Source of the DNA: Candidatus Zixiibacteriota bacterium
GTDB taxonomy: Bacteria > Zixibacteria > MSB-5A5 > GN15 > FEB-12
Reading direction: 5' to 3'
NCBI GenBank assembly: GCA_017999435.1
Contig: JAGNLV010000005.1
Span: 62,001-126,000, forward strand
DNA: 64,000 nucleotides
Shown here: positions 1 through 64,000 of the stretch, one piece after another
Position numbering within the stretch: the stretch's first letter is position 1
Layout: each line of letters opens with the position of its first letter
Translations under genes and position numbers: made by a program
Notes under the pieces: model-generated
Database searches by the model: none
The model's input: only the letters and a program-made list of their open reading frames with translations
What the model was told of the DNA's origin: nothing

Positions 1-2
1 TC

Positions 3-314
3 TTCCGCGAGTACAAACTCGGCCCGCTCATGGGCAAGCGGACCTGGGGAGGCGTGATCGGGATTGACGGATTCAACCGTCTGATCGACGGCGGCTACTT
101 CACGGTGCCCGGGTTCGGCATCTACAATCTCCAGGGAGAGTGGGTGATGGAGAATGTCGGGGTGACCCCGGATGTCGAGGTCGACAACCTCCCCGAGCGG
201 CTGGTCGCGGGGTACGACGATCAGCTCGACCGGGCGATCGAGAATGTTCTCCAGCGGCTGCAAGAGGATCCCAAGACGATCCCGGCGGTCAAGGGTTCGC
301 CGACGCCGCGCTGA
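3..314 (+). CDS. C-terminal fragment of tricorn-like S41 peptidase (5' truncated)
   Basis: The reading frame is open from the left edge and encodes the last 103 residues of a larger protein. The segment GKRTWGGVIGI, then DGGYFTVPGFGIY, then the run WVMENVGVTPDVEVDNLPE and a terminal region rich in LDRAIENVL match the end of tricorn-type S41 serine peptidases. In that family this part forms the edge of the catalytic C-terminal domain and ends with a conserved GV-x-PD(I/V)EV motif. The active-site serine would lie upstream of the window, so catalytic competence cannot be judged. The family degrades peptides; homologues with PDZ and beta-propeller domains are often periplasmic. The gene converges on the EamA transporter gene, with a perfect hairpin between them. 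Confidence 0.75.
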   Translation, partial: FREYKLGPLMGKRTWGGVIGIDGFNRLIDGGYFTVPGFGIYNLQGEWVMENVGVTPDVEVDNLPERLVAGYDDQLDRAIENVLQRLQEDPKTIPAVKGSPTPR

Positions 315-338
315 AAGCGACCAACTCCCGCCGTATCC

Positions 339-368
339 GCGGCCGCTGCCCGGCGGGGCAGCGGCCGC
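339..368. terminator. Perfect 13-bp hairpin between convergent genes
   Basis: Arms 339-351 and 356-368 are exact reverse complements (GCGGCCGCTGCCC) around a four-base loop. The hairpin lies 25 bases after the S41 stop and 15 bases before the EamA stop, so it could end transcription from both sides. No U-tract follows on either strand, so intrinsic termination is not assured; it may act as an RNA-stabilising 3' hairpin instead. Confidence 0.5.
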
Positions 369-383
369 AACGGTGAAGCGCGG

Positions 384-1283
384 TCACCGGCCGAACATGA
401 CGAGAAACGCGCCGCCCACGCCGAGGATGATGCCGAGCGTGCGCATCGGGGTCACTCGCTCGCCGAGGAAGAGGGCGGCAAAGATGAACATGAAGACGTT
501 GGACGTCTGATTGAGGGCGGCGGCGATCGAGGCCTGCGTCAGTTTCATGCCGGCCAGCCAGAGGAGGGTGGAGACGTAAGCGCCCATGAACGAGCCCGAT
601 AACGTGTACGCCCAGCGGTGGACGGAGAGCACGGAACGGACGATCTCGCGGCGGCGCGGGTGGAAAGCCAGGACGACCAGCAGCACGGCCGCACCGCCGA
701 TCATGCGCATCTCGGTGACCCACAACAACGGCGAGCGCTCCAGCAGCGGCTTGACCGCGACCAGGCTGGTGGCCGTGCAGGCCACCGCCAAGGCCCCCAG
801 AAGCACTCCTTTCACGAGACGGGCGCGGGGAAGATCGGCGTGCGACTCCCCCGTCACGCTGACGACCCCGGAAATGATCATGGCGACGCCGGCGAGCTGC
901 GGCAGCGCCAGACGCTCGGCGAGAAAGAGCATGGACAGGGCGATGACGAAGGGACTGTAGAGGCAGTCGACGACGGCGAAACGGCCGGCGCCGATGGCGT
1001 TGAGGCTGAAGAAGAAGATCGTGTCGGCGATCCCGATGCCGAGTGCCCCGGAGCCGAGCACCAGCAGGTAATCCCCCGCCGGAACGGAGCGAAAGAAGGT
1101 CTCCCGGGAGAGCCCGATGGTGGGGACGAACAGGAGGGCGGCCAGGAGGACTTTGAACAGATTGAGTCCGATGGGGTGGACGGTCTCGCCGCTCTTCTTG
1201 AACAGGATGACGGCGCAGGCCCAGGCGATCGCGGTGAGAAGCGAGAGGGCGGGACCGAGATAGTTGGCCGGCATGTCGATCAT
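384..1283 (-). CDS. EamA/DMT-family permease
   Basis: The 299-residue product has about ten hydrophobic helices arranged as two similar halves of about five each, as expected for EamA (drug/metabolite transporter) proteins that export or exchange small metabolites across the inner membrane. Typical sequence includes the N-terminal LGPALSLLTAIAWACAVILFKK and, in the second half, ALNQTSNVFMFIFAALFLGERV, which matches the conserved 'A..N...VF..L.A.LFLGE' pattern of the family. The start is placed at the ATG of MIDMPANYLG. A longer frame runs into the tRNA-Leu gene and is not credible. A second ATG three codons later is equally possible because neither has a strong ribosome-binding site. The substrate cannot be predicted. 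Confidence 0.85.
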   Translation of the reverse strand: MIDMPANYLGPALSLLTAIAWACAVILFKKSGETVHPIGLNLFKVLLAALLFVPTIGLSRETFFRSVPAGDYLLVLGSGALGIGIADTIFFFSLNAIGAGRFAVVDCLYSPFVIALSMLFLAERLALPQLAGVAMIISGVVSVTGESHADLPRARLVKGVLLGALAVACTATSLVAVKPLLERSPLLWVTEMRMIGGAAVLLVVLAFHPRRREIVRSVLSVHRWAYTLSGSFMGAYVSTLLWLAGMKLTQASIAAALNQTSNVFMFIFAALFLGERVTPMRTLGIILGVGGAFLVMFGR

Positions 1284-1368
1284 GGGAGTCAAAGGTAACC
1301 GACGGAAGAACCGGGGACAAGCGGGAAAGGCGCTCCTGCCGCCGTCGAGAACCGTGCGCTGCGAGAAA

Positions 1369-1452
1369 TGCCGGAGGCCGGACTCGAACCGGCATGGTGT
1401 TGCCACCGGGGGATTTTGAGTCCCCTGCGTCTACCAGTTTCACCACTCCGGC
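1369..1452 (-). tRNA. tRNA-Leu (anticodon CAA)
   Basis: On the minus strand the 7-bp acceptor stem GCCGGAG/CTCCGGC is complete. The anticodon arm is GGGGA-CTCAAAA-TCCCC, giving anticodon CAA (reads UUG). A variable arm (GGTGGCAACACC) typical of class II tRNAs and a T-arm with the GTTCGAGTC loop follow. The discriminator base is A, as expected for leucine. CCA is not encoded in the DNA. Confidence 0.95.
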
Positions 1453-1464
1453 AGAGCGTGAGCC

Positions 1465-1493
1465 AATATCCGGCGCGGGCGCCGGTCTGTCAA
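1465..1493 (-). promoter_or_regulatory. Predicted sigma70-type promoter of tRNA-Leu
   Basis: On the minus strand a perfect TTGACA (1493-1488) is followed, after exactly 17 bases, by GATATT (1470-1465; four of six consensus positions). Transcription would start about 5 bases before the mature tRNA end at 1452. Confidence 0.6.
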
Positions 1494-1526
1494 GATGGAA
1501 TCGGTGCGCGGCCGGGCGCGCAACTG

Positions 1527-3680
1527 TCAGAAATGTGTCCGGTCCTCGCTCGTGTCGACATCCGGCGCGGCCGGGCGGCGGGCCGCCGCGCCTGCGGAGT
1601 AGCGGCCGGATGACGGGTGCAGGCGGCAGCGCTGCGTGGGCTGGCTGTCGGCCGTGAATATCTCGGTCCGCACGTCGGTGCAGCGGTCGGTGGCCAGCTC
1701 GCCGGATTCGAGGCAGACGTCGGCGTGTACGATCCCCTCCGGCTCCTCGAAATCAAGGATGGGGAGGGTGTCGTGGGCGGCCATCATGAACTCCGTCCAG
1801 ATCGGAACGCCGTTCTTGGCGCCGTCCTGGCTGCGGCCAAGCGAGGTTTTGACGTCGAAACCGACCCAGGCGCCGGCCGTGATCTGGGGCGTGAACCCGA
1901 TGAACCAGTTGTCGCAGAAATTGTTCGAGGTCCCGGTCTTGCCCGCGGCCGGGCGGGTGAAACCGCGCGAACGGACCCCGCGCCCCGTGCCCGCGTCGAC
2001 CACCGACTGCATCAAGTTCACCATTATATAGGAGGTCTGCTCCGAAAGCACTTCCTCCTTCTGGATCGCCGTGTTGTCCTCGATGACGCTGCCGTAGCGG
2101 TCGACAATCTTGTGGATCATCCGGTAGGGGATGTGGATCCCCTTGTTCGGAAAGACCGAAAAGGCGGACACCAGCTCGATGGGAATCACCTCGCTCGTGC
2201 CGAGGGCGAGGGAGGGGTTCGCCTGGAGCGGGGTGGTGATGCCCATCCGGCGGGCGTAGAAGATGGCCTGCTCCGGTTTGATCCGGAGAAGGAGGCGGAT
2301 AGCGACGAGGTTGCGGGAGAGCCGGATGCCGTCGCGGAGCGTGATCGGCCCCATGAACTTGTCATCGAAATTGTGCGGCCGCCACTGGCTGGCGCCGGGG
2401 ATGTCCAGGACGATGGGGAGATCGTCGATCAGGTCGGAGGTGCGGAAACCGTTGTCGACGGCCGCCGTGTAGACGAACGGTTTGAAGGCCGAGCCGGGCT
2501 GAAGCCGGCCCTGCGTGGCCCGGTTGTATTTGGTCGCCTCGAACGACCGCCCGCCCACCAGCGCGAGAACGTCGCCGGTGGCGTTGTCGATGGCGACAAA
2601 GGCCCCCTGCACGTGCTTGTAGGCGCGGATGGGGCGCCCCTGGGCGTCGACCGTGTCGGGAAGCAGCTCGGTGTAGTCGGGATTGCCCAGCGTATACATC
2701 CGTTCGATCCGGGCGCGGAGCGAATCCACCTTTCGGGCCACGGCCGCCTCGGCCGCGCGCTGCAGACCGACGTCGAGCGACGTGAACACCTTCAGCCCCC
2801 CGGAATAGAGCATCGACTCACCGTAGCGGTCAAAGATGTACTGGCGGATTTCCTCGGTGAAATAGGGGGCGTCGCCGACGTTTTCCGAGGGCGGGGTGAC
2901 AACGAGCGGCTCGTCCTTGAGCGAATCGTACTGGGCCCGGTTCAATCCGCCGTACGTGTAGTAGGAATAGAGGACGCGGTTGCGGGCTTTGAGGGCCCGG
3001 TCGGGATACCGGAAGGGGGAGTTGCTGTTGGGAGCCTTGAGCATGCCGATCAGCACCGCGTCGTCGCTGATCGTCAGCTCCGCCACGTTCTTTCCGAAGA
3101 AATTGTGGGCGGCGGCGGCGACACCGTAGGCGCCGCTGCCGAAATAGTACTGGTTCAGGTACATCTCGAGGATTTCCTGCTTGGAATAGGTCCGCTCGAG
3201 TTTGACGGCGGTGAGGGCCTCCTTGAACTTGCGGTCGAACGTCTGCTCGCGGTTGAGGAAGAGCATCCGGGCGAGCTGCTGGGTGATGGTCGAAGCGCCG
3301 GCCTTGATGTCCCAGCTCAGAAGGTTGGAGAAGGCGACCACGAGGACGCGGCGCACATCGATCCCCCAGTGGTCATAGAACTTCCGGTCCTCCGAGGCCA
3401 GGAGCATGTTGACCAGGTCGGGAGGCATCTGGTCAAAGGGGGTCAGGGCGCGGTTTTCACTGAAGAACTCCTGAATGAGGATTCCGTTGCGGTCATAGAT
3501 CTTGGTTTTCAGGCTCGGTTCGATGTTGTGGAGCTGCTCGAACGAGGGGAGATCGGATTGGTAGACGCGGTAGGTCTTGTAGGCGGCGACCGCCAAGAGC
3601 AGGAGGGCCAGGGCAACCAGGCCGACCAGCATGGTGCGGAGGCGATCGCGGCGGAACTTCTTTTGATCGGGCGATTTCAT
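1527..3680 (-). CDS. Class A penicillin-binding protein (PBP1A-type transglycosylase/transpeptidase)
   Basis: A bifunctional peptidoglycan synthase of 717 residues that polymerises lipid II into glycan strands and cross-links the stem peptides on the outer face of the inner membrane. One N-terminal membrane anchor spans about residues 17-37. The GT51 transglycosylase domain follows with its catalytic-glutamate motif ASEDRKFYDHWGID (Glu about 97) and GASTITQQLARML (about 128-140). The transpeptidase domain carries SxxK as SAFK (Ser about 397), SRN (about 455) and KTGTS (about 581). The C-terminal 60 residues are Ser/Arg/Ala-rich and include several cysteines (DVCLESGELATDRC). An upstream in-frame TTG is possible, but the ATG at 3680 fits the family better. 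A promoter-like pair, TTGCGT (3719-3714) and TGTTAT (3697-3692), lies just before this ATG. Confidence 0.95.
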   Translation of the reverse strand: MKSPDQKKFRRDRLRTMLVGLVALALLLLAVAAYKTYRVYQSDLPSFEQLHNIEPSLKTKIYDRNGILIQEFFSENRALTPFDQMPPDLVNMLLASEDRKFYDHWGIDVRRVLVVAFSNLLSWDIKAGASTITQQLARMLFLNREQTFDRKFKEALTAVKLERTYSKQEILEMYLNQYYFGSGAYGVAAAAHNFFGKNVAELTISDDAVLIGMLKAPNSNSPFRYPDRALKARNRVLYSYYTYGGLNRAQYDSLKDEPLVVTPPSENVGDAPYFTEEIRQYIFDRYGESMLYSGGLKVFTSLDVGLQRAAEAAVARKVDSLRARIERMYTLGNPDYTELLPDTVDAQGRPIRAYKHVQGAFVAIDNATGDVLALVGGRSFEATKYNRATQGRLQPGSAFKPFVYTAAVDNGFRTSDLIDDLPIVLDIPGASQWRPHNFDDKFMGPITLRDGIRLSRNLVAIRLLLRIKPEQAIFYARRMGITTPLQANPSLALGTSEVIPIELVSAFSVFPNKGIHIPYRMIHKIVDRYGSVIEDNTAIQKEEVLSEQTSYIMVNLMQSVVDAGTGRGVRSRGFTRPAAGKTGTSNNFCDNWFIGFTPQITAGAWVGFDVKTSLGRSQDGAKNGVPIWTEFMMAAHDTLPILDFEEPEGIVHADVCLESGELATDRCTDVRTEIFTADSQPTQRCRLHPSSGRYSAGAAARRPAAPDVDTSEDRTHF

Positions 3681-3826
3681 CCTGTCTGTCAATAACAGGC
3701 CGGTCTCCCGGACACGCAAGCTAAAACAAAATCCCGCTTGTTCCGCCGGAGCCTCGGCCGTTTATTGTTCACCACGCGGCAGCAGCCTTCCGACCAGGCG
3801 GCCGCCGCTGAGGCTTTTCCGATTAT

Positions 3827-5134
3827 ATGTCGATACGTGAACAAAAGATGCACACCAAGGAGAGCGAGTTGAAGACGCGGACTGACAGTGCGGCGATCAA
3901 CCGGGAGTTCGAACGGCAGTGGCAGATCATCACCCGCGGGGCGGTCGACGTGCTTCCCGAGGAGGAGTTCCGGGAGCGGGTGAAGCGGTCGCTCCGCGAG
4001 AACAAGCCGCTGCGGGTGAAGCAGGGGTTTGACCCGACGGCGCCCGACATTCACCTCGGCCACACCATCGGCATCCGCAAGCTGCGGCAGTTTCAGGACC
4101 TCGGACACACCGTCGTGCTCATCGTCGGCGACTACACCGGCATGGTCGGCGACCCCTCGGGGCGGTCGGCCACCCGGCCGCAGTTGGACTACGATACCCT
4201 GATGAAGAACGCGGAGACTTACCAGCGGCAGTTTTTCAAGATTCTCGACCGCGCGAAAACCGAGGTGCATTTCAACGGCGAGTGGTTCAAGCAGATGTCG
4301 TTCGCCGAGGTGATGCAGCTGGCCATGAAGTTCACGGTGGCCCGGCTCTTGGAGCGGGACGATTTCGAAAAGCGAATGCGGCGCGGGATTCCGATCTCGG
4401 TCCACGAGCTCTTCTACCCGCTCATGCAGGCGTATGATTCGGTGGCGATCCGGGCCGATGTCGAGCTCGGCGCGACCGAGCAGAAGTTCAACCTGCTGGC
4501 CGGAAGGACGATCCAGGAGGCTTACGGCGTCGAGCCGCAGTGCATCCTCACCCTGCCGGTGCTGGTGGGGATCGACGGCGAGAACCGGATGTCCAAGTCG
4601 CTGGGAAACTATATCGGAATCGACGAGTCGCCGCGGGAGATTTTCGGCAAGATCATGAAGATTCCCGACCGGCTGATCGCCGACTACGCCGCGCTGGTGG
4701 CCGACTACACCCTTGAGGAACTCGAGGACATTAAACAAAAACTTGCAAGTCCCGATATTAATCCGATGGATGTCAAAAAGATGCTTGGGGAACGCATGGT
4801 CGAGATGTACCACCAGGCCGGAGCCGGCGCGGCGGCCCGGGAGGAGTTCGGGCGCGTCTTCTCCCAGAAGCAGTTGCCCGATGAGATTCCCGAATGTCCC
4901 TCGGCCCGCATCAGGGAGTGGGGACTTGATCCCGACCGAATCTATCTGGTGCACCTGATGGCCAAGGCCGAGTTGGCGAAGTCGAACAGCGACGCCCGCA
5001 AACTGATACAGGCCGGAGCGGTCGAGCTCGACGGGGAGCGGGTGTCGGATCCCGACTACGAGTTCGCGCTGCCCGACACCGGCTTCGTCGTGCTGAAAGT
5101 AGGCAAACGCCGGTTCCTCAGGCTGCGGCGATAG
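3827..5134 (+). CDS. tyrS: Tyrosyl-tRNA synthetase
   Basis: A class I aminoacyl-tRNA synthetase that charges tRNA-Tyr. The Rossmann fold carries the HIGH motif as HLGH (residues 76-79) and the KMSKS motif as RMSKS (254-258). The tyrosine-pocket segments LIVGDYTGMVGDPSGRS and YPLMQAYDSVAI are typical, and the C-terminal S4 RNA-binding domain (about 365-432) includes SNSDARKLIQAGAVELDGERV. The start is uncertain. ATG 3827 and ATG 3848 have poor ribosome-binding sites, whereas a TTG at 3869 sits six bases after AAGGAG, which could be the true start. A run of low GC content at about 4725-4790 interrupts otherwise GC-rich codon use without disturbing the frame. Confidence 0.96.
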   Translation: MSIREQKMHTKESELKTRTDSAAINREFERQWQIITRGAVDVLPEEEFRERVKRSLRENKPLRVKQGFDPTAPDIHLGHTIGIRKLRQFQDLGHTVVLIVGDYTGMVGDPSGRSATRPQLDYDTLMKNAETYQRQFFKILDRAKTEVHFNGEWFKQMSFAEVMQLAMKFTVARLLERDDFEKRMRRGIPISVHELFYPLMQAYDSVAIRADVELGATEQKFNLLAGRTIQEAYGVEPQCILTLPVLVGIDGENRMSKSLGNYIGIDESPREIFGKIMKIPDRLIADYAALVADYTLEELEDIKQKLASPDINPMDVKKMLGERMVEMYHQAGAGAAAREEFGRVFSQKQLPDEIPECPSARIREWGLDPDRIYLVHLMAKAELAKSNSDARKLIQAGAVELDGERVSDPDYEFALPDTGFVVLKVGKRRFLRLRR

Positions 5135-5225
5135 CGACCGGGCACTTTCTACGGCGGACGTTGTAGTAAGGGTGACCTTTCGCTCTCCCCGGGGGCGGCG
5201 TCCGGTCCCCCGGAGACGGTTCAAG

Positions 5226-6851
5226 ATGATAAGGATAGTTTTCACAGCAACGGTGGCTGCGGCCCTTCTCGGCGGCTGCGCCTCGCAGGCGATTCGCCGC
5301 GAGACGGTCGAGGTGCATGCCGACCCGCAGCCGGTGCGGGTGGAGAAAATTCCGCTGGCGGCGGAGATCGAGCGGGTCAACCCGCTTGCTTACAACTTTT
5401 TTGTCGACGGCGTGCTGTTCGAGGCCCTCGGCAATTCGTACCAGGCGACCGAGAGTTACGGCAAAGCCCTCCAGTACTACCCGGACTCGTATGTGATCCG
5501 CGCCTCGCTGGCTGAGAACCTCTTTCGCATGCAGCGTTTCGACGATGCGCTGGCGGTGCTGCAGCCGGTTGCGCCGGAAGACGCCGCGGTGTGGGAATTG
5601 CGCGGCGACATCTATCGCGCGGGGGGGCAGATCGACGCCTCGGTGCGTGCCTACGAGCGGGCCGTCGAGCAGGATTCCAGCCGCTTCGAGATCTTCTCGT
5701 TTCTGGCCGGCGTCTATTCGCGGGACGGGAATTTCCCGAAAGCGAAGTGGGCGTTCCGCCATCTGGCCCGGCTCGATCCGGAAAATCACGCGATCTGGTA
5801 CGAACTGGGGCGGCTGCACTTGCGGCTGGGGGAGGCGGATGCGGCGCTGACGTCTTTCCGACGCTCGGCGGAGTTGCGTGCGGACCCCACGAACGTGATG
5901 TCGTTTATCGGGATGGGAGAAATATATGAAGCACGGGAGCAGCTCGATTCCGCCAAAATGGCGTTCGAGCGGGCGCTCGCGATCGACACGGCCAACATTG
6001 TCGCCCATCGGAATTTGGCCGGCGTTTATGTGAAGCTCGACTCCCTGGAGCAGGCGGCCGTGCATGCCCGTATCGAGAGTCGGCTGGCCCCGCTGGACCG
6101 GAATTCCAGCCGGCGGCTGGGGATGATCTACTACTATATAGACTCCCTGGCCGCGGCCGACTCGGTATTTACGGCGCTGGTGGCGAGCGGCGAGAACAGC
6201 CCGGTCAACCACGAGTACCTGGGGCGGATCGCGCTGCGCCAGGATGATCCGCCGCGGGCGGTCGAGCAGTTCCGCCGGGCGCTCGCTCTGTCGGATTCGA
6301 CCTGGGAACCATGGGTTGATCTGGCCGCCGCCTACCGGGCCGGCCATCAGCGCAACGAGGAGATCGCCGCCTACCGCGAGGGATTGGGGCAGGTGCGGGA
6401 CACCGCCGGGCAGGCCCAGTTGATGATGGCGCTGGGGGCGGCCTACGAACAGACCGGCCAGTTCGACAGCGCGGTCGCCACCTTCGAGCGCCTGGTGGCG
6501 CTGGCCCCGACGTTCGACGCCGCCCTGAACTACCTGGGGTACATGCTGGCCGACTCCGGGCAGCGGTTGGATTACGCACGGGAACTGATCGAGCGGGCGC
6601 TCCAACTCAAGCCCAACAACGCCGCCTATCTGGACAGCTACGGATGGGTGTTCTACCGGCTCGGCCGTTACGAAGAGGCGCGCGCGCAGCTCGAGCGCGC
6701 GGTAGGACTTGACAGCGACCCGGTAATGTTCGATCATCTGGGCGATATCTATCATGCTCTCGGCCAAGCGGAGGCAGCGCAGCACTGGTGGCACAAAGCA
6801 CTCGAACTCGATCCCGACAACGCGACCATTCGAGCGAAACTGGATCTGTGA
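5226..6851 (+). CDS. TPR-repeat lipoprotein
   Basis: A 541-residue protein with a lipoprotein signal peptide, MIRIVFTATVAAALLGGC, ending in an LLGGC lipobox. The mature part is almost entirely tetratricopeptide repeats, about a dozen helix pairs with motifs such as AYNFFVDGVLFEALGN, NYLGYMLADSGQRLDYARE and LDSYGWVFYRLGRYEEARAQL. Such proteins act as periplasm-facing scaffolds at the inner leaflet of the outer membrane or the inner membrane. The ATG at 5226 follows GGAGACGG at a good distance; upstream in-frame codons lack the signal peptide. The stop overlaps the GTG start of the next lipoprotein gene by four bases (GTGA), so the two are translationally coupled and probably work together. The specific partner is unknown. 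Confidence 0.85.
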   Translation: MIRIVFTATVAAALLGGCASQAIRRETVEVHADPQPVRVEKIPLAAEIERVNPLAYNFFVDGVLFEALGNSYQATESYGKALQYYPDSYVIRASLAENLFRMQRFDDALAVLQPVAPEDAAVWELRGDIYRAGGQIDASVRAYERAVEQDSSRFEIFSFLAGVYSRDGNFPKAKWAFRHLARLDPENHAIWYELGRLHLRLGEADAALTSFRRSAELRADPTNVMSFIGMGEIYEAREQLDSAKMAFERALAIDTANIVAHRNLAGVYVKLDSLEQAAVHARIESRLAPLDRNSSRRLGMIYYYIDSLAAADSVFTALVASGENSPVNHEYLGRIALRQDDPPRAVEQFRRALALSDSTWEPWVDLAAAYRAGHQRNEEIAAYREGLGQVRDTAGQAQLMMALGAAYEQTGQFDSAVATFERLVALAPTFDAALNYLGYMLADSGQRLDYARELIERALQLKPNNAAYLDSYGWVFYRLGRYEEARAQLERAVGLDSDPVMFDHLGDIYHALGQAEAAQHWWHKALELDPDNATIRAKLDL

Positions 6852-8524
6852 CGATCGCTGCGGTCCTCCGGGCCGCGGCCCTGGCCGTCCTCCTGGCGGG
6901 CTGCGCCGAGATCGCTCCGCCGCCGGGCGGCGACGTCGACCGCACGCCGCCCGCGCTCCTGGCCGTCACCCCTCCCAACGGCGCCACGAATGTCCCGCTG
7001 TCGGACCGGGTGGTTCTCCGGTTCTCCGAGCGGGTGCTCGCACCCCAGACCGGCAAGGCGTTCTTCATCTCCCCCCATCTGCGGGCGGAGCCGACCGTGA
7101 AGTGGAGGGGGGACCGCATCGAGATCATTTTCCCCGACAGTTTCCAGGCCAATCAGACGTACATCATCGCCCTGAGCAGCGCGATCAGCGACCTGCGGAA
7201 CAACGTGTTCGACAGCGCCGGCGTGATTGCCTTTTCCACGGGAGCGACGCTGGACTCCGGGCGGGTGGCCGGGACGGTGCTCGGCGCCGGCGGATCCCCC
7301 CAGGGAGGACTGCTGGCGGGGCTGTACGACGCGACGCTGTTCACCGACTCGACCGTTTGGGACAGCCTGTTTCCGACCTATCTCACACAGACCAACCAGC
7401 AGGGGCAGTTTAGCTTCGCCTATCTTCCCGACCGCCCCTACCGCCTCGTCGTTTTTCAGGATCGCAACCGCAACGAGCGGTTCAACCCGGCGCGCGAGTC
7501 GTTCGCACTGGCCGACCGGCCGGTGATCGTGGGCGGGGCGCTGCGGCTCTCCGGTCTCCGTCTGGGCCTGACCACAACCGATACGACCACGGCGCATGTG
7601 CTCTCGGCGACCTTCACGGCCGACCGGCTCCTGCGGCTGCGGCTGGACCGGCCTGTCGCAACTGACCACCTGTCGGCCAATCCGCAGGATCTCGCGCTCG
7701 TGTCGCTGGCCGACACAACGGTGCGGGTCACGGCTCAGGCAATCCTGGAGCAGGGAGAGGAGACGTCGGCCACGCTCACCGCCTGGCTGGGCTCGCCGGA
7801 CAGCGGGCTGTACCGGGTGACGGCGATCTACGATCCGGACCGCCCGCCAATGGCGTACGACAGCCTGCGCATCGCCGGGGCGGAGGACCAGACGGCGCCG
7901 CAGCTTGTGGCGTTCGCGCCGGCCGGTCCCGGGTTCCTTCGCGATCTCGACCTGCGGCTGACCGTCAGCGAACCGCTTGACACCTCGGCGATCACCCCCG
8001 AAACCTTCGTTCTCTGGCGGGAGCCCGATACAATGCGCGTGCCGCTGGCATGGTCGTGGAAGGATGTGTTCCACCTGACTTTCGGCAAGGAGTCGCTGCG
8101 GGAAGGGGAGGGGTACCGGCTGGCGGTGACCGAGTTTGATCTGAAGGACCGGGCGGGCAACGTCGCGGGCGACTCGCTGCGCGAGTACCGTTTCAACACC
8201 CTCGACGTCGATTCGCTCGGGTCGATCACGGGCCAGGTGCGGATCGGCCTGCCGGACCGGGAGAAGGACACGGTCGAGCTGACATTCAAGCCGGTCGGCG
8301 GCACGGGGGCGTTCTACTGGCGCGGGCCGCAGGGAGGTTTCACCCTGGCGGCGCCGGCGGGCAAGTACCTCCTGTCAGGGTACATCGACAGCAACGGCGA
8401 CGGCGCGCTGTCGCTCGGGTCGGTCGATCCGTGGCGGACGGCCGAGACCCAGAGCGCCTACGCCGATACGGTGCAGGTGCGGGCGCGCTTCGAGACCGCC
8501 GGCATCGACTTTGTCCTCCAGTAG
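6848..8524 (+). CDS. Lipoprotein with Ig-like (Big_5/SbsA-type) domain
   Basis: A 558-residue protein read from a GTG at 6848 that overlaps the upstream stop (GTGA). The start gives a clear lipoprotein signal, VTIAAVLRAAALAVLLAGC, with the lipobox cysteine near residue 19. An N-terminal Ig-like domain of the SbsA/Big_5 type begins at TPPALLAVTPPNGATNVPL and runs to about residue 130. A second beta-sandwich segment follows, RLLRLRLDRPVATDH onward, and then a third, TAPQLVAFAPAGPGFLRDLDLRLTVSEPLD. The C-terminal part holds a carboxypeptidase-regulatory-like or SpaA-like beta module with a Ca-loop-like DSNGDGALS. These modules suggest a surface or periplasmic structural role; the biochemical function is unknown. 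Coupling to the TPR lipoprotein suggests a joint envelope function. Confidence 0.8.
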   Translation: MTIAAVLRAAALAVLLAGCAEIAPPPGGDVDRTPPALLAVTPPNGATNVPLSDRVVLRFSERVLAPQTGKAFFISPHLRAEPTVKWRGDRIEIIFPDSFQANQTYIIALSSAISDLRNNVFDSAGVIAFSTGATLDSGRVAGTVLGAGGSPQGGLLAGLYDATLFTDSTVWDSLFPTYLTQTNQQGQFSFAYLPDRPYRLVVFQDRNRNERFNPARESFALADRPVIVGGALRLSGLRLGLTTTDTTTAHVLSATFTADRLLRLRLDRPVATDHLSANPQDLALVSLADTTVRVTAQAILEQGEETSATLTAWLGSPDSGLYRVTAIYDPDRPPMAYDSLRIAGAEDQTAPQLVAFAPAGPGFLRDLDLRLTVSEPLDTSAITPETFVLWREPDTMRVPLAWSWKDVFHLTFGKESLREGEGYRLAVTEFDLKDRAGNVAGDSLREYRFNTLDVDSLGSITGQVRIGLPDREKDTVELTFKPVGGTGAFYWRGPQGGFTLAAPAGKYLLSGYIDSNGDGALSLGSVDPWRTAETQSAYADTVQVRARFETAGIDFVLQ

Positions 8525-8584
8525 CACAGGACAGGCGGACCGGTGATCGGCGCGGCCGGCCGGCAAGACTGCGGGTGAAATAGG

Positions 8585-8613
8585 AAAGGCGGGACCGAGC
8601 GGTTCCGCCTTTT
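8585..8613. terminator. Bidirectional intrinsic terminator
   Basis: A 12-bp stem (8585-8596 with 8601-8612, one G-T wobble) encloses the loop GAGC. It starts with AAA and ends with TTTT, so both strands show a hairpin plus a short U-run. It separates two convergent genes, the Ig-like lipoprotein and the OmpA-family lipoprotein. Confidence 0.8.
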
Positions 8614-8637
8614 GCGTGATCCTGAAGACTCTGGTCG

Positions 8638-9240
8638 CTACTGCTGCTGGGGGATGCCCCAGATGGTCACCTGGACGCGGCGGTTCTTTGAAGCGGCGTT
8701 GCGCTCATCGCCCATTGCGGCCGGCTTGCTCTTGCCGTAGCTGATAATGAACATACGGTAGGGCTGGGCCCCGCAGCGGTCGGCCAGGAACAGCTTGGTG
8801 GCTTCAGCGCGCATTTGACCAAGCTGCAGGTTGTAGCGGGCGGAGCCGGTCTGGTCGGTATGGCCGGCGATGGTGGCAACCGAGCCGGGATTCTGCTCCA
8901 TCTTCTCGCAAGCTTCCAGAAGGGTCTCTTTGGCCAGTTCCGTCAGTTCGTACTGGTCGAAGTCGAAGTTCACGATGTTGTCCCAGAGTACCTGGTAGTT
9001 CTCAAAGCCGGACGCTTTATTCAGAGCCAGGTCGGTCTTTTCGGAGAGTTGCTGGCCGAGCGCCTGGAGCTGCTGAATCTGCTGCTCGTTCGCGTCGACA
9101 CCGGCCTGGAGTTGGCCGACCTGGGCGCCCGTGCGGCTCTCAGATTCGGCAATCTGCTGCTGCACGTATTCTTTGTTGACGCCGCAGCCGGTCGCCAGCA
9201 GCAGTCCCACGACCAGGACCGTTGTCATGAGAACTTTCAT
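8638..9240 (-). CDS. OmpA-family (Pal-like) peptidoglycan-binding lipoprotein
   Basis: A 200-residue lipoprotein with lipobox LLATGC (Cys19), a coiled-coil spacer rich in Gln (about 25-75) and a C-terminal OmpA domain (about 85-197). The peptidoglycan-binding motif is present as ATIAGHTDQTGSARYNLQLG followed by the conserved NRRVQVTIWG. Pal-type proteins anchor the outer membrane to murein and help its constriction at division. No tolB or tolQRA genes are adjacent, so it could be a paralogue rather than the true Pal. GAAAGGA lies about 9 bases before the ATG. The gene converges on the Ig-like lipoprotein gene at a shared terminator. Confidence 0.9.
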   Translation of the reverse strand: MKVLMTTVLVVGLLLATGCGVNKEYVQQQIAESESRTGAQVGQLQAGVDANEQQIQQLQALGQQLSEKTDLALNKASGFENYQVLWDNIVNFDFDQYELTELAKETLLEACEKMEQNPGSVATIAGHTDQTGSARYNLQLGQMRAEATKLFLADRCGAQPYRMFIISYGKSKPAAMGDERNAASKNRRVQVTIWGIPQQQ

Positions 9241-9363
9241 ACGTCTGCATCCTTTCGCAAGAGTTTAGGTTCAATCATCCGCTTGCGTGGTCAGTTCACA
9301 TGATCCCTCAGTATCCGCCATTTGCGGCGCCGAGGCAAGAAAAAAGTGACCCCGGTTTCGCCG

Positions 9364-10185
9364 CTACTGCTTTATACCGCCGGCAGTTATTCCGGAGACG
9401 ATGTGGCGCTGCAGAAAAATGAAAAGCACGAGGATGGGCACGACCGCAACCGCCGAACCCGCCATGAGGTGCTGCCAATCGATCGCCTGCTGCCCCTGGT
9501 AGTGGGCGAGACCCACCGGAAGGGTGCGCAGCTCCTCCCGCGACACGAGGATGAACGGGAAGAGGAAGGAGTTCCAGTTGGTGAAGAAAGCCTGGATAGC
9601 GAGCACCGCCAGGGCCGGCCGGCAGACGGGCATGACGACGGCGAGCAGGATGCGCAGCTCCCCGGCGCCGTCGATCCGGGCCGCCTCCTCCATCGACGGC
9701 GGGATCGCCTCCACGTACTGCTTGATCAGGAAGATGCCAATCGGATACACCAGCCACGGCAGGACCAGCGCCCAGTACGTGTCGTAGAGGCGGGCCTTGA
9801 GCATGAGCACGTAAAGCGGCACGATGAGAATGTGGGCGGGGATCATGAGAACGACGACGACGGAGGCAAAGAGCACGCGGGTCCAGAGCCCCGGGCGGCG
9901 GGCGAGCACGTAGGCCGCCATGAAGCAGAAGAGGATATTGCCGGCCGTGACCACCAGCGCGACGAAAGCCGAATTGAAGAGGTACCGGCCGATGCGGCCG
10001 GAGGCGAACAGGTCGGCGAAATTGCGGAATGTCACATCGGACGTGAAGAGGTCGGCAAGCCCCACGCCGGCGCCGGGCGACATCACCGCCACCCGGAACA
10101 TCCACACGAGGGGGAACACCATCACCGCCAGGATGACGCCGAGCACCGCGTAGCGGACGGCGGACGCGGCTCTCCGGGCTACCAC
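9364..10185 (-). CDS. Carbohydrate ABC transporter permease (MalG type)
   Basis: A 273-residue inner-membrane protein with six predicted helices and the binding-protein-dependent permease EAA loop, EEAARIDGAGELRILLAVVMPVCRP, which docks the ATPase. It belongs to the MalG/UgpE group of CUT1 sugar importers. It starts with GTG at 10185 and overlaps the end of the MalF-type permease gene by seven bases. The domain order in the operon is binding protein, MalF-type permease, MalG-type permease, the usual CUT1 arrangement. No ATPase gene follows; the next gene downstream is the unrelated OmpA-family lipoprotein. The sugar cannot be predicted. Confidence 0.9.
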   Translation of the reverse strand: MVARRAASAVRYAVLGVILAVMVFPLVWMFRVAVMSPGAGVGLADLFTSDVTFRNFADLFASGRIGRYLFNSAFVALVVTAGNILFCFMAAYVLARRPGLWTRVLFASVVVVLMIPAHILIVPLYVLMLKARLYDTYWALVLPWLVYPIGIFLIKQYVEAIPPSMEEAARIDGAGELRILLAVVMPVCRPALAVLAIQAFFTNWNSFLFPFILVSREELRTLPVGLAHYQGQQAIDWQHLMAGSAVAVVPILVLFIFLQRHIVSGITAGGIKQ

Positions 10186-11048
10186 AGCGGCTGCCTCCGC
10201 CGCAGGAGCGCGAACTGCACCACGGAGAAGACCGCGATGATGAGGAACAGGAGGTAGGCGGCGGCCGAGGCGTAACCGAAGCGGAAGGCGGTGGTCAGCC
10301 CGGCGTCATAGATGAAGTATACCATTGAGGCGGTGTCGAACTTGCCCTTGGTCATGACGAAAATCTCGACGAAGACCTGGAACGACTTGATCGAGTTGAT
10401 GACGACGATGAAGAGCGCGACCGGGCGGAGCAGGGGGAGGGTGATGGAGAAGAACTGGCGCGCGCGGCCGGCCCCCTGGATGCGGGCAGCCTCGTACAAC
10501 TCGTCGGGAATCGACTTCAGGCCGGCGAGAAAGATGAGCATGTAGTACCCGACCGCCATCCAGACATCCATCGCCATGATGGAGGCGAGCGCGGTCTTGT
10601 CGCTGAATAGGAAACCGTGCTCCGGCGCCGGCAGGCCGACCATCGCGGCGAGGGCGGCGATATACCCTCCCCGTTGGTAGAGGTTGGTGAAAATCAGGGC
10701 GACGACAACCATGGAGGTGATCGAGGGAATAAAATAGCCGGCGCGGAAGAGGCCGCGTCCGGGAAACTGCCGGTTCACCAGGAGAGCGAGGCCGAGCGCG
10801 ATGACGGTGGTGACGGGCACGGTCCCGAGGACAAAGATGAAAGTGTTCTCCACCGCGGCGAGGAAGCTCTCGTCGGCCAGCAGGCTCCGGTAATTGGCCA
10901 AGCCAATCCAGCGCCAGGCCGGGGCGAGGAGACGGTAGTCGGTGAACCCCATCACCAGCGAGTACACCAGGGGAAACAGCCAGAACACCGCGAAGCTGAG
11001 AATCCAGGGGGACAGGAGGAGCAGGGCGGTGAGCCGCGAGCGCCTCAT
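10179..11048 (-). CDS. Carbohydrate ABC transporter permease (MalF type)
   Basis: A 289-residue permease beginning MRRSRLTALLLLSPWILSF, with six predicted transmembrane helices and an EAA loop YEAARIQGAGRARQFFSITLPLLRP. This is characteristic of MalF/UgpA subunits that form the translocation channel with a MalG-type partner. The ATG at 11048 overlaps the stop of the binding-protein gene by four bases (ATGA). A longer upstream reading frame is only a shadow of the binding-protein gene. The stop overlaps the start of the MalG-type gene, so all three are coupled. Confidence 0.92.
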   Translation of the reverse strand: MRRSRLTALLLLSPWILSFAVFWLFPLVYSLVMGFTDYRLLAPAWRWIGLANYRSLLADESFLAAVENTFIFVLGTVPVTTVIALGLALLVNRQFPGRGLFRAGYFIPSITSMVVVALIFTNLYQRGGYIAALAAMVGLPAPEHGFLFSDKTALASIMAMDVWMAVGYYMLIFLAGLKSIPDELYEAARIQGAGRARQFFSITLPLLRPVALFIVVINSIKSFQVFVEIFVMTKGKFDTASMVYFIYDAGLTTAFRFGYASAAAYLLFLIIAVFSVVQFALLRRRQPLW

Positions 11049-12256
11049 TTGAGCCCCTTCAACTCCTCGATCTTGTACCGGGCCTCCAGCAGCGGCACGG
11101 CCACCAGGTGCGACCCGAAGAGCGCCTCCTCCACGGCTTTCTCGAGAATGTCCTCGATATAAACCCAGTCGGGATCGACCGGCGGATGCTGGGCGGACTT
11201 GAGGGCTGCGATGAAGGTCTGCAGGTGGGGGTTGGAGGCGAAATAGGGATCCCTTTGGGCCTCGCGGCTCGAGGGGTTGGCCGAACGGTTGGCCCGGCAG
11301 AAACGGACCTGGTTGACCGGGGAGGTGACGAAGCGGATCAGCCTCAGGGCAGCCTCCTTCACGTCGGAGTCGGCGCTCACGGCCAGGAACTCGCCGCCGA
11401 GGAACGAGCGCCCGGGGAATTTCGGGCCGGGGATCAGCGTCGATATCAAGTTGATTCGCCGGTTCTCCAGCTCGATCCGCTTGAGCAGCCAGTCCCCGGA
11501 AATGATGAACCCGATGCGTCCGTCGAGGAAGGCGTCCTCGATACCGCGCTGGGTGTCGACATAGCCGGCGGAGTCGTGCAATTGCTGGTAGGTCCGGAGG
11601 GCACTGACGGCGCGCGAGGAGGCCACCACGCACATCCGGCCGTCATCGGAAAACAACTGGGCGCCTGCCGACCAGAAAAACGGCAGGTACTTCTTATAGA
11701 GGCGGTGCTTTTCGGCCGTGTTGGACCCCCAACCGTAGAAGTTGGGGCCGAGCGCCCGGACTTTCTTCGCCGCCTCCGTCAGTTGCGGCCAGTTGACCGG
11801 GTAGAAGGCAGTGTCGTAGCCGGCGCGGGTGATCAGGTCGCGGTTGCCGAAGAGGACGCGGGTGCCGAGAATCCAGGGCCAGGCATACAGCCCGCCGCGG
11901 TCAGCGGCCATGCTCCAGCCATCGTACCCGGCGGTGTCGCCGGCGACCAGGCCGGAAAGATCGGCGAGCCGCCCGTTGGCGGCGAACTGGGCGATCCAGT
12001 CGGAGCCGAGTTCCACCACGTCCGGGGCCGTGCCCGAGGAGAAAGCCAGGACGATTTTCTCGTGGCCGTTCGCCCAGGTGAGATCGGTCAGGCGCACTTT
12101 GATGTCGGGGTTGGCCTGTTCAAACTCGGCCACCATTTGTTCGATGACCGGTTTGATGGCCGGGTCGGTCCAGAACTGCCACCATTCCACCGTGGCGGCG
12201 CGGGCCGGGCCGGCCAGAAGGAGCGCGGCCGCAAGGATCGTCGCACGTATTCTCAT
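11045..12256 (-). CDS. Extracellular sugar-binding protein of ABC importer
   Basis: A 403-residue family 1 extracellular solute-binding protein. The signal peptide MRIRATILAAALLLAGPARA is cleaved after ARA. The mature protein starts ATVEWWQFWTDPAIKPVIEQMVAEFEQANPDIKV, the standard first lobe of oligosaccharide and glycerol-phosphate binding proteins. Further family signatures are SSGTAPDVVELGSDWIAQFA and GRIGFIISGDWLLKRIE. The protein delivers ligand to the two permeases encoded directly downstream. The ATG at 12256 is preceded by AGAGGTAGGTGG. An earlier in-frame ATG would add 14 non-signal residues and is less likely. It is divergent from the membrane cassette at 12379. Confidence 0.92.
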   Translation of the reverse strand: MRIRATILAAALLLAGPARAATVEWWQFWTDPAIKPVIEQMVAEFEQANPDIKVRLTDLTWANGHEKIVLAFSSGTAPDVVELGSDWIAQFAANGRLADLSGLVAGDTAGYDGWSMAADRGGLYAWPWILGTRVLFGNRDLITRAGYDTAFYPVNWPQLTEAAKKVRALGPNFYGWGSNTAEKHRLYKKYLPFFWSAGAQLFSDDGRMCVVASSRAVSALRTYQQLHDSAGYVDTQRGIEDAFLDGRIGFIISGDWLLKRIELENRRINLISTLIPGPKFPGRSFLGGEFLAVSADSDVKEAALRLIRFVTSPVNQVRFCRANRSANPSSREAQRDPYFASNPHLQTFIAALKSAQHPPVDPDWVYIEDILEKAVEEALFGSHLVAVPLLEARYKIEELKGLK

Positions 12257-12378
12257 CCACCTACCTCTGCATCCAGACACGTCGTCTCGCAGCGGCATGA
12301 AACGGATCGCCGGCGTCCCCGGTCAACCAAAATAATCTTTTAGTTGTTTCGACGCAGGCGGAGGTCTTTCCATGTGCC

Positions 12379-13191
12379 GTGAACATGGCGGCAGTTCCAC
12401 TCATCGCTGCGGCCGCCGATCCGCCCTGGTTCGACGCCTCCACGAGCGTGACCCTGGTGGCGGCGGCGGTCGCCATCGTCATCGTGCTTTATACGACCTA
12501 CCACCGGAAAAGCCGCGCCCGGTACCGGATGCGCGAGATCGCGGGCCTCCGGGCGATCGAGGAGGCGGTGGGGCGGGCCACCGAGATGGCCCGGCCCATT
12601 CTCTACACGCCGGGATGGGGGGGAGACATCCAGCGCCCCACCACCATCGCCTCGCTGAACATCCTCAGCCACGTGGCCGAGAAGGCGGCCCAGTACGACT
12701 GCCGGCTGGTGTTTCCCACCCACGATCCGGTCATCATGGCGGTGGCGCAGGAGGTCATGCGCGAGAGCTGCGCCCGGGCGGGATTTCCCGACCGTTTCCG
12801 CGAAGACAGCGCCTCGTATGTCAGTTCGTCGCAGTTCGGATACGCGGCCGCCGTCGAGGGGCAGATCAGCCGGCTGAAACCGGCCTCGGTGTTCCTCCTG
12901 GGGACGTTCGAGGCCGAGTCACTGATTCTGGCGGAGACGGCCAACATCAACAAGAGCATCCAGATCGCCGGCACCGACTCCACCATCCAACTGGCCTTCT
13001 TCATCGTGGCCTGCGACTACGTTCTGATCGGCGAGGAGCTGTTCGCGGCCTCGGGCTACCTCTCGGAGGATCCCTCCATCATCGCCTCCGTCCGGGCTCA
13101 GGACATTCTGAAGGTGCTCATCGTAGTGCTGCTCATTGCGGCGGTGGTCTGGGCGACCTTCGCCCCGGACAGCACGTGGTGGAGGCTGTAG
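12379..13191 (+). CDS. Membrane cassette protein A: doubly anchored alpha/beta domain, unknown function
   Basis: I do not recognise this family with certainty; it may correspond to an uncharacterised Pfam DUF (possibly DUF6754, unverified). The 270-residue product has one membrane helix near 24-42 (VTLVAAAVAIVIVLYTTYH) and another near 246-262 (KVLIVVLLIAAVVWATF). Between them lies a soluble domain of about 200 residues with the look of an alternating alpha/beta fold. Recognisable stretches are LYTPGWGGDIQRPTTIASL, CRLVFPTHDPVIMAVAQE and LLGTFEAESLILAETAN. The start is GTG 12379 or ATG 12385. The best ribosome-binding site (GGAGG at 12360) is ideally placed for an ATG at 12372 that is out of frame. 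The next gene starts on the base after this stop, so the five-gene cassette begins here. Confidence 0.8.
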   Translation: MNMAAVPLIAAAADPPWFDASTSVTLVAAAVAIVIVLYTTYHRKSRARYRMREIAGLRAIEEAVGRATEMARPILYTPGWGGDIQRPTTIASLNILSHVAEKAAQYDCRLVFPTHDPVIMAVAQEVMRESCARAGFPDRFREDSASYVSSSQFGYAAAVEGQISRLKPASVFLLGTFEAESLILAETANINKSIQIAGTDSTIQLAFFIVACDYVLIGEELFAASGYLSEDPSIIASVRAQDILKVLIVVLLIAAVVWATFAPDSTWWRL

Positions 13192-13818
13192 ATGGGACGG
13201 CGGCTTCCCCAGTTTATCGTGCTGGTGTTCGGCGCAGTCATGTTCCTCCAGTACTTCTCCGATGCGCCGGCGGCCCGGAGCATCAACTCCGCGGTGCTCG
13301 TCGATTACTGGCAGATTATTTTCGCCTTCACGCTGCTGGTGGGGGTGGTGAGTTATGTGCGGACGGCCACGGCCGGGATTGGACGCGCGGCCGATTGGCC
13401 CTACCGCGCGGTGTCGCTGGCGGGCGTCGCGCTCATGCCGGTGCTGGCGGTTTTGTGGGGAATCCGGGCCGAGTCCCCCTTCATGTGGGTCTTTGAGAAT
13501 GTCCAGGTGCCTATGCAGGCGACTGTGTTTGCGCTCCTTGCGTTTTTCGTCGCCTCGGCCTCGTACCGCGGGTTCCGGGCGCGATCGGCGCCGGCGGCTG
13601 TGCTCCTGGCGGCCGCGTTCCTGACGATTCTCACCCGCTCGGCGCTCGGGGATTGGTACCCCGACTGGGTGAACCGGGTCGCTGAGTGGGTGCGCGATGT
13701 ACCCTCGATGGCGGCGCGGCGGGCGATTCTCATCGGCATCGGCCTCGGGTCGCTCACCACCTCGCTGCGCGTGATTCTGGGGATCGAACGCACCTGGCTG
13801 GGGAGAGGCGGAAGATGA
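13192..13818 (+). CDS. Membrane cassette protein B: six-helix membrane protein, unknown function
   Basis: A 208-residue integral membrane protein with about six hydrophobic helices: near residues 7-23, 36-57, 73-90, 103-125, 132-150 and 178-198. No catalytic motif is evident and I do not recognise the family. It starts with ATG immediately after the stop of gene A (TAG ATG) and its stop overlaps the start of gene C by four bases (ATGA). This strict coupling suggests that the products are made in fixed ratio and assemble together. The loop around FENVQVPMQATVFALLAFFV and the C-terminal GLGSLTTSLRVILGIERTW are candidate conserved stretches to use in searches. Confidence 0.8.
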   Translation: MGRRLPQFIVLVFGAVMFLQYFSDAPAARSINSAVLVDYWQIIFAFTLLVGVVSYVRTATAGIGRAADWPYRAVSLAGVALMPVLAVLWGIRAESPFMWVFENVQVPMQATVFALLAFFVASASYRGFRARSAPAAVLLAAAFLTILTRSALGDWYPDWVNRVAEWVRDVPSMAARRAILIGIGLGSLTTSLRVILGIERTWLGRGGR

Positions 13819-14630
13819 AGCTGGAATCGCGCCACTGGATCTTCCTCGGTCTCGGGGCGGCCGTGGTCGCGGCCATGGCGCTGCAGGTCAATCTGCAGGT
13901 GCCGGCCTCCGACGATACGCTCGGGATGCACCGGTTCATCGAGGAGGTGCCGGCCGGGTCGACGATCATCGTGTCGTTCGACCACGAGGCCTCCTCGCTC
14001 CCGGAAATCCGGCCCCTGGCGCTGGCGGTGCTCCGGCATGCCTTCTCGCGCAACCTGAAGATTGTCGGCACCGCCCTACTGGCCGAGGGGACGGGGGTCG
14101 GCTACCGCCTGGTGCAGCAGACGGCCCGGGAGTATGACAAGCGCTACGGCGAGGACTGGGTGTACCTCGGGTTCAAGCCGCAGTATATCGCGGCGATTCT
14201 CTCGATGGGGGAGTCGTTCGCGAAGACCTGGCCGGAGGATTACCTCGGGCGGCCGTATACGGACCTTCCGATGCTGGCGGAGATCGAGACCTATGGTCAG
14301 ATCGCCGGAGTCGTGTCGGTGGCCGACGGGTCGCTGACGACCCACTGGATCGAGTACGCGGCCAGCCGCTACCGCGTGCGGGTGGCGGCGGCGGTGACGG
14401 CCGCGATGGTGACCACCTATGATCCGTACCTGGCCTCGGGGCAATTGCAGGCCATGGTCGGCGGGCTGCGCGGGGCGGCCGAGTACGAACAGCTCATCGC
14501 GCGCGGTGGCGGGGGAGAGCGGGGGATGCTGGCCCAGACGGTCTCGCACCTCTACGTGGTCGCGCTCATCGTCGTCGGGAACCTTGTCTTCTTTGCGACC
14601 CGGCGGCGGGAGAAAGGAGGGGGCGGCTGA
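13815..14630 (+). CDS. Membrane cassette protein C: doubly anchored soluble domain, unknown function
   Basis: A 271-residue protein with an N-terminal signal anchor (about 7-25, WIFLGLGAAVVAAMALQV) and a C-terminal membrane helix (about 243-261, LYVVALIVVGNLVFF) followed by the basic tail RRREKGGGG. The roughly 210-residue segment between them looks alpha/beta: GSTIIVSFDHEASSLPEIRPL, NLKIVGTALLAEGTG, GQIAGVVSVADGS. This anchor-domain-anchor layout mirrors cassette protein A, and both domains end in a stretch rich in Ala, Tyr and Gly before the last helix. No known family is recognised. The ATG at 13815 overlaps the stop of gene B, and the stop overlaps the start of gene D (TGATG). Confidence 0.8.
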   Translation: MKLESRHWIFLGLGAAVVAAMALQVNLQVPASDDTLGMHRFIEEVPAGSTIIVSFDHEASSLPEIRPLALAVLRHAFSRNLKIVGTALLAEGTGVGYRLVQQTAREYDKRYGEDWVYLGFKPQYIAAILSMGESFAKTWPEDYLGRPYTDLPMLAEIETYGQIAGVVSVADGSLTTHWIEYAASRYRVRVAAAVTAAMVTTYDPYLASGQLQAMVGGLRGAAEYEQLIARGGGGERGMLAQTVSHLYVVALIVVGNLVFFATRRREKGGGG

Positions 14631-15244
14631 TGGATTGGGGCACGGCGGTCGCGGGCGCGCTCACGCTGGCGATCCTGAGTTTCCTGTACCGCGACAATCC
14701 GGTCTACCGGATGGCGGAGTCGCTTTTGATCGGGGTGGCGATCGGGTACTTCCTCGTGATCACGTGGACCAACACGCTCATGGACCTGCTCGTGCGGCCG
14801 CTGTTCGGGGACGGGCGGCTCGGCCTGATCGCGCCGCTCGTGTTCGGGCTGCTCATGTTCGGGCGGTTCCACCCGAGCACCAAATCCTGGTCGCGGCTGT
14901 CGATGGCGGTGCTGATCGGCTCCGGAGCGGGCGTGGCCATACCCGTGATGCTCGAGGCCCGGACGCTCAAGCAGATGTCGGCCACGGTGATGCCGCTGGT
15001 CGGCCCGACCGGGATGCCCAACTGGTCGGCGATCGTGGTCATGGTCGGAGTCGTGACCACCCTCTCGTATTTCTATTTCAGCCGGGAACACAAAGGGGCG
15101 CTGGGGCGGTCGGCGAAGATCGGGGTGTACTTCCTGATGATCTTCTTCGGGACCACCTTCGGCTACACGGTCATGTCGCGGATGTCGACGTTTATCGGGC
15201 GGGTGGAATTCCTCCTCAGCGACTTCCTCCGCCTGACCAGCTGA
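14630..15244 (+). CDS. Membrane cassette protein D: six-helix membrane protein, unknown function
   Basis: A 204-residue integral membrane protein with about six helices: near 4-20, 27-46, 63-79, 88-105, 128-147 and 162-181. It shows no recognised motif. The loop FGRFHPSTKSWSRLSM and the segment TVMPLVGPTGMPNWSAI stand out as polar and probably functional. Its ATG shares a base with the stop of gene C (TGATG), so it is translated by coupling. The alternation of two six-helix proteins (B, D) with two anchored soluble proteins (A, C) suggests a single membrane complex. Topology and partners are inference. Confidence 0.8.
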   Translation: MDWGTAVAGALTLAILSFLYRDNPVYRMAESLLIGVAIGYFLVITWTNTLMDLLVRPLFGDGRLGLIAPLVFGLLMFGRFHPSTKSWSRLSMAVLIGSGAGVAIPVMLEARTLKQMSATVMPLVGPTGMPNWSAIVVMVGVVTTLSYFYFSREHKGALGRSAKIGVYFLMIFFGTTFGYTVMSRMSTFIGRVEFLLSDFLRLTS

Positions 15245-15254
15245 CGGGGGCCGG

Positions 15255-15398
15255 ATGCGCTGTCCCCGCTGCCAGGCGACGATGAAGGAACTGAAACGGA
15301 CGTTCCACAAGCAGCGCAAGTGGGTGTGTCCAAAGTGCGGACGTGTGCGCTTCCAGCGGCGGCCGGCCGACCGCCGGCCTCCCTCCGGCGACCGCTGA
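15255..15398 (+). CDS. 47-residue zinc-ribbon protein
   Basis: A very short gene starting at an ATG ten bases after the stop of cassette gene D. The product begins MRCPRCQATMKE and contains a second knuckle, WVCPKCGRVRF. Cys3/Cys6 and Cys25/Cys28 make a CxxC-x18-CxxC zinc ribbon. Many Lys and Arg residues and a basic Pro/Arg-rich tail suggest contact with nucleic acid or with a ribosomal or transcription complex. The frame is in phase with the cassette spacing, and the cysteine pattern is very unlikely to arise by chance. Function is unknown; it may be a regulator or assembly factor of the cassette, or an unrelated passenger. Confidence 0.7.
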   Translation: MRCPRCQATMKELKRTFHKQRKWVCPKCGRVRFQRRPADRRPPSGDR

Positions 15399-15492
15399 AG
15401 CGGCGCGCGGGCCGGTCGCCCCGGGCCGCAACCGGCCGCGGGCGGCAACGTACCACACTTGGCAGCCGGCCCAAAGGAGCGGAAACGGAACC

Positions 15493-16266
15493 GTGGAAAT
15501 ACGCATCGGCACATCGGGATTCAGCTTCGAGGATTGGAGAGGCAGCTTCTATCCGGAGACGATCGACAAGGGGAAAATGCTGGACTACTACGTGGAGCGG
15601 TTCTCGACCGTCGAGATCAACTCCACCTACTACCGTATCCCGCACCCGGCGGTGATGAGAAATCTGGCGAAGAAGGCGCCCGAGGGATTCGACTTTGTGG
15701 TGAAACTGCCGCAGTCGGTCACGCACCGGCGGCAGGACATCGAGGAGGATCTCCGGCAGTTCCTGCAGGCGGTCGAGCCGATGGAGGCGTCGGGGAAGCT
15801 GTCCGGCCTGCTGGCCCAGTTTCCCTATTCGTTCCGGTTCAGCCCGGACAGCCTGGACTACCTGGGCGCGCTCCGGGCCGCCCTCGCCCCCCGGCCGCTG
15901 TTCACCGAGTTCCGCCACCGGAGTTGGGTGAACCGTACCATGTATGACCGCCTCCGGGCGGAAGGGATCGGCTACGTCTGCGTGGACGAACCGGAACTGC
16001 CCAACCTGATCAAGCCGGATCTGTTCACGACCGGGCCGACCGCCTACCTGCGGCTCCACGGCCGCAACGCCGAGTACTGGTGGGAGGGGGGAGCGCTGCG
16101 CTATGACTACCGCTACTCGCGCGAACAACTGGAGGAGTGGAAGCAGAAGATCGGCAAACTGGCGGCCAAGGGAGAGGCCGCGAAGCTGTATGTCTATTTC
16201 AACAACTGCCACCTGGGACAGGCGGCGGCCAACGCCGTCGAAATGAGAGAACTATTGGGGCTGTGA
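15493..16266 (+). CDS. DUF72-family protein (TIM-barrel)
   Basis: A 257-residue member of the DUF72 family, which has a TIM-barrel fold and is named after E. coli YecE. The start is characteristic: VEIRIGTSGFSFEDWRGSFYP, followed by FSTVEINSTYYRIP. Further hallmarks are GFDFVVKLPQSVTH, LFTEFRHRSWVN and AYLRLHGRNAEYWW, and the C-terminal KLYVYFNNCHLGQAAANA. The molecular function of the family is not established. The GTG at 15493 is preceded by AAAGGAG 13 bases upstream; a longer in-frame extension overlaps the zinc-ribbon gene and lacks homology-like sequence. A T-rich stretch after the stop (16281-16287) may contribute to termination. Confidence 0.9.
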   Translation: MEIRIGTSGFSFEDWRGSFYPETIDKGKMLDYYVERFSTVEINSTYYRIPHPAVMRNLAKKAPEGFDFVVKLPQSVTHRRQDIEEDLRQFLQAVEPMEASGKLSGLLAQFPYSFRFSPDSLDYLGALRAALAPRPLFTEFRHRSWVNRTMYDRLRAEGIGYVCVDEPELPNLIKPDLFTTGPTAYLRLHGRNAEYWWEGGALRYDYRYSREQLEEWKQKIGKLAAKGEAAKLYVYFNNCHLGQAAANAVEMRELLGL

Positions 16267-16289
16267 GGCCGCCGGGGACGGTTTTTTGG

Positions 16290-16319
16290 TTGACGCCGAC
16301 CGGGCGGAATGCGTATCCA
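16290..16319 (+). promoter_or_regulatory. Possible promoter of the Nat-type ABC operon
   Basis: TTGACG (16290-16295) and TATCCA (16314-16319) are separated by 18 bases and lie 27 bases before the ATG of the ABC ATPase gene. The -35 is good and the -10 weak, so this is a tentative call. Confidence 0.3.
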
Positions 16320-16346
16320 AAGCCATTGTGAGACCAGGAGAAGCGG

Positions 16347-17279
16347 ATGCAGTTGACGCTCGATCATATTCGCAAGGAATTTGACGGCAAGGTGGCCGTC
16401 AACGATCTCTCGCTCGAAGTGCCCGAGGGGGTGATCTACGGCATCATCGGGCCCAACGGGGCGGGCAAGACAACGACCATCCGTATGGTCATGAATATCA
16501 CCGTCCCGGACCGGGGGCGGGTGCTGGTCGACGGCCGCACGGCCGGTCCCGATTTCAACAACCGCGTCGGGTATCTTCCCGAAGAGCGGGGACTGTACAA
16601 GAAGATGACGCTCGAAGAGGTCATCCTCTACATGGCCGAGCTCAAAGGGGTCGGGCGGCGCGAGATGCTGCCGAAAATCGGCCCCTGGCTGGAGCGCATG
16701 AACCTGGCGGCCTACCGCCACCGCAAGGTCGAGGAGCTGTCCAAGGGAATGGCGCAGAAACTCCAGTTCGTCACCACCATCATCCACGAACCGGAAATCG
16801 TCATCCTCGACGAGCTGTTCTCCGGCCTCGACCCGATCAACATCGAACTGATCAAGGACATCCTCCTGGAGATCAAGCGCTCCGGCCGGACGATTCTCTT
16901 TTCGACCCACGTGATGGAACAGGCCGAGAAGCTGTGCGACCACGTGTGCATGATCGCGGGCGGGGAGAAGGTGCTCGACGGTCCCCTGGGCCGGGTGAAA
17001 GCGCAGTTCGGCGAGAACACGATCCAACTGGAAATCGAGGGGGACGCCCTCTTTGTGGGAGAGCTGCCGGGGGTCAGGAATGTCACCCAGTTCACCAATT
17101 ACATCGAAATCGATCTGGGGGACGGAGCGCGGCCCAACGAGATTCTCCGGGCGGTGACCGACCGCGTGCCGGTGCGGCGGTTTCAGATAATCGAACCTTC
17201 CCTCTACAGCATCTTCATCCGCATGGCCCGGCCCGAATCGGACGCGGCCGCAGCCGGCGGGGAGGCCGCCCATGCGTAA
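16347..17279 (+). CDS. ABC transporter ATP-binding protein (NatA-like)
   Basis: A 310-residue ATPase with Walker A GPNGAGKTTT (35-44), signature LSKGMAQKLQF and Walker B IVILDELFSGLDP, plus the C-terminal extension seen in NatA/CcmA-type subunits of ABC-2 exporters (about 215-300). It powers efflux of an unknown substrate or ion through the permease encoded next. AGGAGAAG lies at optimal distance before the ATG. The stop overlaps the start of the permease gene by eight bases. The DELFSGLDP sequence in place of the usual DEPFSGLDP is a mild deviation, and catalytic Glu is retained in the same place. Confidence 0.92.
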   Translation: MQLTLDHIRKEFDGKVAVNDLSLEVPEGVIYGIIGPNGAGKTTTIRMVMNITVPDRGRVLVDGRTAGPDFNNRVGYLPEERGLYKKMTLEEVILYMAELKGVGRREMLPKIGPWLERMNLAAYRHRKVEELSKGMAQKLQFVTTIIHEPEIVILDELFSGLDPINIELIKDILLEIKRSGRTILFSTHVMEQAEKLCDHVCMIAGGEKVLDGPLGRVKAQFGENTIQLEIEGDALFVGELPGVRNVTQFTNYIEIDLGDGARPNEILRAVTDRVPVRRFQIIEPSLYSIFIRMARPESDAAAAGGEAAHA

Positions 17280-18582
17280 ATTCTGGGTCGTCTTCAAGCG
17301 CGAGTACGCGCAGGTGGTCAAGAAGAAATCGTTTCTCATCGGCGTGCTGCTCACGCCGGCGCTCATGGCCGGGTTCGTGGTGCTCCCGATGCTGCTGGCC
17401 GACCCGGGGCTGGACCGGCCCCAGTCGATCGCCATCATCGACCAGAGCAGCGCCGGATTCGGCGAGCGGCTCCAGGAGCGGCTGGTCGAGGTCAAGATCA
17501 AGGAAACCGAAGCCCCCCTGTATGACTTCCGCGGCTTTTTCACGGTCGCCCCCGGGGACGACCCGGGCTACCGGCGGGTGCTCGATTCGCTCACCGCGGC
17601 GATCAACGCCCAGGAACTCAAATACGTGGTGGTGATTCGGCCGAACCCCCAGTTGTCCGACACGGGTGTATTTGCGGTCACCAACGCCACCAATTTCACC
17701 ATCCTCCAGACAATCGAGAATCACGCCTCGCAGCTTTTGTCGATGGAGCGGCTGCGGCAGTCCCACGTCAATGTGAGTGTCGATTCCGTTCTCGCCCTGA
17801 CGCGCCGGCTGGATCTCCAGGTGCGGGACGCGAAGGGGGAGACGATGCCGTTCGAGTACAAGTATTTCGGCGCGCTCATCTTCGTCATGGTCATGTTCGG
17901 GATGATTCTCGGATACGGCCAGATGGTGATGCGGAGCGTGATCGACGAGAAGAACTCGCGCATCATGGAAGTCCTGATCTCCTCGGTCACCCCGTTCCAG
18001 CTTATGCTCGGGAAAGTGCTGGGGCTGGGGGCGGCGACCTTCACGCAGGCGGCGATCTGGGTGGCGCTCGGCGCCGTGCTGTATGCAAACAAGGCCGCGC
18101 TCAGCGTCGACAGCTCGATCGACCGGCTCCTGTTCAACCCGGTCATCGTGGTCTTCTTCGTGCTCTACCTGACGACCGGGTACCTGCTGTTCTCGACGCT
18201 CTTCGCGCTGGTCGGATCGATCGTCAATTCCGAGAAGGAAGCGCAGAATTTCGTGTTCCCGATCACCATGTCGCTCGTGCTGCCGGTCATGATCGGGATC
18301 CACGTCGTGCAGGAACCCAACTCGACGCTGTCGCTGGTGCTCTCGTACATTCCGTTTCTCACGCCCACGATGATGATGATGCGGATCATCTTCATCGCCC
18401 CGACCATGACCGAGTACTCGCTCTTCGGGGGAATCGTCGGCCAGGCGGTGCTCGGCTTCGTGCTGGTGTCGCTGACGACGGTGGCGGTGATCTGGCTGAC
18501 GGCGAAGATATTCCGCGTGGGAATCCTGATGTACGGCAAGCGGCCGACGCTGCCGGAGATAGTCAAATGGGTGAGATACTAG
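17272..18582 (+). CDS. ABC-2 type permease (NatB-like)
   Basis: A 436-residue inner-membrane permease of the ABC-2 group. Its first helix is near residues 22-45 (FLIGVLLTPALMAGFVVLPML). A large extracytoplasmic domain (about 46-195) starts with the typical QSIAIIDQSSAGFGERL. Five further helices follow, containing KYFGALIFVMVMFGMILGYGQMVM and the conserved RSVIDEKNSRIMEVLISSVTPFQLMLGKVLG. This arrangement is that of NatB, the sodium or drug export permease partner of NatA. It overlaps the ATPase gene and so is part of the same two-gene operon. The true substrate cannot be deduced. Confidence 0.92.
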   Translation: MRKFWVVFKREYAQVVKKKSFLIGVLLTPALMAGFVVLPMLLADPGLDRPQSIAIIDQSSAGFGERLQERLVEVKIKETEAPLYDFRGFFTVAPGDDPGYRRVLDSLTAAINAQELKYVVVIRPNPQLSDTGVFAVTNATNFTILQTIENHASQLLSMERLRQSHVNVSVDSVLALTRRLDLQVRDAKGETMPFEYKYFGALIFVMVMFGMILGYGQMVMRSVIDEKNSRIMEVLISSVTPFQLMLGKVLGLGAATFTQAAIWVALGAVLYANKAALSVDSSIDRLLFNPVIVVFFVLYLTTGYLLFSTLFALVGSIVNSEKEAQNFVFPITMSLVLPVMIGIHVVQEPNSTLSLVLSYIPFLTPTMMMMRIIFIAPTMTEYSLFGGIVGQAVLGFVLVSLTTVAVIWLTAKIFRVGILMYGKRPTLPEIVKWVRY

Positions 18583-18613
18583 CGGCAACCGACAGAGCGG
18601 AGACACCTGGGGA

Positions 18614-19528
18614 ATGATCGTCAAGCGCACTACCCTGCCGAGCGTGCTGATCATGCTCGCCGCATTCGTGTTCTTCTCGGCCAACACCGTCTATTTCCTG
18701 GAGGCCGAGGACGGGCCGGGGCTTTCACCGCTCCAGCGCAACTACCAGTTCGATTTCTCGACCGTGCGGGAGGGACCGCGGCTCAACACCAAGGCGGCGA
18801 TCCTGGTCGACTACGAAAACGGCCGGGTGCTCTATGCGAAAGAGGCCGACGAGGTCCGGCCGATCGCCTCGATCAGCAAGCTGGTGACCGCCATGGTCGT
18901 GCTCGACAAGGGGATTGACATGAGCCGGACCGAGACCATCACCCAGGAGGACGCGAAGGAATCGTCGCGCTCGCGCCTCCGCGTCGGGTACGAACTGACC
19001 ATCCGGGATCTGCTCCACGCGGCGCTGATGAACTCGGACAACCGCGCCGCGCGGGCGCTCGCCCGCGTCACCTCCGGATCGTACGGCGATTTCGCCAAGG
19101 CGATGAACAAGAAAGCGCGCAAGCTCGGGCTGCGGAACACCTACTTCGTCGAGCCGACCGGTCTCTCGGAACAGAATGTTTCGACCGCGCACGAGGTCGC
19201 CAAGATTCTCCACTACGCCTACGACTATCCGCTCATAAGGGAGATTTCCAGCAAGGAGTCCTACCGGGTGCGGGTTCTGAACCGCAAGCACGCGAGCGTG
19301 AGCATGTCCAACACCAACGGCCTCATGCACTCGCAGTTCCGCGTGCTCTCGGGGAAAACGGGATATATCAGGGAATCGGACTACTGTCTGACGACCATGG
19401 TGCGCGACCGGACCGGCCGCCGTCTCACGGCGGTGGTGCTCGGCGTGCCGGGGGACAAGCTCCGCTTCCGGGAATGCCGGCGCCTGATCGAGTGGGGGTA
19501 CAAATCCTGCGCCGATCTGGCCACCTGA
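18614..19528 (+). CDS. D-alanyl-D-alanine carboxypeptidase/endopeptidase (S11 family)
   Basis: A 304-residue penicillin-binding protein of peptidase family S11 that trims or cleaves murein stem peptides in the periplasm. The uncleaved or cleavable N-terminal helix spans about 10-30. All three active-site motifs are present: SISK (Ser86, Lys89), SDN (141-143) and KTG (248-250). The C-terminal beta-domain and amphipathic anchor of PBP5 are absent, so the architecture is closer to PBP7-type endopeptidases. GGGGA lies just before the ATG. It may be cotranscribed with the upstream ABC pair (31-base gap). Confidence 0.92.
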   Translation: MIVKRTTLPSVLIMLAAFVFFSANTVYFLEAEDGPGLSPLQRNYQFDFSTVREGPRLNTKAAILVDYENGRVLYAKEADEVRPIASISKLVTAMVVLDKGIDMSRTETITQEDAKESSRSRLRVGYELTIRDLLHAALMNSDNRAARALARVTSGSYGDFAKAMNKKARKLGLRNTYFVEPTGLSEQNVSTAHEVAKILHYAYDYPLIREISSKESYRVRVLNRKHASVSMSNTNGLMHSQFRVLSGKTGYIRESDYCLTTMVRDRTGRRLTAVVLGVPGDKLRFRECRRLIEWGYKSCADLAT

Positions 19529-19556
19529 TGGGCCCCGGCGAATCCGGCTAAAACCG

Positions 19557-19585
19557 TTGCCATTTTTCGGTTAAGAGGTTATACT
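19557..19585 (+). promoter_or_regulatory. Predicted sigma70-type promoter, leaderless spacing
   Basis: TTGCCA (19557-19562) and TATACT (19580-19585; five of six consensus positions) are separated by exactly 17 bases. The ATG of the nucleotide-sugar dehydrogenase is at 19597, only 11 bases after the -10 box, so the mRNA would start within about 5 bases of the start codon. No Shine-Dalgarno sequence is available. Confidence 0.6.
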
Positions 19586-19596
19586 GGCGCCGGCGT

Positions 19597-20898
19597 ATGA
19601 CCCCTCGTCCCAACATACTGGTCGTTGGCGCCGGGTATGTCGGTCTGGCGACCGCCGTATTCCTCGCCGACAAGGGTTTCCCGACCACGGTGGTCGAGAA
19701 GAACAGCGCCCTGGTGGAGACGCTCCGCCGGGGGCGGCTCCATTTCCGCGAACGTCTGCTCGCCGAGCGGCTGCGGGAGGTGATCGGGGAACGCACCCTC
19801 ATGGTGGCGGAGCCGGAGAAAGCGCTCTACCAGCGGGCCGACCTCATCTTCATCGCCATCGACTCCGCCAACCGCAAAACGTGGCAGATGCGCACCGCCA
19901 CCTTCGCCGAGATCGCCGCCTGGATCGGAGAGGTCCGGCGCAAGACGGCACCGACGGTCGTTCTCAAGTCGACCAACGTTCTGGGGTTTGCCGGGGAGTT
20001 CCGCCGCCTGCTCGACGCCGCCCCCTTTGGGAAAGCGGTCAAGCTGGTGGTCAACCCGGAGTTCTTGCGCGAGGGAAACGCCCTGGAGGACACGGCCCGC
20101 CCGTTCCGGATCGTGATCGGGTCGCGCGAGAAGCGGGACGCGGCGCGGCTGGCCATGCTCTACCGGCAGGTCTACCGCACGGGCGTGCCGATCGTGCACA
20201 CCGACTGGACGTCGGCCGAACTGATCAAGCTCGCCTCCAACGTCTACCTCGCCTACCGGCTCGCGTTCATTCATGAGATCGCCGATTTCGCCCGCCGTGA
20301 GGGACTCGATCTGGAGGCGATCCGGATGGGGATCGGGCTGGACCAGCGGATCGGCCTGGACTACTTCACGCCCGGGCTGGGATTCGGAGGATCCTGCCTT
20401 CCCAAGGACTGCCTGCTCATCAACTCGCGCGAGACCGGCAACGGCTTTACCTTCCAGTCGGCCCAGACGGCGATGGCGGTGAACGAGGGGGTGCTGGAGA
20501 ACCTCGTGAAGATGCTTGCCGAGAAACTCGGCGGGCTGGCGGGGAAGAAGATTGCACTGCTCGGCGCGGCGTTCAAGCCCGATGTGGACGACACGCGCGA
20601 CTCGCGCGCCGTGCGGCTGGCCGAGCTGCTGAAGGCCAAGCGCGCCAAAGTGGCGATCTACGAACCCTACCTCGCGGGGCGGGACAGGATTCCCGAGACC
20701 GAGTTCGCCCTGGAGAAAGACGTCGCGGCGGCTCTCGACGGGGCGGCGGCGGTGATCATCGGGACCGCCCACAAGCGGCTGGCGATGTTGCGGCCCAGGG
20801 AAGTGGCCGCCCTGGTGGCCAACAAGCTCGTGATCGACTATTTTCGCGTGCTCAACCGCGGCGGGTGGCGCGAGGCCGGTTTCGAGGTGATAGGGTAG
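19597..20898 (+). CDS. UDP-glucose/GDP-mannose 6-dehydrogenase family protein
   Basis: A 433-residue NAD-dependent nucleotide-sugar dehydrogenase that oxidises a hexose C6 to the uronic acid. The N-terminal Rossmann motif is VVGAGYVGLATA (9-20), and KSTNVLGFAGEF and VVNPEFLREGNALED follow. The dimerisation segment carries the conserved lysine in ELIKLASNVYLAYRLAFIHEI (Lys211). The catalytic cysteine is in GFGGSCLPKD (Cys267). The C-terminal domain begins LGAAFKPDVDDTRDS. It probably makes UDP-glucuronate or a related uronate for polysaccharide synthesis, with the epimerase encoded five bases downstream. The predicted promoter suggests a leaderless transcript. Confidence 0.93.
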   Translation: MTPRPNILVVGAGYVGLATAVFLADKGFPTTVVEKNSALVETLRRGRLHFRERLLAERLREVIGERTLMVAEPEKALYQRADLIFIAIDSANRKTWQMRTATFAEIAAWIGEVRRKTAPTVVLKSTNVLGFAGEFRRLLDAAPFGKAVKLVVNPEFLREGNALEDTARPFRIVIGSREKRDAARLAMLYRQVYRTGVPIVHTDWTSAELIKLASNVYLAYRLAFIHEIADFARREGLDLEAIRMGIGLDQRIGLDYFTPGLGFGGSCLPKDCLLINSRETGNGFTFQSAQTAMAVNEGVLENLVKMLAEKLGGLAGKKIALLGAAFKPDVDDTRDSRAVRLAELLKAKRAKVAIYEPYLAGRDRIPETEFALEKDVAAALDGAAAVIIGTAHKRLAMLRPREVAALVANKLVIDYFRVLNRGGWREAGFEVIG

Positions 20899-20902
20899 AG
20901 GC

Positions 20903-21877
20903 GTGGGGCAGACCATTCTCGTGACCGGTTCATCGGGGACGGTGGGGACGGCGCTGGTGCGGGCGCTGGAGCAGGCAGGGCACAAAGTCATCCCCCTCGA
21001 TCTTCGCCGCTCCTATTGGGACGCCCGCATCGACCGGCGGACGGTGTTCCATGACCTGCGCCGGCCGCTGACGGGGCTGCGGCTGCGGCGGAAACCGGAC
21101 ACGATTATTCACCTGGCGGCCAACGCCCGGGTGCACGAGCTGGTGCTCCATCCGGAGCAGGCGCGCGACAATTACCTGATGACGTTCAACGTGCTCGAGT
21201 ACGCCCGCCGGGCGGGGATCACGCGCGTCTGCTACGCCTCGTCGCGCGAGGTCTACGGCGAGTCGCGGTCCGGCGAGCGGCGCAAGGAGGAGTCGACGCA
21301 CGTGTGTGCGATCAAGTCGCCCTACACGGCGTCGAAATACGGCGGCGAGGCCCTCATGCACGCCTACGGCGAGTGCTACGGAATCCAGCCGGTGGTCGTG
21401 CGGCTGTCCAACGTCTACGGGCGCTACGACGTCTCCGAGCGCGTGATTCCCCTGTTCATCTACTACGCGCGGCGCAATCGCGAAATCACGGTGTTCGGCG
21501 CGGAGAAGAAGCTTGATTTCACGTATATCGACGACTGCGTCGGGGGATTCCTCCGGATCGTGGACCGGTTTGAGCGAAGCGCGGGGATGACGTTCAACTT
21601 GTCGGCCGGGCGGGGGGAGAGGATCCTGGATCTGGCCAGGTGGATCGTGGAGATGCTGGGTTCGCAATCGACGGTGCGCGTGAGCGAGAAGCGGGTCGGG
21701 GAGATTTCGTCGTTTACCGGGGATATCCGGCTGGCGCGGATGTACCTGGGGTATGAGCCGAGGGTGAGCTTGCGGGAGGGGCTGCCGCCGACGATCGCGT
21801 GGTATTTACAGGCGATCCGGGAGCCGCGAGTGTATGCGGCGCAGCGGCGGGCGCTCGCCCGGTTGGGGTGGCTGTAG
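20903..21877 (+). CDS. NAD-dependent nucleotide-sugar epimerase/dehydratase (extended SDR)
   Basis: A 324-residue extended short-chain dehydrogenase. The NAD-binding motif is VTGSSGTVGTA (7-17), the catalytic pair is Tyr141 and Lys145 in SPYTASKYGGE, and the family segment YASSREVYGES precedes it. KLDFTYIDDCVGGFLRIV matches the substrate-binding strand of UDP-sugar epimerases. The GTG start at 20903 leaves four bases after the dehydrogenase stop, so both genes are one unit. Coupling with the dehydrogenase suggests action on a nucleotide uronate, for example a UDP-glucuronate 4-epimerase or decarboxylase; this is inference. Confidence 0.9.
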   Translation: MGQTILVTGSSGTVGTALVRALEQAGHKVIPLDLRRSYWDARIDRRTVFHDLRRPLTGLRLRRKPDTIIHLAANARVHELVLHPEQARDNYLMTFNVLEYARRAGITRVCYASSREVYGESRSGERRKEESTHVCAIKSPYTASKYGGEALMHAYGECYGIQPVVVRLSNVYGRYDVSERVIPLFIYYARRNREITVFGAEKKLDFTYIDDCVGGFLRIVDRFERSAGMTFNLSAGRGERILDLARWIVEMLGSQSTVRVSEKRVGEISSFTGDIRLARMYLGYEPRVSLREGLPPTIAWYLQAIREPRVYAAQRRALARLGWL

Positions 21878-22091
21878 CGCTGCGGCGGGGGGTGGGCGCG
21901 TTTGTCTGATTTCTTTTCACCCGTAATCATCGACTGGGCCTGCTTCGCTCGTTTTTGAGATTTCGTCCATCGGCTCTGTTTCGTCTGCCTCTCTCTCAGA
22001 CTGCCTCTCTTCGGCGGGTGGTTTCGTCCAGTCTTGGAGGCTTTGCTCTTGGCAATCTGGGGCAGCGGCAGGGGAGAGGCGCGTTGCCGGG

Positions 22092-22111
22092 ATTCCCGCC
22101 TCCGCGGGAAT
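22092..22111. repeat. Extragenic palindrome of the ATTCCCGC...GCGGGAAT type
   Basis: Perfect 8-bp arms ATTCCCGC and GCGGGAAT enclose CTCC. On the minus strand it reads TGTCATTCCCGCGGAGG, like a dispersed repeat seen in many bacterial genomes whose translation gives VIPAxAGI. Confidence 0.65.
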
Positions 22112-22205
22112 GACAGTACCGGGGGGCGGCAATTCCCCGATCGGGTTGCGGGGGACGCCTATTCTGGGGGTCATGGGCTGACCTCCCGAGCGAGAGCGCC
22201 GGTCG

Positions 22206-22224
22206 CCCACAGCTCTGCCGTGGG
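22206..22224. repeat. Palindromic repeat copy, CCCAC...GTGGG type
   Basis: CCCAC (22206-22210) pairs with GTGGG (22220-22224). The copy is imperfect in the middle and closely resembles the better palindrome at 22337-22355 in inverted orientation, so the two appear to be members of one small repeat family. Confidence 0.5.
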
Positions 22225-22336
22225 TACTTGCCTTGGTGACGGGAACTGGTCGAGCTGTAATTCCTACTTGGGACGGCAGGACGCGCCCAGGCCGCTGGAC
22301 AGGTTGCGCAGCGCACTGATTGAATAACGTTAAGTC

Positions 22337-22379
22337 CCCACAGCGGAGCTGTGGGTTACCCTTTGAAAGCCGCAAAGGG
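22337..22379. repeat. Tandem pair of hairpins
   Basis: The first hairpin is CCCACAGC-GGA-GCTGTGGG (22337-22355, 8-bp stem); the second is CCCTTTG...CAAAGGG (22359-22379, 7-bp stem). They lie just beyond the end of the minus-strand glycosyltransferase gene and may protect or terminate its mRNA. No U-tract is present. Confidence 0.5.
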
Positions 22380-22411
22380 CGGGCCACCGGTCCAATCATC
22401 CGTGATTGCGC

Positions 22412-23101
22412 CTACCGCCCCAAGTTGTACTTCAATATACACCACACCGCGTGCAGGCCGTCGCGCCAGCCGATCTTCTTGCCCTCGTCGTACGTACGGC
22501 CATAATACGATATTCCGATTTCGTAAATGCGGACACGACGGCGGGCGATTTTCGCAGTGATCTCCGGCTCAAACCCGAAGCGATTCTCCTGAATGTCGAT
22601 CGACTGGATCAGGTCGCGGCGGAAAACCTTGTAGCAGGTCTCCATGTCGGTCAGGTTGACATTCGTGAACATGTTCGAAAGCAGCGTCAAAAAGCGGTTG
22701 CCGACATAGTGCCAGAAATAAACGACGCGGTGCGGGCCGCCGCCCATGAACCGGGAGCCATAGACGACGTCGGCCTTGTCGGAGACGATCGGCTCGATCA
22801 GGGCGGGGTACTCGTTGGGATCGTACTCCAGGTCGGCGTCCTGGACAATCACGATGTCGCCGGTGGCGCGGCCGAAACCGGTCTTGAGCGCGTAACCCTT
22901 GCCGAAATTGCGCGGCTGGTAAATGACCAGGTCGACCAGCGGCTCAAGGCGGGTTTTCAGCAGGTCGCGGGTACCATCCGTGGAGTAGTCATCGACGACG
23001 ATAATCTCCTTGTCGGCGACCGGGGCGTTCCGGACGTGGTCGATGATGTCGGGGAGGGTGGCGACCTCGTTGTAGACAGGGATTATAATGGAGAGTTTCA
23101 T
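22412..23101 (-). CDS. Family 2 glycosyltransferase (dolichyl-phosphate mannose synthase-like)
   Basis: A 229-residue GT2 enzyme that transfers a sugar from a nucleotide donor, probably to a polyprenyl phosphate. The N-terminal [12 protein letters not shown] is the family start. [15 protein letters not shown] carries the nucleotide-binding aspartate and [17 protein letters not shown] contains the DxD metal motif. [12 protein letters not shown] is the acceptor-site signature of DPM1-like enzymes. It has no C-terminal membrane helices, which is usual for the short members. It stands alone between the repeat region and leuS. It could supply lipid-linked sugars for the polysaccharide pathway encoded at 19597-21877. 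Confidence 0.92.
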
Positions 23102-23338
23102 GATGGCCAGCGGGAGTTTAGTGTCCTATAAGACATATTATGTTAACCGCCGCACGTCAGAACCCGCCCCACTGCTCGGCCAAGCGGGTCGCTCGTTCTA
23201 TCGGCGTAGCGGTGTCCCTGTCGAGTTTACCGGTCCCGTCCGGACCTCGGAGCCAGGTTTTCGATCTATCCTGGCCTTCTGACCCTTCCGGACTGCTCGA
23301 ACCATCCAGGATTTCGGTACCCGTCCGGCGGCACACGA

Positions 23339-25846
23339 TCAGCCCTTCACCACTATATTGAGGATTCGGCCTGGGACGTAGATGACTTTGATGATCGTTT
23401 TGCCCTCGGTGAATTTGGCGACCTTTTCGCCGGCCAACGCCGCTGCCTCGACCGTCTTCTGATCGGCATCGCGGGCGACCCGGATGGTGTCGCGCAATTT
23501 GCCGTTGATCTGGACTGCGATTTCAATTGTCTCGCCGACGACGGCCTCCGGGTCGTAGACCGGCCAGGCCGAGCGGAAGATCGAATCGTCATGCCCGGCC
23601 ATCTCCCAGAGCTCCTCGGCCATGTGCGGGATCAGCGGAGCGGCGAGCTGGATCGATTTGAGAATCAGGTAGTCGTTGAACTCGTTGCTGACGATCCGGG
23701 CCGCGTCATAGTCTCGCAAAAGCTCCATGAGGGCGGCGATCGAGGTGTTGAACTGGAGGCGTTCGAAATCCTCGGTGACGCGCTTGACGGTCTGGTTGAG
23801 CTTGATATAGAGGGCCCATTCGAATTCGTTCAGTTCGGCGGACTTAAAGTAACGCTTTAAGTCGGGCCGCGCGCCCCGCACATAACCGGCCAGCGGCCAA
23901 ATCTTGTTCAGGGCGAATTTCTCAACCCCGGTAACCGAATCCTCCGACCACAGGACTTCTTTCTCCGACGGCGCGGTGAAGAACATCGCCAACCGGGCGA
24001 TGTCGGTGCCGTGTTCCTCCATGACGGCAACGGGCGAGACGACGTTGCCCTTGGATTTCGACATCGTAACACCATGCGCGTCCTGGACCATACCGTGGTT
24101 GAACAGCCGGGCCGCGGGTTCCGGGCAGAAGACCCAGCCGATGTCCTGGAGGAATTTGTGGAAGAATCGGAAGTAGATCAGGTGGCCGGTGGCGTGGGTG
24201 ATGCCGCCGATATAGAGATCGATCGGCAGCCAGCGGCGGGCAAGTTCCTTGTCGAAAGGAGCCGACTCGTTGTCCGGATCGAGGTAGCGCAGGTAATACC
24301 AGGAGGAGCAGACGAAAGTGTCCATGGTGTCGGGGTCGCGCTGGGCGGCGCGGCCGCACTTGGGGCAGGCCACATTCATATAGGAGGAAACGTCGGCAAG
24401 AGGCGAACGGCCTTTCGGGAGATAATCCTGAACCGGCGGCAGGAGGACCGGGAGTTGGTTTTCGGGAACAGGAACAGCGCCGCAGCTCTCGCAGTGAATA
24501 ATTGGGATCGGGCATCCCCAGTAACGCTGGCGGGAGATCGACCAGTCTTTCAACTTATAGTTTACTTTGCCTCGGCCAAACCCCTGCTGTTCGGCAAATT
24601 GCGTGACTTTGGAAAGGGCCTCTTCCCCCGCCAGACCGTTGAATCGACCGGAGTTCACCATGGGGCCGTAATCGGTGAAGGCATCGGCCATCTCATTGGC
24701 ATTGAGCGAAGTATTCGCATCCGGATGAATCACGACTTTAATGGGAATGCCGTATTTCCGGGCAAAGGCAAAATCGCGCGTGTCATGGGCAGGCACCGCC
24801 ATCACCGCGCCCGTTCCGTAGCCGGCGAGGACGTAATCGGCGACCCAGAGCTGGACACGCTCGCCGCTGAACGGGTTGACCGCATACTTGCCGGTGAAAA
24901 CACCGTCTTTTTCCGTGGTGGCGGCGGCCCGTTCAATGTCGGTCCGGGCGAATGCTTTGCGCTGGTACCCGGCCACCGCCTCGGAGTAGGGCGGCTCCAG
25001 TTTCAACGACTGGAGGAGGTCGGATTCGGGCGAGATAGCCATGAAAGTGACGCCGAAAATCGTGTCGGGGCGGGTGGTGAAAATCGGGAGCTTCTCCCCC
25101 GTTTCCTCGATCGTGAAATCAATCTCGGCGCCATGGGAGCGGCCGATCCACTCGCGTTGCATGGTTTTCACGTTTTCCGGCCAGCCGGGAAGCAGATCGA
25201 GGTCATCGATGAGGCGGTCGGCATAGGCGGTGATTTTGAAGTACCACTGGATCTGGTCTTTCTTGATCACCTCGGTGCCGCAGCGCTCACAACGGCCTTC
25301 CTTGACCTGCTCGTTGGCCAGGACAGTCTTATCTTCCGGGCACCAGTTGACGAAGCCGCGCTTGCGGTAGGCGAGGTTATGCCGGAAGAGCTGAATGAAC
25401 ATCCACTGCGTCCAGCGGTAGTAGTCGGGGCGGGAGGAATCGATCTCGCGGGTCCAGTCGAATGAGACGCCGGTTCGCTGGAGCGTGGCGCGGGACACGC
25501 CGACGTTGCTTCGGGTCCACTCGGCGGGCGGGACGCCGCGCTGGATGGCGGCGCGCTCGGCCGGCAGGCCGAAAGCATCCCAGCCAAACGGGTGCAGGAG
25601 GTCGGCGCCGAGCATGAGGCGCTGGCGCGCCACGGCATCGCCGATGACATAGTTGCGGAAATGGCCCATGTGGATGTCGCCCGAGGGATAGGCGAACATC
25701 TCGAGCTGGTACCACTTGCGGGCGGGATCGGGCATGCGGGGGGCGCGGTGCACACCCCGCTCGATCCACCGCTGCTGCCACTTGGCCTCGATCTCTCTGT
25801 ACGGAAAGCGCATGGTTTCAGTCTTACGGGTCCCCATCGACAACAT
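23339..25846 (-). CDS. leuS: Leucyl-tRNA synthetase
   Basis: An 835-residue class Ia synthetase. HIGH is HMGH (59-62), the Zn-like knuckle CERCGTEV is near 195, and the CP1 editing domain carries TTRPDTIFGVTFMAISPE. A second cysteine knuckle is CESCGAVPVPE and the KMSKS loop is MSKSKGN (about 594-600). The C-terminal anticodon-binding and appended domains follow, ending VYVPGRILNIVVKG. Candidate starts are ATG 25846, 25837 and 25813; the last gives the family-like MRFPYREIEAKWQ. A moderate promoter (TTGCCT, 17 bases, TACTTT at 25900-25872) lies upstream. Local codon use is slightly less GC-rich than in neighbours. Confidence 0.97.
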   Translation of the reverse strand: MLSMGTRKTETMRFPYREIEAKWQQRWIERGVHRAPRMPDPARKWYQLEMFAYPSGDIHMGHFRNYVIGDAVARQRLMLGADLLHPFGWDAFGLPAERAAIQRGVPPAEWTRSNVGVSRATLQRTGVSFDWTREIDSSRPDYYRWTQWMFIQLFRHNLAYRKRGFVNWCPEDKTVLANEQVKEGRCERCGTEVIKKDQIQWYFKITAYADRLIDDLDLLPGWPENVKTMQREWIGRSHGAEIDFTIEETGEKLPIFTTRPDTIFGVTFMAISPESDLLQSLKLEPPYSEAVAGYQRKAFARTDIERAAATTEKDGVFTGKYAVNPFSGERVQLWVADYVLAGYGTGAVMAVPAHDTRDFAFARKYGIPIKVVIHPDANTSLNANEMADAFTDYGPMVNSGRFNGLAGEEALSKVTQFAEQQGFGRGKVNYKLKDWSISRQRYWGCPIPIIHCESCGAVPVPENQLPVLLPPVQDYLPKGRSPLADVSSYMNVACPKCGRAAQRDPDTMDTFVCSSWYYLRYLDPDNESAPFDKELARRWLPIDLYIGGITHATGHLIYFRFFHKFLQDIGWVFCPEPAARLFNHGMVQDAHGVTMSKSKGNVVSPVAVMEEHGTDIARLAMFFTAPSEKEVLWSEDSVTGVEKFALNKIWPLAGYVRGARPDLKRYFKSAELNEFEWALYIKLNQTVKRVTEDFERLQFNTSIAALMELLRDYDAARIVSNEFNDYLILKSIQLAAPLIPHMAEELWEMAGHDDSIFRSAWPVYDPEAVVGETIEIAVQINGKLRDTIRVARDADQKTVEAAALAGEKVAKFTEGKTIIKVIYVPGRILNIVVKG

Positions 25847-25871
25847 CCTCGGTCACTCCAGAGTAGGGACG

Positions 25872-25900
25872 AAAGTAGCACAATGCGGCGGAGGAGGCAA
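25872..25900 (-). promoter_or_regulatory. Possible promoter of leuS
   Basis: On the minus strand TTGCCT (25900-25895) and TACTTT (25877-25872) are spaced by 17 bases, about 20 bases upstream of the leuS start region. The -10 is only a moderate match. Confidence 0.35.
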
Positions 25901-25947
25901 GGGTTAGTTTGAGCGCCGCGTGCAGAGGCGGCCGACCCGCGGCGCCG

Positions 25948-26718
25948 CTACGAACGAGCGGTTCCCCTGACGCGCCGATGGGTGAGGCGGGTCCCGGCCG
26001 AGAGCGCGTGGGTGACCCGGGCTTTGAGACGCTCGAACGATTGCAGGGGACCGGGTCTGAGTTTGCGCCGGACCGAACCCGGGGTATCGAAACACCACAC
26101 GCCGTAACGGCCGGCCGTGAACAGCGTGTCGGCCAACGAGGGAAAGCGCAGCGTGTAGCCGCAGCAATAGCCGGCGGCGCGCGCGTACTCGGACACCCGG
26201 GAATCGACCCGTCCGAAGGGGTAGCTGAGAGCGGTCACCGGATAGCCGGTGAGATCCTCCAGAATTGCGCGGGACACGCGGAGCTGTTCGATCAGAGTTG
26301 AATCCGAAAGGCGGGTCAGATCGGTGTGGGTGTGGCCGTGGGAGCCAAAAGCGACACCGCACGCCGAGAGAGCGCGAATGTCCCCGGCCGTCAGGTGCGG
26401 TTCGGCGCGGAAGACAAAGCTATAGTCCCAGGCGTTGGGGCGGCCAAGGTATCCGGTGGGGACAAAAACGGTCGGGCGAAAGCCGAATTCCTCCATCAAC
26501 CCGGGGAGCGCGTCGACCAGGTGGCCGTACCCGTCATCGAACGTGATCGCCAGTTCCCTCTCCCCCGTTGTGCGCCTCTCCCCCGCCCCGTCGAGGGGGA
26601 CAAAGGTGTAGCCGTCGGTGAGGAGCGAAACGAGCAGCCTTCGGAAACGGTCGGGCCGGTAATTGGTGGAGCCGAAGGTGAGGCGGCGGGTGAGTTTGTG
26701 GAAGGCGAGGACGTGCAT
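25948..26718 (-). CDS. Polysaccharide deacetylase (CE4/NodB family)
   Basis: A 256-residue carbohydrate esterase of family 4 that removes N- or O-acetyl groups from a polysaccharide such as murein or exopolysaccharide. Motif 1 is TFDDGYG (Asp61/Asp62), the metal-binding histidine motif 2 is SHGHTHTDL (His127 and His131), and motif 3 is SYPFGRVDSRV. There is no clear signal peptide. It follows the M16 peptidase gene 75 bases upstream on the same strand, which follows pnp. In Bacillus subtilis a polysaccharide deacetylase gene (ylxY) and an M16 gene (mlpA) also follow pnp, so the position is conserved across distant phyla. Confidence 0.9.
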   Translation of the reverse strand: MHVLAFHKLTRRLTFGSTNYRPDRFRRLLVSLLTDGYTFVPLDGAGERRTTGERELAITFDDGYGHLVDALPGLMEEFGFRPTVFVPTGYLGRPNAWDYSFVFRAEPHLTAGDIRALSACGVAFGSHGHTHTDLTRLSDSTLIEQLRVSRAILEDLTGYPVTALSYPFGRVDSRVSEYARAAGYCCGYTLRFPSLADTLFTAGRYGVWCFDTPGSVRRKLRPGPLQSFERLKARVTHALSAGTRLTHRRVRGTARS

Positions 26719-26793
26719 GGGGGTAACGTAGGGGGCGACAGCGAGGCCGTCAAGTGTCCGCCGCGACCTCGCGACCCGGGGACGCGGCGCCGG

Positions 26794-28095
26794 TCAGCGC
26801 TTCGCCCCGGCTCCCGTGACCTCGCGGAGGCGGCGGTGCGGGGCGGGTCCGAGGGTGACGACGGTGAGCTGGGAGCGATCGAACGACTCGTTGGCGAATT
26901 CCAGGAGGTCGAAGGGGGTCAGCCGCTCCATCGAGGCGAGGGTCTCGGCGAACGGGATGAAGCGGCCGAGGTAGAGCTCCTGGCGGGCGAGACGGTTCAT
27001 GCGGGCGGAGGTCGATTCCATCCCGAGCATGATCTGTCCCTTGAGCTGGGCTTTGAGCGGATCAAATTTCAGGCTCGGCAGTTTGCGGCGTTTCATGCGC
27101 TCCATCTCGGCGATGATGATCTCCAGCGCCCCGGCGACGTGCGCCCGGTCGGTGCCGACGTAGGCGCCGAACATCCCTGTGTCGCGGTAGAAATCAGCGA
27201 AGGTGTAAACCGAGTAGGCAAGGCCCTTGAGTTCGCGGACTTTCTGGAAGATGACCGACGACATCCCTCCGCCGAGGTAGGCGTTGAGCGCGAGGGCGGC
27301 GTTCTTCTTCGGCGAATCGTAGGGGACGCCGGGGTAGCCGAGGCTGAGGTGGGTCTGCGCGTTGCCGCCCTCGATCAACCGCAGCAGCTCAACATCGGGG
27401 CGGGCGGCCGGGAGAGGCGCCTCTCCCCTGCCCTTGGGGAAACAGAATTTCTCGCTGACCAGCCGGACGAGGCGGTCGTGGGAGAGGTTGCCGGCGCCGG
27501 CGATGACGACCGAGCCGGCCCGGTAGTGGCGGCGGACGTACTCCAGGATCCGGGACCGGGCGAACCCGGCGACGTTCCCGGCGCTGCCGAGGATGGGCTG
27601 GCCCAGCGGGTGGCCGTTCCAGTAGACCTCGGCGAATTCGTCGTGGATCCGGTCGGAGGGAGTCTCGAAGGCCTCCTTGATTTCCTCGAGGATGACCTGT
27701 TTCTCGCGGCGGATGTTCTCGGGCGTGAAGGTCGAGCAGCAGGTGATGTCGGAGAGGACGTCGACGGCAAGGTCGAGGTGCTCGTCGAGAACGCGGGCGT
27801 TGAAGCAGGTCTGCTCGCGGGACGTGAAGGCGTTGATGCTGCCGCCGACCGCCTCGAGTTCTCCGGAGATCTGGCGGGCGGTGCGGCGGTGCGTGCCTTT
27901 GAAGAGCATGTGCTCGACAAAATGGGAGATGCCGTTCTCGGCGCGCGTCTCATGGCGCGTGCCGACGTCGACCCATACGCCCAACGACACGGAACGGACC
28001 GTGGGGATCTTCTCGGTGACGATCCTCAGTCCGTTCCGTAGGGTCGTTTTGCGGTAGATCTGGGCGGCGGTTCGTCTGGAATTGCGGCCGGCCAT
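26794..28095 (-). CDS. M16-family zinc peptidase
   Basis: A 433-residue member of the M16 (pitrilysin/processing-peptidase) family. The inverted zinc motif is HFVEH (58-62), with the downstream glutamate in the REKQVILEEIKEAFE segment. Other signatures are LRNGLRIVTEKIPTVRSVSLGVWVDVGTR at the N terminus, GGSINAFTSREQT, and GGGMSSVIFQKVRELKGLAYSV in the C-terminal half. The active and inactive halves are on one chain, as in bacterial MlpA/YmxG. It begins four bases after the pnp stop and is surely cotranscribed. Substrates are unknown. Confidence 0.93.
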   Translation of the reverse strand: MAGRNSRRTAAQIYRKTTLRNGLRIVTEKIPTVRSVSLGVWVDVGTRHETRAENGISHFVEHMLFKGTHRRTARQISGELEAVGGSINAFTSREQTCFNARVLDEHLDLAVDVLSDITCCSTFTPENIRREKQVILEEIKEAFETPSDRIHDEFAEVYWNGHPLGQPILGSAGNVAGFARSRILEYVRRHYRAGSVVIAGAGNLSHDRLVRLVSEKFCFPKGRGEAPLPAARPDVELLRLIEGGNAQTHLSLGYPGVPYDSPKKNAALALNAYLGGGMSSVIFQKVRELKGLAYSVYTFADFYRDTGMFGAYVGTDRAHVAGALEIIIAEMERMKRRKLPSLKFDPLKAQLKGQIMLGMESTSARMNRLARQELYLGRFIPFAETLASMERLTPFDLLEFANESFDRSQLTVVTLGPAPHRRLREVTGAGAKR

Positions 28096-28098
28096 ATC

Positions 28099-30303
<2,205 letters not shown>

Positions 30304-30323
30304 ACTACATTGGTTCCCTTCGC

Positions 30324-30593
30324 CTAGCGGCGGAGATTGAGCTCGCCGATAAGCTGGCGATAGCTCTCGATGTCGCGGTCCATCAGGTAATCGAGCAGCC
30401 GGCGGCGTTGGCCGACCAGTTTCAGCAGCCCGAGGCGGGTATGGAAGTCCTTGCTGTGGGACTTCAGGTGTTCCGTGAGATGGTTGATGCGGGCCGTCAG
30501 CAGGGCGATCTGGACCTCGGGCGAACCCGTGTCCGTGCCGTGCAGGCGGTTTTCCTCAATGATTTTGGCTTTGTGCTCCTTGTTGAGCGGCAT
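30324..30593 (-). CDS. rpsO: 30S ribosomal protein S15
   Basis: An 89-residue S15 with the standard sequence: [32 protein letters not shown], then [15 protein letters not shown]. It binds 16S rRNA early in small-subunit assembly. AAGGAG lies at ideal distance before the ATG. The start lies 38 bases inside the end of ribF, and pnp follows after 20 bases; ribF-rpsO-pnp is a common bacterial order. In E. coli S15 represses its own mRNA; whether this happens here is not visible. Confidence 0.97.
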
Positions 30594-31539
30594 ACCGTTT
30601 CTCCTTCTTCACTATGTCTAAAATCACTTCTTTGTCTTTGCCGATCTGGGCGACGAGCGCTTCCCTGGACTCAAACCGCCGGTTTTCGCGGACATGGCGC
30701 ATCGGGTAGACGATGATCTCGTGCCCATAGATGTCGCGGTCGAAATCAAACAGGTTGGCCTCCACCGTGATCCGGTTTTCCGGGTTGAAGTGGTTGCGGC
30801 CGATAAACATCATGCCATCGAACTCCTCGCTGCCGACGTGCGCGTAGCAGGCGTAAACGCCGTCGTGCGGCAGCAGCTTCCGCGGATTGTACGCGACATT
30901 CGCGGTCGGATAGCCGAGCTTCTTGCCCAGCCCGATACCCCGTTCGACCGTGCCGTAAATGGCGTACTCATGGCCGAGGAGGCGGATAGCCTCCCCGAAG
31001 CGGTTCTCCTGCAGCGCGCGGCGGATGCGCGAGGACGACACCGGCTGGCCGTCAACAACCACCGGCGCGACCACCTCCACCTCGAATCCGAGCTTCGCGC
31101 CGATTCTCTGCAGAAACGGGATGTCGCCTTCGCGGTTCCTGCCAAAGGCGTGATCGTAGCCGACAATAAGCTTCCTCACACCGATTCTGTCAATGAGGAT
31201 ATCGCGGACAAAGCGGTCGGCGGGCATGTTTTTCAGGTGTTCGTTGAATTCCAGCACCAGGACGTTGCCCTCGAAGAAATCGGGGACGAACTTCTCCTTC
31301 TCCTCGATCGTGGTCAGGAGGAGGGGGACGTTCTGGGGGGTGACGACGACCCGGGGGTGGGGGTGGAAGGTGATAAGCACAGCGCGGGCGTTGTCCCGCT
31401 CGCCCTGGGCGCGGACGCGGCGGAAGATCTCCCGGTGGCCCAGGTGGATACCGTCGAACGTGCCGATGGTGGCGATCACCGGGCGGCCGTCGGCAGCCCG
31501 GGCGAAATTCTCGATCCCTCGGATAAACGTCGTCGTCAA
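30556..31539 (-). CDS. ribF: Bifunctional riboflavin kinase/FAD synthetase
   Basis: A 327-residue enzyme that phosphorylates riboflavin to FMN and adenylates FMN to FAD. The N-terminal FAD synthetase (nucleotidyltransferase) domain has [15 protein letters not shown] (26-40), [10 protein letters not shown] and SSSRIRRAL. The C-terminal flavokinase domain has [13 protein letters not shown] and GVYACYAHV, then [13 protein letters not shown]. Its ATG overlaps the truB stop by four bases (ATGA). The 3' end overlaps rpsO by 38 bases. Confidence 0.96.
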
Positions 31540-32495
31540 TGGAGCACCCGTATGTAGTCAAAGAGGGAGCGGGCGGCCGGTCGGGCCAGGTCGGCCGAAT
31601 CGACGCCGGCCCGTCCGACGGCCAGAACCGCGCCGTCATCGCTTTTCAACAGCACCGTGTCACCGGCGCGGAAGGAGCCGTCCAGACCGGTGAGGTCGTC
31701 GCGGTCCGGGCGGCGGCCCTCGATGACATGGGGGCGAAACTGCTCGCTGACCCGGAGGGCCGAATACGGCAGCACCTCGCCGTACCCGAGCAGGTGCTGG
31801 TGGAGATAGCCGTCAGCCATCGCGTCGGCGGCCTGGTCCAGCGTCAGCGCGCCGGAGAGCGCCAGGTCGCCGACCCGGGTGCGCCGCAGGTGCGCCAGGT
31901 AAGCTCCGCAGCCGAGCACCCGGCCGAGATCGTCGGCGAGCGTTCGGATGTACGTCCCCGAGGAGCAGGTCACCTCGATGCGCAGGTAGGGCAGAGCGAC
32001 TTCGAGGAGGCGGATTTCGCGAATCGTCACCTCCCGGCTGGGGGGGTCAACCTCTTCCCCGCGCCGGGCTTTCTTGTACAGCGGCACGCCCTCGACGCGC
32101 ACGGCCGAGAAGGCCGGGACGCGCTGGGTGACACGGCCCTCGAAGCGGCGGAGCGCGGATTCCAGGTCGGCGCGCGGGAAATCCGGCACCGGGGCGGCCG
32201 GCGCCTCCGCATCGATCCCTTCCCCATCGAACGTGGCCGAGGTGCGCCCGAGGCAGATCGTGGCGACATAGACTTTGTCGAACCCGGTCAGGAAGCGGGC
32301 AATCTTGGTGGCGTGCCCGAGGCAGACGACGAGCAGTCCCTCGGCCAGCGGGTCGAGCGTGCCGGCGTGGCCGATGCGGCGCTGGCGCGTGATGCGGCGC
32401 AGCGTCTGCACGACGTCGTGGCTGGAGCAGTGCAGCGGTTTGTCAATCAGCAGCACGCCGTTAATCCTGTCTGTCGGTGTCTCTTTTCCGGGCAT
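31536..32495 (-). CDS. truB: tRNA pseudouridine-55 synthase
   Basis: A 319-residue TruB that forms pseudouridine 55 in the T-loop of tRNAs. The catalytic aspartate is in GHAGTLDPLAEGLL (Asp48). Other family segments are INGVLLIDKPLHCSSHDVV, VPAFSAVRVEGVPLYKKAR and VTCSSGTYIRTLADDLG. A short PUA-like C-terminal domain (about 245-315) follows. The start overlaps nrnA by 35 bases and the stop overlaps ribF by four, typical of this compressed operon. Confidence 0.96.
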   Translation of the reverse strand: MPGKETPTDRINGVLLIDKPLHCSSHDVVQTLRRITRQRRIGHAGTLDPLAEGLLVVCLGHATKIARFLTGFDKVYVATICLGRTSATFDGEGIDAEAPAAPVPDFPRADLESALRRFEGRVTQRVPAFSAVRVEGVPLYKKARRGEEVDPPSREVTIREIRLLEVALPYLRIEVTCSSGTYIRTLADDLGRVLGCGAYLAHLRRTRVGDLALSGALTLDQAADAMADGYLHQHLLGYGEVLPYSALRVSEQFRPHVIEGRRPDRDDLTGLDGSFRAGDTVLLKSDDGAVLAVGRAGVDSADLARPAARSLFDYIRVLH

Positions 32496-33474
32496 GGGTC
32501 AGCACGCGTATGATTTCTTCGCGGGCGCGGGCCAGGCCGTAAGGCATGGTGCAGCCGGCGGCGTTGAAGTGTCCCCCGCCGCCGTACTGGGCGGCGAGGG
32601 CGGCCACGTTGACGGCGTCGCGGGACCGCAGCGACACGCGGGTGCGGTCCTCATCGACCTCTTTCAGCAGGGCGCCCACCTCGGCCGTGTCGGTGAACAG
32701 CGTAAAATCGACCAGGCCGTCGGACTCGGACAGGCCGGCGCCAGCGGCCTCGAGCATCTCCTGCGTGAGAGTGAGCAGGCAGAGGCGGTCGCGGTCGTGG
32801 AATTCGATCGAGGCGAGCACCATGCCGGTCAGACGCATGGTGGAGACGCTCAGGCGGTAGTAGACGTTGTCGGCGATCGCCTTGGGATCGGCGCCGGCGG
32901 CGATGAGCCGCCCGACGATCTCCATCGTGCGCGGCGACGTCGAGGGGTAGCGGAAGCGCCCGGTGTCGGTCATGATCGCGGTGTAGAGCTGCTCGGCGAC
33001 CTCGGGCGTGATCTCGCAGCCGAAAGCCTCGTACAACTCGAAGAGCATCTCCCCCACCGAGGACTTGGTCGGGTCGATCCAGTTGACGGCGCCGAAGTCC
33101 CCCGACTCCCGGTGGTGGTCGATGTTGATGATCCGGACACCGTCCGTGAGAAAGCGGGCGGCCCGGCCGACGCGGTCGAGGGTCGGGCATTCGAGGACGA
33201 CGGCGGTGTCGATGGCGAGGTCGACAGGGAGGGCGTCGACCGGGCGGATCTCGCCGGCGCCGCGGAGGAAGCGGTATTTCGAAGGGATTTCAGACTCCCG
33301 GACGAGCACCGTCTCCTTGCCGAGGTTCCGGAGGCAGGCCCCGCAGGCCAGCAGCGAGCCGATGGCGTCGCCGTCGGGTTCAACGTGGGCGACAACCAGG
33401 ACGCGCCGGCTCCGCTCCAGAAGGGCGCGGAGTTCGTCAAGCGGCGGCGCTGTCGGGCCCGGCCGGTCATTCAT
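32461..33474 (-). CDS. nrnA: DHH-family bifunctional oligoribonuclease/PAP phosphatase (NrnA)
   Basis: A 337-residue DHH/DHHA1 phosphoesterase that degrades very short RNAs (nanoRNA) and pAp. The first metal motif is VVAHVEPDGDAIGSLLA (27-43), the DHH motif is NIDHHRES (117-124), TDTGRFRYP is motif IV, and the DHHA1 glycine-rich end is YGGGGHFNAAG. The start at ATG 33474 overlaps the rbfA stop. An upstream ATG at 33501 is possible but would add only nine residues inside rbfA. NrnA in the nusA-infB-rbfA-truB cluster is common outside Proteobacteria. Confidence 0.93.
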   Translation of the reverse strand: MNDRPGPTAPPLDELRALLERSRRVLVVAHVEPDGDAIGSLLACGACLRNLGKETVLVRESEIPSKYRFLRGAGEIRPVDALPVDLAIDTAVVLECPTLDRVGRAARFLTDGVRIINIDHHRESGDFGAVNWIDPTKSSVGEMLFELYEAFGCEITPEVAEQLYTAIMTDTGRFRYPSTSPRTMEIVGRLIAAGADPKAIADNVYYRLSVSTMRLTGMVLASIEFHDRDRLCLLTLTQEMLEAAGAGLSESDGLVDFTLFTDTAEVGALLKEVDEDRTRVSLRSRDAVNVAALAAQYGGGGHFNAAGCTMPYGLARAREEIIRVLTHARKRDTDRQD

Positions 33475-33829
33475 CTGGCGGTCGATCGCTCTTGATTTCA
33501 TCGAGCAGCTGCTGAATGCGAATACTCTCTTCTATGGACGGATCAAACTTGAAAGCAAACTCGGGAATGAAGCGCATGCGCAGGCCGGCGCCGACCATCT
33601 TGCGGATACGCCGCTTCTCCCGCTCCAGGTAGTCCGCGACCTTTTCCCGATCCCCGTCCTTGCCCAGCACCGAGTAGTACACCGTCGCGTAGCGGAGGTC
33701 CTCGGTGAGGCGGACACGCGTGAAGGTGACCATGCCGGGAACCTTCTCCGCCAGCTCCTCCTCGAGCATAGTCGAGATGTCGCGGAGGATCTGCTCGCCC
33801 ATGCGGGACTGCCGCCGGTTGTCCGCCAT
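33467..33829 (-). CDS. rbfA: Ribosome-binding factor A
   Basis: A 120-residue KH-like cold-adaptation factor that binds immature 30S subunits and aids 16S rRNA maturation. The sequence has SRMGEQILRDISTMLEEELAEKV, LTEDLRYATVYYSVLG and LRMRFIPEFAFKFDPSIEESIRI, the expected order of conserved segments. Its ATG shares a base with the stop of the DUF503 gene and its stop overlaps nrnA, so translation is coupled along the operon. Confidence 0.96.
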   Translation of the reverse strand: MADNRRQSRMGEQILRDISTMLEEELAEKVPGMVTFTRVRLTEDLRYATVYYSVLGKDGDREKVADYLEREKRRIRKMVGAGLRMRFIPEFAFKFDPSIEESIRIQQLLDEIKSDRPPDE

Positions 33830-34110
33830 CAGTAGGTCTCCGTGAGGTAGTCGGCCAGGATCACCTCGTGGGAGGACTCGACACGCGCGATGACCTTGGC
33901 CATGACCTGGTGGCAGAAGGCGGAGCTGTTGGAGATGACGGCGGCGCCGAGGACGGCGGCGCGGATCTGATCCTGGAGGTCGACCTCGGCAATCGAGATG
34001 TTGAAGTCATTGCGGAGCCGCGTAATCATCGACTTCAGAATCCGGCGCTTCTCCTTGAGCGAGCCGATAGCCGGGATGTCCAGACGCATTTTGACCACGA
34101 GCGTAACCAC
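33829..34110 (-). CDS. DUF503 family protein (YlxP-like)
   Basis: A 93-residue member of DUF503, the family of B. subtilis YlxP. Diagnostic features are the start VVKMRLDIPAIGSLKEKRRILKSMITRLRNDFNISIAEVD and the later AAVISNSSAFCHQVMAKVI. The family is encoded between infB and rbfA in many bacteria, exactly as here; it is thought to help translation or ribosome biogenesis but has no settled activity. It starts 10 bases after the infB stop. Confidence 0.93.
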   Translation of the reverse strand: MVTLVVKMRLDIPAIGSLKEKRRILKSMITRLRNDFNISIAEVDLQDQIRAAVLGAAVISNSSAFCHQVMAKVIARVESSHEVILADYLTETY

Positions 34111-34119
34111 GGGCGCGCC

Positions 34120-36330
34120 TCACGAGAGCGTGCGGGCCTCCTCCACAACTTCGAGACATTCGATCTGGTCGCCGACTTTGACGTCGTCGTACCGCTCGAT
34201 CCCGATGCCGCACTCGAAACCCTCCTTGACCTCGCGGGCGTCGTCCTTGAACCGTTTCAGCGAGGCGATCTGGCCGCGGTAGATCACCTTGCCGTCGCGG
34301 ATCAGCCGAATGCTGTCCTTGCGGTTGACCCGGCCCTCCTTGACGTAGCAACCGGCGATCATGCCGACCTTGGGCACCCGGAAGGTGTTGCGGACCTCGC
34401 ACAGGCCGACGAATTCCTCGCGGACGGTCGGAGCGAGGAGCCCTTCGAGCGCCTTCTTCACGTCCTGCTCGGCCTCGTAAATGATGTCGTAGAGGCGGAT
34501 GTCGACCGATTCCTGTTTGGCGACTTCGCGGGCGCGGGAGTCGGGCGAGACCTGGAAGCCGATGATGATGGCGTCGGAGGCAGCCGCCAGGAGAACGTCG
34601 GATTCCGTGATGCCGCCGACGCCGCGGCGGATGACGTTGACCTTGACTTCCTCGCTCTGGATCTTGCCGAGGGTGTCGGAGAGCACCTCGACCGAGCCGT
34701 CGACATCGGCCTTGATGATGAGGCGGAGCTCCTTGATCTGGCCCTCCTTGATGCGGTCGAAGACGCGGTCGAGGGTGACGCGGCCATGGGTGCGGCGGGC
34801 CTCCTGCTCGCGCTTGATCTGGGCGCGCCGCATGACGATCTCCTTGGCCTCCTGGTCGCTCTCGACGACCATGAGGGAGTCGCCCGCCTGCGGGGTCCCG
34901 TCGAGGCCGGTAATCTGGGCCGGGCGGGAAGGGCCGATCTCGTCCAGCAGCTGCTCGCGGTCGTCCATGATGGTCCGCACGCGGCCGGAGTGCACGCCGG
35001 CGACAATGGAGTCGCCCACCCGGCAGGTGCCTTTCTGAACGAGGACGGTGACGACCGGGCCGCGGCCGCGCTCGAGGCGGGAATCGATGATGACGCCCTG
35101 GCCGCGGATGGTCGGGTCGGCCTGGAGATCCATCATCTCCGCCTGGAGAAGGATCATCTCGAGCAGCCGGTCGACTCCCTGGCCGGACTTGGCCGAAACT
35201 TCGACCATGATGGTCTTGCCGCCCCAGTCCTCGGGCATGAGATTGAGCTTGGACAACTGGGTCTTGACCGTATCGGGGTTGGCCGAGGGTTTGTCGATCT
35301 TGTTGATGGCGACGATGATGGGGACGGCGGCGGCGCGGGCGTGGTCGATCGCCTCCACAGTCTGCGGCTGCACACCGTCGTCGGCGGCCACGACGAGGAC
35401 GATGATGTCGGTGACCTGGCTGCCCCGGGCGCGCATGGCGGTGAAGGCCTCGTGGCCGGGAGTGTCGAGGAAGGTGATGCGGCCGCCGTCGCGCCCCACC
35501 TCGTAGGCGCCGATGTGCTGCGTGATGAGCCCGGCCTCACCGGCGGCCACGTTGGTCTTGCGGATGAAGTCCAGCAGCGAGGTCTTGCCGTGGTCGACGT
35601 GGCCCATGATGGTGACGACGGGGGCGCGGCGTTCGAGGTTGGCCGTGCGCTCCTCCTCGCGCGATTCCTCGCCGATTTCGGCGAGCTGCCGGACCTCGAA
35701 TCCAAACTCCGCGGCGAGCAGCGTGATCGTGTCCATTTCGAGACGCTGGTTGATGGTCGCCATCATTCCCAGCTCGAAGAGCTTGGTGATGAGTTCGGCC
35801 GGTTTGCGGTCCATGAGGCCGGCGAGTTCGGCCACCGACATGAATTCGTTGACTTCCAGGACGTTGTCCTCGAGGACCTCGATCTGGCGGCCGTCGGGCG
35901 TGCGGCGGTACTTGCGCCGCCCCTTGCCGGCGGAGAGGTTGGCCATGGTCGAACGGAAGCTTTTCTGGACGGCGGTCTTGTCGACCTGATGGCGGCTTTT
36001 GCGTTTGCGCCGGTCTTTCTTCTTCTGCTTCTTCTCGGAGCGCCGCATCCAGGCGGCGACGTCGGATTTCGAGTCGTTGACTTTGATCCCGCCGATGCGC
36101 GTGGCTTTGCGTTCCGCGGCCTCCTTGACCTGGGCGCGGTGTTCCATCTCCTTCTTGGCTTCCTGCTTCTCGGCGGCGAATTTCCGCTTGATCGCGTCGA
36201 TCATCTCGACGGTGGCCACGGACATGTGGGATTTCGGCTCGAACCCGAGTTCACGCAGCACCGTAACCATGGCATTGGAGGAGATTTTATACTCCTTCGC
36301 CAGCTCATAGACACGTTTCGTCGTTCCCAT
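34120..36330 (-). CDS. infB: Translation initiation factor IF-2
   Basis: A 736-residue GTPase that places initiator tRNA on the 30S subunit. The N-terminal IF2_N helical domain begins [26 protein letters not shown] charged linker of about 110-160 follows with Lys/Arg clusters. The G1 motif is GHVDHGKT (about 242-249), with DTPGH (G3) and NKIDKP (G4) in order. Domains II-IV include the C-terminal fMet-tRNA-binding domain. The N-terminal linker is shorter than in E. coli IF2, giving a product near the shorter bacterial forms. Confidence 0.97.
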
Positions 36331-36377
36331 CAGGTGCTACCTCCCCGGGCATTGTGGGCTGCCCGATGTGTGAGCGA

Positions 36378-37850
36378 TCATCCATCCTTGCGGGCGGACT
36401 CGTCTTCGTTCTCGTCCTCGTCCTCCGTGAGGTCTTCCATGCTGGGCGCGGTCGCTTCCGCCTGATCGTCAACCTCGGTCACGAAATCCTCGTCCTCCTC
36501 GAAAACGTCCTCGGGCCGGAGCTTTTCCTCGGCTTTGGACTCGGCGGCCTGGGCGGCCTCGGCCGCCCGCTCCATGGCCTTTTTGCGTTCGTACTCGGCC
36601 TCGAGTTCCGCGACAAACACCTTGGCCTTCTCAATGAGGGTTTCGGCGGTCTTTTCGCCGAGCCCTTCGATTTTCACGAGCGCCTCCACGGTGGCGTTGG
36701 CGAGGCGCTGGACGGAGCCGATGTTATGGTCGGCGAGCCGCTCGGAGAGTTTCGGCCCGACGCCGTCAAGACGGCCGACGGGGACGAGCATTTCGGCCTC
36801 GCGGTGTTTCATTTCGTTGTATTCGGTCTCGGACATGATGTTGACCTTCCACCCGGTCAGCTTCGACGCAAGCCGGGCGTTCTGGCCGCTGCGTCCGATG
36901 GCGAGGGATAACTTGTCGTCTTCGACCGCCACCGTCATCTTCTGCTCGGTGTCGTCGACGTCGATGTTGACGACCTTGGCGGGGGCCAGGGCGCGGGTGA
37001 CGAAGAGCTCGGGGTTGCCGGACCAGGGGACGATGTCGATGCGCTCGTTGTTGAGTTCGCGCACGATCGCCTGGACGCGCACGCCCTTGATGCCGACGCA
37101 GGCACCGACGGGGTCGATGCGGTCGTCGGAGGAGTACACGGCCACCTTGGCGCGTTCGCCGGGTTCGCGGGCGAGGGCTTTGATCTCGATGACGCGCTCG
37201 TAGATCTCGGGGACTTCGAGCTCGAACAGCTTGCGGAGGAAGTCGTTGGAGACGCGCGAGAGAATGATCTGGGGCCCGCGGGTGACTTTCTGAACGTCGA
37301 CGATGAAGGCGCGGATGCGGTCCCCCTGGCGGAACTTCTCACGGGGAATCTGCTCCTTGATGGGCATGATCCCCTCCCCGCGGCCGAGGTTGACGATGAC
37401 ATTGCCCTTGTCGACCTGCTGGACGACGCCGGAGATGAGGGTGCCGACCTTGTCGATGTACTCGTCGTAGATGCGGTCGCGTTCGGCCTCGCGGACCTTC
37501 TGGATGAGGATCTGCTTGGCGGCGGCGATGGCGTTGCGGCCGAACTCCACCTCGTAGTCGATGTAGATGTCGACCTCGTCGCCGAGCTCGGCTTCGGGAT
37601 CGATGTCCTTGGCCTCGGCGAGAGTGAGTTCGACGTTGGGGTCGGCAACCTGTTCGACGACCCGTTTCGTTGCGATCATGAGCAGTTCGTTGTTCTTGCG
37701 GTCGAAACGGAAGGTGATGTTGTCGGTGAAGGCGTACTTCTTCTTGGCGGCGGCCATGAGGCCGGCCTCGAGGGTTTCCAGAACCGCATCAAATTCGATG
37801 TTCTTTTCTCGGGCGATGAGAGTCATCGCCTCGATCATGTCAAACGACAT
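36378..37850 (-). CDS. nusA: Transcription termination/antitermination factor NusA
   Basis: A 490-residue RNA polymerase-associated factor. The N-terminal polymerase-binding domain (about 1-125) opens MIEAMTLIAREKNIEFDAVLETLEAGLMAAAKK. The S1 domain follows (LISGVVQQVDKGNVIVNLGRGEG), then two KH domains (RDPIDPVGACVGIKG-type sequence here read as DRIDPVGACVGIKGVRVQAI, and LSLAIGRSGQNARLAS). A C-terminal helix-hairpin-helix follows (IGSVQRLANATVEALVKIEGLG). The last 60 residues are extremely acidic (EDEDFVTEVDDQ and similar), an unusual extension. GGAG precedes the ATG at 37850; a longer frame upstream overlaps rimP and is a shadow. Confidence 0.96.
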   Translation of the reverse strand: MSFDMIEAMTLIAREKNIEFDAVLETLEAGLMAAAKKKYAFTDNITFRFDRKNNELLMIATKRVVEQVADPNVELTLAEAKDIDPEAELGDEVDIYIDYEVEFGRNAIAAAKQILIQKVREAERDRIYDEYIDKVGTLISGVVQQVDKGNVIVNLGRGEGIMPIKEQIPREKFRQGDRIRAFIVDVQKVTRGPQIILSRVSNDFLRKLFELEVPEIYERVIEIKALAREPGERAKVAVYSSDDRIDPVGACVGIKGVRVQAIVRELNNERIDIVPWSGNPELFVTRALAPAKVVNIDVDDTEQKMTVAVEDDKLSLAIGRSGQNARLASKLTGWKVNIMSETEYNEMKHREAEMLVPVGRLDGVGPKLSERLADHNIGSVQRLANATVEALVKIEGLGEKTAETLIEKAKVFVAELEAEYERKKAMERAAEAAQAAESKAEEKLRPEDVFEEDEDFVTEVDDQAEATAPSMEDLTEDEDENEDESARKDG

Positions 37851-37863
37851 ACACGCATCTCCG

Positions 37864-38319
37864 TCAAAATACGATTTTCGCCCGCTTGATCTCGGCCAGG
37901 GGCACGCGCTCGACGGTCCCTTCGTGCCGCAGTTCCACATCCGTATCGGTCGCCGCGACCAATTCGGCGGTCAGCTTCTTGCGCGCCGGGTCGCGGAATT
38001 CAACGCGGACGGTCTCGCCGGTGCGGAACCGGAAGTCGCGCGGGGTCACCAGCGGCCGATCGAGGCCGGGCGAGGACACTTCCAAAGTATAACCGTAGTC
38101 GAACCAGTCGGTTCCATCGAGCACATCGCCCACGATCCGCGAGAGCCGGGCGCATTCCTCAAGCGTCGTCCCCCGTTCGGAGTAGACGAACACGCGGACG
38201 GTGGCACTCTTCTTGAAAGTGGCGACGACGAGGTCGGCCACATACGCGCCTTCCGCGGCAAGGGGCGCCTCGACGAGCGCCAGGAGGTCGGCTTTGAACC
38301 GTTCGTTCACACTCGGCAT
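37864..38319 (-). CDS. rimP: Ribosome maturation factor RimP
   Basis: A 151-residue 30S maturation factor. Conserved stretches are VFVYSERGTTLEECARLSRIVGDVLD and YTLEVSSPGLDRPLVTPRDFRF, followed by the C-terminal SH3-like domain (ETVRVEFRDPARKKLTAELV). It heads the nusA-infB operon, as in most bacteria. ATG 38319 is preferred over an upstream in-frame TTG. A hairpin with a seven-U tract ends 17 bases before the ATG. Confidence 0.94.
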   Translation of the reverse strand: MPSVNERFKADLLALVEAPLAAEGAYVADLVVATFKKSATVRVFVYSERGTTLEECARLSRIVGDVLDGTDWFDYGYTLEVSSPGLDRPLVTPRDFRFRTGETVRVEFRDPARKKLTAELVAATDTDVELRHEGTVERVPLAEIKRAKIVF

Positions 38320-38335
38320 ACACCGTTTCCCGTAC

Positions 38336-38357
38336 AAAAAAATGGGCCACTGCCCAC
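38336..38357 (-). terminator. Intrinsic terminator or attenuator between proS and rimP
   Basis: On the minus strand TGGGC-AGTG-GCCCA (38356-38343) forms a 5-bp stem, extendable by one G-T pair, followed by seven U (38342-38336). It can end proS transcription. Because a promoter-like sequence lies upstream of it (38398-38370), it would also sit within the rimP leader and could serve as an attenuator. Confidence 0.5.
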
Positions 38358-38369
38358 CCAGAATCTGTT

Positions 38370-38398
38370 AAGATATGGGAACTTGAGTTGCCGCGCAA
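38370..38398 (-). promoter_or_regulatory. Possible promoter of the rimP-nusA-infB operon
   Basis: On the minus strand TTGCGC (38398-38393) and TATCTT (38375-38370) are 17 bases apart. The same -35 hexamer TTGCGC is found with a 17-base spacer at the tRNA-Arg promoter. The predicted start near 38363 lies upstream of the hairpin at 38336-38357. Confidence 0.45.
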
Positions 38399-38415
38399 CC
38401 CAAAAATGGAACGAT

Positions 38416-40134
<1,719 letters not shown>

Positions 40135-40289
40135 GGTCGGGTCCTCATGTTCGGTTTGGTCCGGGTCACGTTAACGAATTGGTATATTAGGCAATCAGGG
40201 GTTCAAAGCAACTGAAAAACTCCGGCCTCGGCCGGCGCCGGACGCCGAGCCGTGCGGGCCGGGGGCGCGAAAATGGGGACAAAATCTGG

Positions 40290-40318
40290 TTGCGCACAGG
40301 ACGGGAATTGGGTATTAA
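40290..40318 (+). promoter_or_regulatory. Predicted promoter of tRNA-Arg
   Basis: TTGCGC (40290-40295), a 17-base spacer and TATTAA (40313-40318) lie 12 bases before the mature 5' end of tRNA-Arg at 40331. The TTGCGC -35 matches the one proposed for rimP. Confidence 0.6.
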
Positions 40319-40330
40319 TGGGCCGTGCAT

Positions 40331-40402
40331 GCCCCCGTGGTGTAATGGATAACGCGTCGGCCTCCGGAGCCGGAAATCCAGGTTCAATTCCTGGCGGGGG
40401 TA
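40331..40402 (+). tRNA. tRNA-Arg (anticodon CCG)
   Basis: Acceptor stem GCCCCCG/CGGGGGT closes with a G-T pair and is followed by discriminator A. The D-arm is GTGTAATGGATAAC, and the anticodon loop CTCCGGA gives CCG (reads CGG). The T-arm is CCAGGTTCAATTCCTGG. CCA is not encoded. The gene stands alone, 39 bases upstream of a secreted TPR protein gene. Confidence 0.95.
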
Positions 40403-40440
40403 TTTCTGCTGTGTGGAGAACCGAAAGCAGTACGGGCGTC

Positions 40441-41499
40441 ATGAAACTTTCCCCCGGCACATTCGCCTGGCTGCCCTTTGCGACAGCCGTCTCACTGACA
40501 GTCGTACCCCCCGCGTTATCACAGCCGTACCGCCCTGATGAGACTCCCATGATCCCCAGCGTTGCCGACCTATATAAAATCATTGAGCAGTCTGACCTGG
40601 TCTACGTACTTGAGCACCTCGACTCCGTTCAGGTGGATTCAATCGACAAGGCGCGACGCCTTAACTCAAACATGTTATACCTGTACGTTGACAGCTCCAG
40701 CCGGAGCTTGGTCAGACATGAAATCGACGATTCGCTCGGTGTCATCTTCGCCATAGCTGAAGGGGCGTACGAGGCCGGCGACTTCGAGGCCGCTCTGGCG
40801 GCTTACTCCGAAGCGCTTCTCCTGCGGCCGAGTTTCGATCCGGCGATGGTCTACGCGGGGGATGCCTATTTCGGCATGAACGAACTTGACAGCGCACGGG
40901 CGTGGTACCAGCGGGCAGTCGATGCGAATTTCATCAATTACCAGGCGCACTGGTTCCTGGGGCATATGATGTGGCTCCAGGGTGACAGCGCCCGCGCCAT
41001 CGAAGAACTCACCATCGCCCACTTGCTGAACGTGAATCACATGGAGATCAAGAAGGTGCTGAAATCATACCGGGAAGATGCCGGGGGAACCTGGCGTGGG
41101 CCGGATATTTCCCTTCACTATGCGCTCACACGAGACACCTCAGGGGTACGGGTGCGTTTTGAAGCGGAATCCGTCGCCTATGCCTTGGTCCGGGCGGTTT
41201 GGAAATATGAACCCGGGTACGCGGAATCACGTCAGGGAGAAGACTGGCGCGGTAGTCTCATGCAGGAGATTGCAGAAGCTGCTGTCACCTGGCTTGATTT
41301 CATGGCGGGATTGGATGACACACTGGCCCCGGCTTGGTGGCCTCAGGTTGAGGAATTGGCGCAAGAGGCAGACGACTCGGGCCAGGTAGAGCACTTCATC
41401 TGGTACGCCTTCATAGCGCCGGAACTGCCCGCGGCGATGATGCTGATGCCGCGGGAGCAATTCGATGCGATTCGGGAGTTCGTTGACAAATTCTACTGA
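40441..41499 (+). CDS. Secreted TPR-containing protein of unknown function
   Basis: A 352-residue protein with an N-terminal signal peptide, MKLSPGTFAWLPFATAVSLT to about residue 30. It contains a small TPR block (about 105-205): AIAEGAYEAGDFEAALAAYSEAL, MVYAGDAYFGMNELDSARAWYQRA and HWFLGHMMWLQGDSARAIEEL. The C-terminal 150 residues resemble no family I know; they are Trp- and Glu-rich (EYEPGYAE-type and WYAFIAPELPAAMML segments). A longer upstream frame that reads through the tRNA is rejected. Codon use is visibly less GC-rich than in flanking genes. With its place directly after a tRNA gene, this fits acquisition by transfer, though no integrase or attachment site is seen. Confidence 0.75.
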   Translation: MKLSPGTFAWLPFATAVSLTVVPPALSQPYRPDETPMIPSVADLYKIIEQSDLVYVLEHLDSVQVDSIDKARRLNSNMLYLYVDSSSRSLVRHEIDDSLGVIFAIAEGAYEAGDFEAALAAYSEALLLRPSFDPAMVYAGDAYFGMNELDSARAWYQRAVDANFINYQAHWFLGHMMWLQGDSARAIEELTIAHLLNVNHMEIKKVLKSYREDAGGTWRGPDISLHYALTRDTSGVRVRFEAESVAYALVRAVWKYEPGYAESRQGEDWRGSLMQEIAEAAVTWLDFMAGLDDTLAPAWWPQVEELAQEADDSGQVEHFIWYAFIAPELPAAMMLMPREQFDAIREFVDKFY

Positions 41500-41588
41500 G
41501 CGATTACGGAGGCGATTAGGATTCGACGAGTAATCAAGCTGTCCCGCCAAAACCTTTCCCCCGGCTTTCCATTATATACCTCACGTTT

Positions 41589-42731
41589 ATGCCCAAGCGC
41601 TTCCTCATATTCGTCGCCATCGTGCAGGGTATTCTCTGGATCGGGCACGCGCTGCTCGGGGCGACTGCCGTCGCATTCTTCTCGATCGCGCCGGGACCCG
41701 CGGCGGCGATCCTCTTCGTCCTCTCCCTCACCTTCGTCTCGGCCAGCCTGATCGGGCACCGGCGGCATGGACCGGTCGTGCGGCTGTACTACCGTTTCGC
41801 CGCGGTATGGCTGGCGGTCGGACACGTGCTCCTGTTGGCCTCGGCGGCGGCGTGGGCCGCGCTCGGTCTTTTCCGGCTGGCGGCGCTCGGAATCGGGCCA
41901 GTGGTCGGAGCAGCGGCGGCGCGGATGGCGATCGGATCGGCCGCGCTGGGGGCGGCTGCGGCCGTCGCAGCGTACGGGCTGGTCAAAGCGCGCCTGATCC
42001 GGGTGGCGCGGTACCGCGTGCGGGCCGCGGCCGTGCCGGCCGCCTGGCGGGGGCGAAAGGCGGTGTGGATCTCCGACGTGCACCTCGGCTATGTCAACGG
42101 CGCCCCCTACGCCCGCCGGGTCGTCGGCCTCGTCCATCGGCTCCAACCGGACATTGTGTTTATCGGCGGCGACCTGTTTGACGGGACCGACGGGAACCTC
42201 GACGAGTTATTCACTCCGCTGAGAGACCTGACGGCGCCGCTGGGGGTGTATTTCATCACGGGGAACCACGAGGAGTTTTTCGACCGGGAGGCGTTTCTCG
42301 CGCCGATTCGCGCGGCGGCGAACGTGCGGATTCTGCTCAACGAGGCGGTGGAGATCGAGGGCCTGCGCCTGATCGGGGTGGACTTCCGGGAAACGGCCGA
42401 TCCGCGGCGCTATGCCGACGTGCTGGCACGGCTGACGCCCGGGATGAGCCCCTCCCCCGCCGGCACGGAGTTCACGGTGCTGCTCCGGCACGATCCCTCG
42501 CACAACGAGGTCGCGGAGCGGGCGGGCGTGGATGTGCAACTGTCGGGGCACACCCACGGGGGACAGATTTGGCCGTTCACGAAAATCGCGGAGCGGGTAT
42601 ACGGAGCGCGGAACTATGGACATTCGCAGACGAGCCGCCTTCAGACGATCACCTCCTCGGGAGTGGGAACTTGGGGCCCGCCGATGCGGCTGGGAACACA
42701 GTCGGAGGTGGTTGAAATAGTGTTTGAGTGA
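41589..42731 (+). CDS. Membrane-anchored calcineurin-like metallophosphoesterase
   Basis: A 380-residue protein with four or five N-terminal membrane helices (about 5-135) and a cytoplasmic metallophosphoesterase domain (about 150-380). The dimetal site motifs are all present in order: WISDVHLG (Asp163, His165), FIGGDLFDG, FITGNHEEF, LLRHDPSH and LSGHTHGGQ. The layout resembles the YkuE/YaeI group; YaeI is a phosphodiesterase. Substrates for the group are not firmly established; UDP-sugar lipid or phospholipid precursors are candidates. The start follows an AT-rich stretch (ATTATATA) that could be part of a promoter. It ends before a palindromic intergenic element. Confidence 0.88.
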   Translation: MPKRFLIFVAIVQGILWIGHALLGATAVAFFSIAPGPAAAILFVLSLTFVSASLIGHRRHGPVVRLYYRFAAVWLAVGHVLLLASAAAWAALGLFRLAALGIGPVVGAAAARMAIGSAALGAAAAVAAYGLVKARLIRVARYRVRAAAVPAAWRGRKAVWISDVHLGYVNGAPYARRVVGLVHRLQPDIVFIGGDLFDGTDGNLDELFTPLRDLTAPLGVYFITGNHEEFFDREAFLAPIRAAANVRILLNEAVEIEGLRLIGVDFRETADPRRYADVLARLTPGMSPSPAGTEFTVLLRHDPSHNEVAERAGVDVQLSGHTHGGQIWPFTKIAERVYGARNYGHSQTSRLQTITSSGVGTWGPPMRLGTQSEVVEIVFE

Positions 42732-43035
42732 AGGGGCTTGATTCCACGACCGAATCCGCGAAGATTCCGTTTGCGGGTCAGGTCCTTTATCGTCCTGATG
42801 GGGGTAGGCAGAACCGAGCTGTCAGGCTGAGCGGAGTCGAAGCCTGAGACGACCGAGACAGGTCACTCTTCGACTCCGCTCAGGGTGACGGGGAAAACGT
42901 CAGGACCGCAAGGGGCCTGACCTACCGCCCTGCCGCGTGAACGCAGGTCAAGCACCGCCGTGGGGGCTTGGCGGTTGCTAAACACAGGCGAATCGCGTCA
43001 GGCACACTTCTCGTTGCCCGCTCCTCTCCCCTGCG
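42732..43035. other. Intergenic region with nested palindromic element
   Basis: This 304-base gap between convergent genes has no plausible coding frame. Its main content is the nested inverted repeat at 42776-42922; the remaining sequence (42923-43035) shows nothing that I recognise. Confidence 0.7.
42776..42922. repeat. MITE-like nested inverted repeat
   Basis: The inner arms are exact 16-base inverted repeats: CTGAGCGGAGTCGAAG at 42827-42842 and its complement at 42868-42883, each flanked by GTCA in the outer direction. An outer pair, GGTCAGGTCC (42776-42785) and GGGCCTGACC (42913-42922), matches at nine of ten positions. The inner sequence resembles a dispersed bacterial repeat reading 'CTGAGCGGAGTCGAAG'. 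No transposase is encoded, so this is a non-autonomous element or a terminator-like repeat. Confidence 0.65.
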
Positions 43036-44412
43036 TCACGGGCAGGAGGCGCAGGGGGCCGGACCGCCTCGGAACAGGAAGCCGACGAGGTAGGTCAGAT
43101 CGGCGACCTTGACGTCGCCGCTGCAGTCTAGGTCGCCGGCCAGCATGGTGATCGGCGGCAGACCGCCGCGGAAGAGGAAGTTGATGAGCCACGTGAGATC
43201 ACCGACAGTGACCCCGCCGAAGTGGTTGATGTCCCCGCAAATGTAAGTGTCGAAGTGATAAATGAAGAAGCCGGTCGTGTCGGCAAATATCCCCTCGCTC
43301 ACGGTCAAGCAGATCCAGTAGACGTTAGTGTCCGCAGGCGTGCCGAGATAGTGGAACACGCCCGTGGCCGGATCGAGCGCGCAGGGCGGGACGGGGTCCT
43401 GCACGCTGACATACCAGTCAAACGTGTAATGATTGAGCGGATCGGGATCGGTCACCGCCATTGAGATGTACAGGTCATCCCCCGAGGTGGTGACGAAGGT
43501 GTTCGGCTGCCCCGAGACGAACCGGGGAGGATTGCAGTCCTCGACTACTATGGTGAACACAGCCTCGTCGGTAGGGCCCCGGTAGTACGGGTCCATTCCG
43601 GTGCCGGCGCAGAGGTCCTCCCACACGATGACCCGAACGCTGAATTGCTGACCGACATGTTGAACTCCCGGCTGCCACGTGAAGAGGCCGGAGATGGAAT
43701 CGATGGCGGCGCCCTCGGGGGCATCGGCAAGCGCCAGGTAGGCGGGGAACTCAAAGCAATCAGCGACATCAAAGTCGTACGCAACGGGATAGCAGGGAGA
43801 GGCAGAGAGGGGCATTTGCGGTGGATTCACGATCGTGCTGCCGCAATTCGGCAGGGTTTCGAATACCGGCCAGTTCAGCGGGCCGGCAAAACCGGAGGCC
43901 GTTCCCGAAGAGAAGTACCAGCCGCCGTAGGCGGGCGACACAGCCGAATCGACAGTAACTGATTCCGTACCTTCGAAAATCTCCCCCGGACCGAGGGCGA
44001 AGCTGAGGCCGAGATACGTGACCGGGAAATCATGGACCGGGAGGCCGCCGGGCAGACCGGAGCCGTTGGTCGTGGCCGCCACTGTCACGATGGTCGTGCT
44101 GCTCTGTTGTTCCGCATGCCATGCGACGGTACCAGTGAAGCCGAAGACAGCCTCAAATCCGTTGAGGTAGTGCACCTGGATATCCTGCAGTTGGTGACCG
44201 GGGTCGACATGGAGCGACAGGACGATGCGCAACTCCTTCTGCACCGAGTCGGGATTCTCAATGGCCACATACTGCGTATACGGAGCAATGAACTGAGCCA
44301 GTTCCCCACACACGAGATCCCCGGCGAGGGAGTCAAGGACAACCACGGGCTGTCCATGGGCCAGGGCCGCGGCAAGAAGCACCGCGGCCAGCGGGAGAAT
44401 CGCTGTCTTCAT
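43036..44412 (-). CDS. Secreted protein with Ig-like region and dockerin-type tail
   Basis: A 458-residue secreted protein with signal peptide MKTAILPLAAVLLAAALAHG. Residues 25-220 form an uncharacterised beta-rich domain; residues about 220-380 look like two Ig/cadherin-type beta-sandwiches (DSISGLFTWQPGVQHVGQQFSV and DPATGVFHYLGTPADTNVYW are typical 'GxFxWxP' strands). The C-terminal 75 residues hold two dockerin-like Ca-binding repeats, GDINHFGGVTVGDLTWLINF and GDLDCSGDVKVADLTYLVGF, each followed by LFRGG-P. The ending PAPCASCP has no membrane helix. No cohesin is seen, so the tail may serve in surface display. A good promoter lies upstream (44485-44457). Confidence 0.85.
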   Translation of the reverse strand: MKTAILPLAAVLLAAALAHGQPVVVLDSLAGDLVCGELAQFIAPYTQYVAIENPDSVQKELRIVLSLHVDPGHQLQDIQVHYLNGFEAVFGFTGTVAWHAEQQSSTTIVTVAATTNGSGLPGGLPVHDFPVTYLGLSFALGPGEIFEGTESVTVDSAVSPAYGGWYFSSGTASGFAGPLNWPVFETLPNCGSTIVNPPQMPLSASPCYPVAYDFDVADCFEFPAYLALADAPEGAAIDSISGLFTWQPGVQHVGQQFSVRVIVWEDLCAGTGMDPYYRGPTDEAVFTIVVEDCNPPRFVSGQPNTFVTTSGDDLYISMAVTDPDPLNHYTFDWYVSVQDPVPPCALDPATGVFHYLGTPADTNVYWICLTVSEGIFADTTGFFIYHFDTYICGDINHFGGVTVGDLTWLINFLFRGGLPPITMLAGDLDCSGDVKVADLTYLVGFLFRGGPAPCASCP

Positions 44413-44456
44413 ACGACACCTGCGTGATTCAGTGTGAGAAATCGTTCCTGATGCAT

Positions 44457-44485
44457 AATATAGCGATCGTGGATACCGACGTCAA
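44457..44485 (-). promoter_or_regulatory. Predicted sigma70-type promoter of the dockerin-tailed gene
   Basis: On the minus strand TTGACG (44485-44480; five of six) and TATATT (44462-44457; five of six) are separated by 17 bases. The predicted start near 44450 gives a leader of about 38 bases before the ATG at 44412. Confidence 0.65.
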
Positions 44486-44504
44486 CTAGAGATACCGGCA
44501 GCGA

Positions 44505-44999
44505 TCACCCGGCGGTGTTGCGGTCGCGGGCCGAGAAGAGTCGGATGCCGAGAAGGCGGCCGGGCAGCGACGGGTAGAAGGCGAACCAGAGGATGAGCGG
44601 AAGGGCGTCGTTGACCAGATAGAGCGGCACGATCACGCGGTAGAAGGATTTCGAGAGACCGTAGGCCTCGTTGAGGTGGTACACCGCAGTCGACAGCAGC
44701 AGGTGGCCGAGGACAAGGGCGGTGCCGCCGCCGAGGAGGGCCGCGAGCGTGCGGCGCCAGCGGGCGATCAGGTCCGGAGACGCCAAAACGAGCGCCAGGT
44801 ACGGGACTATGTTGGTGAAGTGTTCGATCACCAGGGCGAGCCACCAGCGGCGCACGCCCACCAGCCGGAAAAACGGGTCGGCGACCACGTCAACAAAGTC
44901 CGGGTACTGCCGCTGCACCGTGCGGAACCAAACGTAGCCCAAAAGCAGAGTGAGCGGAACAAGTTTAGCCAGGAACAGCCACAGCTCTTTTCGGATCAC
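44505..44999 (-). CDS. Exosortase-associated membrane protein
   Basis: A 164-residue integral membrane protein with about four helices: near 8-24, 53-77, 85-107 and 120-145. The gene starts 35 bases inside the end of the exosortase gene (GTG 44999), so the two are coupled. Small membrane proteins next to XrtH-type exosortases are known, and I place this protein in that class by position and size, not by motif. It may help substrate recruitment or stabilise the protease. It is the last gene of the operon; a strong promoter for the next gene lies just beyond. Confidence 0.7.
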   Translation of the reverse strand: MIRKELWLFLAKLVPLTLLLGYVWFRTVQRQYPDFVDVVADPFFRLVGVRRWWLALVIEHFTNIVPYLALVLASPDLIARWRRTLAALLGGGTALVLGHLLLSTAVYHLNEAYGLSKSFYRVIVPLYLVNDALPLILWFAFYPSLPGRLLGIRLFSARDRNTAG

Positions 45000-45549
45000 G
45001 AAACACCACCAGGTATATCCAGGCGATCCAGACGGACGCGATCATGAGAATCAGGGTCGCCTGCCAAAAATACAGGTGCAGGAAGTCGAACAACGGTTTC
45101 GAGGATGCGCCGGCGATCACCAGCACGACGATGCGGAGGATGTTGAAGAGGTAGATTGCCGGAAGCCCGAGCGCCAGGCCGAGGAGCTTCTTCCCAGGCG
45201 TGGTGGAGAAGGCGAGGACGGCGGCGGTGAAGATGACCATTTCCAGCAGGCCCGTGCATTCGTCGATAACCTCGACCGGGAATCCGCGGTAGGAGACAAA
45301 GCGGCCGGACCAGTGCACCTCGCCGAAGAAGAGCGAGACGACGCTGCCGGTGACGGCGGCAGTAGTGTCCATCAGCCATCCGAGACTCTCGGCATAGCGG
45401 GCGGTCAGCCAGGCGTAGGCGCCGCCGAGGACCGCCAGCAGGAGGACGAATTTCAGGACGAAGCGGAGGGCGGGGGATCGGCCGGGGCGGCTGTCCGACA
45501 AGGACGCCGGGGGGCGTTCGGGCAATGACTTCCTGCGTGGGCGTGCCAT
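44965..45549 (-). CDS. Exosortase-family transpeptidase/protease (XrtH-like)
   Basis: A 194-residue polytopic membrane enzyme with about five helices (32-50, 66-77, 100-118, 122-147 and 163-184). The three residues that define exosortases/archaeosortases are present: Cys98 in DECTGLLE, Arg139 in FNILRIVVL and His158 in FLHLYFWQ. Such enzymes cut C-terminal PEP-CTERM-type signals and sort the protein to the surface. The short form with a companion membrane protein is most like XrtH. No substrate with a C-terminal tripartite signal is encoded in the window. The ATG at 45549 is preferred to an upstream GTG at 45588. Confidence 0.85.
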   Translation of the reverse strand: MARPRRKSLPERPPASLSDSRPGRSPALRFVLKFVLLLAVLGGAYAWLTARYAESLGWLMDTTAAVTGSVVSLFFGEVHWSGRFVSYRGFPVEVIDECTGLLEMVIFTAAVLAFSTTPGKKLLGLALGLPAIYLFNILRIVVLVIAGASSKPLFDFLHLYFWQATLILMIASVWIAWIYLVVFRDPKRAVAVPG

Positions 45550-45621
45550 CAACTGCAATTTAGCCCGCGGCGGGGAGGGGCGCAACACCCGATTGCGCGG
45601 CCGCCAAGCCCGGGTCGCCGC

Positions 45622-45876
45622 TCACCAGAGGAAAGTGGCCAGAACCGCGGAGCAGACCAATCCGGCCGAGACGACCGCGAGCGTGCGGCCTTCCCCGACG
45701 AAGAGGACAAACGCGGAGTAGGCGAGTGCGATGCCGAGTTTGGCCGTCCAGCGGTGAAGGTGGGCGACGTGGAAACCGTCGGCGATCAGCAGCAGCCCGG
45801 CGACGAGCAGGCTGAGATAGAGGATCCACCACGGGCGGTCGGCCGCCGATCCCGATCCCCCGCTGTTACCCGCTAT
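45622..45876 (-). CDS. Small membrane protein with probable AUA start codon
   Basis: An 84-residue hydrophobic protein with three predicted helices (about 17-35, 47-62, 66-83). It opens with AGNSGGSGSAADRPWWILYL. No ATG, GTG or TTG lies in frame near the start of protein-like sequence. On the minus strand a strong ribosome-binding site, GGGAGGTG, is followed at ideal distance by ATA (45876-45874), which therefore seems to be the start codon. A sequence error or mutation of ATG is an alternative. The gene sits 14 bases after the amidase stop and 72 bases before the exosortase, in the same operon. Function is unknown. Confidence 0.6.
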   Translation of the reverse strand: MAGNSGGSGSAADRPWWILYLSLLVAGLLLIADGFHVAHLHRWTAKLGIALAYSAFVLFVGEGRTLAVVSAGLVCSAVLATFLW

Positions 45877-45890
45877 GGCGCACCTCCCGG

Positions 45891-47873
45891 TCAGGTGGCA
45901 TCGGCGTACTCCTTGAGAAAGCGCTTGATCCCCTCGCACAGAGCATCGGCCAGGGTCACCCGAAACGCGCGGGTCTTGAGGGCATCCTCCTGCTCGGGGA
46001 GGATCATGAACGTGCATTCGACCAGGACGGCCGGGTAGCCGGTCGGGCGCAGCACGGCGAGGTTGCCGTGGAAGAATCCGTGGTCGGCCAGGCCCGTCCG
46101 ACTGACCAATTCATCGTGAATGGCGCGCGCGAGATTGACCGAATGGGGATGGTAGTAGTAGGCGGAGGCGCCGTTGTTGACGAGCGGGTTGACGCCGTCG
46201 GGAAGGGCGTTGTTGTGGATCGACACGAAGAGGTCGGCCTCGGCGGCGGCGGCGATTTTCGGCCGGTCGGCCAACTCGACGTGGGCGGTGTCGATCCGGG
46301 TCATTACGACGCGCGCGCCGGCCCCCTCGAGACGGTCGCGCAGCTCGAGGGCGATCGCCAGGTTCGCCTCGGCCTCGCTCAGACCGGTCGGGCCGACCGA
46401 GCCGGGATCACGGGAATGGCCGGGATCGAGGACGATGACTTTCCCCTTCAGGTCGTCGACATGCGCGGGGGCGCGGTAAACCTGCAGGTAGAGCGTGCTC
46501 CCCCGGTAGTACGCATCGTACCCCCAGAGATCCTTGGTCAGGCGGATCGTCAGTTCGTAGAGCCCCTCCTCCGGCTGCGACCAGGCGGCGTAGTCGATGA
46601 GCGGGTCGCGGGGGTCGTAGCGGATCCAGTCGGTGTCGGCGGTGACGCCGAAGAGCTGGAGGCGGAGAGTGCGGCGGTCGTCCTCGACGACGCGGAAAGC
46701 GTGTCTCCCGGCGAGCGGGAGTTCGATGCGGACGGCGGCGGAGTCGCGGTAGGTGCGGAGCGAGCGCAGGAACGACTGCGGGGGGAGGATGCCGCGCGGG
46801 AGCGGCGTCACCGTTCGGCGGTCCACCCAGGCGACCTGCGAGCGGGAGAGCCGCAGCTTGTACCAGTCTCCCGCCCGGCCGACCGCGAGCGCCTCCACCC
46901 CGCCCGGCGGGCCGACCGCGAGGTAGGCGCGCTGCGGGGCGTAGCGGATGACTTTGACGGAATCGGAAAAGCGAACGGTGAACGGGAAGACCGGGCTGTT
47001 GAGCGAAAGCCGCCAGGTGCTGGAGTCGGTGAGGACGGTGTCGGGCAGGCGCAGAGTGAGCAGCGCGCTGTCGGCGGCGCGGGAAGCCGATTCCAAGGCC
47101 GTGTGCGACTGCGCCGCCGGTCCCGGCGGCGCGAGGAAGTAGCGCAGGCGGACACTGTCGGCGCGCGCCGCGGCCGGAACATCATAGAAGCCCGAGTAGA
47201 TGCCGGCGATCCGGAGCGACTCGGGGACCGCACCCTCGCCGAAAACCGCTTCCCCCCAGTAGGGCTGGAAGCGCGGGTCGGTCTCGGCCATCGGCACCGA
47301 GTCGGCAACGCCGGGAATGGCGAACCAGGCGCGGCATCCAGGGGTGGCCTGGATCCAGGCCTCCACGCGATCGCCCGCCGCCAGGTACAGATCGCCCGCC
47401 GGCGGGCGATACTCCCGGCCGAGGCGAAGGACATCGCGGGGGTAGCTCACGGCCGGCGCCGGAATGGCGACGGTGATGGAGCAGGCGATCGGGGCCGACG
47501 GTTCGTTTTCGGGGAACGACGTCTTCTGGCGGTGCTGGCGCCCGGCGTCATCGTAACCGACCGGGCGGGCCTCGAGCCGGAAAGTGAACGGGCCGGGAGC
47601 GATCGGCAGGAAAGCGATGAAACCGCCGCTGTCATGCACGGGCACGGCGGCGCCGTTGATGGTGAGCCGCCACTGGTCGCGGTGCGTGCACGGCTTGATG
47701 TTGCCGAGGATGAAAGTGGAGTCGACGGCGGCGACCGTCTGGCCCTCCTTGGGATAGATCACTTCGATGCGCGGCGCGGGGCCCTGCGGGGCCGCGGGGG
47801 CGATGCCGATCCACGCCAGCACGGCCGCCGACGCGAGCAGAGTCCTATTCCGAGAGGTATTTCTGCAATACAT
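45891..47873 (-). CDS. N-acetylmuramoyl-L-alanine amidase (Amidase_3) with large beta-rich N-terminal part
   Basis: A 660-residue secreted protein with an N-terminal signal segment (RTLLASAAVLAWIGIAPAAP). The C-terminal amidase_3 domain starts at about 477: GKVIVLDPGHSRDPG carries zinc ligand His486, EAEANLAIAL supplies the glutamate (about 502), VSIHNNALP gives His553, and VLVECTFM provides catalytic Glu619. Residues 30-475 are beta-rich and contain several Ig-like or AMIN-like modules (for example IEVIYPKEGQTVAAVDSTFILG and LRLQLFGVTADTDWIRYDP). It cleaves the bond between MurNAc and L-Ala in murein. The ATG at 47873 overlaps the end of the epimerase gene by 29 bases; the longer frame upstream is a shadow of that gene. 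Confidence 0.9.
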   Translation of the reverse strand: MYCRNTSRNRTLLASAAVLAWIGIAPAAPQGPAPRIEVIYPKEGQTVAAVDSTFILGNIKPCTHRDQWRLTINGAAVPVHDSGGFIAFLPIAPGPFTFRLEARPVGYDDAGRQHRQKTSFPENEPSAPIACSITVAIPAPAVSYPRDVLRLGREYRPPAGDLYLAAGDRVEAWIQATPGCRAWFAIPGVADSVPMAETDPRFQPYWGEAVFGEGAVPESLRIAGIYSGFYDVPAAARADSVRLRYFLAPPGPAAQSHTALESASRAADSALLTLRLPDTVLTDSSTWRLSLNSPVFPFTVRFSDSVKVIRYAPQRAYLAVGPPGGVEALAVGRAGDWYKLRLSRSQVAWVDRRTVTPLPRGILPPQSFLRSLRTYRDSAAVRIELPLAGRHAFRVVEDDRRTLRLQLFGVTADTDWIRYDPRDPLIDYAAWSQPEEGLYELTIRLTKDLWGYDAYYRGSTLYLQVYRAPAHVDDLKGKVIVLDPGHSRDPGSVGPTGLSEAEANLAIALELRDRLEGAGARVVMTRIDTAHVELADRPKIAAAAEADLFVSIHNNALPDGVNPLVNNGASAYYYHPHSVNLARAIHDELVSRTGLADHGFFHGNLAVLRPTGYPAVLVECTFMILPEQEDALKTRAFRVTLADALCEGIKRFLKEYADAT

Positions 47874-48873
47874 CGCGACGCAATTTGGGACCGCCGATGA
47901 TTTCGCGGTCGACGTTGATGGACTCGCGGTGGTAACTGATCCCCCGGGCGATGTCGTCCTCGAGCAGCAGGGGGCCGTCAAGATCGAAGTAGTCGGCCAG
48001 GGCCGACATGTAGACCGACTGGGCGATCCCGACGGAGGACTCGACCATGCAGCCGAGCATGACTTTCTTGCGGTCCGCCTGGGCCTGCCGGGCGAGGGCG
48101 ACACCGTGGAGGATGCCGCCGCACTTGTCCATCTTGATATTGATGCCGTCGATAGAGGCGCGACAGCGCATGTAATCATCGAGGGTATTGAGACCCTCAT
48201 CCATGATCAGCTCGACGTCGGCCTTGCCCTTGAGGTGGGGCCACTCCTTCACGTAGTCGGCATCGGTCGGCTGCTCGATCACGCGGACCCCTTTGCGGCT
48301 GAGGTGGTAAATCATCTCCTCGGCCTTGGCGCACGACCAGGCGCCGTTGGCGTCGACGCGGACTTCTTTGCCGAGGCCGGCCTCAAGGGCGTCGAGTATC
48401 ATCACATCCTGTTCGTGCCCCATCTTGACCTTGATGATCGGGTACTCGGAGGAGCGGATCGCTTCGACCATCCGGTCGGTGGCGTCGATGCCGACGGTCA
48501 TGGAGCTCTTGATGCCGATAGGTGTGCCCAGGTCGACCAGCTCCCACGGGTAGCGGCGGGATTCGCCGGAGAGATAGTTCAGGACGGCGGCCATGAGGGC
48601 CGACCGGGCAGCGGGGTGGATATCCATGCGGTCGATGTCATGGAGGGTGCCGAGGGTGACGGCCGTCTGGCGCTCAAGCAGTGCGATCCCCTTTCTCAGA
48701 TCGGCGGCCATTTCCTCAATTGAGGGTCCGTAGTAGATCGAGGTCGAGGCCTCGCCGCTGTAGCGGTTGTTGAGGATGGTGAGCAGGTTGGTTTTGACGG
48801 TGACTTCGCCCTGGGAAACCGCGAATTTCTTCTTGAGCGGGAGGTTGACCTTGACCGCGTCGAGCTGCATCAT
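47845..48873 (-). CDS. Dipeptide epimerase (L-Ala-D/L-Glu epimerase family)
   Basis: A 342-residue enolase-superfamily enzyme. The catalytic lysine pair is in YPIIKVKMG (Lys148, Lys150), metal ligands are Asp174 (VRVDANGAW), Glu200 (VIEQP) and Asp225 (LIMDEG), and the second base is Lys247 (INIKMDKCGG). This set matches L-Ala-D/L-Glu epimerases such as YcjG and B. subtilis YkfB, which convert the murein dipeptide L-Ala-D-Glu so it can be catabolised. Its start overlaps the stop of the NlpC/P60 gene by four bases. A YkfC-like peptidase next to a YkfB-like epimerase recapitulates the Bacillus ykf arrangement. Confidence 0.92.
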   Translation of the reverse strand: MMQLDAVKVNLPLKKKFAVSQGEVTVKTNLLTILNNRYSGEASTSIYYGPSIEEMAADLRKGIALLERQTAVTLGTLHDIDRMDIHPAARSALMAAVLNYLSGESRRYPWELVDLGTPIGIKSSMTVGIDATDRMVEAIRSSEYPIIKVKMGHEQDVMILDALEAGLGKEVRVDANGAWSCAKAEEMIYHLSRKGVRVIEQPTDADYVKEWPHLKGKADVELIMDEGLNTLDDYMRCRASIDGINIKMDKCGGILHGVALARQAQADRKKVMLGCMVESSVGIAQSVYMSALADYFDLDGPLLLEDDIARGISYHRESINVDREIIGGPKLRRDVLQKYLSE

Positions 48874-49664
48874 ATAATTCGCCTCGCTTCCAAATAGCTC
48901 TGGTCCAAATCCGACCGGTACGCGGGGGCGTCGGGCGCCAGCGATTCGATGCGCACGCCGCCGCCGCCCCGGGACGAATGAATAATGCGGTCGCGTCCGA
49001 CAGCGATCGCGACGTGACCGGGAAAGAACACCAGGTCCCCGCAGATGGTACGCGCGCGCTCGACCGGCCGGCCGGTGCGGATCTGGTCTTTGCTGTCGCG
49101 CGGCAGGCTCAGGCCGAGGCGACGGCCGACCGTCTGCACCAGCCCCGAGCAGTCGAGGCCGGCGGCCGTGATGCCGCCCCAGAGGTACGGCACCCCGACC
49201 AGCCGGCCGGCTTCGCGCACCAAGTCGCGGCCGGTCAGCGGGCCCCGGTTGTACTCCTTTATCGGTCGAACGGAGGAAGCCTTGACGCACAGACGGCTCC
49301 CGTCGGGGGCAACGAGGATCAACCGGCGCGCCTCGAGGCGGTCCAGGGCGACGATGGTGCCGTAGTACAGCAGGTGCGGGGGCAGCGGCCGGCCGTCGAA
49401 GTCGAGCAGGCGGGACTGGAGAGCGGTGACGACAGCGGCGGGGCGGCGGCTGTACGCAACGGCCCGCCGCTCCGACAGCGACGCCAGGAAACGCCGATCG
49501 GCCCATCCCCGGTAACCGTCCCAGCGCCGCACGTACGCAAACCCTCGCTTCTCGGCCGACCAGGAGACCAGGTCGGCGAACAGCAACTGATTGACGCGCT
49601 CGGCGCGGTGGTCGGGCTCGGCCCGCATGTCCAGAATGTTGGTCGTCACCCAGGCACATTCCAT
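48870..49664 (-). CDS. NlpC/P60 peptidase with SH3 domains (YkfC-like)
   Basis: A 264-residue cysteine peptidase of family C40. Two SH3-like modules (about 1-130) include RAEPDHRAERVNQLLFADLV and RWDGYRGWADRRFL. The catalytic domain has LWGGITAAGLDCSGLVQ with Cys172, GHVAIAVG with His217 and IIHSS with His229. There is no signal peptide, as expected for a YkfC-type cytoplasmic enzyme that cleaves the D-Glu-diaminopimelate bond of murein peptides. It is followed by the dipeptide epimerase that uses the released L-Ala-D-Glu. The ATG at 49664 lies only eight bases after the predicted -10 box, so the mRNA may be leaderless. Confidence 0.92.
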   Translation of the reverse strand: MECAWVTTNILDMRAEPDHRAERVNQLLFADLVSWSAEKRGFAYVRRWDGYRGWADRRFLASLSERRAVAYSRRPAAVVTALQSRLLDFDGRPLPPHLLYYGTIVALDRLEARRLILVAPDGSRLCVKASSVRPIKEYNRGPLTGRDLVREAGRLVGVPYLWGGITAAGLDCSGLVQTVGRRLGLSLPRDSKDQIRTGRPVERARTICGDLVFFPGHVAIAVGRDRIIHSSRGGGGVRIESLAPDAPAYRSDLDQSYLEARRII

Positions 49665-49672
49665 ATGAAAAC

Positions 49673-49701
49673 CTTATAAGTCGAGCGGCAGCGGGAGACA
49701 A
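49673..49701 (-). promoter_or_regulatory. Predicted promoter of the murein-peptide/exosortase operon
   Basis: On the minus strand TTGTCT (49701-49696) and TATAAG (49678-49673) are separated by 17 bases. The promoter sits directly downstream of the terminator of the upstream operon (49705-49731), so the two transcription units are cleanly separated. The -10 box lies eight bases before the ATG at 49664. Confidence 0.6.
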
Positions 49702-49704
49702 CAT

Positions 49705-49731
49705 AAAAAAGCCGGGCCATCCGGCCCGGCT
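49705..49731 (-). terminator. Strong intrinsic terminator ending the ftsK-to-aminotransferase operon
   Basis: On the minus strand AGCCGGGCC-GGAT-GGCCCGGCT forms a perfect 9-bp stem followed by six U (49710-49705). It lies 23 bases after the aminotransferase stop. Confidence 0.9.
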
Positions 49732-49753
49732 GGGAAACTGCAAGGGCGCCGCC

Positions 49754-50926
49754 TCAGTGCGTCCTGACGCCGGCCAGCACTCGTTTGATCCGGGCGAGCG
49801 CCTCGCGGATGTTCTCGACCGAATTGGCATAGGAGAAGCGAACGTACCCCTCGCCGTACTCGCCGAAAGCGGTGCCCGAAAGACAGGCCACCCCGGCCTC
49901 GTCGAGCATGACGTCGGCGAATTTCTGCGACGTCAGGCCGGTGCCGGTGATGTTCGGGAAAACGTAGAAAGCGCCTTCGGGGTTGAGACAGCGAACACCG
50001 TCGATCGCGTTGAGGCCGTCGACGATGACCGTGCGGCGGCGGCGGAATTCGGCCACCATCTTGTCGACATCGTCCTGCGGTCCGGTGAGGGCTTCAATCA
50101 TAGCGTACTGGGCGAAAGTGCAGGTGGAGGAGAAATTGTTAATGGCCAGCGTGAAGAAATACTGGGCCAGTTCTTTGGGCATTGCGGCAAATCCCAGCCG
50201 CCAGCCGGTCATGGCGTAGGTCTTGGACATCCCGTCAACGATGATCGACCGCTCCATCGCGCCGGGGATCATGGCGATCGATTTGAACTCCCCGTCGTAA
50301 ACCAGGCGCGAGTAGATCTCGTCGGAGAGGATCCACAGGTCGTGCTTCTTCGCCTCGGCGTGGATGGCTTCGAGATCCTCCCAGGTGAGGACGCCGCCGG
50401 TCGGGTTGCCGGGCGAATTGAGGATGACCATCCGGGTGCGGGGGGTGATGAGGGAGCGGAATTCATCGATGGAGAAGCGGAAGTCGTTCTCCTCGCGCAG
50501 GCGGACGGGGACGGGCTTGGCGCCGACGAATTTGACGATGGAGCGGTAGGTCGGGTACCCGGGGTTGGGGACGATGACCTCGTCGCCCTCGTTGATCAAG
50601 GCGATGAGGGCGCAGAAGAGGAAGGGCTTGGCACCGGGCATGATGATCGTGTTTTCGGCGGTGACGGGGATGTGCCGGGTTCGGGCGAGGTAGGAAGCGC
50701 AGACCTCGCGGGCCTCCATGACGCCGCCGGAGGGGGCGTAGTGGGTCTGGCCGGCGCGGAGGGCCTTGATGCCGGCCTCGGTGACGTTGGCGGGGGTGTC
50801 GAAGTCCGGTTCGCCGATCTGGAGGTGGATGATCGACTTGCCCTGGCGTTCGAGCGCTTTGGCTTTCGCCAGAACGACGAACGCGCCCTCCGACTCGAGC
50901 TTCCGAACCCGCTCCGTATACTGCAT
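49754..50926 (-). CDS. Class I/II pyridoxal-phosphate aminotransferase
   Basis: A 390-residue fold-type I aminotransferase, probably an aspartate-type transaminase. The PLP lysine is Lys235 in SKTYAMTGWR, the substrate/cofactor asparagine is in NSPGNPTGG (about 170-178), and the C-terminal RFSYANS carries the carboxylate-binding arginine. The N-terminal HLQIGEPDFDTP and GGVMEAREV are typical of subgroup I-gamma enzymes. AGAGGAG lies nine bases before the ATG. It is the last gene of the operon that starts at ftsK. Exact amino-donor specificity cannot be read. Confidence 0.93.
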   Translation of the reverse strand: MQYTERVRKLESEGAFVVLAKAKALERQGKSIIHLQIGEPDFDTPANVTEAGIKALRAGQTHYAPSGGVMEAREVCASYLARTRHIPVTAENTIIMPGAKPFLFCALIALINEGDEVIVPNPGYPTYRSIVKFVGAKPVPVRLREENDFRFSIDEFRSLITPRTRMVILNSPGNPTGGVLTWEDLEAIHAEAKKHDLWILSDEIYSRLVYDGEFKSIAMIPGAMERSIIVDGMSKTYAMTGWRLGFAAMPKELAQYFFTLAINNFSSTCTFAQYAMIEALTGPQDDVDKMVAEFRRRRTVIVDGLNAIDGVRCLNPEGAFYVFPNITGTGLTSQKFADVMLDEAGVACLSGTAFGEYGEGYVRFSYANSVENIREALARIKRVLAGVRTH

Positions 50927-50940
50927 GGCGCAACTCCTCT

Positions 50941-52953
50941 CTAGTGCTTCACGAGCTCTCGTGCCTTCGCGGCGATGTGTTCGGCCGAGACGCCGAAACG
51001 TTTGATCAGTTGCCAGGGCTGCCCGGACTCGCCGAAGCGGTCGGCGATGCCGACCATGGCGAAACGAACCGGGCGGCCGGTCTCGGCCTGCCGGCGCAAG
51101 ATAACACCGGCGACCAGATTTCCCAAGCCCCCAACTTGATGTTCTTCGGCCGTCACCACGGCGCCGGTTTCCCCGGCGGCGCAGACGATCGCGGTCTCGT
51201 CCAAGGGCTTAACGGTATGCATGTTGATGACCCGGGTTTCCAGGCGGAAGTCGGTGCGGAGAATGTACGCCGCCCGCAGGGCCTCGGCGACCTCGGGGCC
51301 GCAGGAAATGATCGTGAGGTCCTCTCCCTCGCTCCGGTACTCGGACGCCGGGGTGATGTCGAAAGCGTCGGCAAACCGGTCGGCTTCGCGGCGGAGCCGG
51401 AAAATGTTGGCCTCCCCGAACCGAAACGGGCTGTCGGGCCGGGTGATGATCGGGGTGGCCTCGCGGGCAAACCGCAGGTACTTGGGCCCGACGACGTCGA
51501 AGAGCAGCGCGCGGGTCATCTTTTCGGTCTCCAGGGCGTCGCACGGGATGGCCAGGTGCATGTGGGGCAGACCGGCGATCTGGAAAATCGCCTCCAGCTC
51601 CTGGTGGGTGGCGCCGTCGGGACCCACCGAGATCCCCCCGTGGGCGCCGACGATGAGGACGTTGTAGTTCCCGTAGCACACGGAGACGCGGATTTGGTCG
51701 AGGTTGCGGGCGGCGGCGAACACGCCGTAGGTGCCGAAGACGGGGATTTTCCCCTCCTTGGCCAGGCCGACCGCGATGGTCGTGGCATTCTGTTCGGCCA
51801 CGCCCACCGAGAAGAAGCGGCGGCGGCGCTCCGGGTGGTTCTTGTGGAAATCGGAGATGCAAATGGAGTCGGAGATATCGGCGCCGAGGCAGACGATGCG
51901 CTCGTCGCTCCCGCAGGCCTCAAGAGCGCGGCCGAACCCTTTGCGCGTAGGATCCATGTCCACGCGCATGGCCGGCCCGGCATTCCACCAGAAGTCGCGC
52001 GAGAACGCGGGGAGTTCGTCGTTCAGGCGGGCGTCGACGCCGATCTGGTGGCGGACGCCGTAGTCGATGAGATCGGACACGGCGAAGGTGTCTCCGAGGC
52101 CGAGCTCGGCCAGCAGGCGCTCCAGTTCGTCGAGCTTCGGCGGCTTGCCGTGCCAACCGACGACGTTCTCCATGAACGACACGCCCTTCCCCTTCACCGT
52201 GTGGAAGATCAGCGCGACCGGCTTGCCGGAGTCGTTGCGGTTGCGGGCCCAGTCGAGGGCCTCAACGATCTCGGCCATGGCGTGGCCATCAGCCTCGCGC
52301 ACGTGCCAGCCGAAAGCGGCGTATTTGTCGGCCAGCGGGTCGATGTTCATGACCTCGGCAACCGGACCGTCGATCTGCAGGCGGTTCTTGTCGACGATGA
52401 GGATCAGGTTGTCGAGACGATAGTGGGCGGCGGCCATGGCGGCCTCCCACATCGAGCCTTCCTGGTGCTCGCCATCGGACGAAATAACAAACACCCGGTA
52501 GTCCTTCCCATCGAGCCGGGCGGCGAGGGCGACGCCGACGGCGACTGAAAACCCCTGCCCGAGCGACCCGGAGCTGATCTCCACCCCCGGCAGGTCGAGG
52601 CGGTGGGGGTGCCCCTGGAGCGGGGAGTCGAGCATGCGGAGCTTCATGAGCTCGGGTTCTGGGAAATAGCCGGCGACGGCCAGGGCGGTGTAGAGAGCGG
52701 GGGCTTTGTGGCCGGCCGACCAGATGATGCGGTCGCGGTCGGGCCAGTCGGGGTCGGTTGGATTGTGGCGGGCGATTCTCAAATAGAGGGCGGCCGCGAT
52801 ATCCATCACGCTCAGCGTGCCGCCGGAGTGCCCCGACCGGGCCGAGCAGAGAGCGATTTCGTTCAGGCCGCGCATGTAGCGCGCGCGCTCGACCAATTCG
52901 TCGACGCGGTAGTCGCAGCGCGCATTCTCAGGGTGCGGTGTCGGGTTCTTCAT
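50941..52953 (-). CDS. Transketolase
   Basis: A 670-residue thiamine-diphosphate enzyme that transfers two-carbon units in the pentose phosphate pathway. The TPP motif starts SSDGEHQEGSMWEA (159-172) and ends in LIVDKNRLQIDGP. Residues GHSGG and GHKAPALY position the diphosphate and substrate. The pyrimidine domain (about 325-520) has FSVGVAEQNATTIAVGLA with the catalytic glutamate, and the C-terminal domain (about 545-660) carries VTAEEHQVGGLGNLVA. It may alternatively act on another ketose with similar chemistry. Its start overlaps coaE by 26 bases. Confidence 0.93.
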   Translation of the reverse strand: MKNPTPHPENARCDYRVDELVERARYMRGLNEIALCSARSGHSGGTLSVMDIAAALYLRIARHNPTDPDWPDRDRIIWSAGHKAPALYTALAVAGYFPEPELMKLRMLDSPLQGHPHRLDLPGVEISSGSLGQGFSVAVGVALAARLDGKDYRVFVISSDGEHQEGSMWEAAMAAAHYRLDNLILIVDKNRLQIDGPVAEVMNIDPLADKYAAFGWHVREADGHAMAEIVEALDWARNRNDSGKPVALIFHTVKGKGVSFMENVVGWHGKPPKLDELERLLAELGLGDTFAVSDLIDYGVRHQIGVDARLNDELPAFSRDFWWNAGPAMRVDMDPTRKGFGRALEACGSDERIVCLGADISDSICISDFHKNHPERRRRFFSVGVAEQNATTIAVGLAKEGKIPVFGTYGVFAAARNLDQIRVSVCYGNYNVLIVGAHGGISVGPDGATHQELEAIFQIAGLPHMHLAIPCDALETEKMTRALLFDVVGPKYLRFAREATPIITRPDSPFRFGEANIFRLRREADRFADAFDITPASEYRSEGEDLTIISCGPEVAEALRAAYILRTDFRLETRVINMHTVKPLDETAIVCAAGETGAVVTAEEHQVGGLGNLVAGVILRRQAETGRPVRFAMVGIADRFGESGQPWQLIKRFGVSAEHIAAKARELVKH

Positions 52954-53554
52954 GCGAGTCTCCCCTTTTCGAGCGGGTGATCATCTCCCAGATGTCGCTC
53001 AAGGTTGCGGCGAGGCGATCGGTGGATCCGTCGTTGACGACCAGGAAGTCGGCGCAGACGCGCAGGTCCTGCGGGGACGGCTGCAGGCGCTCGATCGCCC
53101 GGGCCTCGGACGGCGCCATCCCCCGCGCGGCCAGCCGGTCGAGCCGGACCTGTTCGGGGGCATCGATCACGATCGTGTAGTCCATGCGTTGATGCAGGCG
53201 CCACTCGGTCAGCAGCGCGGCGTCGACCACCACCACCGGGCAGCGCTTGGCCAGCCGGCGCATGCGGCTGTCAAGCTCGTGGAGGAGGTAGGGGTGGACG
53301 ATCTCATTCAGGCGGCGGCGGGACTCCTCGCCGGCAAACGCGCGTTCGGCGACTTTCTTGCGGTCGAGGTCGAGGTCGACGGTGAGCACGTCGGCCCCGA
53401 AGGCTTCGGCCAGCCGGTGCCGCAGTGGGAGGGAGGCCTCCACCACCTCGCGCCCGATCTCATCGGCATCGAGTACCACGGCGCCGAACGATTCGAGAAT
53501 GCGGGCGGCCGTCGACTTCCCCGCGCCGATCAATCCGGTTAAACCGATCAACAT
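52928..53554 (-). CDS. coaE: Dephospho-CoA kinase
   Basis: A 208-residue P-loop kinase that catalyses the last step of coenzyme A synthesis. Walker A is GLIGAGKST (7-15). Other family segments are VLDADEIGREVVE, IVHPYLLHELDSRM, VVVDAALLTEWRLHQRMDYTIVI and DAPEQVRLDRLAAR. It overlaps the transketolase gene by 26 bases and lies 47 bases downstream of polA, an association of coaE with polA found in many bacteria. Confidence 0.95.
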   Translation of the reverse strand: MLIGLTGLIGAGKSTAARILESFGAVVLDADEIGREVVEASLPLRHRLAEAFGADVLTVDLDLDRKKVAERAFAGEESRRRLNEIVHPYLLHELDSRMRRLAKRCPVVVVDAALLTEWRLHQRMDYTIVIDAPEQVRLDRLAARGMAPSEARAIERLQPSPQDLRVCADFLVVNDGSTDRLAATLSDIWEMITRSKRGDSHEEPDTAP

Positions 53555-53601
53555 ACCGGTAATAAAGGCTTATTCGGGAAAAGGGCAAGCCCCCGGCGGC
53601 G

Positions 53602-56328
53602 TCATTTGGCGTCCAGCCAGTTGGGACCGGACCCGAGCGACACCACGATCGGGACCTTGAGCGACACCGCCTGCTCCATGCCGTCGCGGACAATCTCCCG
53701 CACCTCGTCGAGCTCCTCCCGGGGCACATCCAGGACGAGCTCGTCGTGCACCTGGAGGATCATGCGGGAGCGTGTGGCGCGGAGCCGCCCGTGGATCCGG
53801 ATCATGGCTTTCTTGATCATGTCGGCGGCGGTACCCTGAATGGGCGTGTTGATCGCCGCGCGCTCGGCAAACTGGCGGACGTTAACGTTGCGGTCGTTGA
53901 TTTCGCGGATGGTGCGCCGCCGGTTGAACATGGTCGTCACGTAGCCGCGCGCACGGGCGAATTCCTTGGTGGCCTCGAGGTAGCGCCGGATGCCGGGGTA
54001 GCGCTCGAAGTAGGTGGCGATGAAGGCCTTGGCCTGCCCGACATCGAGGGCGGACTGGGCCGCGAGGCCGTAGGCGGTGACGCCGTAGATGACGGCGAAG
54101 TTGGCCGTCTTGGCGGCCCGCCGCTGCTCGGGGGTCACTTGGCCGATCTCCACACCGTAGACCTCCGCGGCCGTGCGGGCGTGGATGTCTTCGCCGCGTC
54201 GAAAGGCCTCAATGAGGGTGGAGTCCTCCGACATGTGGGCGAGAATGCGCAGTTCAATCTGGGAGTAATCGGCCACGAGCAGGGTGTGGCCCTCGTCGCG
54301 CGGGACAAAGGCTTTGCGGATCTCGCGCCCTTCGTCGGTGCGGACGGGGATATTCTGGAGATTCGGGTCGGTAGAGGAGAGGCGGCCGGTCGCGGCGATC
54401 GTCTGGTTGAAGGACGTGTGCACCCGCCCCGTACGCCCGTCGACCAGCTTCGGGAGAGCGTCAACGTAGGTGCTCTTGAGTTTGGTCAGTTGGCGGAAAT
54501 CAAGGATGCGGGCGGGGAGTTCATGGAGGGCGGCCAGTTCCTCGAGCACCCGGACGTCGGTCGAAAAGCCCGTCTTCTTGGTGGTCTTCCCCTTCGTCGG
54601 GAGGCCGAGTTTCTCAAAGAGGATGTGCGCCAACTGCTGGGTGGAGTTGATGTTGAATTCGGTACCGGCGATGCGGTAGATCTCGCGGCGGATTTCCTCC
54701 AGCCGGCGCTCCATCTGCACCGACAACTCGCCGAGAAATGAGACGTCGATGCGCACTCCCTCCCGCTCCATGTCGGCGAGCACCTTGATGAGCGGCACCT
54801 CGATGTCGTAGTAGAGGCTGTTCATGCCGAGCTGGTCGATCACCGGCGCGAGTTTGCCGCGGAGGCGGTAGGTGTAGTCGGCGTCCTCGCACGAATAGTC
54901 GCACGCTTTGTCGACCGGAACCTGGGCGAACGATATCTGCTTCTTCCCCGCACCGATGAGGTCGGTGATGGGCGTCTTGCGGTGGTTGAAATGCTGGAGC
55001 GCGAGGGCATCGAGCGAGTGCTGCCGCGACGATGGGTCGATGACGTACGAAGCCAGCATGGTGTCGAAGCGGACCGGCTCGATTTCGATGCCGTACTTGC
55101 GCAGGACTGCCAGATCGTACTTGATGTTCTGGCCGAACTTCTGCACGTCCGGGTTTTCGAGGAGTTTCTTCACCTCGGCGAGGGCCTCCGGAAGCGGCAG
55201 GTTCACCGCCCCCTCCCCCGTGTGGCCAAGCGGCAGGTAGTAGGCCTCGTTGGCGCGGGCCGACAGGGAGATGCCCACGAGCTCGGCGGCGAGCGGGTTC
55301 AGCGAGGTGGTCTCGGTGTCAACGGCGACTTTCCGGCAGGTCGAGAGCTTCTTCAGAAGAGTCTTGAGATCCTTGAGGGCGGCGACGACATGGTAGCCCG
55401 GCTTGGTGGCGCCGGGCGCCTCGTCGGTGACGCCCGCGGCGGCCGCCGCCTCGGGGACAAGTTGTTTCAGAAGACGGTTGAACTCGAGACGCTGGAACAA
55501 TTCGACGAGTTTGGCGTGATCGGGTTCGCGGAAGCGGAGCTGCTCCAGGTCACAGGCGATCGGGACATCAGTGCAGATGGTCACCAGCTCCTTGGAGAGA
55601 CGGGCGAGGTCGGCGTGGGCCTCGACCCGGGCCCGGACGGCTTTGGCCTTGATCCGGTTGGCGCCGGCGAGGACCGCCTCGAGGCTGCCGAACTGCTCCA
55701 GGAGCGCATCGGCGGTCTTGGGACCGACGCCGGGGATGCCGGGAACATTGTCGGAACTGTCGCCCATGAGGGCGAGCTTGTCGATGACCGCTTCCGGATA
55801 GACGCCGAATTTCGCCTTTACTTCCTCGCGGCCCATCTTGACGGCCTGGTCGGCGCCCGGCTGGGGCGTGTAGATGCGGATGCGGTCGGTAACGAGCTGG
55901 AAGAAATCCTTGTCGCCGGTGACGCACCAGACGTCGAAGCCCGCCTTCGCGCAGCGGCTGGCGAGGGTCCCGATGATGTCGTCGGCCTCGAAACCCTCCA
56001 TCTCAAAGTGCCGGATGCGAAACGCCTCGACCGCCTCGCGGATCGCCGGGAGCTGGGCCACGAGGTCCTCGGGCATCTTGGCGCGAGTGGATTTGTACTC
56101 CTCGTAGCGCTCGTGGCGGACAGTCGGGGCCTTGGAGTCCCAGGCAACGGCGAGGTAGTCGGGCTTCTCATCGCGAATGACCTTCAGCAGCGAATTGACA
56201 AAGCCGAAGACGGCCGAGGTGTTCTCCCCTTTCGAGTTGATCAGCGGGTTGCGGAGGAAAGCGAAGTAGGCGCGGTAGAAGATGGCCGAGCCATCGACCA
56301 GGTAGACAGTCTTGCGGTCGGGCGTCAT
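53602..56328 (-). CDS. polA: DNA polymerase I
   Basis: A 908-residue polymerase for Okazaki-fragment processing and repair. The N-terminal 5'-3' exonuclease (about 1-300) has VYLVDGSAIFYRAYFAF, FEADDIIGTLA, GDKDFFQLV and MGDSSDNVPGIPGVGPKTA. The 3'-5' exonuclease (about 325-490) keeps AVDTETTSLNP and the later YSCEDADYT, so proofreading looks intact. The polymerase domain has DPNLQNIPVRTDEGREIRKAF, VADYSQIELRILAHMSED (motif A) and MILQVHDELVLDVP (motif C). The start overlaps the nadD stop (ATGA). Confidence 0.97.
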   Translation of the reverse strand: MTPDRKTVYLVDGSAIFYRAYFAFLRNPLINSKGENTSAVFGFVNSLLKVIRDEKPDYLAVAWDSKAPTVRHERYEEYKSTRAKMPEDLVAQLPAIREAVEAFRIRHFEMEGFEADDIIGTLASRCAKAGFDVWCVTGDKDFFQLVTDRIRIYTPQPGADQAVKMGREEVKAKFGVYPEAVIDKLALMGDSSDNVPGIPGVGPKTADALLEQFGSLEAVLAGANRIKAKAVRARVEAHADLARLSKELVTICTDVPIACDLEQLRFREPDHAKLVELFQRLEFNRLLKQLVPEAAAAAGVTDEAPGATKPGYHVVAALKDLKTLLKKLSTCRKVAVDTETTSLNPLAAELVGISLSARANEAYYLPLGHTGEGAVNLPLPEALAEVKKLLENPDVQKFGQNIKYDLAVLRKYGIEIEPVRFDTMLASYVIDPSSRQHSLDALALQHFNHRKTPITDLIGAGKKQISFAQVPVDKACDYSCEDADYTYRLRGKLAPVIDQLGMNSLYYDIEVPLIKVLADMEREGVRIDVSFLGELSVQMERRLEEIRREIYRIAGTEFNINSTQQLAHILFEKLGLPTKGKTTKKTGFSTDVRVLEELAALHELPARILDFRQLTKLKSTYVDALPKLVDGRTGRVHTSFNQTIAATGRLSSTDPNLQNIPVRTDEGREIRKAFVPRDEGHTLLVADYSQIELRILAHMSEDSTLIEAFRRGEDIHARTAAEVYGVEIGQVTPEQRRAAKTANFAVIYGVTAYGLAAQSALDVGQAKAFIATYFERYPGIRRYLEATKEFARARGYVTTMFNRRRTIREINDRNVNVRQFAERAAINTPIQGTAADMIKKAMIRIHGRLRATRSRMILQVHDELVLDVPREELDEVREIVRDGMEQAVSLKVPIVVSLGSGPNWLDAK

Positions 56329-56933
56329 CGGTACAACCCCTCTTTTTCTATGTAGTCGAGCACGGGCGCGGGAAGCCAGGCCAGCAGCCGGGGGCGCGGC
56401 GCGCCGCGGCCGATCAGGGCGCGCAGGTCGGTCGACGAAACCGCGGGCGTTTCGGCCGGCACAAGCTCGATGCGGTCGGCGGGCAGCCCCGGGCTGACCT
56501 TCAATTGGTAGCCGGGCCGGGCGCCGGCCAAAACCGGCGTCTCGCGAAGCAGCTCTTCAGGCGAATGCCATTGGTCAATCTGGTCCAGGAGGTCGGCGCC
56601 GACGAGGAAGCGGAAGGCCGCCTGGGGGTACGCCTTCTTCAGCGCCCGCAGGGTGTCGAGGGTGTAGCCGGAAAGCTCCTGCTCGGCTTCGATCTCGCAG
56701 ACGCGCAAGCGGTCGTCCCCGGCCAGAGCGAGGCGGAGCATGGCGACCCGGTGGGGCCAGGAGGCGCGGGCCCGGTCACCCTTGAACGGGTGCCGGTAGG
56801 CGGGGACGAAGAGGACGCCGGCAAGGTTGCGGGCGCGGAGGATCTCGCGGGCCAGGGCGAGGTGCCCGCTGTGCACCGGATCGAAGGCGCCGCCGAGGAC
56901 GCCCCACACGCCCCCCTGCTCAGGACTCCGCAT
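56325..56933 (-). CDS. nadD: Nicotinate-nucleotide adenylyltransferase
   Basis: A 202-residue nucleotidyltransferase that joins NaMN to AMP in NAD synthesis. The ATP-binding (H/T)xxH site is GGAFDPVHSGHLALA (14-28); the substrate loop contains FVPAYRHPFKGD. The C-terminal SSTDLRALIGRG is the (S/T)SStxIR-like motif, with ST in place of the common SSS. ATG 56933 overlaps the BamD-like gene by 14 bases. An upstream in-frame ATG at 56996 would extend it into that gene and is not needed. Confidence 0.92.
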   Translation of the reverse strand: MRSPEQGGVWGVLGGAFDPVHSGHLALAREILRARNLAGVLFVPAYRHPFKGDRARASWPHRVAMLRLALAGDDRLRVCEIEAEQELSGYTLDTLRALKKAYPQAAFRFLVGADLLDQIDQWHSPEELLRETPVLAGARPGYQLKVSPGLPADRIELVPAETPAVSSTDLRALIGRGAPRPRLLAWLPAPVLDYIEKEGLYR

Positions 56934-57855
56934 GTCTGGTGGTGTCGGACCCGGCGGGGTGTTTGTCGAGCGCCTCGAGCATCTCATTGACGTCATCCTC
57001 GTACCCGTTGGCCGGGTAGCTCTCCCGGAACTGCCGGAGGCACTGGCGCGCCTCGGCGGTGTCGCCCTTGTCGTAGCTCAGGCGGCACTGGCGGTACGCG
57101 GATTCCACGGCCCTCTTGCGCGCTTTGCCCGCCAGGTCGCTTTCGGGGAAGGCAGCCAGGAAGCTTTCAAAACCGGTGCGGGCGGCGGCAAAGTCCTTGA
57201 GGCGGAGATCCATATCGGCGCGGTGAAAGGCCGCCCGGGCGGCCAGGTCGGTGTCGGTATACTCGTCGATGACTTTCTGGAAATACACTTTGGCCGCCTT
57301 GAAAGCGCCGAGGCGCTCATAGACGATGCCGGCGTTGAAATACTTCTTCGCGAACCGCGTGCGCGCCGCCGCGAGGTACTTCTGCACATCGGGAACGAGC
57401 GGGGATTCGGGGAAATCAATCAGGAAGTCCTCGAAGACGGCGATGGCTTTCTCAAGCTCCGTCTGATCGAGACCGGGGTTTTTCGGGGTGGAGTCGAAAT
57501 AGGCGACGCCGCGCATGAAGATGGCGTTGGCGAAAAAGGCCGAGGCCGGGTAATTGCGCGCGAGGCGGTCGAACTCCAGCGCCGCCAGTTCGAAGTCCTC
57601 GTTGCCATAGTACGCGAGGCCGAGGTAGTACTGGGCGGTGTCAACCACCGCGTGCCCCGGGTAGTTAAAGACCACGGTCTGGAAGTACTCGATCGCCTGG
57701 CGGTACTTTCCATCCTCATAGAGCCGCTGTCCTTCGTCGAAAAGCTGGCGGGCGTCGAGCTGGGACAGGGAGCGGGAGCCCGCGCCGCACGAGGCCAGCA
57801 GCGCGGCGACCAGCAAGAGACCGGCGAGTGCGCCGGCGGCGGTGATCCGGTTCAC
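56920..57855 (-). CDS. BamD-like outer-membrane assembly lipoprotein
   Basis: A 311-residue lipoprotein with lipobox LLASC (Cys23) that begins with GTG at 57855. TPR-like repeats follow: QLFDEGQRLYEDGKYRQAIEYFQTVVFNYPGH, AQYYLGLAYYGNEDFELAALEFDRLARNYPAS and ELEKAIAVFEDFLIDFPESPLVPDVQ. The spacing is that of BamD/YfiO, which anchors the BAM complex to the outer membrane. The product is somewhat longer than BamD of E. coli, with about 100 additional C-terminal residues of further repeats. The start overlaps the stop of the transglycosylase gene by four bases (GTGA). Confidence 0.85.
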   Translation of the reverse strand: MNRITAAGALAGLLLVAALLASCGAGSRSLSQLDARQLFDEGQRLYEDGKYRQAIEYFQTVVFNYPGHAVVDTAQYYLGLAYYGNEDFELAALEFDRLARNYPASAFFANAIFMRGVAYFDSTPKNPGLDQTELEKAIAVFEDFLIDFPESPLVPDVQKYLAAARTRFAKKYFNAGIVYERLGAFKAAKVYFQKVIDEYTDTDLAARAAFHRADMDLRLKDFAAARTGFESFLAAFPESDLAGKARKRAVESAYRQCRLSYDKGDTAEARQCLRQFRESYPANGYEDDVNEMLEALDKHPAGSDTTRHAES

Positions 57856-58496
57856 ACCCGGTAGGCCTCCTTCAACATTTTGTAGTTCTCCAGCACCTTG
57901 TTCAGGTACGTCTTCGGGACCGGCTGCTTGTCGCGGAGGATCCCCCGGAGGCGGGTCTCGCCCAAATTGTAGGCGACGAGCGCCTGCTTGACGTCGCCGA
58001 ATTTCAGGATCTGCTCAAACAGGTGGAGGGCGCCGAGGCGGATGTTGATGTCGGGCTGGAAGAGCGTCGAGTCCCCCTGCCAGGCGACGCCGCTGCGGCC
58101 GGCGACGTCCCGCCCGACGAACGGCATGACTTGCATGAGCCCCTGGGCGCCGGCCGGCGAGGTCTGCCCTTTCTTGAACGACGACTCGGTGAGAATGATG
58201 GCGAGCATGAAGAGCGGGTCGTACTCGTACTTCTTGCTCTCCTCGTAGATGACGTCGGTGAGCCGGTTGATCTCCTCGTCGGAGAAGCCGATCTGGAAGT
58301 CGTCGATAGCCTTGAATATCTGGAGTTTCTCCTCAAGCGTGCCGATGCGGGTCTGCTGGAACGAGATCTGCCGTTCCAGGTCGTACTTGTTCTTCACGAG
58401 ATAGACCAGGAGACCCGACTGGAGGAGGTAGATCACCACGAGCACGAAGGCGACCGGTTTGGAGAGGAATATCCCCAGCTTCTCAAACTGAATCAT
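57852..58496 (-). CDS. SLT-family lytic transglycosylase
   Basis: A 214-residue membrane-anchored protein with helix about 14-36 and a short coiled coil (about 38-65). A C-terminal SLT domain (about 80-205) follows. The catalytic glutamate is Glu104 in AIILTESSFKKG; SPAGAQGLMQVMPFVG and ALVAYNLGE complete the family signature. It cleaves murein glycan strands at the MurNAc-GlcNAc bond to leave an anhydro end. ATG 58496 overlaps the rimO stop by four bases. An upstream ATG at 58517 lies in frame but within rimO. Confidence 0.93.
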   Translation of the reverse strand: MIQFEKLGIFLSKPVAFVLVVIYLLQSGLLVYLVKNKYDLERQISFQQTRIGTLEEKLQIFKAIDDFQIGFSDEEINRLTDVIYEESKKYEYDPLFMLAIILTESSFKKGQTSPAGAQGLMQVMPFVGRDVAGRSGVAWQGDSTLFQPDINIRLGALHLFEQILKFGDVKQALVAYNLGETRLRGILRDKQPVPKTYLNKVLENYKMLKEAYRV

Positions 58497-59824
58497 GCCA
58501 CGACCCCGACTGTGCATCCGCGGAGATCGTACCCGTCGGCCGCCTCGACCCGGACGCGGCAGAAGGTACCGGCCGCGAGGCGCTCCCCGCAGACGCTGAT
58601 TTCCTGGTCGATCTCGGGGCAGTCGCCCCGGGTTCGCCCGACCGCCGGACCATCGGCCGGCGCCGAGTCAATGATAACTTCGAGGATCCGCCCTATCAAG
58701 GAATTATTCTTGGCGAAGGCGATCTCCTGCTGGACCGTCATGAGGTCGTCGACGCGCCGCTGCCGGATCCGCTCGGGCACCTGTCCGGGATACTCCGCGG
58801 CGGGCGTGCCCTCCTCCGGAGAGTAGGCGAAAACGCCGAGGCGGTCGAACTCGAAGCGCTCCACAAACTCGCGCAGCTCGGCGAAGTGCCTTTCCGTCTC
58901 GCCGGGGAAACCAACGATGAGAGTGGTGCGGACGGTGCCGCCCGGCGCAATCTCGCGAATGGCGCGCAATTGGCTCTCGATCGCGCGGCGGTCGCCGCGG
59001 CGGCGCATGGCGCGAAGAATATCGTCACTGATGTGCTGGAGCGGCAGATCAAAGTAGTCGAGCGCCTTGGTGCCGTCGTCGGCAAGATACTCGATCAACT
59101 CTGTCGTCAGGGCCGCCGGGTAGAGGTACATGAGGCGAATCCAGCGAACCCCCGCAAGGCCGTCAAGGGCGCGCAGGAGGCTGAGGATGTCGGGCCGACC
59201 GGGAAGGTCGTACCCCCAGAGGGTCGCTTCCTGCGAGACGAGGATCAGTTCGCGTTTGCCGCGGTCGGCCAGAAACCGGGCCTCGCGCAGAATCGACTCG
59301 AGCGGCCGGCTGCGAAAGCGGCCGCGCATGCCGGGGATGGCACAAAAGGTGCAGCCCCGGTCGCAGCCGTCGGATATTTTCAGGTACGCCCAGGGGTACG
59401 GATCGGAGATGAAGCGGTCCCTCCAGTCCAGGTAGGCCAGGCGGCGCGGTTCGACGCGCACGGCGCGGTCAAACCGGGGGGCGCCGTCCACCGCGGCGGC
59501 GAGCGAATCCAAAGCGCCGTGCCCGAACGCGCCGTCCAGCTCCGGTATTTCTTTCAGCAGCTCGTCACCGTAGCGCTGCGACAGACAGCCGCTGGCGAAC
59601 AGCGCGCGAAGCCGCCCCTCCTTCTTGAGCTGCCCGAGCCGCAGGATTTCCGTGATCGACTCCTCCTTGGCCGGGAGGATGAACCCGCAGGTGTTGACAA
59701 TGATCGAGTCGGCGGCGAGGGGATCGCAGACCGGCTCGTGGCCGGCGTCGATGAGGCGGGCGGCGATGTAGTCGGCATCGACGTCGTTTTTCGGACAGCC
59801 GAGCTTGTGAATGTAGAACTTCAT
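58493..59824 (-). CDS. rimO: Ribosomal protein S12 methylthiotransferase
   Basis: A 443-residue radical-SAM methylthiotransferase. The N-terminal cluster cysteines are Cys10, Cys46 and Cys80 (KLGCPKND, NTCGFI, SGCLSQR). The radical-SAM motif is CDRGCTFCAIP (Cys154, Cys158, Cys161), followed by the radical-SAM core with LILVSQEATLWGYDL. The C-terminal TRAM domain spans about 375-440. MiaB, its close relative, has different motif surroundings; the LGCPKN start and PYPWAYLKISDGCDRGC favour RimO. The start at ATG 59824 lies eight bases after the lolA stop. Confidence 0.93.
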   Translation of the reverse strand: MKFYIHKLGCPKNDVDADYIAARLIDAGHEPVCDPLAADSIIVNTCGFILPAKEESITEILRLGQLKKEGRLRALFASGCLSQRYGDELLKEIPELDGAFGHGALDSLAAAVDGAPRFDRAVRVEPRRLAYLDWRDRFISDPYPWAYLKISDGCDRGCTFCAIPGMRGRFRSRPLESILREARFLADRGKRELILVSQEATLWGYDLPGRPDILSLLRALDGLAGVRWIRLMYLYPAALTTELIEYLADDGTKALDYFDLPLQHISDDILRAMRRRGDRRAIESQLRAIREIAPGGTVRTTLIVGFPGETERHFAELREFVERFEFDRLGVFAYSPEEGTPAAEYPGQVPERIRQRRVDDLMTVQQEIAFAKNNSLIGRILEVIIDSAPADGPAVGRTRGDCPEIDQEISVCGERLAAGTFCRVRVEAADGYDLRGCTVGVVA

Positions 59825-59831
59825 GGCGCGG

Positions 59832-60443
59832 CTACAACTTGATGCGCTCCGCGGACTCCGGAAAGGCGGGAATGAACGCGCTGTCGGCGCAGGCCTCGGA
59901 CAGGTTCTGGCGCAACAAAACAACCCGGTTGAGATCGCCGTTGATGTCGCGATAGAGAAACGCTTCGATCGCGGAGGAATCGGGCCGGAGCAGAACCGTC
60001 AGCTCATCGGGCAGCTGCGTGCCGGTCGTGTCCGTCCGCGTCAGGCGATACTCCCGTCCGGCAGCGACCGGCGCCGTCCGGTAGTACCGGTCGAGCCGCG
60101 TGACGAGCGCGATTTCGTTGCCGACGAAAAGGTCGCCCGAGGGCTTCTCGATGATCACCTGGTCGGTCTGCGCGGAGTAGGTATAGAGGCGCTCGTTGTC
60201 ATAGAGGTATTCCTCGGAGCCGACCGAGACCGCGAAGCGGCCGTCGGCGGCGATGATGGCCGTGCCGGGGACGGAGTCGACGACGTCGAAAACGTCCGAC
60301 TCGAGCACGGAGAGGAACTGGACCTGCACGCAGGCAGCTCTCGCGAGGTCCTGCTTGGCGCCCTCGAAAGGATCATCGGAGGCGAACGCGGCCGCGGAGC
60401 AGGCGAGCACCGCGACAGAGATAAGCACTTTAGTCATTGCCAT
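59832..60443 (-). CDS. Outer-membrane lipoprotein carrier protein LolA-like
   Basis: A 203-residue periplasmic protein with a signal peptide of about 22 residues (VLISVAVLACSAAAFA). The mature part has the beta-sheet pattern of LolA: AACVQVQFLSVLESDVFDVV, GTAIIAADGRFAVSV, EYLYDNERLYTYSAQTDQVIIE, and a later LTVLLRPDSSAIEAFLYRDING. LolA carries lipoproteins from the LolCDE exporter to the outer membrane. It lies 20 bases after ftsK, and the ftsK-lolA neighbourhood is common in Gram-negatives. Identity within the family is inferred from this context and fold pattern, not from an active-site motif. Confidence 0.8.
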   Translation of the reverse strand: MAMTKVLISVAVLACSAAAFASDDPFEGAKQDLARAACVQVQFLSVLESDVFDVVDSVPGTAIIAADGRFAVSVGSEEYLYDNERLYTYSAQTDQVIIEKPSGDLFVGNEIALVTRLDRYYRTAPVAAGREYRLTRTDTTGTQLPDELTVLLRPDSSAIEAFLYRDINGDLNRVVLLRQNLSEACADSAFIPAFPESAERIKL

Positions 60444-60463
60444 TTATACGACCGAGCGGGGGA

Positions 60464-62836
<2,373 letters not shown>

Positions 62837-62886
62837 AGGATTCCAAGGTGGGGCGCCGGCCCGGAGGTTTCAACTACAAATTCAAT

Positions 62887-62917
62887 AAAAAAAAGGCAGA
62901 AGCGCAAACTCCTGCCT
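62887..62917 (-). terminator. Intrinsic terminator of the HU gene
   Basis: On the minus strand AGGCAGGAG-TTTGCG-CTTCTGCCT (62917-62894) forms a 9-bp stem with one G-U pair, followed by a run of seven U (62893-62887). It lies 22 bases after the HU stop and isolates HU from ftsK. Confidence 0.88.
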
Positions 62918-62938
62918 CCGAAAGCTCGGTCGCGGACG

Positions 62939-63217
62939 CTATTTCTTCTTGATCGCCTCTTTGAGATTCTTGCCGGCCTTGAACACGGGCACGCGGGTCG
63001 CCGGGATTTTGATCGCCTCGCCCGTCTGCGGGTTGCGGCCGGTGCGCGCCTTCCGCTGGGACACGGCGAACGTGCCGAACCCGGCGAAGCTGATCTTCTC
63101 GTTCTTCTTCAATTGCCTGGTCACACCGTCCATGAACGCATCCAGAGCCGAGGTCGCCTGGCGCTTGGTGATGCCCGAGGCCTCCGCGATGTGGGCAATC
63201 ATCTCGTCCTTGGTCAT
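62939..63217 (-). CDS. HU/IHF-family DNA-binding protein
   Basis: A 92-residue histone-like protein that bends and compacts DNA. The start is MTKDEMIAHIAEASGITKRQA, the hallmark GFGTFAVSQRKARTGRNPQTGEAI provides the beta-arm with RNP-Q (the proline that intercalates), and the end is VPVFKAGKNLKEAIKKK. AAGGAGGG lies eight bases before the ATG, one of the best ribosome-binding sites in the window. A perfect TTGACA lies upstream (63299-63294), but no convincing -10 follows. Confidence 0.95.
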   Translation of the reverse strand: MTKDEMIAHIAEASGITKRQATSALDAFMDGVTRQLKKNEKISFAGFGTFAVSQRKARTGRNPQTGEAIKIPATRVPVFKAGKNLKEAIKKK

Positions 63218-63300
63218 TGCCTGACCCTCCTTGGGAGTTTGGTAGTTGCGGTATCCGACATTGCGCGCATAAAGATTGGAGGTCGACTCGGTTTGTCAAC

Positions 63301-63326
63301 AAAAAACCCGCCGGCGGAGCGCGCCG
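63301..63326 (-). terminator. Possible weak terminator of the beta-barrel gene
   Basis: On the minus strand CGGCG-CGCTC-CGCCG is a 5-bp hairpin, followed by GCGGG and six U. It lies 18 bases after the stop of the partial barrel gene. The gap between stem and U-run makes it a weak candidate. Confidence 0.3.
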
Positions 63327-63344
63327 CAGTGCTTTTCCGGGCCC

Positions 63345-64000
63345 CTAGCGGCGCAGCACGTCGGTGGATATGAAACTGTCGTGGTTGGAGTCGAGCTTGA
63401 TGTCGGGGAGCTCGTTCACCCAGAGTTTGAAGCCGAACCCGGTGTTGGAGCCGACCGGCACCCAGAAGAGCGAGCCGGTCCAGCAGTGCAGGCTGCGGAC
63501 AATGTTCACCTGGCTGGAGATGGTCCGGCCCTCGACCAGGTCGTAGCGCTGGTTGTAGTTGACCGAGGTCGAGGGGGTCAGGCCAAAACCGAGCGTGATG
63601 TTGACAAAGCTCGACTTGCTGTAGGAGCGGTGGCGCCCCGATTCGCTGAACGAGTAGGTGACGGCGAGGTTCCAGCCGGCGCGGGCCGCCGAGGGCATGG
63701 GCAGTTCGGGGCCGGCCAGCGCCGAGGCCGAATCGACGCCGAGCGGGACGCCCGGCTCCGCCTCATCGGTGAACAGAAACGTCCGCCCCATCACATCGAA
63801 GGACAGGTTGAGGTCGAAGTCGAGCAGCCACGGCGACAGAAGCTTCGGCGTGGTCGCGGAGTCATCGTACGGATTGTAGAAGGTGTGGCGCATGTCGCCG
63901 CTGATGTTGAGCCGCGGGATAGTGCTGGTCTGGAAGCTGGTCGTCATCTGCGACAGCGGCCGGAAATCGCGCTCGAGGTCGTAGGCGAACGACGACCGGA
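63345..64000 (-). CDS. C-terminal fragment of an outer-membrane beta-barrel protein, LptD-like (5' truncated)
   Basis: The frame is open to the right edge; 218 residues are present. It begins in the window with SSFAYDLERDFRPLSQMTT and is a series of alternating beta strands such as LDFDLNLSFDVMGRTFLF, AGWNLAVTYSFSESG, FVNITLGFGLTPSTSVNYNQRYDLV and TGSLFWVPVGSNTGFGFKLW, typical of a large outer-membrane barrel. The tail ELPDIKLDSNHDSF and position resemble the end of LptD/OstA-type LPS-assembly proteins in FCB-group bacteria. This is a judgement by pattern; other barrel porins remain possible. The N-terminal part lies outside the window. Confidence 0.5.
   Translation of the reverse strand, partial: RSSFAYDLERDFRPLSQMTTSFQTSTIPRLNISGDMRHTFYNPYDDSATTPKLLSPWLLDFDLNLSFDVMGRTFLFTDEAEPGVPLGVDSASALAGPELPMPSAARAGWNLAVTYSFSESGRHRSYSKSSFVNITLGFGLTPSTSVNYNQRYDLVEGRTISSQVNIVRSLHCWTGSLFWVPVGSNTGFGFKLWVNELPDIKLDSNHDSFISTDVLRR

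Follow-up and report, generated by a model that had tools for sequence, protein, structure and literature searches.

A conserved four-gene DUF6754 membrane cassette of Zixibacteria, WOR-3 and Planctomycetota, and its putative GlmL-like ATPase partner

The window, by which we mean the whole 64,000-nucleotide stretch of a Candidatus Zixiibacteriota contig analysed here, carries five co-directional genes at positions 12379-15398, which we call A to E. Gene A (12379..13191, forward strand; 270 residues, GTG start) encodes a DUF6754 protein; gene B (13192..13818, forward; 208 residues) a protein with six transmembrane helices; gene C (13815..14630, forward; 271 residues) a soluble domain between two anchoring transmembrane helices; gene D (14630..15244, forward; 204 residues) a second six-helix protein; and gene E (15255..15398, forward; 47 residues) a zinc ribbon with two CxxC pairs. 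All of these reading frames, with the sizes and junctions given in a preliminary description of this DNA, were confirmed: the ATG of B directly follows the TAG of A, B and C overlap by four bases (ATGA), C and D overlap by one base (TGATG), and 10 bases separate D from E. Overlapping or zero-gap junctions are also found in relatives (A/B in 57/86, B/C in 54/79 and C/D in 52/74), the commonest gaps at these three junctions in public-genome loci being -1 or -4 bases. On the other side of A lies an intergenic region (12299..12378; identified from the sequence, with the same neighbour in relatives) shared with a divergently transcribed sugar ABC transporter, comprising a solute-binding protein and two permeases named by eye, whose solute-binding protein gene (11045-12298, reverse strand) faces gene A.

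The preliminary description had recognised no established family among the membrane proteins, and for B, C and D this stands: they have no Pfam family, and their 105, 99 and 84 non-redundant homologues gave only scattered weak matches. It does not stand for A, which is a full-length DUF6754 protein (PF20539; E 2.2e-92, 309 bits versus a cut-off of 27, profile positions 4-249 of 257). DUF6754 is already in Pfam as a domain of unknown function, in an entry whose description does not include the operon context, B-D, or the two partner genes (c0 and c1) discussed below. Calling the cassette undescribed was thus nearly right: A has its Pfam entry, while a literature search of limited reach found no paper naming DUF6754, and nothing on a DUF6754 system in the literature on the lineages that carry it.

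Family-averaged hydropathy and AlphaFold2 models agree on the membrane anatomy of A-D, and with the earlier reading of two six-helix proteins and two soluble domains anchored at both ends. The models were made from two pairs of proteins, each joined through its in-frame stop: A-TAG-B of the window (pLDDT 82.9, pTM 0.78) and C-TAA-D of an orthologous locus, L040 (pLDDT 86.0, pTM 0.76). This fusion is a folding device and makes no claim of stop-codon read-through; the junction residues are of low confidence and the models hold no interface information. B has six helices with both termini inside, according to its model and the hydropathy and charge profile of 105 homologues, and its fourth transmembrane helix has a conserved arginine cluster (R126, R129, R131) at its cytoplasmic end. 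D has six helices with both termini outside, from the profile of 84 homologues and the model of the L040 orthologue. A and C (the latter modelled from L040) each consist of a transmembrane helix, a Rossmann-like domain and a second transmembrane helix, the soluble domains having six strands alternating with helices, mostly at pLDDT above 90 for the domain blocks of A and above 93 for C. From the models and the charge bias across each family, the domain of A is predicted to be cytoplasmic and that of C extracytoplasmic.

Considering this fold, A might bind a nucleotide-type cofactor and the cassette might be a membrane enzyme, with B and D holding its lipid-linked or membrane substrate. The best Foldseek match of A in the PDB is a molybdenum-cofactor carrier protein (probability 0.99, target TM 0.50, E 0.03), and A, the most conserved subunit with a mean column identity of 49%, has many invariant polar residues. 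The match to such carrier or LOG-type Rossmann proteins is, however, not significant, and A differs from them in being membrane-anchored at both ends. Neither the A+B nor the C+D model found any PDB fold at E <=0.001 (C+D gave generic Rossmann matches only), and PDB sequence searches returned no relative of A at E up to 1, none of B or D, and only a chance-level match for C. Conservation is not concentrated on the ligand-binding edge of the Rossmann-like fold in either A or C, and an enzyme of this kind would leave the outer domain C without explanation; we consider it distinctly unlikely.

The gene set is not a chance one, as A-B-C-D are contiguous, in the same order and on the same strand, in 109 of 120 sets with enough downstream sequence (the window's included), a recurrence that the preliminary description had named as support for its reading. 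By group this is 61/64 sets in Zixibacteria, 28/31 in WOR-3, 19/24 in Planctomycetota and 1/1 in a metagenome-assembled genome (MAG) labelled 'Deltaproteobacteria'. The genes neither travel apart as a rule nor fall each into a separate known family; the exceptions include five Planctomycetota loci in which A lies apart from B-D, all five genomes having D elsewhere. Gene E behaves differently. It has weak zinc-ribbon matches in Pfam, and a homologue closes 43 of 61 complete sets in Zixibacteria, as well as the single 'Deltaproteobacteria' set, but the remaining subtypes lack it, among them the host genome's four further copies. E is therefore an optional fifth gene confined to the window's subtype, and what had been described as a five-gene cassette is better seen as a four-gene core, A-D.

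With phylum labels inferred from the MAG around which each sample of genomes was built, DUF6754 was found in 118/118 Zixibacteria genomes, 94/100 WOR-3 genomes (the 'Latescibacterota' MAG of locus L085 falls in this sample), 61/246 Planctomycetota genomes, 1/247 genomes of the phylum holding the 'Deltaproteobacteria' MAG, and 0/14 control genomes. Zixibacteria and WOR-3 genomes usually carry several copies of the cassette, up to seven; the host genome, which is closest to Candidatus Zixiibacteriota MAGs, has five DUF6754 genes: three belong to tandem A-B-C-D sets, one to the window's set and one to a further single set. A tree of the A domain shows several old subtypes that cross phyla, with the window's A in a well-supported Zixibacteria clade and the wider group also taking in the 'Deltaproteobacteria' sequence. 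An unnamed four-gene membrane system is therefore a core function of Zixibacteria, where every sampled genome has it, and of WOR-3, where nearly every one does, and a basic part of the cell envelope of these bacteria.

The surroundings of the cassette might suggest that it serves its divergent neighbour as an accessory of sugar uptake. The sugar ABC transporter is kept beside 62 Zixibacteria loci, at a median gap of 127 bases, and DUF72, ABC transporter and D-Ala-D-Ala carboxypeptidase-like genes (named by eye) often lie 3′ of cassettes of the window's type. Other subtypes have different neighbours, so that the sugar ABC context is a feature of the window's subtype: the transporter is missing beside the other subtypes of the same genome, in WOR-3 and in Planctomycetota, and hence cannot define the function of the family. 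The synteny within Zixibacteria may also simply be vertical inheritance. We reject sugar uptake as a family-wide role, and regard it as improbable as an explanation of the cassette.

The multiplicity of copies could instead speak for a membrane signalling or regulatory complex, in which C would sense conditions outside, B and D would transmit, and A would report to c0/c1 or to another partner. One soluble domain on each face of the membrane would suit such a complex, as would the several paralogues per genome and the variable N-terminal extensions that paralogous A proteins bear outside the cytoplasm, one of which has a near-threshold match to fibronectin type III; in one WOR-3 subtype a DUF4388 gene and other uncharacterised genes come after the cassette. 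However, output domains such as kinase, GGDEF or HTH are missing from A-D, the strong conservation of A is more like that of a core part of a machine, and a near-universal, multi-copy presence also fits signalling poorly. We think this role unlikely, though not strikingly so.

Two further genes extend the picture. In many Planctomycetota loci, and some of WOR-3 and Zixibacteria, the cassette is preceded by c0, which encodes a protein of about 376 residues with weak matches to biotin/lipoyl and RnfC-type (RnfC_N) barrel-sandwich domains and to KOW, and by c1, which encodes a protein of about 600 residues matching the whole MutL/GlmL profile (PF13941; E 6e-128, 427.8 bits versus a cut-off of 27). 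The c1 protein differs from the named members of that family: it falls far below the NCBIfam cut-offs for the GlmL equivalog, the methylaspartate mutase accessory protein (237.9 versus 475 bits), and the ornithine Or-4 equivalog (209.6 versus 600 bits), and it sits beside c0 and DUF6754 genes. In the Planctomycetota sample, c0 is present in 55/61 A-positive but only 3/185 A-negative genomes (Fisher p 4e-44, uncorrected for relatedness); in 36 genomes it lies no more than 2.5 kb from A, and in the rest it is farther off or on another contig. With a cut-off of E <1e-200, which we chose to separate the c1 clade from the broad MutL family, 59 Planctomycetota genomes have c1, and 56 of these also carry A (56/61; a count likewise uncorrected for relatedness); in many, c1 adjoins c0 and the cassette. 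Exactly three Planctomycetota genomes (G178, G192 and G277) have c0 but no DUF6754 match, and these three also account for every c1 found without DUF6754.

In the other carriers, c0 was found in 59/60 Zixibacteria and 94/100 WOR-3 genomes, with three of the six DUF6754-negative WOR-3 genomes also lacking c0. In the host genome, c1 (L086, 17417-19267) and c0 (L184, 1076-2200) adjoin the triple cassette, on C1 at about 163.4-167.2 kb. More distant homologues of c1 and c0 occur in the Zixibacteria, WOR-3 and Planctomycetota samples as fusions of 820-960 residues or as adjacent overlapping genes. The conserved A-D unit and its c0/c1 partners are well supported, and the apparent co-inheritance of the cassette with c0 and c1, judged by gene presence across genomes, is a well-supported new finding of this analysis. 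The functional unit thus appears to be larger than the genes of the window, taking in a barrel-sandwich protein and a GlmL-like ATPase whose genes lie at other sites in the genome. Those relatives of c1 that have been characterised assist B12-dependent mutases as accessory proteins, and c0 and c1 could therefore act on something else; our search of the GlmL literature found nothing useful on its function, and the link to the cassette gives this poorly understood group of ATPases a possible role outside those mutases.

In outline, A-D and c0 also call to mind the redox-driven Rnf/Nqr ion pumps, which have an oppositely oriented pair of six-helix proteins, an outer anchored domain and a barrel-sandwich partner. 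A-D with c0 might then be a distant ion-pumping redox complex, with B and D as the membrane pair, C as an outer flavin subunit and c0 as the barrel-sandwich component, and the weak RnfC_N match of c0 would agree with this. Yet no Rnf or Nqr Pfam match was obtained for B, D or any of their 105 and 84 family members, and no flavin or iron-sulphur domain was found. Neither clusters of conserved cysteines nor ligand pairs of the heme type occur in B, C and D, an argument against a redox role, and cysteine is missing from the invariant and near-invariant columns of B, C, D and c0. Inspection of the B and D profiles by eye also showed no charged residue conserved in the membrane interior, which argues against ion coupling. 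We therefore reject the redox and Rnf-type readings, and consider an Rnf/Nqr relative very improbable.

Genes of ExbB/ExbD-TolQR type (named by eye) share clusters with the cassette in some Planctomycetota and WOR-3; B and D are, however, not recognisable homologues of them, and we saw no acidic residue conserved in the membrane interior of either. A role in known anti-phage defence was likewise rejected, PADLOC giving no match for A-E, c0 or c1 at E 0.01. In agreement with the preliminary description, A-E gave no match that would mark them as part of a known secretion, respiratory or transport complex, nor of a defence system. As far as absent matches and a limited literature can tell, no known system appears to share the parts of the cassette, a judgement that a later structural match could change.

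We propose that A-D form one inner-membrane complex, energised or controlled by the c0/c1 module, and that it probably works as a machine for transport or assembly in the envelope; we give this reading, as a whole, a probability of about 0.4. That the proteins belong to a single membrane assembly, as the preliminary description had also argued, is supported, although not proven, by their order, coupling and recurrence across phyla; we infer the physical assembly of A-D, its contact with c0 and c1, its coupling to ATP, a role in transport or assembly, and a substrate. B and D, in opposite orientations, would make up the membrane core, with the Rossmann-like domain of A on its cytoplasmic face and that of C on its outer face. 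The cytosolic pair would be c1, as a GlmL/MutL-like ASKHA-type ATPase, and c0, as a barrel-sandwich/KOW protein; in the most likely mechanism, ATP hydrolysis by c1 would act via c0 to drive or gate A together with the membrane core, and envelope material would thereby be moved or assembled. Outside, C and the N-terminal extensions of paralogous A proteins could meet the substrate or partners, and paralogous copies may handle different substrates, the window's copy, with its divergent sugar ABC transporter and zinc ribbon, being one such specialisation. Several points count against this proposal: the conservation in A and C that is not focused on the ligand edge, the mutase-accessory role of the characterised relatives of c1, the failure of any observed feature to point to a particular substrate or to ion coupling, and, for an A-D complex in particular, the five Planctomycetota loci in which A stands apart from B-D.

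A more specific form of the proposed machine, which we hold to be possible but doubtful, is that it has two matching halves, A+B facing inside and C+D facing outside, driven by the GlmL-like ATPase through a barrel-sandwich adaptor. Each half would consist of an anchored Rossmann-like domain and a six-helix protein. Sequence homology between A and C, or between B and D, was not supported, since hhalign scored these pairs no better than reversed-sequence controls; we keep the idea open because A and C match in their order of secondary structure, B and D have helices of similar length, and the members of each pair are oppositely oriented. If true, a two-half, ATP-energised machine would be a previously unknown class, and Zixibacteria and WOR-3 would have it as a core system of their envelope. 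Some of the sampled Planctomycetota carriers are single-contig-scale genomes of 6-8 Mb with one cassette each, and these may allow testing by gene removal if any of them is a cultured strain.

The two genes partnering the cassette, c1 (a MutL/GlmL-family ATPase-like gene) and c0 (a barrel-sandwich/KOW gene), have more distant homologues that are fused: in loci drawn from Zixibacteria, WOR-3 and Planctomycetota taken together, single proteins of 820-960 aa combine a MutL/GlmL-like ATPase with a c0-like barrel-sandwich domain (L179 1686-4559, L180 2563-5355, L181 3468-6308, L182 3763-6612 and L183 4278-6749). Near c1, in several Planctomycetota loci and one locus of the Zixibacteria phylum (L133, L144, L171 and others), there is repeatedly a small gene that looks like a third partner; this gene, c2, encodes about 130-150 aa and is without a Pfam family.

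In five Planctomycetota loci (L136, L139, L142, L143 and L146) B-C-D is not joined to A; in all five genomes D is found elsewhere and c0 lies close to A. The host genome itself carries three tandem A-B-C-D cassettes (L086 8284-17171, minus strand), whose A proteins are extended far at the N-terminus; one of these extensions matches fibronectin type III at near-threshold level.

Beside the cassette, and divergent from it, lies a sugar-type ABC transporter (window 9364-12298, minus strand), in which we recognised by eye two permeases besides the solute-binding protein; the gene for an ATP-binding subunit is missing from their immediate surroundings. This divergent neighbour is kept in 62 Zixibacteria loci. 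Within window 12359-12385, the start of gene A is uncertain between GTG 12379 and ATG 12385, and a good ribosome-binding site is closer to an out-of-frame ATG at 12372.

In WOR-3, loci L153, L157 and L159 share one subtype of DUF6754 (the family of A), with a DUF4388 gene after it and then more small genes that are uncharacterised, beyond which L153 and L159 carry ExbB/ExbD-like genes, so named by eye.
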